The notes beneath the pieces were generated by a model. The model had not been told where the DNA came from, made no database searches, and was given only the letters and a program-made list of their open reading frames with translations. DNA of 64,000 bases from Paramacrobiotus metropolitanus. Taxonomy: Eukaryota > Tardigrada > Eutardigrada > Parachela > Macrobiotidae. The position numbers were made by a program, and so were the translations under genes. Shown here in pieces: positions 1 through 64,000 of this stretch (its first letter is position 1; every line of letters begins with the position of its first letter). The DNA lies in the NCBI RefSeq assembly GCF_019649055.1, contig NW_026570292.1, positions 558,001 through 622,000 of the forward strand, in the 5' to 3' direction.

Positions 1-117
1 ATGCTCTCGTCCTACATGGAACTGCACATCGCTGCGCTCCCCGGTGACCAGACTGTGTTTGACACGCGCGGCGACCCCGCGCACTGTGGCTTGCCAAGCA
101 CTGACGCTGGTCGACAT
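1..117 (-). CDS. BTB-domain protein, first exon (truncated by window edge)
   Basis: An open frame of 39 codons runs from an ATG at 117 off the left edge. Its protein matches the N-terminus of the BTB gene starting at 729: both begin MSTS, share WQAT, RGVA and RVKH, and continue into GERSDVQF, the opening strand of a BTB domain. I infer a paralog transcribed away from that gene, so the two are head-to-head. BTB/BACK proteins of this kind usually dimerise and can act as cullin-3 adaptors; that role is family knowledge and is not shown here. The remainder of the gene lies outside the window. Confidence 0.75.
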   Translation of the reverse strand, partial: MSTSVSAWQATVRGVAARVKHSLVTGERSDVQFHVGREH

Positions 118-728
118 GGTGAGTGGATAACGATCAACGCGACACTGCTGACTAAACAATAAAAGAAAACACTGAAATCGGCGGCAAAAATCCCGCAGGC
201 ACGGTAGGAAATCGTGGCAAACTACCAGGAAGAAACCGTGCAGGTTAAGTTGAAATTTAACAAGAACACTGAACAGTGAAAGGCTGTGAAAGCTGAAAAA
301 TTCAACACCGGCGAAAATGACGTGTGGGCTGGCTATTTATATGACGCTTGCCTTGCGGCTAGCACGTGATCACTTACACGGTGCACAAGAGCCACAGCCC
401 AGACCGAACGTTTGTACGTACGCGCTGAATGTACGATGAGATCAGCCAATCAGCGGCGTTCTGTTTAAACTTTTAAACGCGTTTTTTCCTGCTCGTTAAA
501 TCCGCATATCTGCATTCTTTACTGCTGTCAGCGGCCGAAATCTGAAGTCAGAATCTCTTTTTTCTGACTTTCTCGGTAGAGTCTTTTTATCCGAGGTTGC
601 GCATTTTCCTTTCTTCGTTTTTCATCTGGCAGAGTGTTTCGCTGAACTTGGCCATTGCACTGCTTGTAGGACATCGCATCGAGAGTTTTGTTATCTATTT
701 TCCCACAGCATCACTCGAATCAGCCATC
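118..728. promoter_or_regulatory. Shared intergenic region between divergent BTB genes
   Basis: About 610 bp separate the two divergent ATGs, so this must hold both 5' UTRs and promoters. An AT-rich TATTTATAT stretch lies near 334-342. The stretch before the 729 ATG is pyrimidine-rich. No other gene is visible. Confidence 0.45.
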
Positions 729-3022
729 ATGTCGACCAGTGAAAGTTGTGAAACCGTTCGCCAATGGCAGGCCACAACCCGCGGGGTCGCCAACCGTGTC
801 AAGCACACGCTGAAAACGGGGGAGCGCAGCGATGTGCAGTTCACGGTGGGCAGCCAACATGGGGAAGCGGAGACCTTCCGCGCACACAAGTAGGCAATTT
901 TAACTTTTAAGAAAATTTGTATGGAAGATCAGATCAGTAAATTTGTATAGAAGATCAAGAAAACAAACAAGCAGGAGCAAAAGTACGGAAAAACCGTAGA
1001 AGTCACGGTGGTTTGTTTTGGTAGGTACGTGCTGAGCATCAGCAGTGCAGTGTTTGACAGCATGTTTTACGGAAGTTCGGAAGACAGTAAGGACGACAAA
1101 AAGGAAGAGTTCGATGTTCCTGACGTCCATCCTGATGCGTTTGCCAACATGCTCAGGCACGAAATCGGAAAATGAATTCAATTTTTGATAATTATTTTTA
1201 ATACTTGAATAAAAATGGCACGCCATATTTTTATTCCATATCTTTTGAGCATTGATTTATGTATTTCGTCCAGATTTTCTACAGTTACTCTCAGTAAATA
1301 AAATTATAAAAAAAGATTTAAATTTAAGGTTGCTGTAAAAATAATTATTATTGTTTATTAATCTTTATTTATTATTACTGGTTTATTATCCCGCTTGTAT
1401 TTCCTTAATTTTGTTTGCTTATAATTCGTTGTGTATGTTCTTTTTAAATTTTGCAGCTTTGTGTATACTGATGCTGTGGAGAATTTGTCGGAGGAGAACG
1501 CTTATCCGACACTGTACTGTGCGCAGAAATATGGCATTCCACAATTGGCCGAGCAGTGCTCTGTCGTCCTGCTGCGCCAGCTGAAACTGGAGAATTGCCT
1601 GACGAATTTGGAAAATGTGTGTTGAATAACTGTAGAGATGATCATGGATTTATTCTGCGTTGTGACTAGTGATAACCCTTGGATGGTCGATTAATTAATT
1701 ATCGATTACGGTAATCGTTTTTCAGGCTGCTTCTTTGAATGCCGAGGCGATGATCGAGAAGTGTCTAGAATTCGTGGACGGATCCAGCGCGGCCATTCTG
1801 CAGTCGGACAAGCTGAATACGGTCAAACAGGCGACACTGGGGCTGATTGTCAAGCGGAACAGTCTGAACGTGGAGGAGATTGTCGTCTACAAGGCTGTCG
1901 AAAAGTATGTACTCACTGCAAATGTGTGTCACACATTTTACTCTAGCTGCTTTATGACCGGTCAGATAACGGCATCATGTAGATCATGTTTTGTTCGGCC
2001 TGTATTTTATGCCTATTAAATCAGTAATACCGCACATTGTATTTGACAGCCGTAATATTTGATATTTTATTCGTGATGTTTGAGTGTTTTTTAATCCGAA
2101 ATTTTATATATTTTACGATATCAGATACTTCAGTAATGTACTGTACTTGTACTGCGTGTTGACACTGTGTAAACTGGGATTTTCTAAGATGTTACGATAC
2201 TCGTATTAATGACAATATACGCGCGGAACCACATGTCGCTGTTTTGTGAATATTGTACGAGTACTTAATTTTAATGGTGATATTAACTATGAATTCATTT
2301 TTTTGGCAGTTTTCTCTTTTCAGACTAGTGGCGTACGTAGATAGAGGCCTTTTATTAATCCGAAAACTTATCTCTTATTTTTTGAAAATTCGTACTAATA
2401 ATAATTTTCTTTAAAAGGCAGAACAAAATGTTCTTTATACAATACATACAGTAAAAGTGGTAATATAGGGGGGATTATTCGCCGACTTGAACCATGAAAT
2501 ACACTCGTCAACGCGGTCAAATTACCGTACATGTTGTAGTATTTCAGAAAGTTATTTCTTACAGATGGGCTAACGAGTACTGCAAGCTGCACGACATGGA
2601 CCCGTCTCCGGAGAATCTCCGCCAGGCTCTGGGTGAGGTGCTGCATTTTGTCCGCTTCCCGTTGATGTCCGATCCGCAGCTGACCAACGGACCCATGAAG
2701 GTGAGCATTTTATCCGTCCGACTGCGATTTCCAGTGCCGCATGAGAATTGAATTTTTACTTTTTTTAATGTGAACTTAAATTTTAACGTTGAATTTTTAC
2801 TTTTTTAATTTGAACGTTAATTTTAGCTTTTGAATTTAAATTTACGTTCTGTGAATTTAAAATTTCCTTCACATTGATTTTTAGTGCGGATTGTTGAGCC
2901 GCGACGACCTGTGGGATATCTACCAGTGGAAGCACGCCGCCGTCAAGCCGTCCATTATCTTTCCGACGGTGCCGCGTGCACCGTTGGGACGCCCGATCAA
3001 AGCATCGCCTGGTCGCTTCTGA
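729..3022 (+). CDS. BTB/POZ-BACK domain protein (BTBD6-like), 6 exons
   Basis: Exons are 729-889, 1025-1156, 1457-1616, 1726-1904, 2565-2700 and 2885-3022, encoding 301 residues with all phases closing. Residues about 25-125 form a BTB/POZ fold (SDVQFTVG, then FRAHKYVLSISSAVFDSMF, then FVYTDAVENL). The rest matches the BACK region of BTBD1/2/3/6-type proteins (TLYCAQKY, CLEFVD). The C-terminal PHR domain usual in that family is absent, so the protein is short. The start is supported by the divergent paralog at 117 and by the third copy at 44393. Intron 2 uses a GC donor at 1157-1158; no in-phase GT donor was found. BTBD6-like proteins are typically cullin-3 substrate adaptors, but the function here is inferred. 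Confidence 0.85.
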
Positions 3023-3279
3023 GTTTTGATACGTTTGGTAGAGCGTGAGGTACAATATGTTTTAACAATCGGATTGTTTGAAAATTATTAATGCATAGTA
3101 TTTTGTCGAGTGTTTGATGTTTAAATAACAGCTTGTGCATTGCGTATTTATTAATGCATAAAATTAGTGGAACAATGCGGACTAAGGATTTTATTTGTTA
3201 CTGTTTTTTACTTGCTTCTGTTCGAAATGGGTTTTTCAGTCGGTATCAAGTTTAAGTTGTCTGACACATTTGGTTAAGC

Positions 3280-3285
3280 AATAAA
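3280..3285 (+). terminator. Polyadenylation signal AATAAA
   Basis: A canonical AATAAA lies about 260 nt after the stop of the upstream BTB gene, before the convergent protease gene. The 3023-3613 gap otherwise holds only 3' UTRs. Confidence 0.5.
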
Positions 3286-3613
3286 GTTTTGTCTAAAGTT
3301 GAGGTGCTAACTGCAAAAAAAGCATGGAAGACGTTGTTTTTGGATCTGGGCAAAAGTTGCCTCCCTTGCTTCGCCGATTCGTGGTACAAAACACATTTAG
3401 AAAACTCCATATTTCGCCCTGAACAATTTTATTTTATGGTTAGTCGTTCCAGTTTCCATGCTGAATTAAATTATAACAACACATTACGAACACACATTTT
3501 GACGTTCGCGCTTTCTGCTACCATTTGTGATCTTTCAGTATCGATATGCGCAGTGTATGCAGACTATACAGTTGTAAACAAACTCGACCTTTTGTCCACC
3601 CCGTGTCATCGCA

Positions 3614-6230
3614 TCACACAATGGGTCGTGGCACCTCGGGCGCATTGAGGGCCTCGGTCGGCGACATGGGTATGAATTTGTCAAAGTTGAGGCCGGTCTT
3701 TTGCTCGATCCAGTCCATCATGGTGTGAACGTGCGTGTAGACGCCGGGGGAATTTCTCTGGGCGCAACCGATTCCCCAGGACACGATGCCGTGTAGTGTC
3801 CATGTGTTGTTCCCCTCATCCGCCACCAACGGCCCCCCTGTACCAGACCGTAAACATGTACAGCACAATATGCAACTTTCTTGGCTCTGTCGTCGAGTGG
3901 TTCGGCTAATCGTAAGACACACCGCAAAATTATTTATTTGTACCTGAATCGCCTTGACAAGTGTCTCTGCCTCCTCTGTCAAATCCCGCGCAAAACTGCA
4001 ACAAAGTTTAAATGTCAGAAATTGTTATACCGGTGCAGCCCTGCCTAGATTTATTTAAAATTAAAAATTTCACTCTTATGCAAACCAGATACGTACAAGT
4101 ATATGGTATTACGTATATATCGGTAGAATACTGTTCTTACGACCACCGGCAGTTTAAGAATCAGACGTGTAACGAAGATCAAGACGGGTCTCTACGCTAA
4201 CCATAGGATTTAACAATGGTGAACAACCGACATATATTTGAATTGAATAATTTGAATAATAATACGCACCATCGTATTAGTAATGCGGTATCCCAGCCTG
4301 TTCAGGCATTCGTTCTGCATTCATGACAATATAAAGGAAAATTGTTAAAAATGATAAGACAGCAACATCCCAATATTTAGAAACCAAGGGCGCGAATTAG
4401 CGAGATTGTACGTACGTGATGGTAGACTTCCGCGGAGACTTGTTTTAGTTTGTCGGTTCCTGAACCTATCACGCCGTTTTTGCCTTCTACAAAAGCAGTC
4501 ATCGAATTTGTACTATAATCAACAAAGCAATATAATTGATTAAAGGTCAATTTATACAGCATGTATAATATATATTTGACCCCGTCGTTGAAATTAATCA
4601 ACAAATATATTTAGTAATAAAAAAATGTGTTTAAAAGTAATCCTATCGCAACTGCATCATATGTATAAAGGGGTGGTGATTCCATGCGCTATATATAATG
4701 ATTATAATCCATGGATTTAACATCATCGTCCCTTTACACACTGCGTTCATTGACTTGCCTCCTTCATGAGTATGACCCCATCCGCCTAAATACGCAATCC
4801 TCCGTCCATTCTGTCCTCTCTCCTGGAACTCTCCGTCGTGCACGGGCCGCTTGGGCAGACATGCCGGCATAACATCGTTATCGAACTTCTCCACGGGGCG
4901 GCTCAACCGTATCAGGGCAATGTCGTTGTGCTTGATGTCATGCACGTACTTCTCGTGCAGAAACACTCTAGAGACGTTAAACCTGCGAGCGGAATTGTCG
5001 CGGGCCGTTAACAGATTCTCCTCGCCCAGGTACACTTTGACGTAGTACTCAAACTGGGCATCGGACAGGCCGTGTTTACAGTGCCCAGCGGTTACCACCC
5101 AGTACATGTCAATCTGCAAATATTTTGGCGGGAAAATGTAAGGTCATCGGGTGAAAAGCTTGTCAGTTAACACACACTTGCACTACCATGCATGCACATA
5201 CATTGATACTCGTGGGCTCGTAGCTAATTATGAAAATATGTACAGCACATATTAATTTGTAAAAACACTTTAATATGTATTAACATTAAACATAAATTAA
5301 TACATTTGTGCATACATTAACAGCTGATATATTTATAACGAATAATATTATAAAATCCCAAACCCTTATAAATTGTTGAGTAGTATACGCTGCATTTGTT
5401 GCTTGTGACATAATAGTATTCCTAATTTAAACATACCAGTGTGCAGTCACAAAACTGCCGGTAGGTCATCCGGTTGTCCCTGCGTATTTCCTGTACCAAG
5501 GCGCAGGCCCATGGCCAGCTGTTATTCTGCACCGGGCCCCCGCCCACAATACGAACACCTTTGGATGGAGGAACCTGTGGTTTGCCGCATATTTGCGGTG
5601 GTGGACGATTTGGCTCAGCAGATAACTCTAAAAAATAATCCAGAAAAAAGATTGCTATACTGCACAATATACAAAGTACGACTGCAATGCAGTGCGCGTT
5701 TACTACTTTTGACTGCACAATCTACGAGGTGTCATGCGATACAAAAACAGCCTATTTCAAGGCGCAGTAGAGTCCCAACGTAAAACGTCCAGAAATTTTT
5801 TCTGGCTTACTACATGTGTATGTATTTTACGTAGTTTAGTACGCTTTTTTGATCATATAGATATTCAGAAAACGAACTCCTTCATGATGACTGCCATATT
5901 GTTAAGTACCCAACGAAAATTTCTTCCGTTAAAATTAATTGTGCAATAATTAAAGCATGTACTTGTACGAATTTTCATACTGTCATTACAAAGGCAGTAA
6001 CCTGTTCTGTTGTAGACGGTAATAAACAAAATTAACACAGTGCTATTACAACATAATGCGAGCAAAATATCCTACCTGTATTTTTACAGATTATGGTACA
6101 TGTACCTCAAGTCAAGGCATACCGCCTACCACTCACAATGAATTCGGAATTAAAAACATAACTTACGCGATAGACTAGATAAGACAACCCAGAGCGTTCC
6201 AGCAGAGAAAATAATCCAAATGTAACTCAT
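3614..6230 (-). CDS. Secreted trypsin-like serine protease, 7 exons
   Basis: Minus-strand exons are 6167-6230, 5437-5627, 4759-5113, 4416-4486, 4270-4314, 3944-3995 and 3614-3837, encoding 333 residues. Exon 1 encodes a hydrophobic signal peptide (MSYIWIIFSAGTLWVVLSS). A short propeptide ends at R47 before IVGG, the usual zymogen activation site. The S1 triad is visible as TAGHC, NDIALI and QGDSGGP. Asp six residues before the catalytic Ser (DTCQGDS) predicts cleavage after Arg or Lys. The intron after exon 3 appears to use a GC donor (4758-4757) in the strong context AG|GCAAGT. It is a clear paralog of the CUB protease at 12978-18599 but lacks the CUB domain. Physiological substrates are unknown. 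Confidence 0.85.
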
Positions 6231-7623
6231 ATTGTGGATGTGATGCATATGCAATAGCTGGCTATTTCACCGCGGACCTTACCGCGCTCTTCTAAATTCT
6301 AATCGGTGCAAAATGTAACAGTTTTCCCTATCACGTGTAGTTTCCTGGATACATACTACCACAGTGACCAATGTTGCGCGCTTGTCTGTGCTGATTGCAG
6401 CGTTTTTGTCCACGAACCTACTTGAGTAATCAGCTGGATTTGCTGACCCAACCCTTCTCCCTTTTCTGCTGAGAAATAGCGGAATGCGCATTATCACATA
6501 CAAAATGAACGATTTGCCATTAAAAACATGCTGCTTGCAATAGCAAAGGTCAACCACCTGTTTTTGTAGACTTTATGCACCGGAAGCCATTGTACCGCTA
6601 ATATGACGTTTATTCTTATCGCTGCTGTTACAGATTTATAGTTTATGTACAATATACAAAATGAATCCGACGTTTCCATAAAATACAAGAAATAAATGTA
6701 CGCCAGTAAAAGTGGAAATACGGTGTGAAATGCTTACACGTGAATTATTTTTACAGCACAAGTTCCATATTATGTTTTACGTACACAAACTTCATGTGTA
6801 CGTAAAACGTGGAGCGTTTTACGTACGCTTCACTTATACGTGGAGCATTTTTATACAGAGGTATGTTTTGTATTATTTTTTTTATATACCCTTTCGTATT
6901 TTTAATCTTTTCTAAATATAAATCCATTTACGGGTGGCTGCTAATTTTGTTTTATGAACATGACGTAAGTTTTCAGTTTAATAGAGAAAACGAAACACTG
7001 ACCAATATTATTGTGTAATTAATTTATGGACACATACAGACACATGCCTGCGAGCTAAATTCCAAACGTGCAAGCATAAAATGAAAAAGAAGACAATTTC
7101 CACACTTTTGCGCATAACCAGCCAAACAACTAAACGTTTTTATGGTGCTGTTGATGCTTCGATGCTTCACTTTTCTCACATGTGAACAAGTTGCGTTGTA
7201 TCTTCCGGCACAATTTTTATACATAAATTAGTAGAATAGAAGTTTCATTTGCGACCTGTCAGTTGTAATTGTATGCCAGTTGTGAAAGTGAATCGATCGC
7301 TAAAGGGCAAGAGATTGCTTCTTATAAGAGATTGTTTTATGTTTATAGCGCTTCCGGCCGTAAATTACACACAGCTGTCATACTGATTTGTAAACTCCAC
7401 ATTATTGACACCAAACATTTACATACTACATAGTACATTTGGCAGTTGGCAATCTTAAGCGCACTTTAATTTCTGGTTTTCTGCCAACAGTTTCTCTTAA
7501 ATCCAAATATTTTTTACCGTACGCGGAGTTTAAAAGATGCCCCAAAATAATGATAATTGCCGCTAATTTTGCAGAATTCTTTAAAAAATCTGTAATCTTA
7601 TTTTTATTTAATTTTACATATAT
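6231..7623. other. Intergenic region between protease and LRR gene
   Basis: This AT-rich stretch has no supportable coding exon on either strand. It holds the divergent 5' flanks of the protease (minus) and the LRR gene (plus), and a perfect inverted repeat at 6775-6807. Confidence 0.5.
6775..6807. repeat. Perfect 13-bp inverted repeat, 7-nt loop
   Basis: TTTTACGTACACA at 6775-6787 pairs exactly with TGTGTACGTAAAA at 6795-6807. A partial third copy (GTTTTACGTAC) follows immediately near 6815-6825. Confidence 0.8.
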
Positions 7624-10600
7624 ATGCGCGATATAATCATGACAGCAGTGATCAGATTTTTTGTTTTATTTCTGTGTGATTGCCATTTCTCTGCAACATT
7701 AGCGCAGTGTCCCACCCTGCCATCGGGACATTGCTATGTGGATTGTACACAACCTGTCTACAAGATTATCTGCGAAGACGTCAACGGAAATGCCTTACAC
7801 AGCGACATTATGGTGTATCAGGATTCGCCGCAGTCCCTCGAACTGACCATTTGGAATTCACCGGCAGTAAGCCGACTGGGCTCCACCATTCTGTCCACGG
7901 TGGCCAACCAGATCACTTCTCTTTATTTGGATAATCTCCGCAACCTCGTGCTGTTTCCAGAACTGAATGATTTGAGCAAAATGAAGGATTTGAAAATTAT
8001 GAACAGTCCCCGGTTGATGGACATGCCGGCTGAACTGCTGCCACATGGGTATGTACAACGTATACTGTAAGAATTATGTAATAGTTTCTGTACAGTAATG
8101 TACATATACAATAGGGTAACCTCGGCGGATGGTCGCTAAATTTGATTGTGCTTTTAGAATATTATTCTATATTGTAGGCAGGTAGGCGAGATTCGTCTTG
8201 GCAAATTTTTTATACGGGTAGGTAGAAAGCATGTTGATATTGTTAACCTTAAGCCACATTTGTAAGGTCTGTTTAATTTTGTCGCAACTTTTTACAACTG
8301 AGAAAAAATATGCGCTGCCATAATATTACTAAACTAACTATACGAACTACTTAATTAACTAATTAACTAACTATACTAATTAATTACCATAATATAACTA
8401 AATAGTTTAGTAATTTATGGCGCTGCTTATTACGACTGGTAAAGCTAAATTGTTCTCGTACCAACAAATTCCATTTAGATAGTTAGCGTATTATGCTGAA
8501 TTAAGTCATTTAACTAAAGTTAATTGCACGCCTAATTTGCGAGCACGATATTATTGTTTTCGAGTATTCATTATTCATGTACCCCTGCCGCAAGTACATC
8601 TGTACATGTACACTTACGTGCATAAGTAATTATGGTCAACTGCAGTGCAGCTGATACTGCACACTTTCCTGTAATAAACTCAAAATAATTTACTTTTCTG
8701 GCACTGGTGCATTGCATGATATGGATTTGTGTCTTTTGTGGAAGTGATTACTGATGTAACTGCTTGATTCATTCAATCTGCAGTGTTTACTGCGTTAACT
8801 GTATAGTTACGTCTATGTACTTGTACGATGCTTTTAAGGGAAGTGGCCCGGTACATGGTACCAAAATCGTGTACATGCAGGAAATATTTTACTTTCGCGC
8901 ACTCCCAAACCCTTTTTTCTCTTGTTTTATGACATTCTGTAGTCAGATGATTTGTATACACATACACAGGCGAGAAAACCGTTTGTGCGCGCAACATCCG
9001 GTTCGGGAGTTATGGCACTTAGAAAATTCCAAAAAGCATGTACATGATTTTGGTACCACGTACCGGGCCACTTCCCTTAATTAATACCCGCGCATGCGTA
9101 AAGCGGATACGTCATAACTCATAACCATTTCAATCAAAATATCTGTATAAGTAGAAAAAGCGCCGCAGGAGTACACGTGAGTATTTTTATGTACAATATC
9201 ATGTCTTCCACGATGTATTGTAAATTGTAATATAGTTTACAATAAAATGTTCAAATTAGCACTCTTAAATACATGTGCACTGTACTACATTATAGAATAT
9301 TATAGCATTACAATATAGTACAGTGCACATGTATTTAAACATGTTAAAGGTAATTAGTTCAACTATGTCATTCATGTTAAAGTTACAGTAATTAGTTCAA
9401 CCATGTCAACACCATTCATCAATTTTGTCATCCGCAAAGCTACCGGTATATATATGGTTTCATAACGGTTCTGTTTCTACAATCTGTGAGATCAATGTAA
9501 TTTCACCTTTCTGCAGGATCGAGACAATTCACTTGTACGCCACCAACATCACCGAGCTAATCAACGACTTCGACGAAGTGCCGCGCATTCCCACGGTGCA
9601 CACCTTCTCTTTCAGCCACGGTACCCTACGCCACATCCAGCCGCACTTCTTCCATATCTTCCCCAATCTGCAGACACTGCGCATCAGTCACACCCGCTTT
9701 CTGCTGGATACTATAGATGACAAGACCATCTACCCGGAAGCCAAGCTGTATTCGCTGCAGTTCACCGATAACGATTTTTCGGCTGTACCGGAAAATGTCA
9801 GTACCCGAATGCTGTACCGGCTTTTCGCCGATACGAATATCGGTGACGGCGGCGAAGTGGATGTGTCCAATAACGGGCTGCTCATCACGACGGACACCGT
9901 TACGGCGATGCAGAGATTGCGGAGGATCAGAAGTCTGAATTTGCGGGGAAATCGGTTTAGGGATTTCTCCTTTTTGACGACCGGGTTTCGGGGGTTTAAT
10001 CGCTTGGAGTTTTTGGATCTAACCGGCACCGATTTACTGAAGTAAGTACGTATATACTAACATGTATGACTTTGCCTATACATCCGTACGCACAGATTAT
10101 ATACATGTACCATAATATTACTAAACTAACCAAATATTACTAAACTATTACTAACTAAAATTAACTACTACTAAACTAACTAAATTGCGGCATCTTTGTC
10201 AATATTATGCAAGTACATACACTGATGCACATACCGATGCGCGTATATACGTTCTACTGTAATCTCGCACCAACAAATTGCGGCACCTTAAGGGTAATCA
10301 ATTTGTAACTGTACAGTTCAAAAATTTTCTTATTTTCTTTCTTTCAGAGATACAGGTAATTTCTTTACACAAACAAGGAGAATAACCGTTGAATTTATTA
10401 ACTCTTAACCGGCTATTTACAGCGTAAAGGGTGTCTTTGCTGGATTGCCAAAACTCCGCACGCTCCTGTTAGCCGACAACAATTTCCATGATCTATCACT
10501 GATCGACATCTTTGCCGACTCCCAATCCGAGAAGCTCCGCGTTCTGGATCTATCGGGCAACCACCTGCGGGCGCTGCCCACCGCGGGTGGCAATGAGGCC

Positions 10601-12534
10601 TTTTCCGAATTTTTAGAGGAATTCAACTTGTCTCACAACCAGCTGAACCTCGATCAAATCCAGGATTATGAGAACTCCAGCGCCACCTTCAATGATTATC
10701 AGAATTTAAAATTTCTAGACATATCGTACAATAATCTAAGAAAATTCGCCGGTGAGCGACTCACTCGTTTACGAAAACTGGAGAAACTAATCTTAGCCTG
10801 CAATAATTTCACCCGCATAACGAAAGCGTCCTTTGACCTTTTGCCGGTAACTCTAAAGTTTTTAAATCTATCGTTTTGCGCAACGAAGGAAGCGGAATCC
10901 CCGCGTTTTACGAACGATGCACTGAGTACTTTGCCGGTCCAACTGGAGACTCTAGTTTTTACTCAAGGATTTCTAAAGAATTCGGTTTTTGAGCGGTTTA
11001 AGTTGGCTAAGAAATTGCGGTTGAAACATTTGGATTTGAGCTGGAATTCCATTTCGCATATTCCACATAAATCGGATATATTGTTTCCGTTGATTAACAT
11101 ACAATCGTTGCGGTTGAAGGCCAATCTCTTCCAGTCGATCGCGCCTAAAGAATTCGAATATTTTCCGGCACTGAGAGAACTGGATTTGTCATCAAATATG
11201 ATCATTTCTATTGGTCCATCGGATCTGGACGGATTATATAATTTAGAGGTACAAAGTGGTTTTCTTTTTTTATAAGCACTGCATTAAAAATGCACTTTAC
11301 GTGTGGATGAAAACATTTCACAAATAACGACGCTGTTGTAAAAGAGCGCGCATGCTTAAATGACCTTAAAGTACCAGCTTAGACGACTATATGTACGTCA
11401 TTGATTCATGACCGATTTTCCCTATCTTACTCGTAATTTTTGATCATTTACGACATCATGTGTTGAAATTATGAGACAGCAGTATTTTTGAAGGTACTGT
11501 ATAACTTTTTTTGCTGAAATATCGAGTAAAAGTACGCTTGATATCCGAAAGATCACTCAATTAATAACGCGCCGTAGTAATGAAAGCGGGCAACTTTAGT
11601 TGACCTTTAAATTAACGGCTTAAACTTTGACCATTTCGTCTGTGTTTACCTTAATGATGTGTATTTTATAAAAACAGGTGTTGGATCTATCCGAAAACAG
11701 TATAATTCAGGTGGAGAAGGGCGCCTTCAAGTATCTAGGGAAACTCAAATCGTTATATTTCCGTAAGAATGCCTTCACGAATATCGGTACCATGTTCAGC
11801 GGTATCCTGTATCCCCAGCTGCAGCAGCTCAGTCTGGATGGGATGCCACTGAACTGCGTGGATGCGGACATTGCCGGGTTATTTCCCCATTTGATGTGGA
11901 TCTATCTCAACCGTTCCCAGCCGCTATACATGGCTTACGGTTCCTTCCGCAAAATGAAGGAACATGTCCGCACGGTGCCACCGCAACCGGTGCCCTTTGA
12001 CCCGCCTACCGCAGCGGATCTGGGCTGTGACGAAGATATGCCCTACCAGACGATTATGAAAAAGTACGTCTTTACTGATTTCTGAAGCTTGTACCCTATT
12101 GCATCCGAATGAAGTAAAAAAACTGTAGGATTTCCAACCATCGCTTTTCTTCCCTAAGGCATCATACACCTGTACGCATCTGTGCACGAATTCGAATACG
12201 CTGCACTGTACACAAATACGAAAATTAATATACAAAGTGTAATATTTGAATTACATTTAATTTATAATTATTTGATAATTATTTTTTTTATTTATATGTA
12301 TGTGTAACGAAATTATGTTCAAGACAAAACATACAACAATAGTATAAAGATGTTACTGCAGTTCTGGATAGACTTACTAACGAACTGGTATCTACTATCT
12401 TCTTTAGCTATCACCGTATCACGGTACCAGATGGTTCGAACAAAGTCGGACAACAAATGATTCTGAATTTTCCTTCGTGCCATGTGGATGCAGAGCGGAA
12501 TCTGAAAACTCTAATACAAAATGTGATATGTTAG
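7624..12534 (+). CDS. Secreted leucine-rich-repeat protein, 5 exons
   Basis: Exons are 7624-8048, 9517-10041, 10423-11248, 11678-12063 and 12408-12534, encoding 762 residues with all phases closing. A signal peptide (IRFFVLFLCDCHFSATLA) is followed by a cysteine cluster (CPTLPSGHCYVDC) resembling an LRR N-cap. Many LRRs follow, with visible LxxLxLxxN motifs such as LRVLDLSGNHL, LKHLDLSWNSI, LRELDLSSNMI and LEVLDLSENSI. No transmembrane helix or TIR domain is seen before the stop, so it is probably extracellular, like chaoptin or the ectodomain of Toll receptors. Intron 1 contains a 239-bp MITE and a palindrome. Ligand and role are unknown. The last exon rests on phase and splice sites only. 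Confidence 0.8.
8838..9076. mobile_element. TTAA-flanked palindromic MITE, copy A
   Basis: The element begins GGGAAGTGGCCCGGTAC and ends with the inverted complement, and TTAA abuts each end (8834-8837 and 9077-9080). It has a short body (239 bp) and no coding capacity. It lies in intron 1 of the LRR gene. The ends match copies B and C at 15 of 17 positions. TTAA target duplications are typical of piggyBac-type transposition; this assignment is inference. Confidence 0.8.
9265..9338. repeat. Perfect 23-bp inverted repeat, 28-nt spacer
   Basis: The arm at 9265-9287 is exactly the reverse complement of 9316-9338. The outermost bases read TTAA on both sides. It lies in intron 1 of the LRR gene. 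A direct repeat containing TAATTAGTTCAAC follows at about 9340-9410. Confidence 0.8.
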
Positions 12535-12727
12535 CATTGCGCTTCGATGTTTTTTTTTCGGGTTTGTTTATTTGCTCCTTTATAATCCATCGTCTTGCAA
12601 AATGCTACTAAATCCCAGTATGTTGTTGAATCATCATCTGTACGGGCGTGGTTCAACCAAATCAGTATTAGCTACCAACACTACTCTAGCCTACTGTTAC
12701 ACGGTATTAGTGTTTCCTGGTACTGAC

Positions 12728-12733
12728 AATAAA
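12728..12733 (+). terminator. Polyadenylation signal AATAAA for LRR gene
   Basis: AATAAA occurs about 190 nt past the LRR stop codon, in the convergent gap 12535-12977, which contains no other gene. Confidence 0.45.
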
Positions 12734-12977
12734 AACCAAACAATATTAACAATTTGTTGCAAAGTTGCATATTAACGGCATAATTACCAATATGCTGTAT
12801 ATTTCGACATAATTTTGCTTCGTTTTTACTGCGGGTTTCTTGTCACCGGCTCCAGACCATCCGTCTGCATAACCTTTGACTCTTTTTGTTCAGCTAACAA
12901 AAGGTCATCAAGCACACCAACCAGGTTTAATTTTAATAGAAAACATAAATAAAGACAGAGAAGAGAAGATCAACTTA

Positions 12978-15900
12978 TCAAGGACGGCCCTTCATTTTCG
13001 CATCGAGCCAATCCAGCATCAGCGCCACGTTGGTGTAGATGCCGGGTGCCCGGGCCTGCGCACAGCCCAATCCCCAGGACACCACACCATACAGTGCCCA
13101 TCGCCCTGTTCCATCATCACAGACTAACGGTCCACCTAATTTACGAACAGACACTGGTTCTCGCTACTTCATAATGCTTGATAAATTATAATAATAATGT
13201 CGCGTTTGTGCAACATGTATGAATGATCAGTGACCTTTACCTGAATCACCCTGGCATGAATCATACCTCCCTTCATCATATCCGCCACAAAACTATAGAA
13301 AATTCACACCACTGTATAAAGAAATTTGTAAGGAATGTGAAGAACGGATTCGTTATACCATTTTGTTTGTTATGATGTAGCTCTGCATGTAACTGCGACA
13401 GTCGCCATCCGACATCACTTCGATGGCCACTTGTCGTAGATTGTCGCTGCCGGCGCCGATTTTCCCACCATCAACTGCAGAGAAAACACTTTCAGTGCTG
13501 ATATTTTATAGTGATTAATATCCAGAAATTGTACACGGTCATGGAGAAATCATGGCCAGAACTAAAAGGTGTAATTTGAGGCTCGTGAAAAAAGGTAAAG
13601 AATTCGCTTTGATGTTTGCTTAATTTTAATTTTTTTACTAAGCGACAACATCGCAAAAGCATCTGCGCCACTTGCAACTGGGCATTCGATTTACAATTTC
13701 ACACGGCTATCTAACAACGGGTAAAGAACGATTGCTATTTTCAATTAAATAATGCAATCATTGATAAGCAGGAAGGCGTAATGGTAAGTAAGAACAATCA
13801 ATATGCGTGCGACTTTGTAGTGAAGTGGCGAACGCCCTGTACCTGTATGCTGAAGAAAACAGGATTTGTCGGTCACGCACAAATTTAAAAGCATAATTTG
13901 ATTAATATTATTTTTTAAATTGTAATTGATCTAAAAATATAATTAAATGTATTTTCAAATGGATTTTGTAATGTAATTTCTTAAACATTAATAGTAATTT
14001 CAGGTACTTTTATGCAGTAAATGTGACTGCAAAGTTGAATGATCATATTATTGTCTGGCTTCGCTTCGGTTTTTTTAAGGGATTTGGCCCGGTACACAAC
14101 ATTAATTTCGTGTACATTGACGGGAACTTTCGCTGTCGCGCACTCCCAAGCACTTTTTGCATTGCTTTATGGTATTTTATGGCCAAAAGAATTGTATACG
14201 TAGTTGTGAAATCCGTTTGTGAGCGCAATTTTTGAAATTCATTTTAAAATTTGAAAAACAGGCTAGAACAGTGGATCCGTGCCAAAACAATCTTCATGGT
14301 TAGTGTGCAGTTACATGCAAAATTTGAAAGGGATCGGTCCATCATGAGACTTTTGGTACACCTGAATGCATTTAAACTTTTTGGAATTTTTGTTACCCTC
14401 ATAACTCCGCAACCGGATGTGGCGCGCACAAACGGATTTCACAACTACGTATACAATTCTTTTGGCTACAAAATACCATAAAGCAATGCAAAAAAGTGCT
14501 TGGGATCGCGCGACGGCGAAAGTTCCCGTGGATATGTACGCGAATTTGGTGCTATGTACCGGGCCAAATCCCTTAAGTGCTAGTCTGTGCCGGTGCACTT
14601 TCCTAGTTTACTAGCGGTGGTGGGAAACCACATTCGTGCACCGAGCGAGCGCCAATACTACCGGCAACGGTGCAACCGGTATTGGATGTGTGGAATTGGA
14701 AAAGCGTGACCGACGCTCTTTGTGGGCGACAGACAAAATTTTACCCCTTGACGAAGGCTTATTGCGGCATCTTGCTGCGCTCGATGCAGATTACTATATA
14801 GCTATCCATCTGTGCATGCAGTTAGTCGGATTGCGTTTTCCTACTTCCATCAAAGCAGTTACTTTATTCTTTATGTACGATATTAGATTCTGTCAGTCTA
14901 TGGAGTTTGCGCCAAGCTGGCAAAGGTCAGCGTATGTTCGGTGCCCGTTGGTGTATGGTGGCATGCAAATGTTCAATAGGTGTTGAATTTATCAGAAAAC
15001 AATATTTGAAGGTACGAGTATTTTGTCATTATTTGTTTATGTATCGAATGACAATGTGCCGGTATTGCGTGAAGGGTCACCCCATTAAATCCGCCGCCGT
15101 TATAAAAACCGGCAGTTTTGATCGACCCTTAAAATTATCGGCTTAAACTTAACGACATCAATAGTGTACAAAGTACATGACTGCACTTACTGGCGGCTTG
15201 TCCATCGTACAACCGCCCCCATCCGGCCACCCAGCACACCCGCCGCCCCTGCGCACCCGTCTGCACAAACGGCGGCTCGTGCACGCTCCTGGCCGGCAGA
15301 CAGGCCGGCATGACGTCGCTGGAGACGCGCACCTTGCGGTCCAGTTTGATGAGGGCGATGTCGTTGGCGGTGCTGCCGGGCGGGTCGTTGTACAGTTCGT
15401 GTTTGACCACGTAGACGATGCCGAATTTGTGGTCGTCGGTGGCCATGCGCAGATTCTCCACTCCCAGATACACCAGGACATTCTTGCGCAGATGCTCCTC
15501 GCCGCTGTTGTCCACGCAGTGCCCGGCGGTCACCACCCACTGCTCTGCAATCTGACCATCAGTAAATCAGTAAACCGGCTGGGCGCTGGTACAGTAACCA
15601 ATTTCACCGGCCAATCGTTGTCGGCTTCAGATAAAAGTGAAATTTAACCTTTTTAAAAAGGAGACAATCATCCTTTATTACATGTTTCAAATAATATTAA
15701 TAATTAGTTTCAAGTAATAATGTTATTACTTAAATATTTATGTTCACAAGAAAAGAATTCTATCCATATACAAAATAATATTATTCATCGCCAATGTTAC
15801 TTAATATGTACCATTCGACAGTGCGCCGAAGCAAAATTTTACTGTGTCGCAGTAAAACAGTAATCTTAATACAAAGCTGAATCCAGAAACTGCGACGATG

Positions 15901-18599
15901 GCAAACTTACGGTGAAGATCCTGCGAAAATCTGTTTATCGCTAGCGTAATTATATTGTTTATTCTGGTAAAAAAATAATAATTTAATTAATAATATTATC
16001 CTTATAAATAAAAAGATAATAATTCGATAAATAATATTAATAGTCTGCTATAACTGCGTTCGTATGCCACAAATACAATAATCAAATTTCACTACTAGGA
16101 GGTTCACATGACTGCATGAACGACGGAAAAAAAGGTTGTTAATTGTGAAAATGTTACATCCTGATTCGATCATTTGGGAAAGTGTCCGTCCGTGCAACTT
16201 TTACCAGTCTCTTTTTTGTTCTCGGATGCCCCATCGACAAATCCAGTGATCCACTGCACTACGTTAACCGTAATTTTCTCTAAACAGCTAATAATGCTTT
16301 ATCGTCAGCAGTAGATTACAGCTAGACAGCATAATTGTTGGGTATGTAAGTAATGATTATAGAAAATACAGGAGGAATGAAATTACAGCACACATCACGT
16401 ACTACTGAACATCACGTACTACTGAATAATGCTTGGTGTGAGCGCCATTAAGCGATGCTGCAGCTTACTGACTGGCCATTCCAATTTATCTTTGGGTAAA
16501 TAACGATAGGAATTTTTTTATACATTGCAACGAGGTTGCTTTTCACTATTCGACATAAATCTGTTAACAACGACGGCTAGGTTCTGCACTAATAGGAAAA
16601 CGGGCATATAAATGTATATAATATGTACTATAAGAGTCATAATTGTGCACATATGTGCCCAGTTTTTATATCTGCACAATTTATATGTGTGCACAATTAG
16701 CAACACAATTTTATATACGACTCTTATGTGCACAGCAACTGTGCACAGCGCGATAATACTGTACAGTACATAATTATGTCCACAATAATTTTGCTGGGAT
16801 GATTTGTATCATAGTTACCAGTGTGCATCCGCAGAACTGCAGCGACGGTTTCTGCACCAGCGAGCAGATCCACGGCCAGCTGTTCTCCCGTGCCAGTACC
16901 CCGTTGACAATGCGGTGATTGGGATTATTGGATGGAGGATTCTGGGGACGCCCACACACCGCCGGCTCCGGCTGGACCACGTTGCTTTGGTGCGGCTCGA
17001 GGGCGTCGCCGCCGGGTGCATCGGGACCGGTGGTTTCCGGTGCCCCCTCCGCCGCGGGGACGGCGGCGTAGTCGATGAGGAAGCCCTTGCGGTTGTCCAG
17101 TTCCTTGTCGAAGGTGTGCACGCAAAAGTCCACAATAATCGTCGATGTGTTACTCTTAATACTGCGCGTGAGACCATTAATGAAGTTTTTCTGGACGACC
17201 GCTGGAAAAAATGGAAGACATCGATAGGAGTCGGTGAAAAAATTTGGAAAACGCAAATGTTTTTTACCTATATAATCGTGTCCACCTGGAAAAATATAAA
17301 AACAGAGATAAATCGATGACAAATTTCTATTGACAAATTTTTGATAAATTTTTATTTCTTGAATGTCATTAATTGTTAACAAGAACCACGCAGTTAAACC
17401 GACGCAAATTTCTAATAATTTACAGCAAAAGGCCCATACTAAAATAAATAATATATTATGCTAAATAAAACAATAAAAGCAAAAAATAAATTAAGACTAA
17501 CCTAGGTATAATATACAAATAGACAGAAAGCAAAATAAAACGGAGGCTAATTATAAATAAAAACATAAAGGTCACGGGATTTTATTGAGCGTTTTGGGGG
17601 TGTCACTTACTGTCGCCCAGCTTCTTGTACTCGTTAACATTACAGATAAACGTCAGCTTGGAGGCCACCCGGCCGTTGATGATGATGGCGAAATCCCAGG
17701 GCCGCAGTCCCACATCGCCCGCGCCGATCTTGGCTTCCACGATGCGGTTGTCGGCGGCGTGGATGACGTAGCGGCACTGGAAGCCGGGCGGGTAGGGCGC
17801 TGCCGGATACTGCTCGTGCGACTTCAGCTGGCCCGCGGCGCTGTCCATCTGCACCACTTTATGACATTCGCTGACCACCGGCACATTGACACCTGTGCCG
17901 AATACAAAATATTGTATTCCGTACCGGTGTGCTGAACGTAGTACAGTACTTCATGGTAGGTAATATACTCAGACTTTACAACCAGCCAGTGCAGTCGCTG
18001 TATCAGTTGTACCTGCTGTCCGTTCACCTGCGTTGATTTTTTTTAAAAATTCTCACCACGCTTTTTTGACAGTCATGATTCCAGGTATGAAGAAGAAGAA
18101 CATCCAGTGAAAATAAAAAATCAAGAAAAAAATCTATTTGTATTTTATAAATTATCGTCGATCACATGGCGATATGTTGCGTAAAGATGGAAAATTCGCT
18201 TGCCAAAGAAGGACACCACCCACTGCACTACAATATTTTAGCATTTATGCTGTTTTGGTGCAATAACGCTATTGATAGGTTTGTGCTTGGAATATGTATT
18301 ATTCTCTTCATTTACATTCGCTCGCTCACAATCAGGTAAACTGCACAAAATTGGAAATGGTAAATAAATAAAATGCCGGCTCAATCGCCTACGAACGTCT
18401 GATTTACTTATTATATCCAATAAAAAACCAAGCGCGGCCGTTATACATTTTATCAGCCGCGAGTGAAAGTCCTTTTTCTTGTTTAGGATAATTTAGCATT
18501 CTTGTGTTATCTGCTTGATATCTTACCAGATTCTGCAGAATAAAAAATCAGTGAACCAAACACCCAAAGCTGCCACACCCAGGTTCGTAGATTCGGCAT
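12978..18599 (-). CDS. CUB-trypsin serine protease, 7 exons
   Basis: Minus-strand exons are 18527-18599, 17611-17892, 16819-17201, 15191-15551, 13359-13474, 13241-13292 and 12978-13135, encoding 474 residues with all phases closing. Exon 1 gives a signal peptide ([19 protein letters not shown]). Residues about 25-165 look like a CUB domain ([26 protein letters not shown]). A Pro/Glu-rich linker leads to an S1 protease domain activated at about R215 before IVNG. Triad motifs are TAGHC, NDIALI and QGDSGGP, with trypsin-type Asp (YDSCQGDS). It shares introns and the exact 52-nt GDSG exon with the protease at 3614-6230. CUB-proteases of this type act outside the cell; the target is unknown. A MITE lies in the 13475-15190 intron. 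Confidence 0.85.
14079..14572. mobile_element. TTAA-flanked palindromic MITE, copy B
   Basis: The terminal inverted repeat GGGATTTGGCCCGGTAC starts at 14079 and its complement ends at 14572, with TTAA on both sides (14075-14078 and 14573-14576). The internal sequence is closely related to copy C. It is non-coding, 494 bp long, and lies in an intron of the CUB protease. Confidence 0.85.
16393..16426. repeat. Tandem 17-bp duplication
   Basis: The unit ACATCACGTACTACTGA occurs twice in a row inside the protease intron. It has no evident function. Confidence 0.6.
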
Positions 18600-20044
18600 C
18601 TTCGGGCCAGACAATGATGTTCCAGAGATTTTGCCAAGTTCTTAGAAATGGTTGATAATAAAGGTGTCGTAGATCATCCACCACTTTCATGGCAGTTCAT
18701 CATCGTGAATATCCGATGATTCCCAAGCACATTGTGCATGGTATTCCCACCAACGTTCAATCGTGGGAACGGTGCTACGCTGGGCGCAAATAATTAGTTA
18801 AAATAGATTGGAAAATAAGAAAAGAATAAATTAGCGATAGTAAATTGAAAATAAACTGAATAAATAAAATAAATAAAAGTACAGGTAGTTCTGACTCTAA
18901 GTGTAAACAGGAACCCCACTTAGAAGTCGAGATGGCGATGGCAATCGAACTCGGCGGATGTTAATTGGAATTCGTAGGTGCCAATGTATAATGCGTCGTC
19001 GGCATTCGCAGTGGTGGACATAGTGCGGTGTCGATGCATTTCATTACGCGGCACGTTTAGCGTTATTTGAGACGCGGAGCTCTTGAGAAAACTGCTGATG
19101 ACTACATGGCAATTACAGAGAATACTGCCGTGTCAAACACAACACCGATGCCCAAATGCAAACGCCGTCAAGTGCTCTGACAGCCAGCAACGGACCATGT
19201 AAACGCACTGGACACGGCCATTTCCGCTGTACCAGTGTACAGTACTTCTCGTCAATGATTCATTCAACTGGTGTATGGTGATCACATTAAAAACAATAAA
19301 AAATGTGAGAATGTGTAAATTATTAATTCAATTAAATTGACTTTCATTTACGATCGACATTATCATGACAGAAGGCCGTCTCTTCCTAGCCATCGCACTA
19401 CACTAATTACGGAATTTTAGTAGTGCACAGCCCACGTTTGTCAGAAAACCAACTGCAGTAATCAATAATTGATACTGTTTTTATTTTTATTTACTTCTTT
19501 TTCAAGTTTGATCAATAGCGGAAATGTAGTCATTATTTTTTTATGTCGATATTTTTTTTACCGCTGTCTGCTTCTACACAATCCATCAGGAACCACATTG
19601 ACTGAAGAACACAAGCATCGCTGAAGAACATTCCAAAATTCTAACAGAGAACCTCCAGTTTTATTCCGCTTAATCTCAACCGAACAACAACCTCCAGTTT
19701 TATTCCGCAATTTCCGCTTAATCTCAACCGAACATCGTGGAAGAGTTAAGCAAAACAAGCAAATTCCATCGCATCGCTGTTACTCGCAACCATATAAACT
19801 TTAACTCAAAATCAGCAATTAAATTATATTCAAAATCCAGCTCAAATACTTTTCATGCTCCTGAACGTAATAATCATCGTTAAAACAGCAAATCGCTTGA
19901 CAACAAACCAGTTATTCCAGGAACATGCGCTCTTCTCCGCAAACCCACAACGGCTTAACACATTATTCATCAGATCACAATTAACAAAGAAGTAGAACCT
20001 AATACCATTCCCCTCACAACCGCGCTCCTACCGATCCAGATCAA
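18600..20044. other. Gene-poor interval with an imperfect tandem repeat
   Basis: No coding exon can be supported on either strand. At 19652-19734 a unit starting CCTCCAGTTTTATTCCG is repeated twice, the second copy carrying an 8-nt insertion. The rest is AT-rich and presumably holds the CUB-protease promoter and the 3' flank of the ELM2 gene. Confidence 0.45.
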
Positions 20045-22456
20045 TCACCGCCAACACATTCCGCCCTCTTCCGCCAGGACGCCGCGGATCTCCCCCATCA
20101 TCTGGGTGTGCTGCTGGGCGGAGGGGGCGGCCTCCTTGGCGCGGGCCAGCAGCTGCATCTCGCGGCGGTAGGCGCGCAGCAGCCCCAGATTCTTGGAGGT
20201 GACCATGGTGCTGCAGGCTTCCCGCTCTTGGGCGGTGATGCGCTCGGAGAAGGAGGGCACGACGCTGGCCAGGGCCGGCCGCGCGAACGTGGGCAGGAAG
20301 GGGTCGGCGGGGGGTGGGGGCGGGAGGGTGTGGTGGATGCGGTAGTGGGAGTAGCATTCGGCACACATGACGAACTCGCTGCCGAATCTGAAAGAATTTT
20401 TTGGTAAACAACTGACCGAAAAATTTTAATACGTTATCTCTCGGTTGAGCAAGAGCAATTTTCACAGTGCACGACGCATCCGTACACGATATCGGTATGC
20501 ATTTTTGCCGTATTACTAAAACGGTAACACTGCTTGAAATCCTAACAAAAAATCAGATTTTTCGACCACCCGTGATCCTTGCCTCACTGTGCTGAACCGT
20601 ATAATACTGTAATTTCATCCTGATAGCATACTACATAATCAAAAGTGTCGACTCAAAATTTTATGGTAAATATTTTAACAATAACAATAGATAACTGTCT
20701 GCAAGCGGTAGTTAAAAAAGGGGCATGCAAATGAATTATCATGAGCAGAGAATTTGTACTGCAAATGACCACTACCACAATCTCCGAAGATCAGAACCAA
20801 AGCCATTAAACTACGATTCAACTGCACTTACGCATGGATGCAGCACGCACTCGGCGGCACTGCCATTTTACAATTTACAATGCAGTTATCTTTAATGCAC
20901 TGAAAAAAGTTACCAACTTGAAGCCTGCATTTTGTGCTTACTCCGCTTCTGAGTGGCGGTTTCCCTGCCTGCTTTTCTTCCTGAAAACCCGACACGGATC
21001 AACGAAGAATTACCACAAAAACCATGGCATGCCGAGCCAGTGGATTTCTTACATAAGAAAACGTAATATCGAATTACACTAAAACCGACGAACGCACGCA
21101 AAGAAACCTCCATACGAGTACAAAACATATCGCTGTTTGAGACACAATACTGCAACAAATGAAAGCCGAAAACAATACGTACTTTTACGTATGCGTTTGC
21201 CATGCAAGACTGCGCATTTGCGAGATGACTGCAGTACGTACTTGAAGATATTGTTGCGCTTCTGGAAGCACGATCCACAGTCCACTTTCTCCTCGGGACT
21301 GACGAGGGCGGGGGTGACGGGCAGGCTGGCCAGTTTGTTCAGTGAGATGTGACTGCGCGCCAACTCCAGCGCTTTCCGCGTCAGACACGCATTCTTCCGG
21401 CTCTCCCGTTTCCGCACCTGTTTCTGATAGTAGTAATAATTCACCATCTCCTTCACCGTAACATGGGGCAACTTTTGGCGAAACCTGCAACAGAACAATG
21501 CAAATCATGCATTCTTTTCTTGCATATCAGCGAAATCCTCCACACAAGTCAGGAAGCTCCACTTTTTTTGGGTTTTTCAAAATTTTACGCCAATAAATTT
21601 TGGTTGAAATTTTGCTGGCCTTTTTGTGGCATTGAAAATTATTTTTCCTTAGTTCTAATAATTTCTACCCAGTACAGAAGCAAATTTTTCCAAAAAAAGA
21701 GCGAAAAAAGCAAAATAATTTTTAAAATAATTTTTTTTAGCAAAATTACAGCATAATTCCAGTCCACTTACAAATGGAATTGTTTTCCGTGCGTCAGCAG
21801 CATCTCCTCGAAGAGCAGCTTATCCGTCTCCGACCAGACGGGGATGTAGATGTTACGGAATTTTGGCAGACGTTCCCGCGCCATTTTCAGATCAAATTTG
21901 CACACGTACAGCACAGCCAACGACTGATCTTCCGTGTAGCCCAGACAGGCCGCCTCTTCCAGGAACGCCTCACCATCCGCTGTGATTTGCGCATTCCAAC
22001 TGGGATTCCATAACTGACACTGAGAGAAAAGCATCTATAAAATAAAATGTCGAAAAAATGTGCAGAAATCTAAAAATTTTTCAACTTTAATTTATTTCCA
22101 GTTTAAACAGAGCGCATCGCTATGCGATTTCAGTAGTGAGCACAATATCAATACCGCCCGCCAATACTACGAACAGAGAAAAAGGCGGTTGCGAAGCGTT
22201 TATCTGTTATTTTTCAAGGTTTCAACAAGTTTTTTGCTACCTCTTCCCGTAATGCATCCTTCCTATCGTCATATCCATCTTCGTGCGCCAGGCATTTTGG
22301 CAAGCGATGGTCAGGAATACTGCCCGGGTACGGGGAGTAAGATCGGCCGCTGGAAACAGGTGGAGCAGCAGCACGACGCTGGGGCTGTTGCGATGCAGGA
22401 GTTGGCAGTAAATGGTGAAAAGCGTTGCTACTCACAGTCATCATAATGTCAGACAT
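20045..22456 (-). CDS. ELM2-SANT-zinc-finger chromatin protein, 4 exons
   Basis: Minus-strand exons are 22241-22456, 21772-22034, 21242-21484 and 20045-20387, encoding 354 residues. An ELM2-type segment (IPDHRLPKCL through VLYVCKFDLKMARERL) precedes a SANT domain (WSETDKLLFEEMLLTHGKQF, then KLPHVTVKEMVNYYY). A C-x2-C-x16-C-x2-C motif follows (CGSC to CAEC), resembling the GATA-like finger of RERE and MTA proteins. A proline-rich tail and a helical C-terminus complete it. ELM2-SANT modules recruit and activate class I histone deacetylases in MTA, MIER, RERE and CoREST complexes, so a nuclear co-repressor role is likely. It is much shorter than MTA or RERE and has no BAH domain. The exact orthology group is unresolved, and an upstream exon cannot be excluded. 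Confidence 0.8.
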
Positions 22457-23589
22457 CGAAGATGCACCTTCACACAGCCAAATGTCCGTAGCAAACGGTT
22501 TTAAAAAGCAAAAGTGAGGAAAATGCGAAAACGTGGGGAAATGTTAAACGGAGCAGAACGTTGCAACGAAATTTTTTGGATCTTTTTGGGAAATCCGCAG
22601 ATGAAATTGTGCAACAGTGTGTGCCAGTATAGTCACTCTGACGCTCGGTACACCTGGTCTGCTTAGTAAGTAGGGCTTTGTTACGCAACCCGGAAATCCT
22701 GTTTGGAGGTTGCGCTGGCTACCTTGCACTTTGCATAAAGCGATGCACATGCGAAATCTTAAGACTAGAGGGATACCGTACCGTTCGTACTCGTGCAGCT
22801 GGAGATTTTCAATCATAACGGAAATACAGTAAGTACTTGTTAAGTTGTTAGCAATCATAGTGTGCATTATTTTGGCACAAACGGGAATAATGTAAGGTAC
22901 GAGTCCAGAAAACAACGGTAGTATAGCGGAGTTGTTATTGCAGAAATTTTTCGTTTTCCGAGCGTATCTTAAGTAGTGGTCACTGGTCAGTAAATGCGGC
23001 CGGCTGCTCTTTCTCTTTGGTGGTCTCATGTCTCATCGACCATTAGAAAAGACAAAATAATTAATTTAATTTACACAAAAAAGTTAGTTGTTTTTTTTTG
23101 TTGTTTCAAAAACTTTCTCCGGCAGCAGTTAGCGCGGCTACAGTATAGTTATACTGAGAAATTATCCAACAATTTGGAGAGAAAATCGTAGAACACGGTC
23201 TTTGACTTCACCGACACAACACAGTTTAAGCTTCTTTATGACCGTGTAATTTGAATTGCATAATTGTTTTGGTTATCCCCACTCCTTATTATATTGAACA
23301 TACGAGTAATTAGTAATACTATAGAGTAAATTTTATGATATACGAGATGCAGACGCTGATAAGTAAGTATTACTTTTAGGACAATCACACTGTACTCGTA
23401 CTTCTATAGAAGAACAGCATCATCAACGTTAACGTATCAACATGCATTAAACGTAAACGTCGAGGTAATTTTCCTAGAACTAAAAACATCTTGGCAACTT
23501 AAGAGATAAAAAGATCAAAGATTAAACAAGAGATCCCTATGAAAACGGAACAGAAATCCTTGGAGTCATGCTAAACGGAACATTGCAAG
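22457..23589. other. Intergenic region
   Basis: The upstream flank of the ELM2 gene and the 3' flank of the next minus-strand gene. A long minus frame (22544-23029) exists but has no family match and no splice support, so I do not call it. Confidence 0.4.
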
Positions 23590-25003
23590 TTACAACGACT
23601 CGTACCGAAACGCCCTGATAACAACTTCCACCATCCCGGCATCCGCATCACAATCCGTGGCATTCCCTGCCACCAGCCGAATATGCACCGGCATTTCGGT
23701 CTGGGGAATACGCCGTCGTCCGTCTTCCGGTGCAAACACACTAGCATCCTGATCTCGAAATACGAACGGTCTCCCGTGTCCTTGGAACGATCGGAAGGCA
23801 CTGAAAACCAGTAAATCAATTTGCAATATTGCTCATAACTAAAAGTCTACAACCATTAGTTTTCTGACAGATTATGTGCTGAAAAATGACCTGAATTCCC
23901 GCAGCTGTTTGTTTTCCCGATTAAAAAAAGTTTGAAACGATGGAAAAAAATTTTTGGCATAGAAAAACTCAAAATGCTGTAAATGTTTTCGCAAACTTTT
24001 AAGGTAATCTGACAATTTTTTACAGGTCACAATCAATAAAACAGGCAAAAATCGACAAAATCCTTTACATTTTGGTAGGCGTACGAAGGATATGGTATTC
24101 CGTCAACAGAAAATCATCCGCATGGAATTCGGATATTTTCTCATCGGAAACCAAATACTCCATGCCGAAGGTAGGCTTTCGCGGTCGTCGATCGCTTTCA
24201 AACCGGATAGTCACGTTGTTATCCTCGGCGAGAGAGAAAGAGAGTTCAGCCGCCGTCGGATGGAACGTGTCATCGACGCCGCCGGCGATGGAGAATCGGT
24301 AGAATCCGAACCAGAAAAGGTCAACCGTGTACAGATGGGCGCCGACGCAGCGGTCCATCTTGATGCGCAGACTTCCGGTCTTGTCCACCCAGACGTGCCG
24401 GCTGCTCACCAGCGGCGCACCTTCTGAAAATCAGATTCAGTTTCGGACATCAGAATTGAGAAAGAATATAGACAAATTTAATTTCGCTTTTTTTCGTTAC
24501 CGAAATCGTTACGGACGACACGCCACAGCAATCCGGAGAAGTTTACAGTGACAACGGAGTCGACAACACCCTGCGAAATGTGCGCCGGCATACAAGCTTC
24601 CCGGCATTCTTGCAAACCGTCTTCAAATTTTACAACTGAATGCCGGGCGCATTTGTCATCTGTAAAACCAGGAATAAAATCCAGCAGAAATCATCACGCT
24701 CAACTACTTAACAAACCAATGCTGATTATCAAATCAATGCCCATAATTAAACTTTTTTAACTCGTTGATGCGAGTAGTGAACAATAACTATTCGCAATTT
24801 ACGTGTAGATATAGAAAATGTATCCGCAGATTTCTGGATGTAATGCTGTATAATATAAGTACAGTACATACTTATTTTTGTCATGCATCTTAGGATTTTC
24901 GTAAAGACATACCAGTCATACCAGCAATCCAGTAGCGAGCAACGAGCAAAATAACCAGAGCGGTGATTATTCGCGTCCAGTCTTTGAGCAGAATGCGGGA
25001 CAT
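23590..25003 (-). CDS. Single-pass membrane protein of unknown family, 4 exons
   Basis: Minus-strand exons are 24922-25003, 24501-24659, 24069-24423 and 23590-23800, encoding 268 residues with all phases closing. Residues about 9-27 form a hydrophobic segment (ITALVILLVARYWIA) preceded by basic residues, consistent with a signal anchor or uncleaved signal. The remainder has four cysteines in its first part (KCARH, QECREACM) and no domain I recognise. An in-frame ATG 21 nt upstream (25024) would add seven residues. An acceptor-like CTGCAG just before 25010 suggests a leader intron, which favours the start at 25003. The location is probably the secretory pathway or cell surface; the function is unknown. 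Confidence 0.7.
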
Positions 25004-25090
25004 AAATCCTGCAGTTGCTCGCATGTTCGTGTTTCGCAGTGTCTATAATTATACACCAAAATATGAAAATTTTTGTGTACTTACTATACT

Positions 25091-25117
25091 GTATTTATAC
25101 CGGGCCATTTTCCCTAA
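25091..25117. mobile_element. Degenerate solo MITE end
   Basis: TACCGGGCCATTTTCCCTAA resembles the terminal repeat of the TTAA MITE family (complement GTACCGGGCCAAATCCCTTAA). No partner end was found nearby, so this is probably a decayed fragment. Confidence 0.4.
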
Positions 25118-26420
25118 CAAAATAAGAGATAATTACTGTAATTAATGAGGATCTGTAATAAAATCTACACATTTATTCAAAACTGTACGTTTATTATTAT
25201 TAAAATTATTAAATCTATACACATTTACCATCATTGCAAATTAAATTTATACATTTGTAAAAGATCTATGCATTTGTTAATTAACTACGATTTGTAAAAA
25301 AATCCTTAACTTCCATCATCGAAAAAAAACAACAAAATTCAGCCGTTCAAGTTATGCAAGCTTAAACAACCCGCAACTGCATCAATAGGAAAATATTTTA
25401 AAAGAGTTCCATTTTAAATACAGGTGCCGTTTTGAAATAACGTAAATAAATTACAGCCAGCATTGGCTTATTGTAAACTCTTATTAAAGGAAGAAATTAA
25501 TAATTATTAAGGCTGGAGTATTTTTCTTACCGTCAATAATGTGGTAGCAGCATCATCGGGCGGAATTTGTCGATTTGGAATCTCCGCAGCAACTGTGCCT
25601 GGGATACACATCTTCTTGCTTTGCTCACGAGAGGATCCCGTGTTTCGATTCCAGCGCAACAAAATTTGATTAACGATGGTACTGAAAAAACTGATGATCT
25701 TCCCAAAACGGTTGTATACGGCCCCGAACATCATCGAAAACTGGGAACGAATTAAAATCAACCATGCTACGAAGTGTGATCAACTAAATACACAATCTGC
25801 ACATTCTGCATGTCTAATTTTTGGCAGCCCGACTATGAAGATAAAAACATGTCGAAACATGTTTTATAAGACGTGTTCAAAAACGATTTGAATTTCTCCA
25901 ACATTGATGGAACTGGCCAGTGGCTCAGTTCAGTTGTGCATTCCATTCCAGTTTCGGTGGAGGTGGTATCGCACCTCATCGTGCATCAAGCCGTCAAGCG
26001 ACGCGCACTTCCGATTCCAATGGGCCTGCCAAGTGGCAGCTCATTTCCGGTTCCATTGGAGTTGCTAATGTAAATATGGTTTCATTTTTCAGGTCTACGT
26101 AAAAAAGTTTACTTTTTAATTTTTTCAAGAAGACAGTTTGAATTTTGTGTATAGTGGAACATACAGTTACATACTGTATCACCGGAAACCCTACATGCTA
26201 GCCAACTTTACCATACGGTTGCGGGTTGTAATCTTTCCGAGAAGTGCCTGAAATATCTCGCAGTGCAATGGGGAATAGTCGATATGCTGCTAAATTGTCG
26301 GGAACCTGATGGGATGTGACATGGCGTCTGATCGATGATCCTCATGTTGATCTTGTTCTGGAGATTTGCCAAGATTCCCTTCGCTCTTTTCCATCATTTG
26401 AATGACTGCAGCAGATCAGA
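25118..26420. other. Divergent intergenic region
   Basis: Shared upstream flank of the membrane-protein gene (minus) and TGFBRAP1 (plus). A minus frame at 25507-25761 ends at a plausible GTAAGA donor and could be a leader exon, but it has no match. Confidence 0.35.
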
Positions 26421-29400
26421 ATGAGTGTGAAGACCTTCGATCTGGAGCCCGTCCTGAGCAGTCTGGGAGTGCAGAGTCCCGCGGGGAAGAGTGCCTCCCC
26501 CGTTGGCCAGCTGGCTCCTGACAACCAGGTGAACAGAACAGCAGTTATATTGCACACTGAACACCAGCAGTGCGATTTGTGTTGCATGCTCCGTTGCTAC
26601 ATGGCATTCACTGCGTAGTAGAGAGCAGGAGCAGATAAGCACAACAGTGGCTGATTACACTTCATTACAGCATGTTCTGCTTTACTCTGTACTTGTCACT
26701 TGTGCCTTTGACTCGGTCGCGTGTATAACGCATTTTCTTGGTGAAGTTAAATTTTTTTGGGTGGATTATATTGCAGCGGACTGACTCGTGCTGCTCAATT
26801 TGCGCATTGCTTGAGAATTTCTTGGGTGGCTTTTGATTACTGATGATTTTTTTCTCTGCTACAGATTACGTCCATTGACTTTGCTGCAGGACAACTCTTT
26901 GTGGGATCCGCTACAGGGTACGTTGTTATTTGTTGTTTTCCAGTTTTCTATTCTTTGCCGTAGTATTTTTGTTGTTTTGCATTTTAAACATAATTATTAG
27001 TTTTTATAACATCATGCTTTTAAACATTTTATTTTGGACAGAATTATTAGTTTTTAATAATTAGAGCGTTTGCAAATGTCAGTATGTATAATTTTTGTGG
27101 CACCGTGGTTTTGTTAATTTTACAAAAAATCTTCAGAGTCGTAGATGTAAACTAATTCTACGGAGATGACTGCTTAGGCGTGAGAAAACTGCAGCTGTCA
27201 TATCAGTTCCATTAAAATTTCGATTAAAGTGAACGGCGTTAAACCGCGTCATTTGAATGAACCGCATTTTGTAGTATATAGGCAAATTCGTTCGCGAAAA
27301 CCTGCGACAATTGCACGTGAAAATAACTGCTCGTATTGTCGTTGGTCTACGTGTAGAAATTAGGTAACATCCGTTGTTTTTTTGCAGCTGGATTCATCGG
27401 TTTGCTGTTCAGCAGACACTTTCGGCACACGGCCGTCCGTCGTATCGCTGCAAACCCAGCGCTTCAAAATATGTCGGACAGGTACAGTGAAAATACTGAC
27501 TTAACAAGTAATTTCCATTTTTTGTGTAGTTTTCCTGTTTGATTGCGTTTCTTAAATAGAAATACTGTAATTCAATGCTTTTCATTGTGTTTAAGGATTT
27601 TATTTTGCTTTATACAGTAACTGTTTTATGATAGCCGCTGCCGGTTTAACTGCACTGTCTGTCGTTGACCAAATTGCCGTCATAAATCCGGTTTAATTTA
27701 AACCGTAACTTGTAACCACCATTTTTTTTGCGAAATTGCAGCCTGCAGCTACCTTTCATGTTAAAAAGCGGCTGAGAATGACAATAAATTGTAGATTTGG
27801 TGCTTTTGGGTTTAGGCGTTGTTATTGCATCATTTTAATTGTGTTTTGCTTCCAAATTGAAATTTGTTTAGAACTTTTAGGTGACTGCGTGAATAAAATT
27901 ACCCTCGTTATTGGTGCAAATCATCTTAACAGTTACAGAGGTCGGCACATACTGTTAAACTGAAAAATGTCATTTTGCAGAAGAAGCCGATTATGCAGCT
28001 GAAGGCCGTCCATGCCCTGAATCGGGTGTTATACTTATGCGATGGCGTCTTGGCCATGCTGGATGCGGCCACTGTCGAGGTAGAGAAGAGCACATCGTAG
28101 AGTAATGGCACTTGCTAGAATCGTATCCGTTAATGGTCATTGTGGAATCAAACTTCTTTGCGATTTACTGGGTAGTCTGTCTTGTAGTTTAAAGTAGCGC
28201 ATTGCGTTTTGAATTCCTTTTTTTTATTTGTGAAAACGGTGTACCGGTAGGTAGCTTTCACGAGTGTTAACCAATTGATGCTTGAAGGTCCTTCCCGATT
28301 TTTCAACGATAAACCTACCGTGCGGTAGTTTCTTGTAAAACGGTGTTTAAGCTGCAAAATGTATTTTGTTTTTCAGCTGGTGCAGACCAGTGGATCGCGC
28401 GTCAAAGGTGTGACACGGTTCAGCGTCAGTGATCGGGATGATCCGGAAAATCCCTTCGCAACATACGATGTAAGTCGATGTTACCTATGCTGCTTTTTTC
28501 CCGGCGTGCAGTATAGTACGCGATGTGACTCGGATTAAAACCGTGTAGAAGTTGAAGTATCTATTGCTGTTAGGCACTTTGATTGCATTAAGTACTGGCA
28601 AGCAAAACTTATCTTTTATTCACTTGTAATATTTAGTGTTTGAATTTTTATTTTATCACCGCTATTTTCAAAGAATTTGTCAGTCTGATTTTGGTTAAGA
28701 AACAATGCAGCTCAGCGGCACTGCTTCATGATAAAAAAATTAAATAAACAATTGTAAAAAATGGTTTATTATCCATAAACGATAAATTTAATAATGTGTG
28801 TCATAATTTTTAACTAGATTGTTCCATTGCCAGGTTTGCGTGGCCAAAAAGAAGCATCTGCAGCTGCACACCCTGTTGGAGACGCACTTCACCCTGACCA
28901 CGGAGATCCCCGTCAGCGAGCCCATCGTGGAGATGGTGTACAGTGAGCCGTTCATCTGCTTCGCCTCCCCGCTGCAGTACCACATGCTCAACGCCCGCGC
29001 GGCGCCGCACACGGTGCACGAGTTGTTCCCCTTCGCGGACCAGCCGGTCATCTTGTCCCTGACCGATTCCCCGCAGCACGAGTTCCTCCTGTCCGGCCCG
29101 GGTGGGCTGGGCATGTTCGTGTCCGCCGACAGTCTGGTGGCGCCGCGGCCGCCCATTAACTGGGCCGAATTAAAGGTGCGGTGTGTTTTCTGTATATTTT
29201 CCAACATTCTCCGAAGTTCACCAGTCTTCGGTAGCATTTTTTGGATGATATATAAAAATATAATGGTAATATATAAAAGTGTATGAAATATATAAAAAAT
29301 GTGCTTTGATTAATGCGGTAATAACGTGTAAAATTTCAACTTCTGTGGGCGAATCTGGATAATTATGGTATTCGGATTTTGTGGTGTCGGGTTCACAAAT

Positions 29401-32400
29401 ATCTGAAATGAGTAATTTAATCCGATTAAGTTACTCATTTCAGATATTTGTAATGCGGTTAATGTGGATTTAATCTATAAACGAATACTGCATGATTTAT
29501 ACAGCGGTATCTGCTTTAAATGTAACCCCATCTCTACGATGCTACTTTTTTGATTCGTAATTTTCATTACCTTTGAGTCTACGACGAATGTATTCAACAG
29601 GTATTACGGATGCAGTACACATCGCCGTACATTCTGGTGTACAGTGAAACCGATATCTGGGTATACTCGTCCATCAATCAGCAGCCCAAACAGAGCCTGC
29701 AGTTCGAGCAATGTCGCGCGCTGTGCACCGCGGACTTCCCGGGGAAGATGCTGGGAACGCCCTTGATGGCGTCGCTCGGCCAGGTATTAACCAGATTGTA
29801 ACCTTCCGCACCTGTCGCGCATTGCGGGCTCATGAGCAGGAAATCTGTTAGTAAATTTTTTGCTTACGTGGTTTAAAATTTTTTGAGCGGGAAAAAAATA
29901 ATTAACGAATAACAGACATTAGTGTGACCACGACAAATTTAGGCTGCGCAGTGCGCACGCGAATTGTTGTGTGTACTGGCAGTGGCTGATGCCTAAATTT
30001 CAGCACGACGGTGTGTTACGCTTTCGTATGGCCATAGGAAATTAGTCGTAGTACACTGACTACTGTGGGCTGTCCGACACTGAAGTATTTTCAGTAGTTG
30101 TTCATTTGATTAAATTTCACTGCTGCAAATATTATCGTCTAAACGTTTGCATTTTTACCTTGCTTTTATTATTATGTTATGTTGGCATTTTATGGTATTT
30201 TATTTTATATTGAATTTTATGTTTGCGTTTGCATTTTATTATGTTTGCATTGCATGGTATACATTTTCGTTTTTTAACGAAAACCCTCTTGGTATTTTTG
30301 TGTACTTGATTTTGCGCTCTGATAATGATTTTCGTGGTAATATTATTTCGATCTGGAGTACAGTATGTGCCACATACCCAGATTTTGTGTTTGTATACAC
30401 TATATACAAGAAGTACTTACATTGCTTTGTCTGTCCAAGGTGTGGGCTCTGGAGAACGTTCCCTGGCAGGAACAAGTGGAAACCCTGCTGGAAGATAAAC
30501 GCGTGGAGGAAGCCCTGCAGATCGCCCGCTCCTTCCTGGACGCCGACGCGGGCGACAATCTGTACCTATCCAACATCCTCCATCGTGCCGCGCTGATCTG
30601 TCTGCATCGCAACGAACTGGCCCGCGCCCAGGAAATCCTGCTGGACAGTCAGGGTCCGCCGGAGGATATCCTGCAGTTCTGCCCGGATTTGGTCCAGGAC
30701 ACCTCCATGGAAGGGGTCCGCAAGGGACGCAGCGGAGATCTAGCGGTGGAACTGTTTGAGTCGGGTGAGGAAGGAACGGTGGCGCGGCGGAACCGGTTTT
30801 TGTTGGGATATTTGGAGGAGTTGCGTAAAGTGGCGGGCGAGGATTTTAGCGAGGTAGGGTGAGAATCGTAGTGCATTGGTTGAAACCGTTTCCGCCGTTG
30901 CCGCAGTGACTTACAAAAATCCTTGAATAAACCGTGATGCTAATTAATATTTGGTTTTCCTTCTTTTTCACTTTTGTAAATCGGATTTATGCATTTAGGT
31001 GATTACATTTTTTACAGAGACGATTTACAAATATTGTTTTTATCTAGGACTAATCTGTTGTTTGGTTATTAATGCTAGCATTTTTCGGAAACTGCAAAAT
31101 GTTTCGTACGTAGTGCGTACGAACACCGCAACCCGTCTTGTGCAGCGTTTTATTCTGTGCTTTCTGCAGAGTGTTTTGTGTGCCTTTTTTAAGGTGATAT
31201 AATTGTATCACTGTTTCCGTAGAGCTGTTTTTTGAAACACTTTCATCTTGTACAGAAAAATTTTCTTTATCACGTGAGAGTTGTTATGATCACAAAAAAA
31301 AATTTTAAATGACCGATAAAACCGAAAAACACAAATACCATATTTTTTTCAGAGCTGTACTTCGTATTTAACGGTTATAACGGATTCTTCGAACATCAGC
31401 ATTTACCGCCGCTGTTTTGTTGATAGATGTTGAGCTGCTTAACGGGAAAATTTCAGTTAAATTGTGTTTGGATACACGTCATGTTTGGCTTCATAAATAA
31501 ACACTGAATAGCCTTTTTGAATATTTTTTCGTAGGAATTGAATTTGGTTTACGTGCGTTTGTTGACTGCCACGCGATCGAAAGATTTAACAGCTTTTGTC
31601 AAATCCTACCGCAATCCTCTGCCCTACGAGACTGCAAAGGATGCTCTATTAGCCCAGCATCGTTACGTAGCCGTGGCGTATTACGAACTGCGCAGCGGCA
31701 ATATCCAGCGGGCACTGGATATCTTCCGGCAGGTGCATGATGGAGGTCTGGTTGACGATGTGGACGGTGTTGTCGGGATCGACGCTATTGCTGACCTGAT
31801 CAGAAGGTCAGTGGTTTTTAACGCGTATCTTTTTCGCCGCAGTCTTTACTGTCGACACGAGATTTTTCGAATTTTTTTTCATCGATTTATCCCATGTTAT
31901 TGTTGCCAGTGTGAATTCGTGATGGTTTATTTGGATTTCTGGAAAATATATGAATAATCTCTTTGGCTGTTTCAGCTACCAAGCAACTCTTGACCAATCG
32001 CATTTAATAAAAAATCTGGAATGGCTGTTGAAAAGAGACGAAGCTGTGGCCGCCAGTCTGATTTTATCCATCCAGTTCCCGGATCATCACGCCGTGTTTG
32101 ATCTCCTGGATTCGTTTCCGGAAATCCGTTTTCGCTACCTCGAATATTTGGTGCTGGAGCAGCACAAATCGGTAAAATTATTCGCTGAAATTAGCCGGCC
32201 GGTATTTCGGAATTGCTAAAAAAACAGGGATTATTAAAATTAATGGTATTAATTTGCCACGAAATTAAAGTTTTTTAAAATTATTTTTAGGCAGCTTCTC
32301 CTATTTTTTGTGCAGTTTGATGGTTTACATCGATTTTAACAGGATGAGGAGTTGTACCAGCGACTGACGATAGGATATCTGGACGCGTTGAAAGCATTGC

Positions 32401-34015
32401 CGAATGTGATGGGCAAGGACGCCATTAAAATCCGGCATAAACTGCAGTCAGTATTGGAAAGTCCTCATTTAACCGATTTATCCACGGTGTCCACGTTGAT
32501 TGATCAAATGGATTTGCGGCCCGAGAAAGTGCTTCTTCTAGCTAAGGTACTGCTAACTGCTGTACACGTTTCTTATGTTACATTCTGATCTTACTGTTTT
32601 ATGGTGATTATGGCTCATCGGTTGCAGCAAGTGCGATTTTGTTGAAATAGTTTTATGGGTAATTTTTAAAAGCAATTGGTTGATTGCGGTGAATTTTGTT
32701 TAGACCGGCGAGCATTACAAAGCGTTGGATTTCCTCGTCTACGGAATGAAAGATAACGCAGCTGCCGTGGAATACTGCATAAAACAGTCGAAAAATGATC
32801 GGAAAATGAAGAGGGATTTGTTTGAGCATTTACTGAATATTTATTTCGATCCACGGTAGGGGAATTCATGAAGAACTTGCTCTCATGATTATATGTTATT
32901 TTTGCTTCATTTCATAATAATGTAGCGCGGTATTATTGCAAATTTCGCGAAATCTCTGAAAGTTTTGTGCGTATTTTTAGTGAGCAGAACGAGGAATCCA
33001 TCCATGCTGCGCTGCAGCTGCTAAACAACGAGGCAGCTGATTTCGATCCGGTTAAGGTGAGCAACTGATTTTAGTTTAGGTTAAATTGATCATGGACATA
33101 GATTTCCGTAAGGTTCATACAAATCAATGAAATTTTCGGCGAGTTTAAATGATACGGTGGTAAATTTGGATATTCACTTTATTGAGTGTATCTATTTAAA
33201 TGGATGTACTACCTAATTTGTAAATAATGCGGAATTTGTGCGGAAAGGAAACGCGTTAGTGGGTTGTGAATGTGTGACAGTACATAATACTGTAGTGCGA
33301 TGGCTGGGTACAAATTCACATTTCCTGGAGAGAAATTGGAGTACACTGTATAGAAGATTGGTTATGATTAAAAAAGCAGTTTTACTGTACAATTAAAATA
33401 GTGTTTTTTTAAAATAGTCAAAGAATGCCCTACTTTATTGAAGTATTGTGGTAAACTTCTGCGTTTTGCAGAAAGTGTGTTTCTCTTTCGAACGAGTCGC
33501 TTATTGTTTCGTACATGGGTTTGACGATGATTTCCTGCAGGTGCTATCGGTACTGCCGGCCAACTGGTCCATCGATAATTTGCGCAAATTCCTGGTGAAC
33601 AATCTCCGCCGCAGTCTACATAATCAGCGGATGACGGCGGTGGAGCGGAGTTTAATGAAATTGCACAGCACCAGTATCCGTTCCGCGGCGCTGAAGCATT
33701 TGACGGAGAAAGTCTTTCTGAGCGATGACCAGTGAGTACGCGTCGAATTAATGTCAATAGTAATGTTTTTCACGCTTTATTGCCTCGACTGCACCTGTAC
33801 TTGCGGTGAATTATTTCTTCACCGCTGTTTTTTATTTTCCATCTCAGAACAGCATCCGGTCACCCAATTTTAATTTTTTTGCCAATGCTCGAGCTTGCTT
33901 TACCAGAATTTTAATTTGCAGGAGGTGTTTCGTCTGCCATAAACGCTTCACCGATCCCAACTTCCGGCTGCGTCTGGACGGCCAGATAACACATGTGCAC
34001 TGTGATTCCCTGTGA
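26421..34015 (+). CDS. TGFBRAP1: TGFBRAP1/Vps3-like CORVET subunit, 15 exons
   Basis: Exons are 26421-26528, 26865-26917, 27388-27481, 27981-28079, 28377-28469, 28834-29175, 29601-29783, 30440-30853, 31535-31806, 31976-32171, 32343-32546, 32704-32855, 32981-33056, 33541-33731 and 33922-34015, encoding 856 residues, against about 860 in the human protein. An N-terminal CNH-type propeller (KKPIMQLKAVHALNRVLYLCD, and GPGGLGMF, which the human protein also has) is followed by helical clathrin-repeat-like segments. A C-terminal CFVCHKRF...HVHC zinc motif is characteristic of the Vps39/TGFBRAP1 family. In animals this protein is the Rab5-binding end of the CORVET tether that drives early endosome fusion. 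All exon phases close. One intron carries a 21-bp perfect hairpin. Confidence 0.92.
29395..29451. repeat. Perfect 21-bp hairpin, 15-nt loop
   Basis: The arm 29395-29415 is the exact reverse complement of 29431-29451. It lies in the TGFBRAP1 intron between 29175 and 29601. The stem is short for a canonical pre-miRNA, so it is annotated only as an inverted repeat. Confidence 0.75.
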
Positions 34016-34646
34016 AGAGTGGTCTTTCCGGTGTCGCTTCCTGATTATAACAGATGTTTCTATCCTCCTCCGCTTCATAAAAGTTTTATGTTATTTTTGT
34101 ACTGACAGCGTTGTTGTTTTTTAATAATTTTAGCCATTTCAGTCTTGCTGACGAAAGACATTTCCCTGGACGTACAAAGTTATTTGATTTTTTATCAGTC
34201 AGTGTGCAACGACGGTTGTTGTGCCATGAAAGAAATTTACGCAGAACAACATACAATCCATTTTGTTGATATTAATTAATTATCAACAATAATTTCACTG
34301 TCCACAATCAAAAAACGAATAACTCAACGCTATTCAAAACGAATAATTTTGTGCTTCATATGCATCGCAGTTTCTTTTTTACAGGGGTTAATTTCAATCC
34401 TTATTACTTAATTAATCTGAATTAATATCGACCTTACTTATTTAATTTCGATCCAATCTACGGCAGTTACTTGCAGTTAAAAATAATAAAACCAACTGTA
34501 CTAGACGCACTACAGGCGCAGTTATGACCAATCTGTCAAATCGAAATTATTTTGTCACAATATGGACATTTATTTCAAAGACCAATTAGACGGAGATCAT
34601 TTATCCAAGAACACAGCCACGCTTAAACAAAGAACAGCGCATAACA
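34016..34646. other. Convergent 3' flanks
   Basis: AT-rich interval between the end of TGFBRAP1 (plus) and the end of the first helix-turn-helix paralog (minus). No gene is seen. Confidence 0.4.
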
Positions 34647-35798
34647 TCACACCGGCAGACACGGGCACTGCAGTCGTCGCAGTTCCTCTTTCAGGAGGAC
34701 GATTGCAACGTCTCTGGACCGTAACTGCTCCTGCAGACGCGCGTTCTCCTCCATCAACGCAGCCAATTGCGCCTGTAGTGATTGTGTATTCGTGCAGCAT
34801 GCTTCTCGTGGCTGCACGGGGATATCAGGAATCTCCGATGTCGCAGCATCTTCTTGGGGAAGGAGGGAGGGAGGACGCTGATCACTCGCCATCTGAACAG
34901 GAGGAGGACATTCCGACGGTGCGGCCATGCTCGTTTCGACCGGTGGTTTTCGTTCAGCTGCTTTTCCGCGTTTGGTTGACGCTACGGAGTTCTGAAAAAA
35001 GGCATACAGGCTTTACTTCATTACAAACCCATCTTGAAGTCTTCTGAAGAAGACATACAGTCTTTACTTTATAACTAACTCTTTATAAGCGCAATGCATA
35101 GAATCGAGGACCAATGCATATACTGTACGCATCGTAGTGTAATGGCAGACACGCTTATTCATCAGTAATTATTCTATCACCATCACCGCGAAAGCCTTCG
35201 TAAAAAACGCAGTAAAATTATCAGTGTTTTAGACTTACTTAATTTTTTCAGCCTTCGTAAACCATGTGCACATAATCAGAAGCCAAATAATAGGATATAA
35301 CGGATAATATCAAAATAGCGATTAAACTAACCAGACCAGTATACAAACTACGGTTTATAAAAAAAATGGAACGAAACACCAGTAATGAATTCAAGCTCCA
35401 CCTGACCATGAGTGGAAGACACTACTCTCGTACCCTCACGGCCTTACCCGAGCAGATTTGCCAGCGGCTTCTTGCAGGCGCGCATGAATCCTGGTCCGCG
35501 ACATCGGCCGGTCGGGATGCAGCGAGTTCCATGCCGCGGCGATGGTCCTGATAGAATCGCCCTGATGATGGTCTCGCACAAACTGCAGGAGCTCGGCGTC
35601 TTGTTCGGGGGTTGTGCTGGGTTTTTTCCCGCCTGGTTTGCGATCGTTTAGCAGGCCAGTGTGCGGATCAAATCGGGCCAAAACATAGATAATCCAGGAT
35701 TTGCTCATGTCAAACAGTTTAGCCAGGGCAGATAAGCTGTGGGTCTGTCGGGCTCGATGCACGGCCATCGCCAATGTGGAAGGAATGGTCTTGGGCAT
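34647..35798 (-). CDS. HTH-coiled-coil-CPCLP protein, paralog A, 2 exons
   Basis: Minus-strand exons are 35448-35798 and 34647-34991, encoding 231 residues, phase 0 junction. The N-terminal half has two helix-turn-helix-like segments (SLSALAKLFDMSKSWIIYVL, then STTPEQDAELLQFVRDHH...SIRTIAAAWN...MSRTRIHARLQEA), an arrangement typical of Tc1/mariner transposase DNA-binding domains. No DDE catalytic domain follows. The protein instead has a low-complexity region and a coiled coil (LQAQLAALMEENARLQEQLR), ending LRRLQCPCLPV. The same tail closes paralogs B and C. Here alone an intron separates the two halves. A transposase-derived DNA-binding protein that dimerises through the coiled coil is inferred; the target is unknown. 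Confidence 0.7.
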
Positions 35799-35998
35799 GG
35801 TGCAGTTGGTATTCAAAAAAATCAAAGCGATTGGATTAACCGTAACATTAGCGTGATGTGATATTGCAACTAGTGCTTGCAAAAGGGTTCTTGCAAAACA
35901 GCAAAAGGCAATATAAACTTCAGTAAGTACGAGTTTATTGAGATGTTGAAGTATTCGAGTCGCAAAAATAAGAATCAGCTGTATCTGCAATAGTTGCT

Positions 35999-36021
35999 TT
36001 GGCTGCCACCCGTAAGCGGTA
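35999..36021 (-). promoter_or_regulatory. Shared upstream element of HTH-CPCLP gene A
   Basis: On the plus strand it reads TTGGCTGCCACCC, four variable bases, GCGGTA. The same pattern lies upstream of paralogs B and C at a similar distance (about 200 bp from the ATG). It could be a promoter or factor-binding element, or a duplicated remnant. Confidence 0.6.
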
Positions 36022-36412
36022 TGTCACACTTTCGAATTCCCAAATTTGCTGGCTATTTTTTAACAATAAAACTGATATTCAAATAAATTTTTGCATGACC
36101 TCAGGATTCACATTTCCGATAACTTATGTCGCTAAAAAATTACATTACGTCTCTGTTAGTACTTCAAATAATAGGGAAACGAAGGAAAGGAAACAGTGGA
36201 TCTTTACTTTCGGAATGTGTGTAATACTTTTTTAACGTGCTGACCCTTTTCCAAAAGCCTTTCTGTCATTCAATAAGCTTTATAAAAATTATTTCAATCG
36301 TACTTGTGCCTGATCTGACGAACCGCTATTAATTTCATAATTCCTGATTCTTTCAAATCCCTGAGATCGTTTTTACACAAGAAAACATAGCCCATGCTGA
36401 AGATCTTAAACA
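36022..36412. other. Spacer between paralogs A and B
   Basis: AT-rich; no gene seen. It holds the 5' flank of A and the 3' flank of B. Confidence 0.4.
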
Positions 36413-37012
36413 TCACTCAGGCAGACACGGACACTGCGCCATTCGCAGCTGTTCTTTCAAAACAACAATCTCCAACTCTCTCGACCGTAAGCGAGCCTGC
36501 AAAGATGATACATCCTCCGCCTCCAAGCGAGCGATTTCCGCGTCCTTGGATCGCAGTTGCTCCTGTAAACGAGCGATTTCCCCCTTCAACGTGGCGACTT
36601 CGGACTGTGGTGGTTCACTGGCATTTGCATCTGGCTGCACGCAAACCTTGCGAACGCCGTTCTGCATACCGTCATTGTGGTATCCTGCTTCGCGGACGCG
36701 GCGGGCAATGGTGCTCCTTCCCACCTCCATCGGCTCAGGATCGTTTTCCAGAATCTCCGCAATCTCGGCGTACGTGCGATCCTGAGTCACGAGACTGATG
36801 ATCTTGCGATCCTGGGCGGCGGTGGTTTTGCGCTTCGGGGGCTTGGGGGGTTTGGTGTTTTTGGGACTGCCGTCCGGGTGATAATTGTACAGCACATTAT
36901 GCACCCAGGCCATAGAATGATTAAATTCCATTCCGATGTCGTAATAACGTGTTCCCTGCTTTCTGAGTTGGTGCACGCGTTGCACGATGGCAGGACTGAT
37001 CCTGACAGCCAT
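36413..37012 (-). CDS. HTH-coiled-coil-CPCLP protein, paralog B, single exon
   Basis: An intronless 199-residue frame starts at the ATG at 37012, chosen because RISPAIVQRVHQLR then aligns with the start of paralog C. The first helix-turn-helix spans about residues 5-40 (YYDIGMEFNHSMAWVHNVL). A basic linker and a second helix-turn-helix follow (KTTAAQDRKIISLVTQDRTY, AEIAEIL, STIARRVREAGY). Residues about 125-195 form a heptad-rich coiled coil (ARLQEQLRSKDAEIARLEAE, LRSRELEIVVLKEQLRMAQ), and the last residues are CPCLPE. No transposase catalytic residues are present. Function unknown; sequence-specific DNA binding is inferred. Confidence 0.8.
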   Translation of the reverse strand: MAVRISPAIVQRVHQLRKQGTRYYDIGMEFNHSMAWVHNVLYNYHPDGSPKNTKPPKPPKRKTTAAQDRKIISLVTQDRTYAEIAEILENDPEPMEVGRSTIARRVREAGYHNDGMQNGVRKVCVQPDANASEPPQSEVATLKGEIARLQEQLRSKDAEIARLEAEDVSSLQARLRSRELEIVVLKEQLRMAQCPCLPE

Positions 37013-37198
37013 TGCGATACCACACAACACTCGGATATTGGTTAATATTTTCAATCACGGTATTAGACTGCGCGGCAGAAATGTGGGATAAAGCTTAGAA
37101 ATATTGGTAAATTCATCAAGGAATATTTCTTATTTTTAGAATAAATACGTTTTCGTTCATTCAGATTTCCAAAATTCGCAACACTGCAGAAGTGGCTT

Positions 37199-37221
37199 TT
37201 GGCTGCCACCCACACGCGGTA
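37199..37221 (-). promoter_or_regulatory. Shared upstream element of HTH-CPCLP gene B
   Basis: It has the same TTGGCTGCCACCC-N4-GCGGTA pattern as at 35999 and 38438, about 190 bp upstream of the ATG of paralog B. The next 20 or so bases also resemble those at copy C (CCTACTGCGCAAG against CCTATTGCACAAG). Confidence 0.65.
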
Positions 37222-37617
37222 ACCTACTGCGCAAGTCTGCTCAGAGTCTCAGACAACGGAAGACTTCAAGAAATCGTCAACTACTCAAGTCGTACGAGTG
37301 CACACGTCGTACTGCGTAGTTTTTATTTTTTAATAAGGAAATAATTAATTTCAACTTTTAAGTTTTAACTGAAATTGTTGTTGTGCCACCATAAGAAAAT
37401 TCTAATTTTAAAAAGTACTTCTTAACAATTTCTTTATCGCAGTCACTATTTTTCACCTTGCACAATTTGAAATCACATGAATTTATATTAGTACATTTCC
37501 CACTGATCTAGTCGTCGAATCCCATTTAATTTCACAATTCCCGATACCCTCCAAAGGCCGAGAATGTTTATACAAGCATATGTACACAAGTACACAACCA
37601 TACCAAACGGCATGAGA
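37222..37617. other. Spacer between paralogs B and C
   Basis: AT-rich; no gene is visible beyond the regulatory element of B and the 3' flank of C. Confidence 0.4.
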
Positions 37618-38214
37618 TTACTCAGGCAAACACGGACACTGCGCCATGCGCAGCTGCTCCTTCAAAACAATAATCTCCAAGTCCCGCGACCGTACTCCCT
37701 CCTGCAGACGTTTGATTTCTACGTCCCGCAACTGCAGCTGCCCCTGCAGGCGGGAAACTTCCTCCTTCAACGCAGCGACTTCCGACCGTGCTGACTGCGC
37801 ATCGGTCTGCGGGGGTACCTTGCCCGTCCGCTTCTCCCTATCCTGCACCACACCGTCCGTTCTGGTACTAGTACGTCTTGCTTCCTGTACGCGCTTGGCA
37901 ATAGTTCCCTTCCCCACCAGCACCGGCTCGGGCTCATTCTGCAGAATCTCGACAATCTCCGCGTACGTGTGGTCCTGCGCGTTGAGCATGAGGATCTTGC
38001 GATCCTGGGCGGCGGTGGTGCGGCGCTTTAGCTGTTTCCGGGGTTTCGTGTTCTTGGATGTGCCGTCGGGGTGGAACTTTTTCATCACGTGATGCACCCA
38101 GGCCTTGGTACGGTCGAATTCCAATCCGATTTCGTAGTACGTTTTTCCCTGCATTCGCAGCTCGTGCACGCGTTGCACAATGGACGGACTGATTCTTGTG
38201 CTGTGTTCGCTCAT
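37618..38214 (-). CDS. HTH-coiled-coil-CPCLP protein, paralog C, single exon
   Basis: A single 198-residue exon starts at the ATG at 38214. It aligns end to end with paralog B: RISPSIVQRVHELRMQGKTY, a first helix-turn-helix, RTTAAQDRKILMLNAQDHTY, a second helix-turn-helix ending GTIAKRVQEA, then a coiled coil (EVAALKEEVSRLQGQLQLRD, LRMAQ) and the terminal CPCLPE. The middle linker differs strongly between paralogs, while the HTH and the tail are conserved. That pattern suggests purifying selection on DNA binding and on the tail. Function unknown. Confidence 0.8.
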   Translation of the reverse strand: MSEHSTRISPSIVQRVHELRMQGKTYYEIGLEFDRTKAWVHHVMKKFHPDGTSKNTKPRKQLKRRTTAAQDRKILMLNAQDHTYAEIVEILQNEPEPVLVGKGTIAKRVQEARRTSTRTDGVVQDREKRTGKVPPQTDAQSARSEVAALKEEVSRLQGQLQLRDVEIKRLQEGVRSRDLEIIVLKEQLRMAQCPCLPE

Positions 38215-38437
38215 TGCGATAAAAGCGCTGGAGTAGTACTTCCTGTTTTCCACTATGATGGTATGAGGTTGCGCGGCGAAATGCAAAATAAACCTGAGCT
38301 ATATCATTTTATAAAATTTCATAGTTTACGCGATCCTACAAAAACTACGATGGAGAAGGGAAAAATTAGGAAATTCATCACCTAGAAAATAAAATTAATT
38401 ATGTAGGATCGTCAATATTGTAAAATTTATTATGGCC

Positions 38438-38460
38438 TTGGCTGCCACCCATCAGCGGTA
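38438..38460 (-). promoter_or_regulatory. Shared upstream element of HTH-CPCLP gene C
   Basis: Third copy of the TTGGCTGCCACCC-N4-GCGGTA pattern, about 225 bp upstream of the paralog C start. Confidence 0.65.
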
Positions 38461-39008
38461 GCCTATTGCACAAGCCTGTTCAGTATTCCACAATCCACAA
38501 TTTATTATTGCAAGTTTCTTGATTTTTTTAATTAACAAGACATCGTTGCCGGTGCATGGCAGCTAATTCAGCTGGCAAGCAACAATACTCTGCAACACGG
38601 TAACAAATTATCATGAAACGCAGTTCGAAAAAAATATCTTCATCATCCAAACGTGCACCCGTTGTAACAGAAATATTATGGGTGGTCAAAATCTCTGTGT
38701 ATTCTTTACGCGGCAGTTTGCGCGGCAGTTGGGTAAAAAGCGTGAGTCAACGGCGCGTAAACAAGCAAACGTGCTCATTCGTAAACAAGAATTTTGGGAT
38801 GGGTTATCAACTTATACTCTTTCATGTAAGCGTTGCGCTTCGATATCGAAGCGCAACCACTACTTACCCAGACTTACACACTTATGTCAGCCAGCAGAAC
38901 TCTTTGCTTTAAACGTTTTGCAACAACTGTGTACACCGGATTAGTATAATTTTATATGTTATGGACTAATATGTCGCTTGTTTAATTAATTACGGAATTA
39001 CCAGTATA
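38461..39008. other. Spacer without recognisable gene
   Basis: 5' flank of HTH paralog C up to the transposase fossil. Short open frames here have no match and no splice support. Confidence 0.35.
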
Positions 39009-39566
39009 TTATAATAGATCACATATAACACGTCGGGTGTACAGTAAAGCTGTCCCGGCGCTAATTCCAAATTTCCTTGACACCATACCCACACCGTGCC
39101 ATACCAGCTTTGGAGGCAGCATTCCCAAAAGTGTCGAAACGGTGCAAAGCGACAACGAGTTGCTCTTGCGGACCGGCTTGTGGGTTGTCGGATACGGTAT
39201 TAAATATGGGGTGACTTTCGATTAAAGATGCAGTTTTCAAAAAAGCATCTCTGGACATTCGCAGTTCCTGGTGCAAACTGTCATCGTCTAAAGCCGGTAA
39301 AACGTGTTCCAAAAACCTGCTTTTAGGAAATTTTTGTCGGCTTAAATACCAACGGCTCTGAAGACACACTTTAAATTTCAACATGAGCTCAACATCATCG
39401 TCTTCGGATTCAAGCGCAATATCAGAATCGCTATCACTGGTGCTGTATGAATCGCTTTTTAAAAGGCTTGCTCCCATTCATCAGTGATTAAATCTTCGAT
39501 TTTTAAACTGATAATCCTTTTGTCGCATAGATTAAGAAATTCTTGTCGTTTAGATGGTGGGGCCAT
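39009..39566 (-). pseudogene. Decayed PIF/Harbinger-type transposase fragment
   Basis: Three consecutive minus frames together resemble the N-terminal part of a PIF/Harbinger (HARBI1-like) transposase. 39459-39566 starts MAPPSKRQEF and stops at EWEQAF. 39061-39477 covers an acidic stretch, MSRDAFLKTASLIESHPIF and LVVALHRFDTFGNAAS. 39009 to about 39075 reads KFGISAGTALLYTRRV. The frame changes at a T/A-rich run near 39460 and again near 39070. The catalytic DDE region is missing. This is a 5' relic, not an active element. Confidence 0.65.
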
Positions 39567-39946
39567 TGCAGAAATCACAACAGTTACTGTCACTAGTTTA
39601 GTTTATACACGTGTAATTAATTTTTGAACTCCTCGCAGATAAAGAACACCTGCATTATGGCTGGCGCAGCGAAGTCTTGCTTATGCCGGCGCATGATGCA
39701 GGCTAGCTCGCGTGGCGCCGCATTTGGCTTTAAACGTAACTGTTTTGTTTCCACTTCGGTGGTCAGTTTCCTTCCTGGCACGTAAACATACTCGTCTTAT
39801 CATTTGTTGACAGTTTTTGGCTGATTCATCGGGTTGTTTTTACTTGTTCTGGCCTTTACCCGACACGCATCGATTACACAGAAGATTTTGACCACCCATA
39901 GTATTGCTGGTATCATTCCGATACGGTGAACACTGATTTTACTGCA

Positions 39947-42900
39947 TCACTCGGATGTTTCATCGGAGTCGTCGCTATCACTGTCCGCGGCAAACTGCTT
40001 GTTAAACGCATCCCGCGATATCTGCAAAAAATTCCAACCGTAAGCGCGTTATAAAAAGCAATTAAGATTTAATTAGTCATTCATTATATGCGATTAAATA
40101 ATATTTACGGCTAAAAAAGATCACATTTACCGTTTCCTGATAGAAAATGTGGTGCAAGAAAAACTCGCTCCGAACTTTAAATAATTCGTAAAAAAATCTG
40201 CCGCTGTACGGCAAGACAACCAATACCAGGAAAAGCTAAACATGAATACTTAAATAACTATACTCACCTTTTTCAGACGTTCTTTCTTAATCAGCCTCAA
40301 ATCCCTGGCCAACTCCTCCAGATCCCCATCATCCGCATCATCCCCCGCGCCCTTCTTTTTGCGCTGAATTTTCTTGACCAATTTCCTCTCTTTAGACGCC
40401 AATTTCTTCGCCTTAGCCAAGGAGAACGCTTCGGTTTTCATCTTCCGCATTTTTCCCTCCCGGCCACCATCTCCCCGTTCCTTCTTCTCCTGCCGCTGTT
40501 TTTCGCGGTGTTTATCTTTATACGGGATCTTCTCGATGTCCACCGCGCTCTCCGTAAACTGCCCGGTGTCCACCTCGCGTAATTCCGGCATGCGCGGCAG
40601 CCGCAGTAATCCGAAGGCGTCGGCCAGACCGCAGAGATCCAGTTCTTTCACCCGGCAGATCACCGAGCATTCGTGCTGGCCGTACGCCCGGATGTAGGAG
40701 ACGAAGGCGCGGATGGATTTGTCGTGCATGTCACGGTCGGTGGCGGTCAGGCGTTTCAGTTTATCGCTGGACTTGACCGGAGAAGTGTCTGCCGAATTCA
40801 GCAACAATTAAACTCAATAATTCCTTTCAATTCCGATGTTAATTTGTTTTTTTCCACTTTAATTCCTTTTTAAACTTTCAAAAGAATTTTTCGTGTACCG
40901 TCGGAAATAACTCGCAAATTTTACAATCGAAAAAAATCTTAAGGGTATTCAGAAACTGCACGTAAGCACTTCTGAACGACATGGAAAATTATTCACGCCA
41001 AAAAACAATTTTTTTTTAACTGTTAGCAGTTACAAATTACAATTATTTTCATTATTATTTAATATTTATTACAACTGACAGTAACAGAATTATTTTCATT
41101 ATTACTTATTTCAACTGACATTAACAGATATTTCTTAAGTTCTCAGTGTGTAACCGTACCGTACCAGCACTGGATGGGGAGACAGATTCTGGTAAGGGTA
41201 GAAGCGACACCCGCTGATTCCTCTGGACAAACTCCACGTACGGCTCTTCATTGGGCAGGAGATAGAGGAGCGACTGGCCTTCGCGTCCGCCCATGCGCGC
41301 CGTTCGTCCGCAGCGGTGCACGTAGACGGCCGCCGATTTCGGCACATCGAACTGGATGACCCAGTCGATGTCCGGCCAGTCGATGCCGCGCGCCACTACG
41401 TCCGTACAGACGAGAATACCGGCGGAAACATTGGAAAATTCCTACCAAAACCAGCAATTAAATATGCCAATAAACGGCAGAAATTCACTCGAGTCAAATC
41501 TATCATCGCTGGATTACGTCAGATTACAAACAAATGTAAAACCAGTCATTATTCCACACTGTTCAACGTTAACACTAAATTATTTACATGAGCTATTTTA
41601 TTTACATTATGATTTTTATTTACATTTGCACTGTTTTATTGAAGTTAATTTATCCACCACACAAATTACGTAAAATCACTCACTTGTTATTCAAGGATTA
41701 TTTGAATGGGGCAGAATTCAAGGAACTGATACAAAACAGGGACAAAAATATTCTTAGGTTTCTTATTTATTCAAGTTTCAACAGCTTGAATGAAATTTTA
41801 GTCTTTGATCAACAAAATTTCGCCATTACAAAAAATTAATTTTCACCAAAACTTTGCCAAAATTTTTTTGTAACATTCCCGATTCTTTTGCGATTGCTTA
41901 ATTGTCCGAAAATACCTGAAAAATCGCTTGACGTTTGTGTTTGAGTTTCCGGTGAAGAGACATGATGGGAAAAGCGGTGACGTTAGCCTTTTTCTTGTGG
42001 AAGACATGTTGCAGATACAGCGTAAAGTAATTAACGCAGTCACAGGTGGCGAAGAACAGCAGGTGTTTCTGGCGGCGATGAGCGCGGAGAAACGCCAGGA
42101 GGTGGTCGAGTTTGGTCTGCGGCGACTGGATCGTGTAGAAGGAAGTCAGGCCAGTTGGCGTGCGGAGATTCAGCTTCTCTTCCACTTTGATCGCCACCGG
42201 ATTCCGCATTCCTTGAACCACAAAACAAATTCCCAATGTGGCGCAAACAGCATCTACTTATCATAATGTGTCAAAAACTCGTGAGATTCAGCATTTAATG
42301 AAAAAAGAATCAACACCATCAACAACACATCCAATCTGAAGCCGCTTCAGCAATGAAACCATTCAGTGGGAGGGTGCCAACGGCAGCGGATACTCTCAAA
42401 CCACTACACTACAATCACACGGCAGCTAAGTAGCACATTTCTGGCAGACCTTGACAGCCAGCACTACTCAATACTCATAGCTGAGTCGAACAGGAAAACA
42501 AACGAAGAAAAGTTGTTAGGAATATAAAAAATCCGAAAATATTAAGCACTGTCCAAAGAACATCATAGTAAGAACAATATGCAAGCATCATGCGGCCAAG
42601 CGAAGCTATTTTTAATTTGGGAACTCATAGACCGGGCCGCTAAAAACACCCCCCGATGTAAAATTAATGGGATAAAAAATAAATCGCAAAAAGCCTGCAA
42701 TTAAATTTTAAACTGCAAAATAACCGCACCTGCCCGAATGAGCTGTTTCAGCTGCGTGGTCTGCGTCGCACTGAACATCCCGGTCCGGCGCTGTTTGGGC
42801 AGCCGCCCCAAGATCTCCCCCACGGCGACTTCAAACCCCATCTCCAGCAGGCGATCAGCCTCATCCAGCACCACCACCTCCACACTCTTCACCGCCTGCC

Positions 42901-43788
42901 GCACCTCCCACCGCCCCCGCCCCACACCGCCCTCCAGCATGTCCACCATGCGCCCGGGGGTGGCCACCACGACGTTGCCCCCCTGGGCGTCCCAGTCGGC
43001 CACGTCCTTGGCGGTGGGACGACCGCCGATCCAGGCGATTCCCCGGAGGGTGGTGTGTTTCAGCAGGCGCTCCAGGACAGCGTGGATCTGCAGGGCTAGT
43101 TCGCGAGTGGGACTGAGGATGAGGGCGCCAATGTCGTGGGGACGCCAGGGCTCCGGTCGGCGGAGCAGGATCTCCAGGCAGGGGATGAGGAAGGCCAGGG
43201 TCTTCCCGCTCCCGGTTACGGCTTCGACGATCACGTCTTTGTGGTTGAGGAACTGCGGGATGGTGGCCGCCTGCAAATTCACAAGCTGAAGGCGCAATAA
43301 AATTACAAAAATTCGAAAAAATAAAAATTTAATTTTTTCCGAATTGTTATTGCAAATTAGGAAGAATTTACTGCAAATTTATAAATTGATTACCGTATTA
43401 CGAATTAATTTATTTATTAAATTAATTTCAAAATTAACGTTTATTGTGAATATGATGAATTTATTCCGAATTCGAAAAAAAATTTTGGGCATTTTGATAT
43501 TTCTAAGAATTTTTAGAAAACTGGAAAAAAATAATAATAAAAATCAAAACTGAAAACCGAGAAAAAGCGTGCAAGATCTGTGGCGACGGCTTTTGCGAAC
43601 AAATAAATTAATAAACAGTTATCTTATATTAGATTAATCTGCGCATGCTAGGAATGCCTAGGATCGATGGTTTTTACTTGAACGGGAGTCAGAGAATGAA
43701 ATCCGAATTCCGCGACGGCCCGCACGATCTCCGGATGGATTTTCGTGTCGCCAAACAGATTATCGACATCTTCCATGGAATCAGTCAT
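39947..43788 (-). CDS. DDX55: DEAD-box ATP-dependent RNA helicase DDX55/Spb4, 6 exons
   Basis: Minus-strand exons are 43678-43788, 42730-43270, 41916-42211, 41165-41441, 40268-40788 and 39947-40021, encoding 606 residues, against about 600 in human. Q-motif region FHSLTPVQ, motif I GSGKT (about 57-61), PTREL, ATPGR, DEAD (about 173-176), SAT and [11 protein letters not shown] are all present. The C-terminal extension [13 protein letters not shown], the LRLPRMPEL segment and the Lys-rich tail are typical of DDX55/Spb4. The family unwinds pre-rRNA during 60S ribosomal subunit assembly in the nucleolus. The exon 4 donor could alternatively lie 8 nt upstream. It is divergent from the BTB gene at 44393. 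Confidence 0.93.
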
Positions 43789-44392
43789 TTTCCAAACCAG
43801 TACATCAATAAGGCACAAATATTGTCATCGAATATGGTACTTTGTGATTCAGTGTAAGTGGCAAAAAGCTTCTAACGTCCAAAACAACACAACAGCAGTT
43901 ACAGCACAAAACTGACAAAAGGGATAAAAACGAAAAATGAAAACTTCACGAACTTCTAACAAGTAAGAGGTTCTTGAGTCTGAACAGTGGACTGGGTTGC
44001 GGCTTGCCAAGTTTACGCTCGTCTCGCTATACCACGAGCAAGTGTGGCACCATCGTTTAGCGCAACCCCCCGCAGGCGCCGTCTATCAGCCCATATCAGC
44101 TGATTATTAATTGCAGCGAGGCGAGCCGTAATCTACAGGGCGCCGCCGAGTGGATTTGGTGCAGATTATTGTGAAATGTATTTCCTGGTTTCACATTTTT
44201 TAGGTTTTGACGTGTAGTTCTCCACTAAATCTCCATTCCTGCGACTTAGATTTTGAATTTTGGCTGCAAGATTCTTAACTCCTTGATCTTCATCTGAACG
44301 GGGCTTGCAAATTCGGAGATCCTATCTGCCAAGTTTTGGCCAGTGCTTTTGCTTTTGCATTATTGCCTGTGGTGAGCACGCGTCCTGGAGCC
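43789..44392. promoter_or_regulatory. Divergent promoter region of DDX55 and BTB gene
   Basis: About 600 bp separate the two start codons. It contains the 5' UTRs and promoters of both genes and no other feature I can support. Confidence 0.4.
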
Positions 44393-47300
44393 ATGTCGCG
44401 TACAAAATCTTTCATCAGTTCAGAGCGTCGCGGCACTATATTCCGGATGACTAATCGCTGGAAGAACGCACTGGAGAACGGGGAGCTGACAGATGTGGCA
44501 TTTTCCGTGGGACGTGATCATGGTCTGGTTAAACTGCTCCGCGCTCACAAACTGCTGCTGAGTTTGAGCAGCGATGTGTTCCATGCGATGTTCAACGGGA
44601 ATTTCACTGAAAATCAGACCAAGGCCATAGAAATCCCCGACATTTCTCCGGACGCATTCTCCAACCTGCTGGATTTTCTCTATACGGAGACCATGGAGAA
44701 TCTGACGCCCGAGAATGTCCTGCAGACCCTGTACGCCGCGGAAAAATACGATTTACCTTGGCTGGCCGATCACTGCACCCAGTTTGTCCTGGAGAAGTTG
44801 GATTGGGATAATTGCTTGACGTTGTTGGATGGTGCGCTGCATCTGACTCCCGATTGTGACGTTATTGTGGAGGAATGTTTGCGTATCGTAGACTGGGCGG
44901 GCATCGGTGTGTTGTATGGTGAGCACTTCTCGACCATCCGTCGCAAAACACTGGAGACAATTGTGCAGCGTGACTCACTGGATGCTGAGGAACATGTTAT
45001 CTATCTGGCCGTCGACATGTGGGCGTCGGCGGCATGTGGTCGAGCTGGACTGTCCCCGTCCGCGGCTAATCTGCGTCGGGTGCTCGGTTATGCTTTGTTC
45101 CAGGTGAAATTACGGTTGATAATATTTTGTTATCAGGATTTTGAATTTTATACGTTAACAGTTACCTAACTCAAGATCAAACTGGCTTTCTTACATTAAC
45201 AAGGTCTTTGAGGGAAAAATTGATTTTTAATATAATGAAATACTTCTGATTAAGTTATTTTAAGCGAAAAACATCATGGAATAAGAATTGACGAAACACA
45301 GTTGACAAATGTGGAAATTAACGGTTTTTATTTCACTTTTTGCGTGCCGAAACGTAATCCGGTAATCGCGCTACGTTTTGCTTTTTAATTGTAGTTTTTT
45401 ACTTATAATTTTTTAAAAAAACTGTAAAATCATGTTTTTACAGAGACATATAAGTAATAGTTATACGACATCATCATATAAAATATTTTGATTAACAATA
45501 AGGATCAGCTTTTTAAAAAAGCTGCTCTGGATCTTTGGTGTTTTTAAAAAAGCTGCTCTGGATCTTTTTCGGGGAGAACGCGTGCTTTTGCTGTTATTTA
45601 CCGTTGAGTCCATTGCGATGGCTCTCGGTAAACTGGGTATGTCGTTGCCTGCTATTGCGTTCTCACTCGGGTTTGTCAGTTCTCTTTTTGGCTTTGGAAG
45701 TTGTTTGTAGGATATTGTTCACCATGAGTTTCAAGTGCGACCTGTGCAATAAGATCCTGAAATCAGCTCACGGTCTTACAGCGCATCGGGATTCAAACGT
45801 CTGCAAGAAGGCCCAGGCGCAAGCTCTACGCCAGAGACCTGAAGAACCCCTTAACCAGGCTCATGCTGCAGAGAAACGAAGTCTTCAAGATCGTATAATC
45901 GAGTCAAGGAAAGCCCACGCTGTTCTCCGCCATGTGCCTACAGGAGCAAGACGAGCGTGTGCCGAAGTTCTACGTAAAGTAATTACGGACTGCGTGGAAA
46001 AGAACGATGAGAATTCGTGGGCAGCCCTGATGCTTTTTGCATTGGACAATTTGCACGCTCCTCCGTCTAATTCTGGCCGCGGTCCCACTTTAGCTGCGTC
46101 CGTAAAAGCCAACTTACAGGGTACTACACTGCCTACCAAAGCGAGGAAATCGAGAAAGAAGCGATCCGGGGACGAAGCATTGAGAAAAGCAGTCAACGCC
46201 AAGTTACAAGACGGGGATATCAGTGGTGCAGTAAAATTGTTAACTTCAGATGAGTCTGTTGCAGCCATGTCGGGCGAAGTTCTACAATCACTGAAAGACA
46301 AACATCCAGCAGCTCCTGCAGACCTGAATTTCCCTTCGCCACCTCCCGCTGGCAACCCCCAAGAATTCACAACGGAGGAAGTACACGCTGCATTGAAATC
46401 GTTTCCCGCGGGCTCTGCCGCTGGTCCGGACGGACTGAGAGCTCAGCACTTGAAGGAGCTGGTTAAAGTGCCTGGAGAGTGTGGTGAAATGCTGTTGGCT
46501 GCACTTACGAAACTCGTCAACCACATTATTTTTGAATCGATCCCTGAAAGTGTACGAACTGTTCTATTTGGCGCCACGCTTATTCCTTTGAACAAGAAGT
46601 CGGGTGGAATACGGCCCATAGCAATCGGTTGTACCATACGACGCCTGTGCGGGAAGGTGATTAGTAAACGCGTTCAGTCCGAGTTAGGTGGGTTCTTTCG
46701 GCCAGTTCAGTTGGGATACGGAACACGGGGTGGAGCAGAAGCAGCTGTACATGTTACTCGGAAATTCCTTAGAGCGCACCCAGCCAGCCCCACTGTGATT
46801 TTGAAGTTGGATTTCCGCAATGCTTTCAATACTATACGCCGGGATGTAGTTTTAAAGGAAGCGGCGGAAAGGATTCCGCAATATTACCATTTCATTTCAC
46901 AGAGTTACAAAGAAAGTTCTACGTTGTTCTGTGGCGACACGACGATACTGTCTGCCAACGGTGTTCAGCAAGGAGATCCCCTCGGTCCATTACTGTTTTG
47001 CCTGGGCTCTAACAAACTAACTAGAAGCCTCCGCGCAGACCTGAACGTTTGGTACTTGGACGACGGGACGGAAGGAGGTGACCCGGAAGCTTGCCTGTTA
47101 TGAGCGTATATTAATCTGACCAATGCCGCATTCAGCTCTGCTTGTCTCTCTTGACTGAGAAATCAGCCAAATAAAAGACTGACGGAATCCTAGCCGGCGC
47201 ATCAGTACTCAATAGTATATGTCTCAGGTCAGCGCCTTGCTACAAATACTCAGAGAAGCTAAGAGAGTTTGACGCTGTGATTAAGTCAAGGCTGAAGAAA

Positions 47301-49125
47301 TTACAAATGTCAAAATGGATGATGCTACGTACGCGCAAGCTTCTCTGCCGGTCAAATCAGAGGGCTTAGCTTACCGAAAGCGGAAGAAATTTCAACACCA
47401 GCATACCTTTCTTCACTTTATGCCACTGACGAGCTAGTTAATAGCATTGTGCCCGATGACTGCCCTGATGACCGACTTGACGTAGAACATCAGTGGGAAG
47501 AATTAACAAGAAAATCCGCCCCGGCGATAGGGATCGAAGCAATCAACGCTTGTGGTCAGACATGTTGACTATCAGGAAACTGGAAGCCTTGAGGAGAACG
47601 CCGACGTTATCGCATCTGCTCGCTTGTTGGCTGTCTCCACTAAGGATGCCAGTGCCTGGTTGTTGGCTTTGCCTGTTGCTAGCCTTGGCACGCTTTTAGA
47701 CGATACTGGACTACGAGTCGCAGTCGCTTTACGTATGGGAGCTCCGATTTGTAAGCAGCACAAGTGTCGATGCGGTGAAACAGTTGACGCCCAAGGTTTG
47801 CATGGTTTGTCATGTTTAAAAAAGTCAGGAGATTCAGGCGTCACGCAAGCCTGAACAGCCTTATTCAGCGCAGCTTGGATCGGCAAAGTCCCGACTATTT
47901 TGGAGCCTCCTGGACTGTGCAGGTCAAATGGGAAGCGCCCAGACGGTTTGTCTCTTTTCCCTTGGAAGAACGGTCTTCCTTTGATTTGGGATGTGACGGT
48001 GTGACACATTTGCTATATCGTACATCGCCGGCTCATCAGAAACAGCGGGTTCGGCAGCAGAAGACGCGGAAGAACGAAAGAGGCGCAATTACGAGGAATT
48101 GACTGATCGTTATTTTTCCAACCGGTGTCCTTGGAGACTATGGGAAGTTGCGGCGCCAGTACCCGTCAGTTCATAAATGAAGTTGGCCGACGCATAAAGA
48201 TCAAACAGGAGAAGTGCGCGCTACCGATTTTTGTGGCAGCGTATTAGTGTTGAAATTCAGCGTGGAAATGCCGCTTCTGTCCTCGGAACTGTTGGTTGTT
48301 CAAAGAGCTTGAAGAGTTGTTTTACTTGTTCTAGCTATTCGATATTTGAGTTTAAGTGTAAATGGCATTTGCTTGTACAAGTTTAAAATAAAGAAAAGTA
48401 ATAGTTATGTTGTTAAACTGTAACTTTATATTTTAAAAAATTTATATACAAAAAATAGTTATCGAAAACTCGTAAAATAATTTCTGCTTTAGGTTGATTT
48501 TATTTATTTCATTTCAAATGAAATTTATTTTTGTATCCGCTTGGAAAATGGCTGAAAGTCTGAAACGTTTGAACTTCCACCCTAGGTGCGGTTCCCTTGC
48601 ATGACGGATGCCCAGTTGGCGGAGGGACCGGTCCAGAGCGGTCTCCTGGGAGCGGAGGAACTGCGTGACATCTACCTGTACAAACACTTGGCTAAGACGG
48701 ATTCCACGCCCACCGCCAACCAGCCGATCCTGCCCTTTCGCACCACTCCGCGGCGCTATGTACATCATAAGATCGGATGTATGCGGTTTGACGGTGCCGA
48801 AAAGGTCTTTGTCCGGATGGCCAACGGTTACTGGTGTGCCGGAACTGTCGAAGGAGAGAATTATGTGTATACGGATTATACGTTTTGCACCGAGAAAGGA
48901 ATTAATTTGTTACAGCCGCTGCAGGCCGTTCGGGCCAAGGATATTCTGCGATACGGCTTACCGATTTATGCGCGCATTGATGGTGTTTACGTGCCGGCTA
49001 CTTACGGTGCTCTGCGCGCTGGTCAACACATTGTCAGCTGTGCCGGAAAAGAATACCGTCTGGACTTTCTGGATCTCCGCATTACTAACACCGTCGTCCA
49101 GGAGTGCAAAGCGGTCAAAAAGTGA
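44393..49125 (+). CDS. BTB/POZ-BACK protein with novel C-terminal domain, 2 exons
   Basis: Exons are 44393-45103 and 48586-49125, encoding 416 residues. Residues about 20-130 are a BTB domain ([44 protein letters not shown]). BACK-like helices follow up to the VRFP...[11 protein letters not shown] segment, which aligns with VRFP...MSDPQLTNGP in the BTB gene at 729. About 125 further residues beyond the end of that paralog ([20 protein letters not shown] onward) match no domain I know and are not an obvious PHR domain. The single intron is 3.48 kb because a retrotransposon sits in it. The ATG at 44393 follows a CCTGGAGCC context. A cullin-3 adaptor role is possible by family only. Confidence 0.85.
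45452..45464 (+). repeat. Target-site duplication, left copy
   Basis: AAGTAATAGTTAT occurs here and again at 48396-48408, bracketing the retrotransposon. Confidence 0.65.
45510..45567 (+). repeat. 27-bp direct repeat near retrotransposon 5' end
   Basis: The segment 45510-45536 is repeated at 45541-45567 with 4 nt between. Each copy contains AAAAAAGCTGCTCTGGATC. It lies in the element's 5' leader. Confidence 0.75.
45724..47103 (+). pseudogene. LINE ORF: zinc finger plus reverse transcriptase (truncated)
   Basis: The longest intact part of the element gives 459 residues from the ATG at 45724. Residues 5-27 form a C-x2-C-x12-H-x5-C zinc finger. The reverse transcriptase spans about 240-455: motif A with catalytic Asp ([10 protein letters not shown]), the B box ([14 protein letters not shown]) and motif C as YLDD. 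The frame stops at 47101-47103 just after YLDDGTEGG, before the thumb and endonuclease. Downstream homology continues in other frames. No apurinic-type endonuclease is seen at the N-terminus. Confidence 0.8.
48396..48408 (+). repeat. Target-site duplication, right copy
   Basis: AAGTAATAGTTAT, identical to 45452-45464, directly follows the A-rich 3' end of the element. Confidence 0.65.
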
Positions 49126-49418
49126 AAACACCGGTGTAATTTCACAGAAAATCATGGCGGTTTTTCTCGTATGCAATCTTCCCTGCGGTTTGTGGTGGTT
49201 CTTAATTTTCTTAATCGTTGATATTCAAGTTGCACAAAAACCCGTTCTTTCAGTTTGTGATAAGAGGCTGTACTGCCAAAGTTTTTATAGAAGTATTTAT
49301 TGCCTTTCCGGTTTCTGGTGTGATATTTTATCAGAATTTTAAACAGTTTTAAACGTGATAATTTTAGTGCTTTTCCGGCTCTGTCAGTGTGAATGCGGTA
49401 GTTTACGGTCATTATGAT

Positions 49419-49424
49419 AATAAA
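49419..49424 (+). terminator. Polyadenylation signal AATAAA
   Basis: Canonical signal about 295 nt after the stop of the BTB gene at 44393. Confidence 0.5.
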
Positions 49425-49465
49425 GTTTTGAGCCGTGGTCGGTGATACAAATTTGATACCGGGAA

Positions 49466-49750
49466 AATAATCGATTTTTAAATTATGGCGCTTAATATCC
49501 GATAATATATCTCTTAATATCTATATATATAGCGAATATCTATATTAATATTAATATCTATTAATATTAAATATATCTATTAATATCTATTTATTAGCGA
49601 ATATCTATTAATATCTATATATATAGATATTAAGATATATATATATATCTTAATATCTATATATATCTATATATATCTATATATAGCGCTTAATATCCGC
49701 TTAATATCCGATAAATAATCGATTTTTAAATTACCGGCGCTTAATATCCT
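49466..49750. repeat. AT-rich repeat array
   Basis: Dozens of interleaved copies of TTAATATCT, TATATATCTA and AGCGAATATCTATTAATAT fill this stretch. A longer unit (ATCGATTTTTAAATTA followed by GGCGCTTAATATCC) appears at both ends. It is a degenerate microsatellite or minisatellite, not CRISPR-like. The rest of 49126-50082 holds only 3' flanks. Confidence 0.7.
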
Positions 49751-50082
49751 GATAAATTCCAGTTTTTTCGCGGCGACGGTCCTCTTAAAACGTGCTTTTA
49801 TTGAACATTTCCGCAATCGCGTATAAAATGCGTAAGACGCGCTAAGAAAACGGGCAATTCGATCGAAAAAACGCGGACTTCAGAAAGGCATTTCAGAAAG
49901 GAGTAACTAATGGAAAAAAATCCCGCAGAATCCCAACAAATGTACAAAATTACAAACAACCGCAGTGCCTCAACATTTTTCAAACGATTCAAGCAAAATG
50001 CAACGCAGTTTTAAAAACGGCCACTGCACAAAGTATTCACATCCATAAATAACTTAATCAACAGACAAAAAAATGCATCCTA

Positions 50083-53000
50083 TCACTTGTGACTGGCGGC
50101 GCGGGAAATCTTGGGCTGACTCGTACCTAAAAATAACCGAAATGTCATCACTTGTTGTCGTCAATAAAACCAAAATCATAATGCTTTATAAAACCGAACA
50201 GACGGTAAATAATTTGGATTTATAATTCAGAAATAATTCGGAATAATTATATTCAGAATTAAGCATAAATTTCGGATACCGGATTTCTGATCAAATTTAT
50301 AACATAAATAACCATTTACAATAAACAATTAGTCGACCACAACTACGCTGAGGATTTATATACTGCACCCCCAAAAGCGGAAATACCGGTTTGAATTAAT
50401 TAAAGTTTTCGATCATAAAAATCGGAGCGACAATTTCTTACCCGCCGAATCGACACTCTGGCCGCGTTTCGTGCGTATATTGGCCACGTGCATCTTCTCC
50501 ACCGCCGCCTGTTTGGCTCGGCGGGGCGGAGCGCGGCGCTGCGCCGGCGGCTCTTCCTCGGGTTTCTTCGCCACAGACGCCGTGCGACCGCGGCGACGCT
50601 GCTTCACTTCCGCCTCCGCATGGGCCGTCGCCGCTGGGCCCACCGGCTGCGACAAGGAAATCAACTGCGCCGGCTGACGTTTTCCCTTCACTTTACTGCC
50701 GGAATGACCTAGAAAAAACGTACAGAAATAAAAAAAATTGGCAAAAAAATAACAAAACACATTCCGAACTCTAAACCGCAGAGTACTAGCACGAACAATA
50801 TAATGTACCAAATTAACGATTTCCATTCAAAATTAATTAAATTAATGCCGAATTTGTCAATACACAAACATGAAATCAAGCCGTCACTTCTTTCAAAACT
50901 TTCTCCACTCTTTTATCCTAAATCACTCATAGTTTTATCAAAGAACACAGTTTTTTAGTAATCTTTACTCATCTGCTTTAGGCCTAATTTTAATAAAATC
51001 TTCCAATATAGCATTTTAAATAAAATTAAAACATAAATTTTTATCGGATTCTAATTCATAATTAATTTTCTTATACACGTCATTTTAAACGAGTACGGCC
51101 TTGAAAGAATTTTTGCTGCTACAGTTTAACAATAAGGTAGATCATTTCGCTGCTTACTGCGCGGAATGGGCACCGGTTTGGGCGAACTGGAGCTGGACGC
51201 CGTCTGCGGCTGCGTATCCTCGAACATATCCTTCTCTTCCTCCACCGCCTCCGGAATACTGGGCAGCCCAATCTCCTCCGACTGACTGCGTGACAGCGAC
51301 GCTTCACTCCCCGACGCGCCCATCATCAGCGAACCGGCGTCGCTGGGCGCCAGCGAGCCCGGCTCACTGGCCTGCGTCTCCTCCGACACCAGCGTCGCGT
51401 CCATCGCCGCATCCACCACCGACTCCGGCCGGCTGTCGCCCACTTCCGCTTCGCTGTGGAAACGTCCTCCTCCTGTTGTCGTCATCTCCTCGGGAGTTTC
51501 GCTGATGACTTCCGGTGTGTCCTGCGATGGATCATCCGCCATAATCTCCTCGGGTGTATCAGTGATGATCTCTGTCGTGTCAAGCGGCGAATCTTCCGTC
51601 GTAATCTCCACGGGGACATCGCTGATGATTTCCGTCGTGTCAAGCGGCGATTCCTCCACATCATTGCCTGCGTTCAACATCTCCGCTAAGGTAGGTTTAT
51701 CCTGAATTACTATACAGAAAGAATGTCGTGATTATTCCGCACTACGTGCTTCTGAAATTAATCAATTCCATACCAAATTAAACCAGAATAAAACCGGTAC
51801 ACTTTTTAATTTAAATTCCAAACATACATATCACTCGTATATGACACACTTATGACTATACACACATGCCGTGACATGCGACCATTACTTTACAATTACA
51901 TAAAATGTCGTACATTTTTTTTCACATCACGCTGATTCCATCCATTCAATAACAATTAATTCTATTATTTCCACACATTTTTACGGAAGAATTATAGGGA
52001 ATTTTACCAGTATTATCAAGCTCAATAAGATCAGGACAGGAGCGGAGAATCGCGAGATCAGGATCAGGTGAGCCGAAGACGTGCGGACCAAAGTCCACAC
52101 CGGACTTCGGTGTCTGGCTAAAATCCACGGGAGCACCGATCAGCTCGCCAGCTGCAGAAAAAGAAACAATTATTACTAAACGAAACACAATACAGAAATT
52201 AAATGCCAATTAAAAACCACAAATCGCACTGCAAATTAAAACAGGCAATACCAAGCAACCAATAAAAAAGAAAAAATTACAAAATAATGATATTTAGCGT
52301 AAAGATAAATACATCTGGACCCACGTTCTCAATTCAAAGACAAAATTTCCCGTAAATGAAGAAACAAAAGGTGCGGCATACCGTAAAGAGGCGTACTGAA
52401 CCGAAAAACAGGACCCTCTTCCACATCCCGCAACCGAACACCCAGGGGGGTTGCCGGAGCAGCCGGAGCTGCGAAATCAAACAGCCATTCGTAAGCCCAA
52501 ATAGATTCCCAACAACAAAACTAACCAAAAAGGTTCGCACATGCTCGTAAAAAATTATATAATAAATTAAAACAGCGCCATCCAAAACTCCACCCAAAAT
52601 TCCACGCAGTACGTAAGCCGAGAGGCAATATGCAAAATAAATTTTAAACAAGTGCAAAAATAATAAAACACGTAACTGTTTTGAACAAATTTGAAATTTC
52701 TCAAGCTCAGCGAAACGAAATTTAATTCATGCGTGCACCGTTGTCAGAAAAAAAACGGATGGTGAAAATGTACCTTGTGATAACGTGGTTCCACTGGCCG
52801 CCGCATCATCCTCAATAACCCACGCTGTCATTATCATCCTCTGCGAGAGTAAGTCGTCAAATCGAACTGCCGCTTATTTTGCAAAATATTCACACGTAAA
52901 ACCTAATCGAGATTCGAAAATACAGTGTACTAAATGCTATCACACACCTTCAGAAGATTCCGAATCCGACTTATCCGAGTACTCAACAGCATTATCATCA

Positions 53001-56000
53001 CTGCTATCCGAATCACTTTCCGAATCATCTAGGAAGATCGCGAAAAAGACGAGATTAAAACGTCGCGTCTATGCAACATTACAGACCAAATTATAACTCA
53101 GACAATTCTGAAAATCGTTCATTCCATTTCAAATTAAGTTTGTGTGTGTACATTTCTGTGTGTGCTTAATTAACTTTGTGTGTGCTTAATTAATCTACTG
53201 CTGCAAAATTTCCAGATAGATAACTGACAAATGGAAGAAAAATACAAGTACTAATTCGACGAAGTGTTTGCCAGGTTTATCTTCTTCACCTTGGTGGGCA
53301 AATATTTCCGTCACCTCTTCCACCAGAGTAACACTGACCACCCCTTCATCTAGCGTGAGGAAAAAACAAATCAGCAGAATGCCACGTAAAATTGACCGAT
53401 GAGTGGCTAAGAAGAAACGCCTTACTACTGTTTAAAGATCATATAAACTGGATTTTGGAATTACTGTATAACATCCTCTCAATTCTTTTAAAAATCAAAT
53501 GAATTTATTTTGCGCACCTTTTCGTCCGACAGTGCTTCCTTCCGATCCGGTGGTCTCTTCGTCTTCAATCACGTAATAACCTTCCGTCGGGACGTCGCCA
53601 CCCGCAGTACTCACGCTTTCCACCGACATTTCTACAATGTCACACTTACCGTCAGCATTAGTAAAAACACAGCTCGTATAGCCTGCAAAACTTACTTTTA
53701 TCTAAAAATTTTACCAAATGGATACCACTAATCGTTAATGCAAAAATCAAAAATGGAAAATTAATGCACAAAAAAATACTAAATGATTAAACCAAAGAGC
53801 TAACTCACTTTCGGATTCTTCGTCATCATCCCTTTCTTCCAGCATCACTTCGTCCGTCTCGATAACCTCCACATTTCCTAAAGGAAGAACCATTTGCACA
53901 ACATTCCGTTCAAACATTTTCCGGTACAATGCTTCACCAATTCCGCTTGAATTTTCAGCGCATACCCAGTTCTTCTTCCATGGCTTCTTCCGGCGCCTCA
54001 TCCGTCGCATCAGCTGGCTGTTGTAAGTCCGGCTGGGCTGATTGATTGAGCAACTCCGCCGCTTCCAACTCTTCCATCGCAATCGTAGCATTGTTGCCAG
54101 ATTTCTCCTCGTCCGTTGGTTCAACCAGTTCACCTTTAAAATTACAAATTAATGATGCACAATCAATCTCGACTGCATCAGCGCAATTTCAGTAATACCT
54201 GCAATCTCATCATCTTCGTCCAGAGAACGATCATCACGTGGCACTTCCGCCAGCCCGCTTTCCACACCAGTACTCTCCCCCACTACAAAACACAGAACCA
54301 ACAAAAGATAACAATTATAAACCAATTTTTCATGTACGACAATTTAATCTAATTTACTGCTCAATTTTTGCTCGGAATTTTTCACATAAATACCGTACAC
54401 TGAGAAATACGGTGCCCGAATGTATTTTATCACGATTATTTGGGCGCATATGAAGAAATGCATATAAAATAGCATTGAACAAATCTCACACATTCCGTCC
54501 TGTAAAACTATATTTATTTAAAACTAAACCTAAATTTCATTGCTGATTTATGTCAGAAAATTTATCAATGCCAAAAAAAAACGAAATAATTCTTACTTGA
54601 ATCGTCTTCGATAAATTCTTCCTCTTGTTCCAGTTGCTCCTCTTCTTCCTGTTGTTGGGCGCGCATGGCTTCAATAAGGGCGTTGTTGGAGTTCTTACAA
54701 TAGCCCAACAATGTCTCCAATGAGCACCCGGAATCCCGCAGAGGATACGAATAAACCACCGTGTCTTTCTTTTCTACAACAACCAACAAAACCATCGATG
54801 CAATACTCTAAAACCAATTATGGTAACTACAAAATTACAGACCAAACATCGACAGTAAAACGCTTCCTAAGTCTCACCGTAAGAAAATTTCACATTTCCA
54901 ATTTTAAGTGAAAAAGCAGTTTTAAGCACAGCCACAGTGCATGCAACCATAATATTCAAGCAATAAGAATTATAAGCACTTTGCAATAATAGTGACAGAA
55001 ATATTCTGTATATAAAGGTAACAACAATTTCACTTAGCCATTTACCTGGCTCCACATAGACGAACGGCTTGCAAAACCGCGGAAAATACTCGGGATTTAA
55101 CGGGCGTGGTCCGTGGTCCACTGGCTTAGGACGATCTTGAGGACGCACATAACCCGCTGGACGATAGCGCCATGGCCCTTAAAAAACGCAAAAACTAATA
55201 TTCCATTACTTCTAATTGTAAGCCATACAAAATTTAACTGCATTCACACGACCGATTGCGAACTGATTTAATTGCACTGATCCATGACCGATGCAACAAA
55301 TTCTATACCAGCACTCCCAAAGAGCCATAACACTACGACATCCGCTCTCAGAACTGACCTTACCTTTCAACTTGTCAGGAACAAATAAAAGAATGTACAG
55401 TAAACAAACCAAATGCACTATTTTTCTTATAAACTGAACAGACTACGACATATCTAACAAAATGTTATCATTAAATACAATAATTCAATTCACCCTCGGT
55501 CTATTTACTCTGAGCAGCTTCGACAAAACAAAAATTAATCAAGCAACGAAAATGTTCATAAAGGCGGCGCAAATCACAATAAGGCACTCCCACTAAAATT
55601 CTCAACACACTATAAATGCAATTAAGCTATATAAGGCGCTTACTGTTCGTTTTCCCATTTTCCAGTTTCTCCTCGTCCTTCTCTTCCACACTCTGCAATT
55701 CGTTAACTAACGCGGACACCATCGGCAGCCCATTCTCCACTCCGGCCTTTTTCCCTCCCAAAACCGTCGGCAATCGCGGTGACTTGCCCAAACCGGCACT
55801 GAAGCGCAGTCCCAGCGGTCCAGGGGTGGCGGGACGAGCGGGGCGGGCGAATTCCTCGGTCGCGGTGTTATTCGGCGTTCCAGAGGATCCGCCCTGCATG
55901 GAGAGCAGAACGTGGGCGGCTTCCGTGCGCGGCGAGAGAAGGTCCAAGGTGGACGGGCGGGTGTCGGCGCCCGGTGTTTTTTGGGGCGTGATCACAGGAG

Positions 56001-58746
56001 AATCATCGCTGGACGGGAAATGCAGCTGGCGCGGTTGGAAGAAGGGACTGCTGCTGTCGCTGGTGTCACTGTCGGTGGAGACACGCGGCAGACGGAAGGG
56101 CGAGCATTCTGGTTTGGCCAGATCACGAAAGTTCCACGAACGGTTGGCATCCGCTTTATTGGGAATTACTTAAAGAAATACGAAAGTAGTCACAGCGCAA
56201 TCAAAAACTAATATGCGTACGCCAAAAAAAAGGTGTCCTTCCCAAGAGAATCTCACGAAAGCATCTAGAAGAGTTTGATTGAAAAATCCAGATCAAGTTT
56301 AAAAAAGCAACAAAACAAGACGGAAATATGTCCACCAAAACCAGCCAAAACTACGCGTATAACATTCGGATACACCGTAATGACCATAATTCCCAAAAAT
56401 AAATACAGAAAAATTTCAAGAATTCTTCTGCGCATTTAGAGAAGAATTGTCAACAACTTCCGATTATTAAGGGATTTGGCCCGGTACATAGCACCAAGTT
56501 CGTGTACATCCAGGGGAACTTTCGCTGTTGCACGCTCTCAAACACTTTTTTGCATTGCTTTATGGTATTTTGTAGCCAGAAGAACTGTATACCTAGGTGA
56601 AAAAACCGTGTGCGCGCGCAACATCCGGTTGCGAAGTTATGAGGATATCAAAATTCCAAAAAGTTTAAATGCATTCAGGTGTACCAAAAGTCTCATTATG
56701 GACTGATCCTTTTCAAATTTTGCGCGTAAATGCACATTACCATGAAGATCGTTTTGACACGGACCCAGACTTCTACGATTTTTTTCGAATTTTAAAATGA
56801 ATTTTAAAATTTTTGAAATTCATTTTAAAATTTGAAAAACATGCTGGAACAGTGGATCCGTGTCAAAACGATCTTCATGGTCATGTGCATTTACCTGCAA
56901 AGTTCGAAGGGGATCGGTCAATAATGAGACTTTTGGTACACCTGAATGCATTTAAACTTTTTGGAATTTTGATATCCTCATAACTTCGCAACCGGATGTT
57001 GCGCGCGAAAACGGATTTCACGCCTATGTGCACCAATCATTTGGCCATACAATATCAAAAAGCAACCCAAAAAAGTGTTTGAAAGTGCGCGAAAGCGAAT
57101 ATTCCCGTCAGTGTACACGCTTATTAGTGCTATGTACCGGGCCAAATCCCTTAAGTAACCCAGTAATCGTAACAAAACAGACTGGTAAAGTGTGCGTGCG
57201 TACAAAATTTGTTCTATCCATTACTGTCTAGACGAGAGTTGAGGAAAAATAAAGCATAACAATAACAGCATACATAACCAAAGCAGCGTAAACGCATTAA
57301 TAATAATTATCCACTGCTTACCGCGAATATACGGAGTCTTGTTGAACCGGACGCGATTCTTATCCGGCGACCCGTAGCTCTGCACCCGCGACGGCGACAG
57401 AATCCCCTTCAACTGGCCTTTCTCATCCTGCTCAGCTTCCGCATGGGATGACGGCGAATTCAACGGAGTGCCAAAGGTATCCGACGTCATGGTAACTGCA
57501 AACGTCCACTCCGTGTTTATTACATAATCTGCCTGCACAATTGCCACACAATCCCTACCATCCGCGAACGACATCCCGGAATCACCGCCGCGCATCTCCT
57601 CGCAGCGCAAACCCGTTCCCGAAGTGTCCAGCTCCGTCCAGTTGGCGCGCTCGGCATCCGTGACGCGTGCCCAGTGATCGACACTCTCGGGTTCCTCGCT
57701 GTCGCGCACATCGGTACTGGCGCGGTCCGTCTCGCGATTCCATAGTTTTCCAATCCACTGAAAGGTTTTCTACAACACACAGATATCAGGGAAACTCCAA
57801 AACAACAAATACACTGGCAAAAAACAAAAACAGCGGAAATCTTATCAAAGTAAGGTGAAAATCAAACTCTCAACCATTCTTCACATTACTTCACGGATTT
57901 ATTCGTTCGAAACCGTTTGAAATGCTATAACAAATTATTTGACAAATTCAATTTAAAAAATAAGTTATTCAATGTCTACACAATACGCAAAATTAACTGA
58001 AATTCAACGGAATTAATTTGTAATTAAACGGTGAACCTCAACGAAACGCAAACCATTTCCAGCACTTGTGCTAGTTTTTACACTCAAATCAGGGAAAATT
58101 TCTGGAAAAATTATCAAAAATAACTATTAGATAAATATAAATATACCATAATTTTCGTTTTATTTCAAAAAATAATTTCATTTCATTTTATAATAATTTG
58201 AAAATCGCTTCAGAACTCAGAAAACTGTTTGAACTTCAACCCTGCACTTCGAAGACTCAGAAGACCTCCAGTTCCCATGCCAAAAATACGAAACATATAA
58301 TTAACTTTCAGGTTCAGTTTTTTTCAATCGAAACCATTTCCAAATTGCCTGAAAACTGTTTCTATTTCCACTCGAAATCAAAAGACTTGGAGAACCTGGA
58401 GAAAACTCTAACCACTCACCTTCCCGACATCCAGCAGGGTGTTGCCCTTCTCGCTGGCATCTCCTCCGGTATTTCCTGTAAAATACTGATTGGAGGGTTG
58501 CAAGGGAAGCGCAGTGGTACGGGACTGCGGCGGGGCGCGCAGACAGCGTCGTTTAGCAGGTCGCTGTTGCTGCTGCTGTGCGCTCTCCGCGTCTGCGTTG
58601 GTTGCTAGCGGCCGGTGCGCCAGCAGTTTGGCCGTGATGGCCGCATCTTCCGGATCAGAATCATCGCCCGATTCATCGTCCGTGAAGGGAGCGGTGTGGG
58701 GCGGGGGACTTGGCGAGTGTTCACGTTTCATACTCGTTTTAAACAT
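50083..58746 (-). CDS. Acidic low-complexity nuclear-type protein with RVxF motif, about 17 exons
   Basis: Minus-strand exons are 58420-58746, 57322-57757, 55644-56168, 55046-55177, 54597-54773, 54199-54282, 53966-54133, 53809-53877, 53518-53631, 53290-53349, 52948-53028, 52774-52840, 52382-52468, 52008-52151, 51158-51709, 50442-50708 and 50083-50126, about 1,110 residues. Nearly all junctions are phase 1. Features: acidic N-terminus (DDESGDDSDPEDAA), KNRVRF resembling a PP1-docking RVxF motif after a GILSPS segment, SP/TP sites, SPRTEAAHVLLSMQ, many acidic exons, three 20-residue repeats, and a basic C-terminus (KQRRRGRTASVAKK). Cell-cycle or chromatin regulation is a guess. The 52948/52774 junction is 1 nt out of phase unless the donor of the preceding exon is moved 2 nt downstream. 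The family is not recognised. Confidence 0.65.
51481..51660 (-). repeat. 60-bp coding tandem repeat, three units
   Basis: Three consecutive 60-nt units (51481-51540, 51541-51600, 51601-51660) encode 20-residue repeats containing DTTEII or similar, with alternating acidic and hydrophobic residues. They lie in the largest C-terminal exon of the RVxF gene. Confidence 0.85.
56471..57150. mobile_element. TTAA-flanked palindromic MITE, copy C (longest)
   Basis: GGGATTTGGCCCGGTAC at 56471 and its complement ending at 57150 are each abutted by TTAA (56467-56470 and 57151-57154). The two halves are imperfect inverted copies along almost the whole 680 bp, with the centre near 56805, so the element is a foldback. 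It sits in the intron between exons 57322-57757 and 55644-56168 of the RVxF gene. Confidence 0.88.
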
Positions 58747-59828
58747 GATTTTAGAAGTGATGGTAAATTCCTTGATCTCGTCGCAAGCTGGTGCAGTCAA
58801 CACAACTCAATAGAATACTCTAAACTGTTTCAGATCTTGTTGAATTTTAACAGATGAGACGGCATGCGTTCACGATGAAATCAGAATAAGAAAATTTTTT
58901 GAAAGATTATTTATAAGTATCCAAAAACTAAAATAACCTGATAATGCCAAATCGAAAATTTAAAAACAACTGAGTTGTTACTGACTATGTTACAACTCGG
59001 TTTTCCAGTGCTTTCAGGTTCGAACGTTGGTTGTTTCCTGTTCGTGCGTGCACCAGCGAGCAGTGCATTTCGCTCGCACAGCGGCGATGCGCTGATGCGC
59101 ACAACCGAAGGAAAGAGCGCTTGGTTATTGTACTGCACAGTGCACCCTGATTGCTTACAAGTTACCGCTGCACTCAGTCAGCTTTCGAAATTTAGAAACG
59201 ATTACATATTTCAATAAAATATGTTAATATTAACAGAAAAATTAAATGTAAATTTCCAATATGTATTGGATAAGCCATCAGCCATTATCGACAATCAAAT
59301 AAGCCGAACAGGAGAAGCAATAAAAGCTCAACAAAGCAAACGAAATTTACGAACGTATTTATATACGAGACGGAATTTCAAAGAAAATTTAAAAATTAAC
59401 AAATCTGCGAAACATTTGGAAACCAAGTATGTACCGGTAGATCGGAAATTTTCGTTGTTTGAGACCGTTGACTTTCGTCTTACGCTGTTGTACACTGCCC
59501 GACACCGACGACTAAAATTGTGAAACTCACAAGCTGCACGTGATCATTTTTTCACAGATGCAGAAAGTATATAGATATGAATTTCGGAGGTGATCGGGCG
59601 ATGATCGGTTTGTTTACTACTTACTTGTGGAGTTTCGGTACAATTGTCTACATACGTGCAGTCGCGGTAGATTTTAGTCATTTTACTGCATAATTGCATA
59701 AATTAATAAGTCTGCTTATAATTAGCCGATAATCCGCGAAAAAAGTTATGCGAACTGCATTGATGTACACTGTACAGTGCAAATTTCTACATCCGGCAAT
59801 TTTACTACAAGCGTGTTTTATACCATAC
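58747..59828. other. Interval between the two RVxF paralogs
   Basis: This must contain the promoter of the gene starting at 58746 and the 3' end of the upstream paralog. A weak candidate for its last exon is minus 59328-59533, which has an acceptor, the right phase and 67 open codons, but its composition is unlike the other exons. Confidence 0.3.
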
Positions 59829-62705
59829 TTGCATAATCCATAGCCATCCAGATGTCGGCTTCTTCGTACGCAAATTCAGAAGTTACAACATCATCCAGGG
59901 AGCCTGTTGATAAGTGAAGACTTCCACCAACCGATTGTGAATTAACGGTATTTTAATTTATTATTTGCGGTATAAGTAACTCACGTACCTTCGAAATCCA
60001 CGGCCATGTCGTCGAATTCCGGCACTACAGATACATACGTAGATATAGCCACACAGACAACAATAAAATCACACGGCATCAGGCACCTTCACGCGCTCAA
60101 CATCAATGTACGGCTAAAATCTTGTTTTCCATGTATAGGACAAAATCAGCATTCGAACATGATATACAGACAACTGAATACAGCTTACAACCAAAATACA
60201 GTATACTGTACAATATTATTAATTGCAACAAGCAAAAATACCTTTATTAGATTAAAGACAACATCACAAATCTTACCAGCCACATCCCAGCTGTTATCAG
60301 CAATCGAGCATTTTGCCAACTTGGAAACTAACTCCAGCAAAACTGGGGCTGGCAACAACGGATAAGGGCACTTATCTGCGGGCAGGTACATTTAATTAAG
60401 CACAGTAACAGAATTAGTAATAAGTAACATTCAGACAATTAGTAAAAAACGCCCACTTTTGATGCCTAGAGCCAGGCGTAATCCCCGAATGACCGCCTGC
60501 AAATCACTTCGCGGATGCCGCTGTCGCACAGTGATGGTGCTTCCAGGACGGGCGGATTTCACTTTGGTGGGTGATTGCCGCACGATGCGACCGAAACATG
60601 CGGGAACTGCCGGGCCACGGGTGCATTTTTGATCACCTGGTTTGCGCAGTTTTCGATCAGCCGCTGATACAAAACAAATTTGTGTTCACCACCAAAGGTG
60701 CTGCTTAAAAGTATTGTTAATCCACGACACAAAAATGAACTTTAAGGATTACCGCGCGCATAGGGAAACTTGCTGAATTGCACGCGCTTTTCAGTGTATG
60801 ACCTTTGGACTGCGGAGGGCGGCGATGCCGATGATCCTGTCAGGCATGATCAATCGTTAAACTCAATAACAAAACAATATACTGTCAACTGGCAAATAAG
60901 CTACTAGCTTACTTAATTTATAACAACACCACTTGTTTACCAATGTAGTGACTTTAACGTATGCAGTATAACACTGTCATGACTCAAATCAGATTATCGC
61001 AGCCAAACCTATAATGTACGAGTACATCAGCTTCTTCAGCTATCGCATGATCATTTTTGTGAATTTTGTCGGCATTCATTAATCTTAAACCGGGACTGGA
61101 GCACATAGAATCTATGTAGATTTTAGTACAGAACTTAATTTATATGTATCGATTTCTGTTGTATAGCGAAACTACGTAGATCGAAACAGAATTTGTTAGT
61201 ATCAGTACCTTGCCGCGAAAACAATTTTCTTCCGTTTTTTTGGAATTACTGAATTACTCTACATTCCTACCGACAACAACCATTTCTGTTAGTAATACCC
61301 TGCGAAACTCCAGCGTCGCCAATTAATCACCACAAAACCAAAATACTCGTAAATCATACAATCAACCGTGAAGTTATGGCTTAACGTTTAAACGCTGCTG
61401 ATTTTTGTGCGTATTCTTCAACGGGATCTAATTGCCAGTTGTTGTTTTCGGCCGTTTGACTATCCATACGAGTATATTAGGATATCTCTGAAATTTAGCA
61501 GCTGATTGCAACCTCAACCAAAAACAAATTAACTGCAACACTACTTTTGCATCTACGGTGTCGCTCTCGCCAGTCGCCAAGGAAGATTCTGTACAGCGAT
61601 GTGGTAAGTTGTAACCGACCAATTTTCTAGCCAACCGGAAAACTGGAAATCTTTGGTGACTCAACCATCGCGCTCTGCACGTCAGGTCACAACGGCGCCG
61701 AGCTGGCTGGCTAACTTTTCTTTGCCAAAGGCGGCTTCGAGCAACCAACTTTTTATAACCAACAAGCGATCATTTGAGTACGAGACAGGAACATCTTATC
61801 TATCGCGCGATCGCCAAAAGCGCTTGCCAATACATATTGCGTACACAATGGAAAGGCTATTCCGCCAACGGAGCGAAAACATTTATTGGCCGTAGATTGC
61901 TATCTGCTCCTGCTTCGATCGAGCGCACGTCTACGTAGATGGTGAATAATTTCACACAACCATCATTATGGATGTACGTAAATGATTTAGTACGTAAATG
62001 ATTATTTTACTCCGGTAAATCCGCATAATATTTCATCATTTTGAGCATTTTCTCAAAAAATAGTAACCGATTGCATTACTAGCAAATTTTTCAATGCAGC
62101 TGATAGAAAAACAAGGAACGTCCGGTGGTTTATCGACGTGCAATGCTTCTAATAATAATTACTAAAATGAAAAACATTATTAAGATTAATAAAAATTATT
62201 AGCAAATTATTAGAAAGGTAATTTTACAGCTACAAGAATCAGGAATAATGCTGCCACACTATGTAGAAAAAGGCAGTCAATAAAGGTTACCAATATGACG
62301 AAACAGGGTTTCGACATTCCCAGCAGAAATTAAAAATTCGGAATTAATACGTAACATACAATTAGTACGGCAAACGATAAAACTCATTGAAATAACTAAC
62401 CACACGTGATAAAAGATGATGACTCACCAGCAGCAAGCATCGAGGACCTTTGGAATGCGGGTGCGTGGTCTAAAGGTCTCAGGCCGCCCCACTGCCATTC
62501 CTGCTGTCCTCCACCAATTTGTATCTGCAGCTGTGGCACGGCGGTCACGACAGGCTGGCTAGCTTTACTCCTGGATGCGGATGCAGGAATGCGGATGTTC
62601 CGGCGTTTGGGAAATCGGCGCATCGCCATCCGGAGTCGGGCTGCGCGGCTTGGACGTGACGGCCGCGTCGTCAGCGTCTGAATCATCCGCCTCACGCTTG
62701 GCCAT
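59829..62705 (-). CDS. Second RVxF phase-1-exon paralog, 3' end unresolved, possible frameshift
   Basis: Minus-strand exons supported by splice sites and phase are 62428-62705, 60753-60836, 60457-60663, 60277-60375, 59989-60024 and 59829-59903, all joined in phase 1. The start DDSDADDAAVTSK parallels DDSDPEDAAITAK in the gene at 58746, and SAVQRSYTEKRVQFSKFPYA parallels SRVQSYGSPDKNRVRFNKTPYI there, including the RVxF-like core. Later exons (LLPAPVLLELVSKLAKCSIA, EFDDMAVDFEG, DDVVTSEFAYEEADIWMAMD) are acidic and well behaved but unrecognised. In exon 1 the frame from the ATG hits a stop, while the downstream part is open in another frame. This implies a 1-nt frameshift or another start. No terminal exon could be fixed. 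Confidence 0.5.
60025..60276. other. Intron of RVxF paralog
   Basis: AT-rich intron. The plus-strand open frame that crosses it overlaps the minus exons and is not called. Confidence 0.4.
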
Positions 62706-63922
62706 GATACGGGTGATGACTCTGATGAGTAAGGGAATAAAAAATCGAAAATTTAAAAAAATAAAAATTTCAAACCAATGTTAAAAAACAAAAAAAACTT
62801 CCTGTTTAAACTCAAACGAAATAATTAACAAAATAAAAAGACGAACGACCGCGATGGTCCGACGGAATGCTGTTGCGGTCTATTCACGCGATTAAGTACA
62901 GTATGTTCAGTTCTGTTAAGTTGGGCTGGGCAATCGCTGCGTCGGCTGTATCAATGCGAATTTTAAAATTCTCCTTCTCCATTCAGCAGCCTCTCTGCGC
63001 TGAGCCATGTCTCTCTGTCACCTAGCTGGACAAGGCGGGCTCAGTCAGCCGGCCGCCACCATTGGCTGACAGTGTGTGCGCTAGCTTCCGCCTCTGGATT
63101 AAGTACGAGGTACTTATGGAAATAACCGGTTTTCATCACAAGATTTTTTCCTTTCTACAAAAAATTTTAACACCCGCAATTATACGCTGTCAAATTTTTC
63201 GCATTTCTCGCTCGGTATTCAGCCAGCATCTCCCATTTATTTCGTTCAAGTTTAGTTCAATCGAAATAATCCTAACGATTTTGGTTGCTTTTCGTTTTGT
63301 TTAATTAAAAAAAATTGCTTAAAATTTTGCTTAATTTTAATTTTTAATAAATTTATTGATAGTTTTCTGTTGCGCTGGCTTATTTTCGCGAAAGTTGTAA
63401 TTTTGTTATGTTCGTTCATTTCTAATACTTTCAATTCATAATTTTAGATCCATGATCTGTACATCTGGTTATAGATTTCCTGACAATTATGCTATTCGAT
63501 GATACCGATAACTGGCGATAAACATTTTCACTCTCCATCTACACCAAGAAAACTATACAAGAAAAACCGAGTTAAAAACAGGCTAAACACGAAAAAGTTT
63601 GAGAATCATGGTGGACAATTTCCGTATATAATCCCACTCAAATCTGTGGATATTTGTGAATTTATTCAACAGCAATCTCGTCTTTCCTTGCGGTTCCAAC
63701 ACCACACAAAAACAAATACAACTAACAGACAAATAAACCACTACAGCAAACTACAATATTAATTCGCTATTTTTCTGGCTACTCGTTTCTATCTGAGACC
63801 ACAAAGCGTGCATCAACAAGAGTGGACACTAACATTAAAATATCCCCGTCCAAATAAACCCTCTATCTCTCTGCCCGCTGTCGTTTAAACACACAAATAA
63901 CATAAGATTAAAATTCAATTAA
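62706..63922. promoter_or_regulatory. Divergent upstream region
   Basis: No supportable gene on either strand. It lies upstream of the minus-strand RVxF paralog and of a possible plus-strand gene at 63923. The stretch 62960-63070 is less AT-rich than its surroundings. Confidence 0.3.
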
Positions 63923-64000
63923 ATGCCGCTCAATCTGTCCAGCCGCGTGATCCGGGACTCTGGCAACCGGAAGTCCAACCACAACAAAATTACACAGGTC
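63923..64000 (+). CDS. Possible first exon of an unidentified gene (cut by window edge)
   Basis: An ATG at 63923 opens 26 codons (MPLNLSSRVIRDSGNRKSNH...) running to the right edge, with balanced base composition after an AT-rich stretch. The final CAG|GT could be a donor. No family is recognised and the stretch is short. Confidence 0.35.
   Translation, partial: MPLNLSSRVIRDSGNRKSNHNKITQV

Follow-up and report, generated by a model that had tools for sequence, protein, structure and literature searches.

Three tandem genes at the locus

Three genes (A, B and C) lie in tandem on the minus strand of the window, by which we mean the whole analyzed stretch of 64,000 nucleotides. Gene A is predicted to comprise two exons, of which the first (35448..35798) encodes a double helix-turn-helix (HTH) of the type found in Tc1-like family II, while the second (34647..34991) encodes a long linker, a coiled coil and a terminal QCPCLPV. 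The predicted GT-AG intron between them (34992..35447; 456 bp, GTAAGG...TTTTTTCAG) preserves the frame, giving a product of 231 aa. Gene B (36413..37012, 199 aa) and gene C (37618..38214, 198 aa) each consist of a single exon that encodes a double HTH of the family I type, a linker, a coiled coil and a terminal QCPCLPE. In all three genes the stop codon follows directly after QCPCLPE or QCPCLPV. The proteins encoded by B and C are 60% identical and their linkers between the two HTHs are basic (KPPKPPKRK, KPRKQLKRR).

All reading frames were found where the initial annotation had placed them, and its description of three minus-strand paralogs combining a double HTH, a linker, a coil and the QCPCLPE/V terminus is confirmed. 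Its statement that the paralogs lack a DDE domain likewise agrees with a Pfam search at E<=1, in which none was detected in A, B or C. The three proteins thus match the paired-like N-terminal double HTH of Tc1/mariner transposases without the DDE domain and without flanking TIRs, since the single TIR pattern searched for each family (for family I an inner one) had no match in the window at up to three mismatches. A further transposon relic near the locus is a reverse transcriptase frame at 45535-47103.

Shared tail and upstream box

To the exclusion of other loci, the coiled coil together with CPCLP was found only at A, B and C in genome searches. The C tail returned five places in the whole genome at E<=10, with the three genes at 4.5e-28, 4.1e-13 and 5.9e-8 and the next-best matches, C35 and C41, at 0.02 and 0.31. 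The B tail returned 19 places, comprising the same three genes (weakest 2.7e-6) and others with E-values of at least 0.11. When the whole A protein was used as the query, C35 was matched at 0.0039 over query positions 116-224 of 231; this match contains an internal stop and ends before CPCLP. C35 and C41 are, by our reading, THAP-DDE4-like element proteins, but the matches are too weak for a derivation of the coil from such elements to be more than tentative. The bare CPCLP DNA pattern was also discarded as evidence, its 192 genome places being near chance when compared with 160 in the reversed control. The tail DNA of A and B is 74% identical over 94 nt, and, when the best-scoring of the seven registers is taken, the fraction of hydrophobic a/d positions in the coil is 0.62-0.86. 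The initial annotation had named intact DDE transposases with the same tail as the finding that would speak against it; the two relatives that were followed to their ends, the C253 and C161 transposases, lack CPCLP and terminate in other sequence.

Each gene is also preceded by the same box (TACCGC-4-GGGTGGCAGCC) on the minus strand, located 202 nt before the ATG of A (36001..36021), 188 nt before that of B (37201..37221) and 225 nt before that of C (38440..38460). In the 170 Mb genome the exact box occurs three times, each time at one of these genes (3/3). Comparison with the 5' ends of four elements revealed that the score of the best ungapped match was reached in 25, 148, 143 and 266 of 300 shuffles, and a derivation of the box from an element end was therefore rejected. 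Because the box is no closer to element ends than shuffled sequence, autoregulation via ancestral element ends is not supported.

DNA-binding domains from two transposon families

The HTH regions differ in their closest relatives. The HTH part of A shares 71% identity with the family II transposase C161 (query 3-113) and only about 27% with its counterpart in C, while the HTHs of B and C are 57% and 52% identical, respectively, to the family I transposase C253. In a tree of 17 hand-chosen HTH rows, of which family II contributes one, A grouped with C161 (support 98/96) and B and C grouped with four family I element copies (support 100/99). This tree omits the near-copies C24, C8 and C59, the broken or partial copies C25, C122, C55, C141, C136, C51 and C34, and also C10:1370780, keeps C36 despite an early frame end in its DDE part, and includes one long branch (H_C52). 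A single clade of the A, B and C HTHs was rejected (lnL 119.9 lower, p-AU 2e-65). B and C also have in common a 2-codon deletion in HTH2 relative to four aligned family I copies. Both parents, C253 and C161, are present in the same genome as uninterrupted HTH plus DDE frames, with DDE_3 above the Pfam cut-off.

As judged from these alignments and the tree, the HTH of B and C is derived from Tc1-like family I and that of A from the distinct family II. Two origins of the DNA-binding part and a frame of upstream box and tail common to all three genes are evident from the comparisons, and they describe a transposase domain that was apparently captured twice. The initial annotation had proposed one domesticated module that was subsequently amplified. 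Its tandem array of Tc1-like HTHs joined to a zipper and CPCLP agrees with the frames and the HTH tree, but the single module does not, given the p-AU value above. Its view that the HTH was kept across the paralogs was mistaken for A, which is of other origin.

A transposon fossil in the predicted intron of gene A

Closer examination of the predicted A intron revealed a remnant of a family II Tc1-like element (35086..35427, minus strand) that corresponds to its 3' end and includes the last transposase codons, the 3' UTR and the inner TIR edge. This fossil is 60.5% identical to C161 over 352 columns (E 1e-10 against the window). When the C161 element was compared with both strands of the whole window at E<0.01, only two stretches emerged, namely the HTH exon of A (2e-70) and its predicted intron (1e-10). 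The two are collinear with C161, in the same orientation and order, and the DDE core is missing between them. Shuffled A introns (n=300) reached a top score of 24 compared with 40 for the real intron. In a tile control with the C161 element alone, the A exon tile scored 139, the A intron tile 47 and the next tile 25. With the C161 locus and its flanks as the query, five of 280 tile-strand tests, from four tiles that lie outside gene A, exceeded the intron tile (86, 82, 77, 63 and 51 vs 47); these matches were taken for repeats in the C161 flanks, since they vanish with the element-only query.

Since the intron holds a collinear family II 3' end without the DDE core, gene A is, on this sequence evidence, an internally deleted family II transposon with the shared box on one side and the shared tail exon on the other. 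Splice signals are present beside the element remnant in A, while B and C are intronless. A lenient alignment of gene C to C253 extended 60 nt upstream of the ATG, and the 5' UTR of C was considered as a further element remnant but rejected, as positions 38300-38203 alone gave no significant match (best E 0.099).

The tail, upstream box and tandem order common to the three genes could also have resulted from one capture only, after which the A HTH would have diverged very fast and come to resemble C161 by convergence. We regard this as extremely improbable, as one clade is refuted under the model used, A is 71% identical to C161, and the predicted A intron contains a family II 3' end.

Purifying selection on B and C

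For B and C, the NG86 estimate of omega was 0.33 (95% bootstrap 0.22-0.47), a value that is approximate because dS is near 0.9, and YN00 on the full-length genes gave a dN of 0.24, a dS of 1.76 and a ratio of 0.14. At the codon level, the comparison of B with C shows purifying selection, and the value near 1 that the initial annotation had named, together with a lack of transcripts, as contrary evidence was not observed. An omega for A against C161 blends selection on the transposase with selection on A, and the two are not separable. The tail yielded an omega of 0.18 (point estimate). These values bear on the reading that the genes are decaying, non-functional debris, i.e. chance fusion frames of dead elements. 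The reverse transcriptase relic nearby would fit such a setting, but the frames are still open at a dS of about 0.9, the upper bound of omega is 0.47, the tail estimate is lower still, and the exact upstream box occurs nowhere else in the genome, leaving this explanation very unlikely.

Predicted structure and recognition helices

The AlphaFold2 model of B (mean pLDDT 82, pTM only 0.32) contains three helices in HTH1 (7-18, 23-29 and 34-43), three in HTH2 (65-76, 81-89 and 99-108) and a single helix (136-193) at high pLDDT, behind which lies the CPCLPE tail. The same six helices were predicted for exon 1 of A, with a pLDDT of 75 in the best model and 50-61 in the other four. The top four Foldseek matches were Pax5, the Tc3 bipartite domain, Pax6 and Prd, all of them weak (best E 3e-3; 0/437 at E<=0.001). 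In the models the proteins resemble the Pax paired domain in their bipartite double-HTH fold. Pax proteins have further domains beyond the paired domain; here the coil and CPCLP tail take that place, and the fold would have been derived separately, from Tc1-like elements within this genome. The transposases of these elements, and not Pax (Pax5 profile match E 0.0013), are the closest kin found for the A, B and C HTHs.

Identity to C253 was 8/20 in the recognition helices of C, compared with 25/40 in its other helices and 26/53 elsewhere; the corresponding values for B were 13/20, 27/40 and 32/53. Conserved recognition helices that would have kept the specificity for element ends were not found in B and C. 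Because these helices have drifted in C and are no better kept than the rest in B, both proteins may have lost their binding to family I ends. In A, as read from the alignment and model, the first recognition helix is 9/10 identical to that of C161 and the second only 8/14.

The drift in C, the fold matches to Pax5, Pax6 and Prd, the purifying selection and the lack of either family's TIR in the window (up to three mismatches) are all consistent with host transcription factors that combine the captured double HTH with a zipper and act in a Pax-like manner on host genes, with transposon ends now irrelevant and the box reflecting no more than common expression. We consider this possible, though on the whole unlikely: any Tc1-type double HTH would resemble Pax, the transposases of the same genome are far closer kin, and the first recognition helix of A is nearly that of the transposase. 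Even more doubtful is a role of the HTH as a protein-protein platform without DNA binding, with the tail acting as an anchor (e.g. lipid or metal). The last four residues, CLPE or CLPV, are indeed spaced like a CaaX box, but prenylation is disfavoured by proline in third place and by E or V in last place. The basic linkers between the HTHs of B and C also speak against such a platform. A precedent is the F-box A2 family of Caenorhabditis, for which an HTH acting as a protein-protein platform has been proposed (PMC12062965).

Proposed origin, function and relation to known systems

The reading we favor, and hold to be somewhat probable, is that one zipper-tail gene family captured transposase domains twice and now encodes dimeric DNA-binding proteins with a role in repression or regulation at sites resembling transposon ends. 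B and C would have received their paired-like double HTH from a family I transposase in an intronless fusion, while in A splicing would join the HTH exon to the tail and excise the intron that holds the 3' end of the element. A parallel coiled coil would form the dimer and bring two bipartite HTH arms to the DNA, setting the two CPC tails side by side, possibly with a metal ion or disulfides common to both. With no catalytic domain, DNA cutting would be impossible, and occupying transposon-end-like sites appears the likeliest role. The proteins could thereby act in trans to repress the parent Tc1/MITE families, by analogy with the deleted KP product of the P element, or could regulate genes in the vicinity of such sites. 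Candidate targets in the genome include 95 family II TIR sites, of which 74 are exact, and 363 inner-TIR sites of family I, with 0 in the reversed controls of either family.

A more far-reaching proposal, which we rate as rather improbable, is that the locus represents an updatable, protein-based defence array against successive Tc1-like invaders. A fixed frame of upstream box, splice acceptor, zipper and CPC tail would acquire the DNA-binding domain of an invader and yield a dominant-negative dimer that covers the ends of that family, with A directed against the family II sites and B and C against family I.

A transposase-derived DNA-binding domain, a non-transposase partner (coil and CPCLP) and purifying selection (B/C), three marks of a host-transposase fusion, were found here. 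Such fusions arise via capture, with Tc1/mariner as a frequent donor (Cosby et al. 2021, as covered in the review PMC8616336). As described there, a transposase DNA-binding domain is spliced to another domain, and in A such splicing is predicted; unlike these cases, one tail family carries HTHs from two Tc1-like families, and the predicted A intron still contains the rest of the element. The Caenorhabditis F-box A2 family, according to PMC12062965, also captured an N-terminal Tc1/mariner HTH, contained in one exon, and expanded, with signs of purifying selection per a section heading. Tested in vitro, a Caenorhabditis F-box family with a captured mariner HTH reportedly did not bind ancestral-type repeats (PMC12062965), which weighs against our favored reading. 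In contrast to our genes, the F-box A2 HTH is a simple tri-helical one of single origin, its partner is an F-box, and TE sequence was not found consistently beside the HTH exons. The KP repressor of the Drosophila P element (PMC7776569) is likewise the product of an internally deleted transposon (here gene A only) without catalysis and keeps DNA binding and dimerization, both of which are predicted for our proteins. KP differs in having the transposase's own zipper and a THAP domain, whereas the zipper-CPCLP tail was not found in the transposases of this genome and no TIRs are left here.

Capture of transposase DNA-binding domains is already known. Two probable captures from two families by one partner module, with a fossil in the predicted A intron and uninterrupted HTH-plus-DDE frames of both parents in the same genome, make the steps of this gene birth directly testable. 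If true, the locus would represent a natural domain swap, in which one dimer module carries two DNA-binding specificities with known candidate targets. The same genome also contains a second tandem array, composed of HTH-only genes of a third family (C46), which suggests that transposase HTH domains have been recruited repeatedly.

Three genes in a common frame

Gene C (38214-37618), gene B (37012-36413) and gene A (35798-35448 joined to 34991-34647) follow each other in this order on the minus strand of the window. C and B each consist of one reading frame (198 and 199 aa, respectively), and A encodes 231 aa in two exons via one predicted GT-AG intron of 456 bp. In all three proteins, two three-helix helix-turn-helix (HTH) units are followed by a linker and a coil, with the stop codon immediately after QCPCLPE or QCPCLPV. 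In the AlphaFold2 model of B (mean pLDDT 82, pTM 0.32, alignment of six) the six HTH helices are followed by a low-confidence linker (114-131) and a single helix (136-193) with CPCLPE right after; the same six helices were modeled at lower confidence for exon 1 of A (alignment of two), with a pLDDT of 75 in the best model and 50-61 in the remaining four. Foldseek matches were weak, the top ones being Pax5, Tc3, Pax6 and Prd (E 3e-3 to 2.6e-2), and none of 437 reached E<=0.001.

Among the candidates scored in searches of the genome (169.8 Mb, 533 contigs; best candidates only), the coil with CPCLP was confined to A, B and C. The next-best coil, on contig C35 (E 0.0039 with A), contains a stop and ends before CPCLP. 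This tail is 74% identical between A and B at the DNA level over 94 nt, including the stop codon. An upstream box, TACCGC-4-GGGTGGCAGCC, is located 188-225 nt 5' of each ATG, and its only three exact matches in the whole genome are at this locus. At <=2 mismatches it was present at 29 places genome-wide versus 10 for the reversed control, and at <=3 mismatches three were found in the window versus 0.04 expected. Since tail and box are common to A, B and C, the genes share a frame around a different middle. By reading of frames, THAP-like elements with a coil and a DDE_Tnp_4-like part were observed at C35:910772-913888 and C41:545189-548323, their coils being the next-best matches to the A/B/C tail (E 0.02 and 0.31).

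Two transposase origins of the HTH

The initial annotation had recognized a transposase-like double HTH without DDE domain and ascribed it to a single domesticated module that was amplified. Of 24 candidates scored in a genome search with C, 10 reached E<=0.001, three being the genes themselves. Six of the seven matches elsewhere, C253 and its kin C3, C24, C84, C36 and C122, define Tc1-like family I, and the seventh, C6, is HTH-only. C253 has an uninterrupted HTH and DDE frame (Pfam DDE_3 1.7e-17 and HTH_Tnp_Tc3_2 5.1e-9, each passing its curated cut-off), to which B and C are 57% and 52% identical in protein over the HTH. The parent of A differs: a search with A identified C161, named family II, which is 71% identical over the HTH and has a frame of 365 codons with DDE_3 (7.8e-16) above and HTH models below the Pfam cut-off. 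In both parents 34 residues separate the second D from the E of the catalytic motif (frames read by eye).

The HTH regions of C and A are only 27% identical. In a maximum likelihood tree of 17 HTHs, a small set with family II as one row, support was 98/96 for a group of A plus C161 and 100/99 for a group of B and C plus four family I copies; forcing A, B and C into one clade was 119.9 log units worse (p-AU 2e-65). The double HTH of transposase type thus stands, and the single module gives way to two sources. The sister relationship of B and C has modest support (85/82), and both carry a two-codon deletion in HTH2 that is absent from all four aligned family I copies, a combination that makes one capture event behind both HTHs likely.

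Transposon fossil in the predicted intron of A

The C161 element carries 38-bp TIRs, and TA stands at both its start and its end. The A locus matched it twice at E<0.01 on the minus strand, in the order and orientation of the element, with the HTH part of the element aligned to 35836-35467 (75%) and its last transposase codons, 3' UTR and inner edge of the 3' TIR to 35427-35086 (60.5%, E 1e-10); no third match at E<0.01 was found on either strand of the 64 kb. The gap between the two matches is 691 bp in the element, including the DDE domain (residues 163-304), versus 39 bp in A, which has lost the DDE region. The splice donor lies between the matches, and the second is entirely inside the predicted intron. 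This intron was also matched by family II copies C124, C6:1046318 and C25 (the latter in pieces) and scored 40 versus a maximum of 24 in 300 dinucleotide shuffles; the tile control was run with the C161 element alone, an earlier one having been disturbed by presumed flank repeats. TIRs of families I and II were absent from the window at <=3 mismatches. A short near-repeat in the 3'-terminal part of the intron, AAGTAAAGACTGTATGTCTTCTTCAG / AAGTAAAGCCTGTATGCCTTTTTTCAG (34992-35069, minus), creates two candidate acceptors separated by 52 nt, with the tail in frame with the second only.

In kind, A, B and C are host-transposase fusions. That transposon-derived DNA-binding domains have been recruited repeatedly across animals is already described (PMC10027918). 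In the open-licence literature we found no description of a locus where one partner module is joined to HTHs from two transposon families and an element remnant persists in the intron, which is weak evidence of absence.

Selection

The initial annotation had suggested selection on the paralogs, as opposed to a dN/dS near 1, with diverging linkers. B versus C gave dN 0.29, dS 0.88 and omega 0.33 by NG86 (bootstrap 0.22-0.47, maximum 0.60 over 500 resamples) and omega 0.14 by YN00, which shows constraint on both genes. Omega for the separate parts was 0.32 (HTH) and 0.18 (tail), and with dN 0.76 and dS 2.4 over 20 codons the linker is the fastest-evolving part. For A versus C161 over the HTH omega was 0.30 (0.19-0.47), a value that includes selection on the transposase.

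Proposed mode of action

The results above establish the transposase origin of the HTHs, the loss of the catalytic part, the common frame and the constraint on B and C. The proteins would form a parallel zipper dimer with two bipartite HTH arms, in which two CPC tails adjacent at the coil end could share a metal ion or disulfides, and such dimers would bind transposon-end-like sites. Candidate sites are abundant in the genome, with the family II TIR at 95 places and the family I inner TIR at 363, each with 0 for the reversed control. The 74 of 95 family II TIRs that are exact, identical over 30 bases, point to recent spread, and many pairs are about 490-520 bp apart and MITE-like (e.g. C1:3618253-3618773 and C49:739459-739952).

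KP, the internally deleted P-element repressor of Drosophila, acts by covering P-element ends (PMC7776569), and a comparable occupation of element ends is proposed for A. The first recognition helix of A is close to that of C161 (9/10 identical), though the second is identical at only 8/14 residues; in C the recognition helices have drifted from C253, with 8/20 recognition-helix residues kept versus 25/40 in the other helices; end-covering would accordingly fit A best and C worst. Because of this difference, repression by covering transposon ends appears likelier than an ordinary transcription-factor role for A, B and C, with the latter not far behind. A warning for the binding proposal comes from Caenorhabditis F-box A2, whose captured mariner HTHs had no detectable in vitro binding to ancestral-type repeats (PMC12062965).

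Other HTH-only loci and a retroelement

A second tandem array on the minus strand of C46:178500-187500 contains three HTH-only frames (about 179117-179506, 182101-182484 and 185442-185834) of a third HTH family (family III), with no DDE match nearby. The encoded proteins are Lys/Arg-rich after the HTH, their pairwise omega is 0.30-0.37, and the 185442 gene is 48-52% identical to C132, C8, C16, C49 and C59. HTH-only loci at C52:338323-338679, C10:990223-990516 and C6:344743-345084, likewise with no DDE match nearby, may each represent another captured or truncated Tc1-like HTH. On the plus strand of the window, the frame at 45535-47103 combines a C2H2-like start (by eye) with a reverse transcriptase domain (RVT_1 3.9e-16) and is a retroelement relic.
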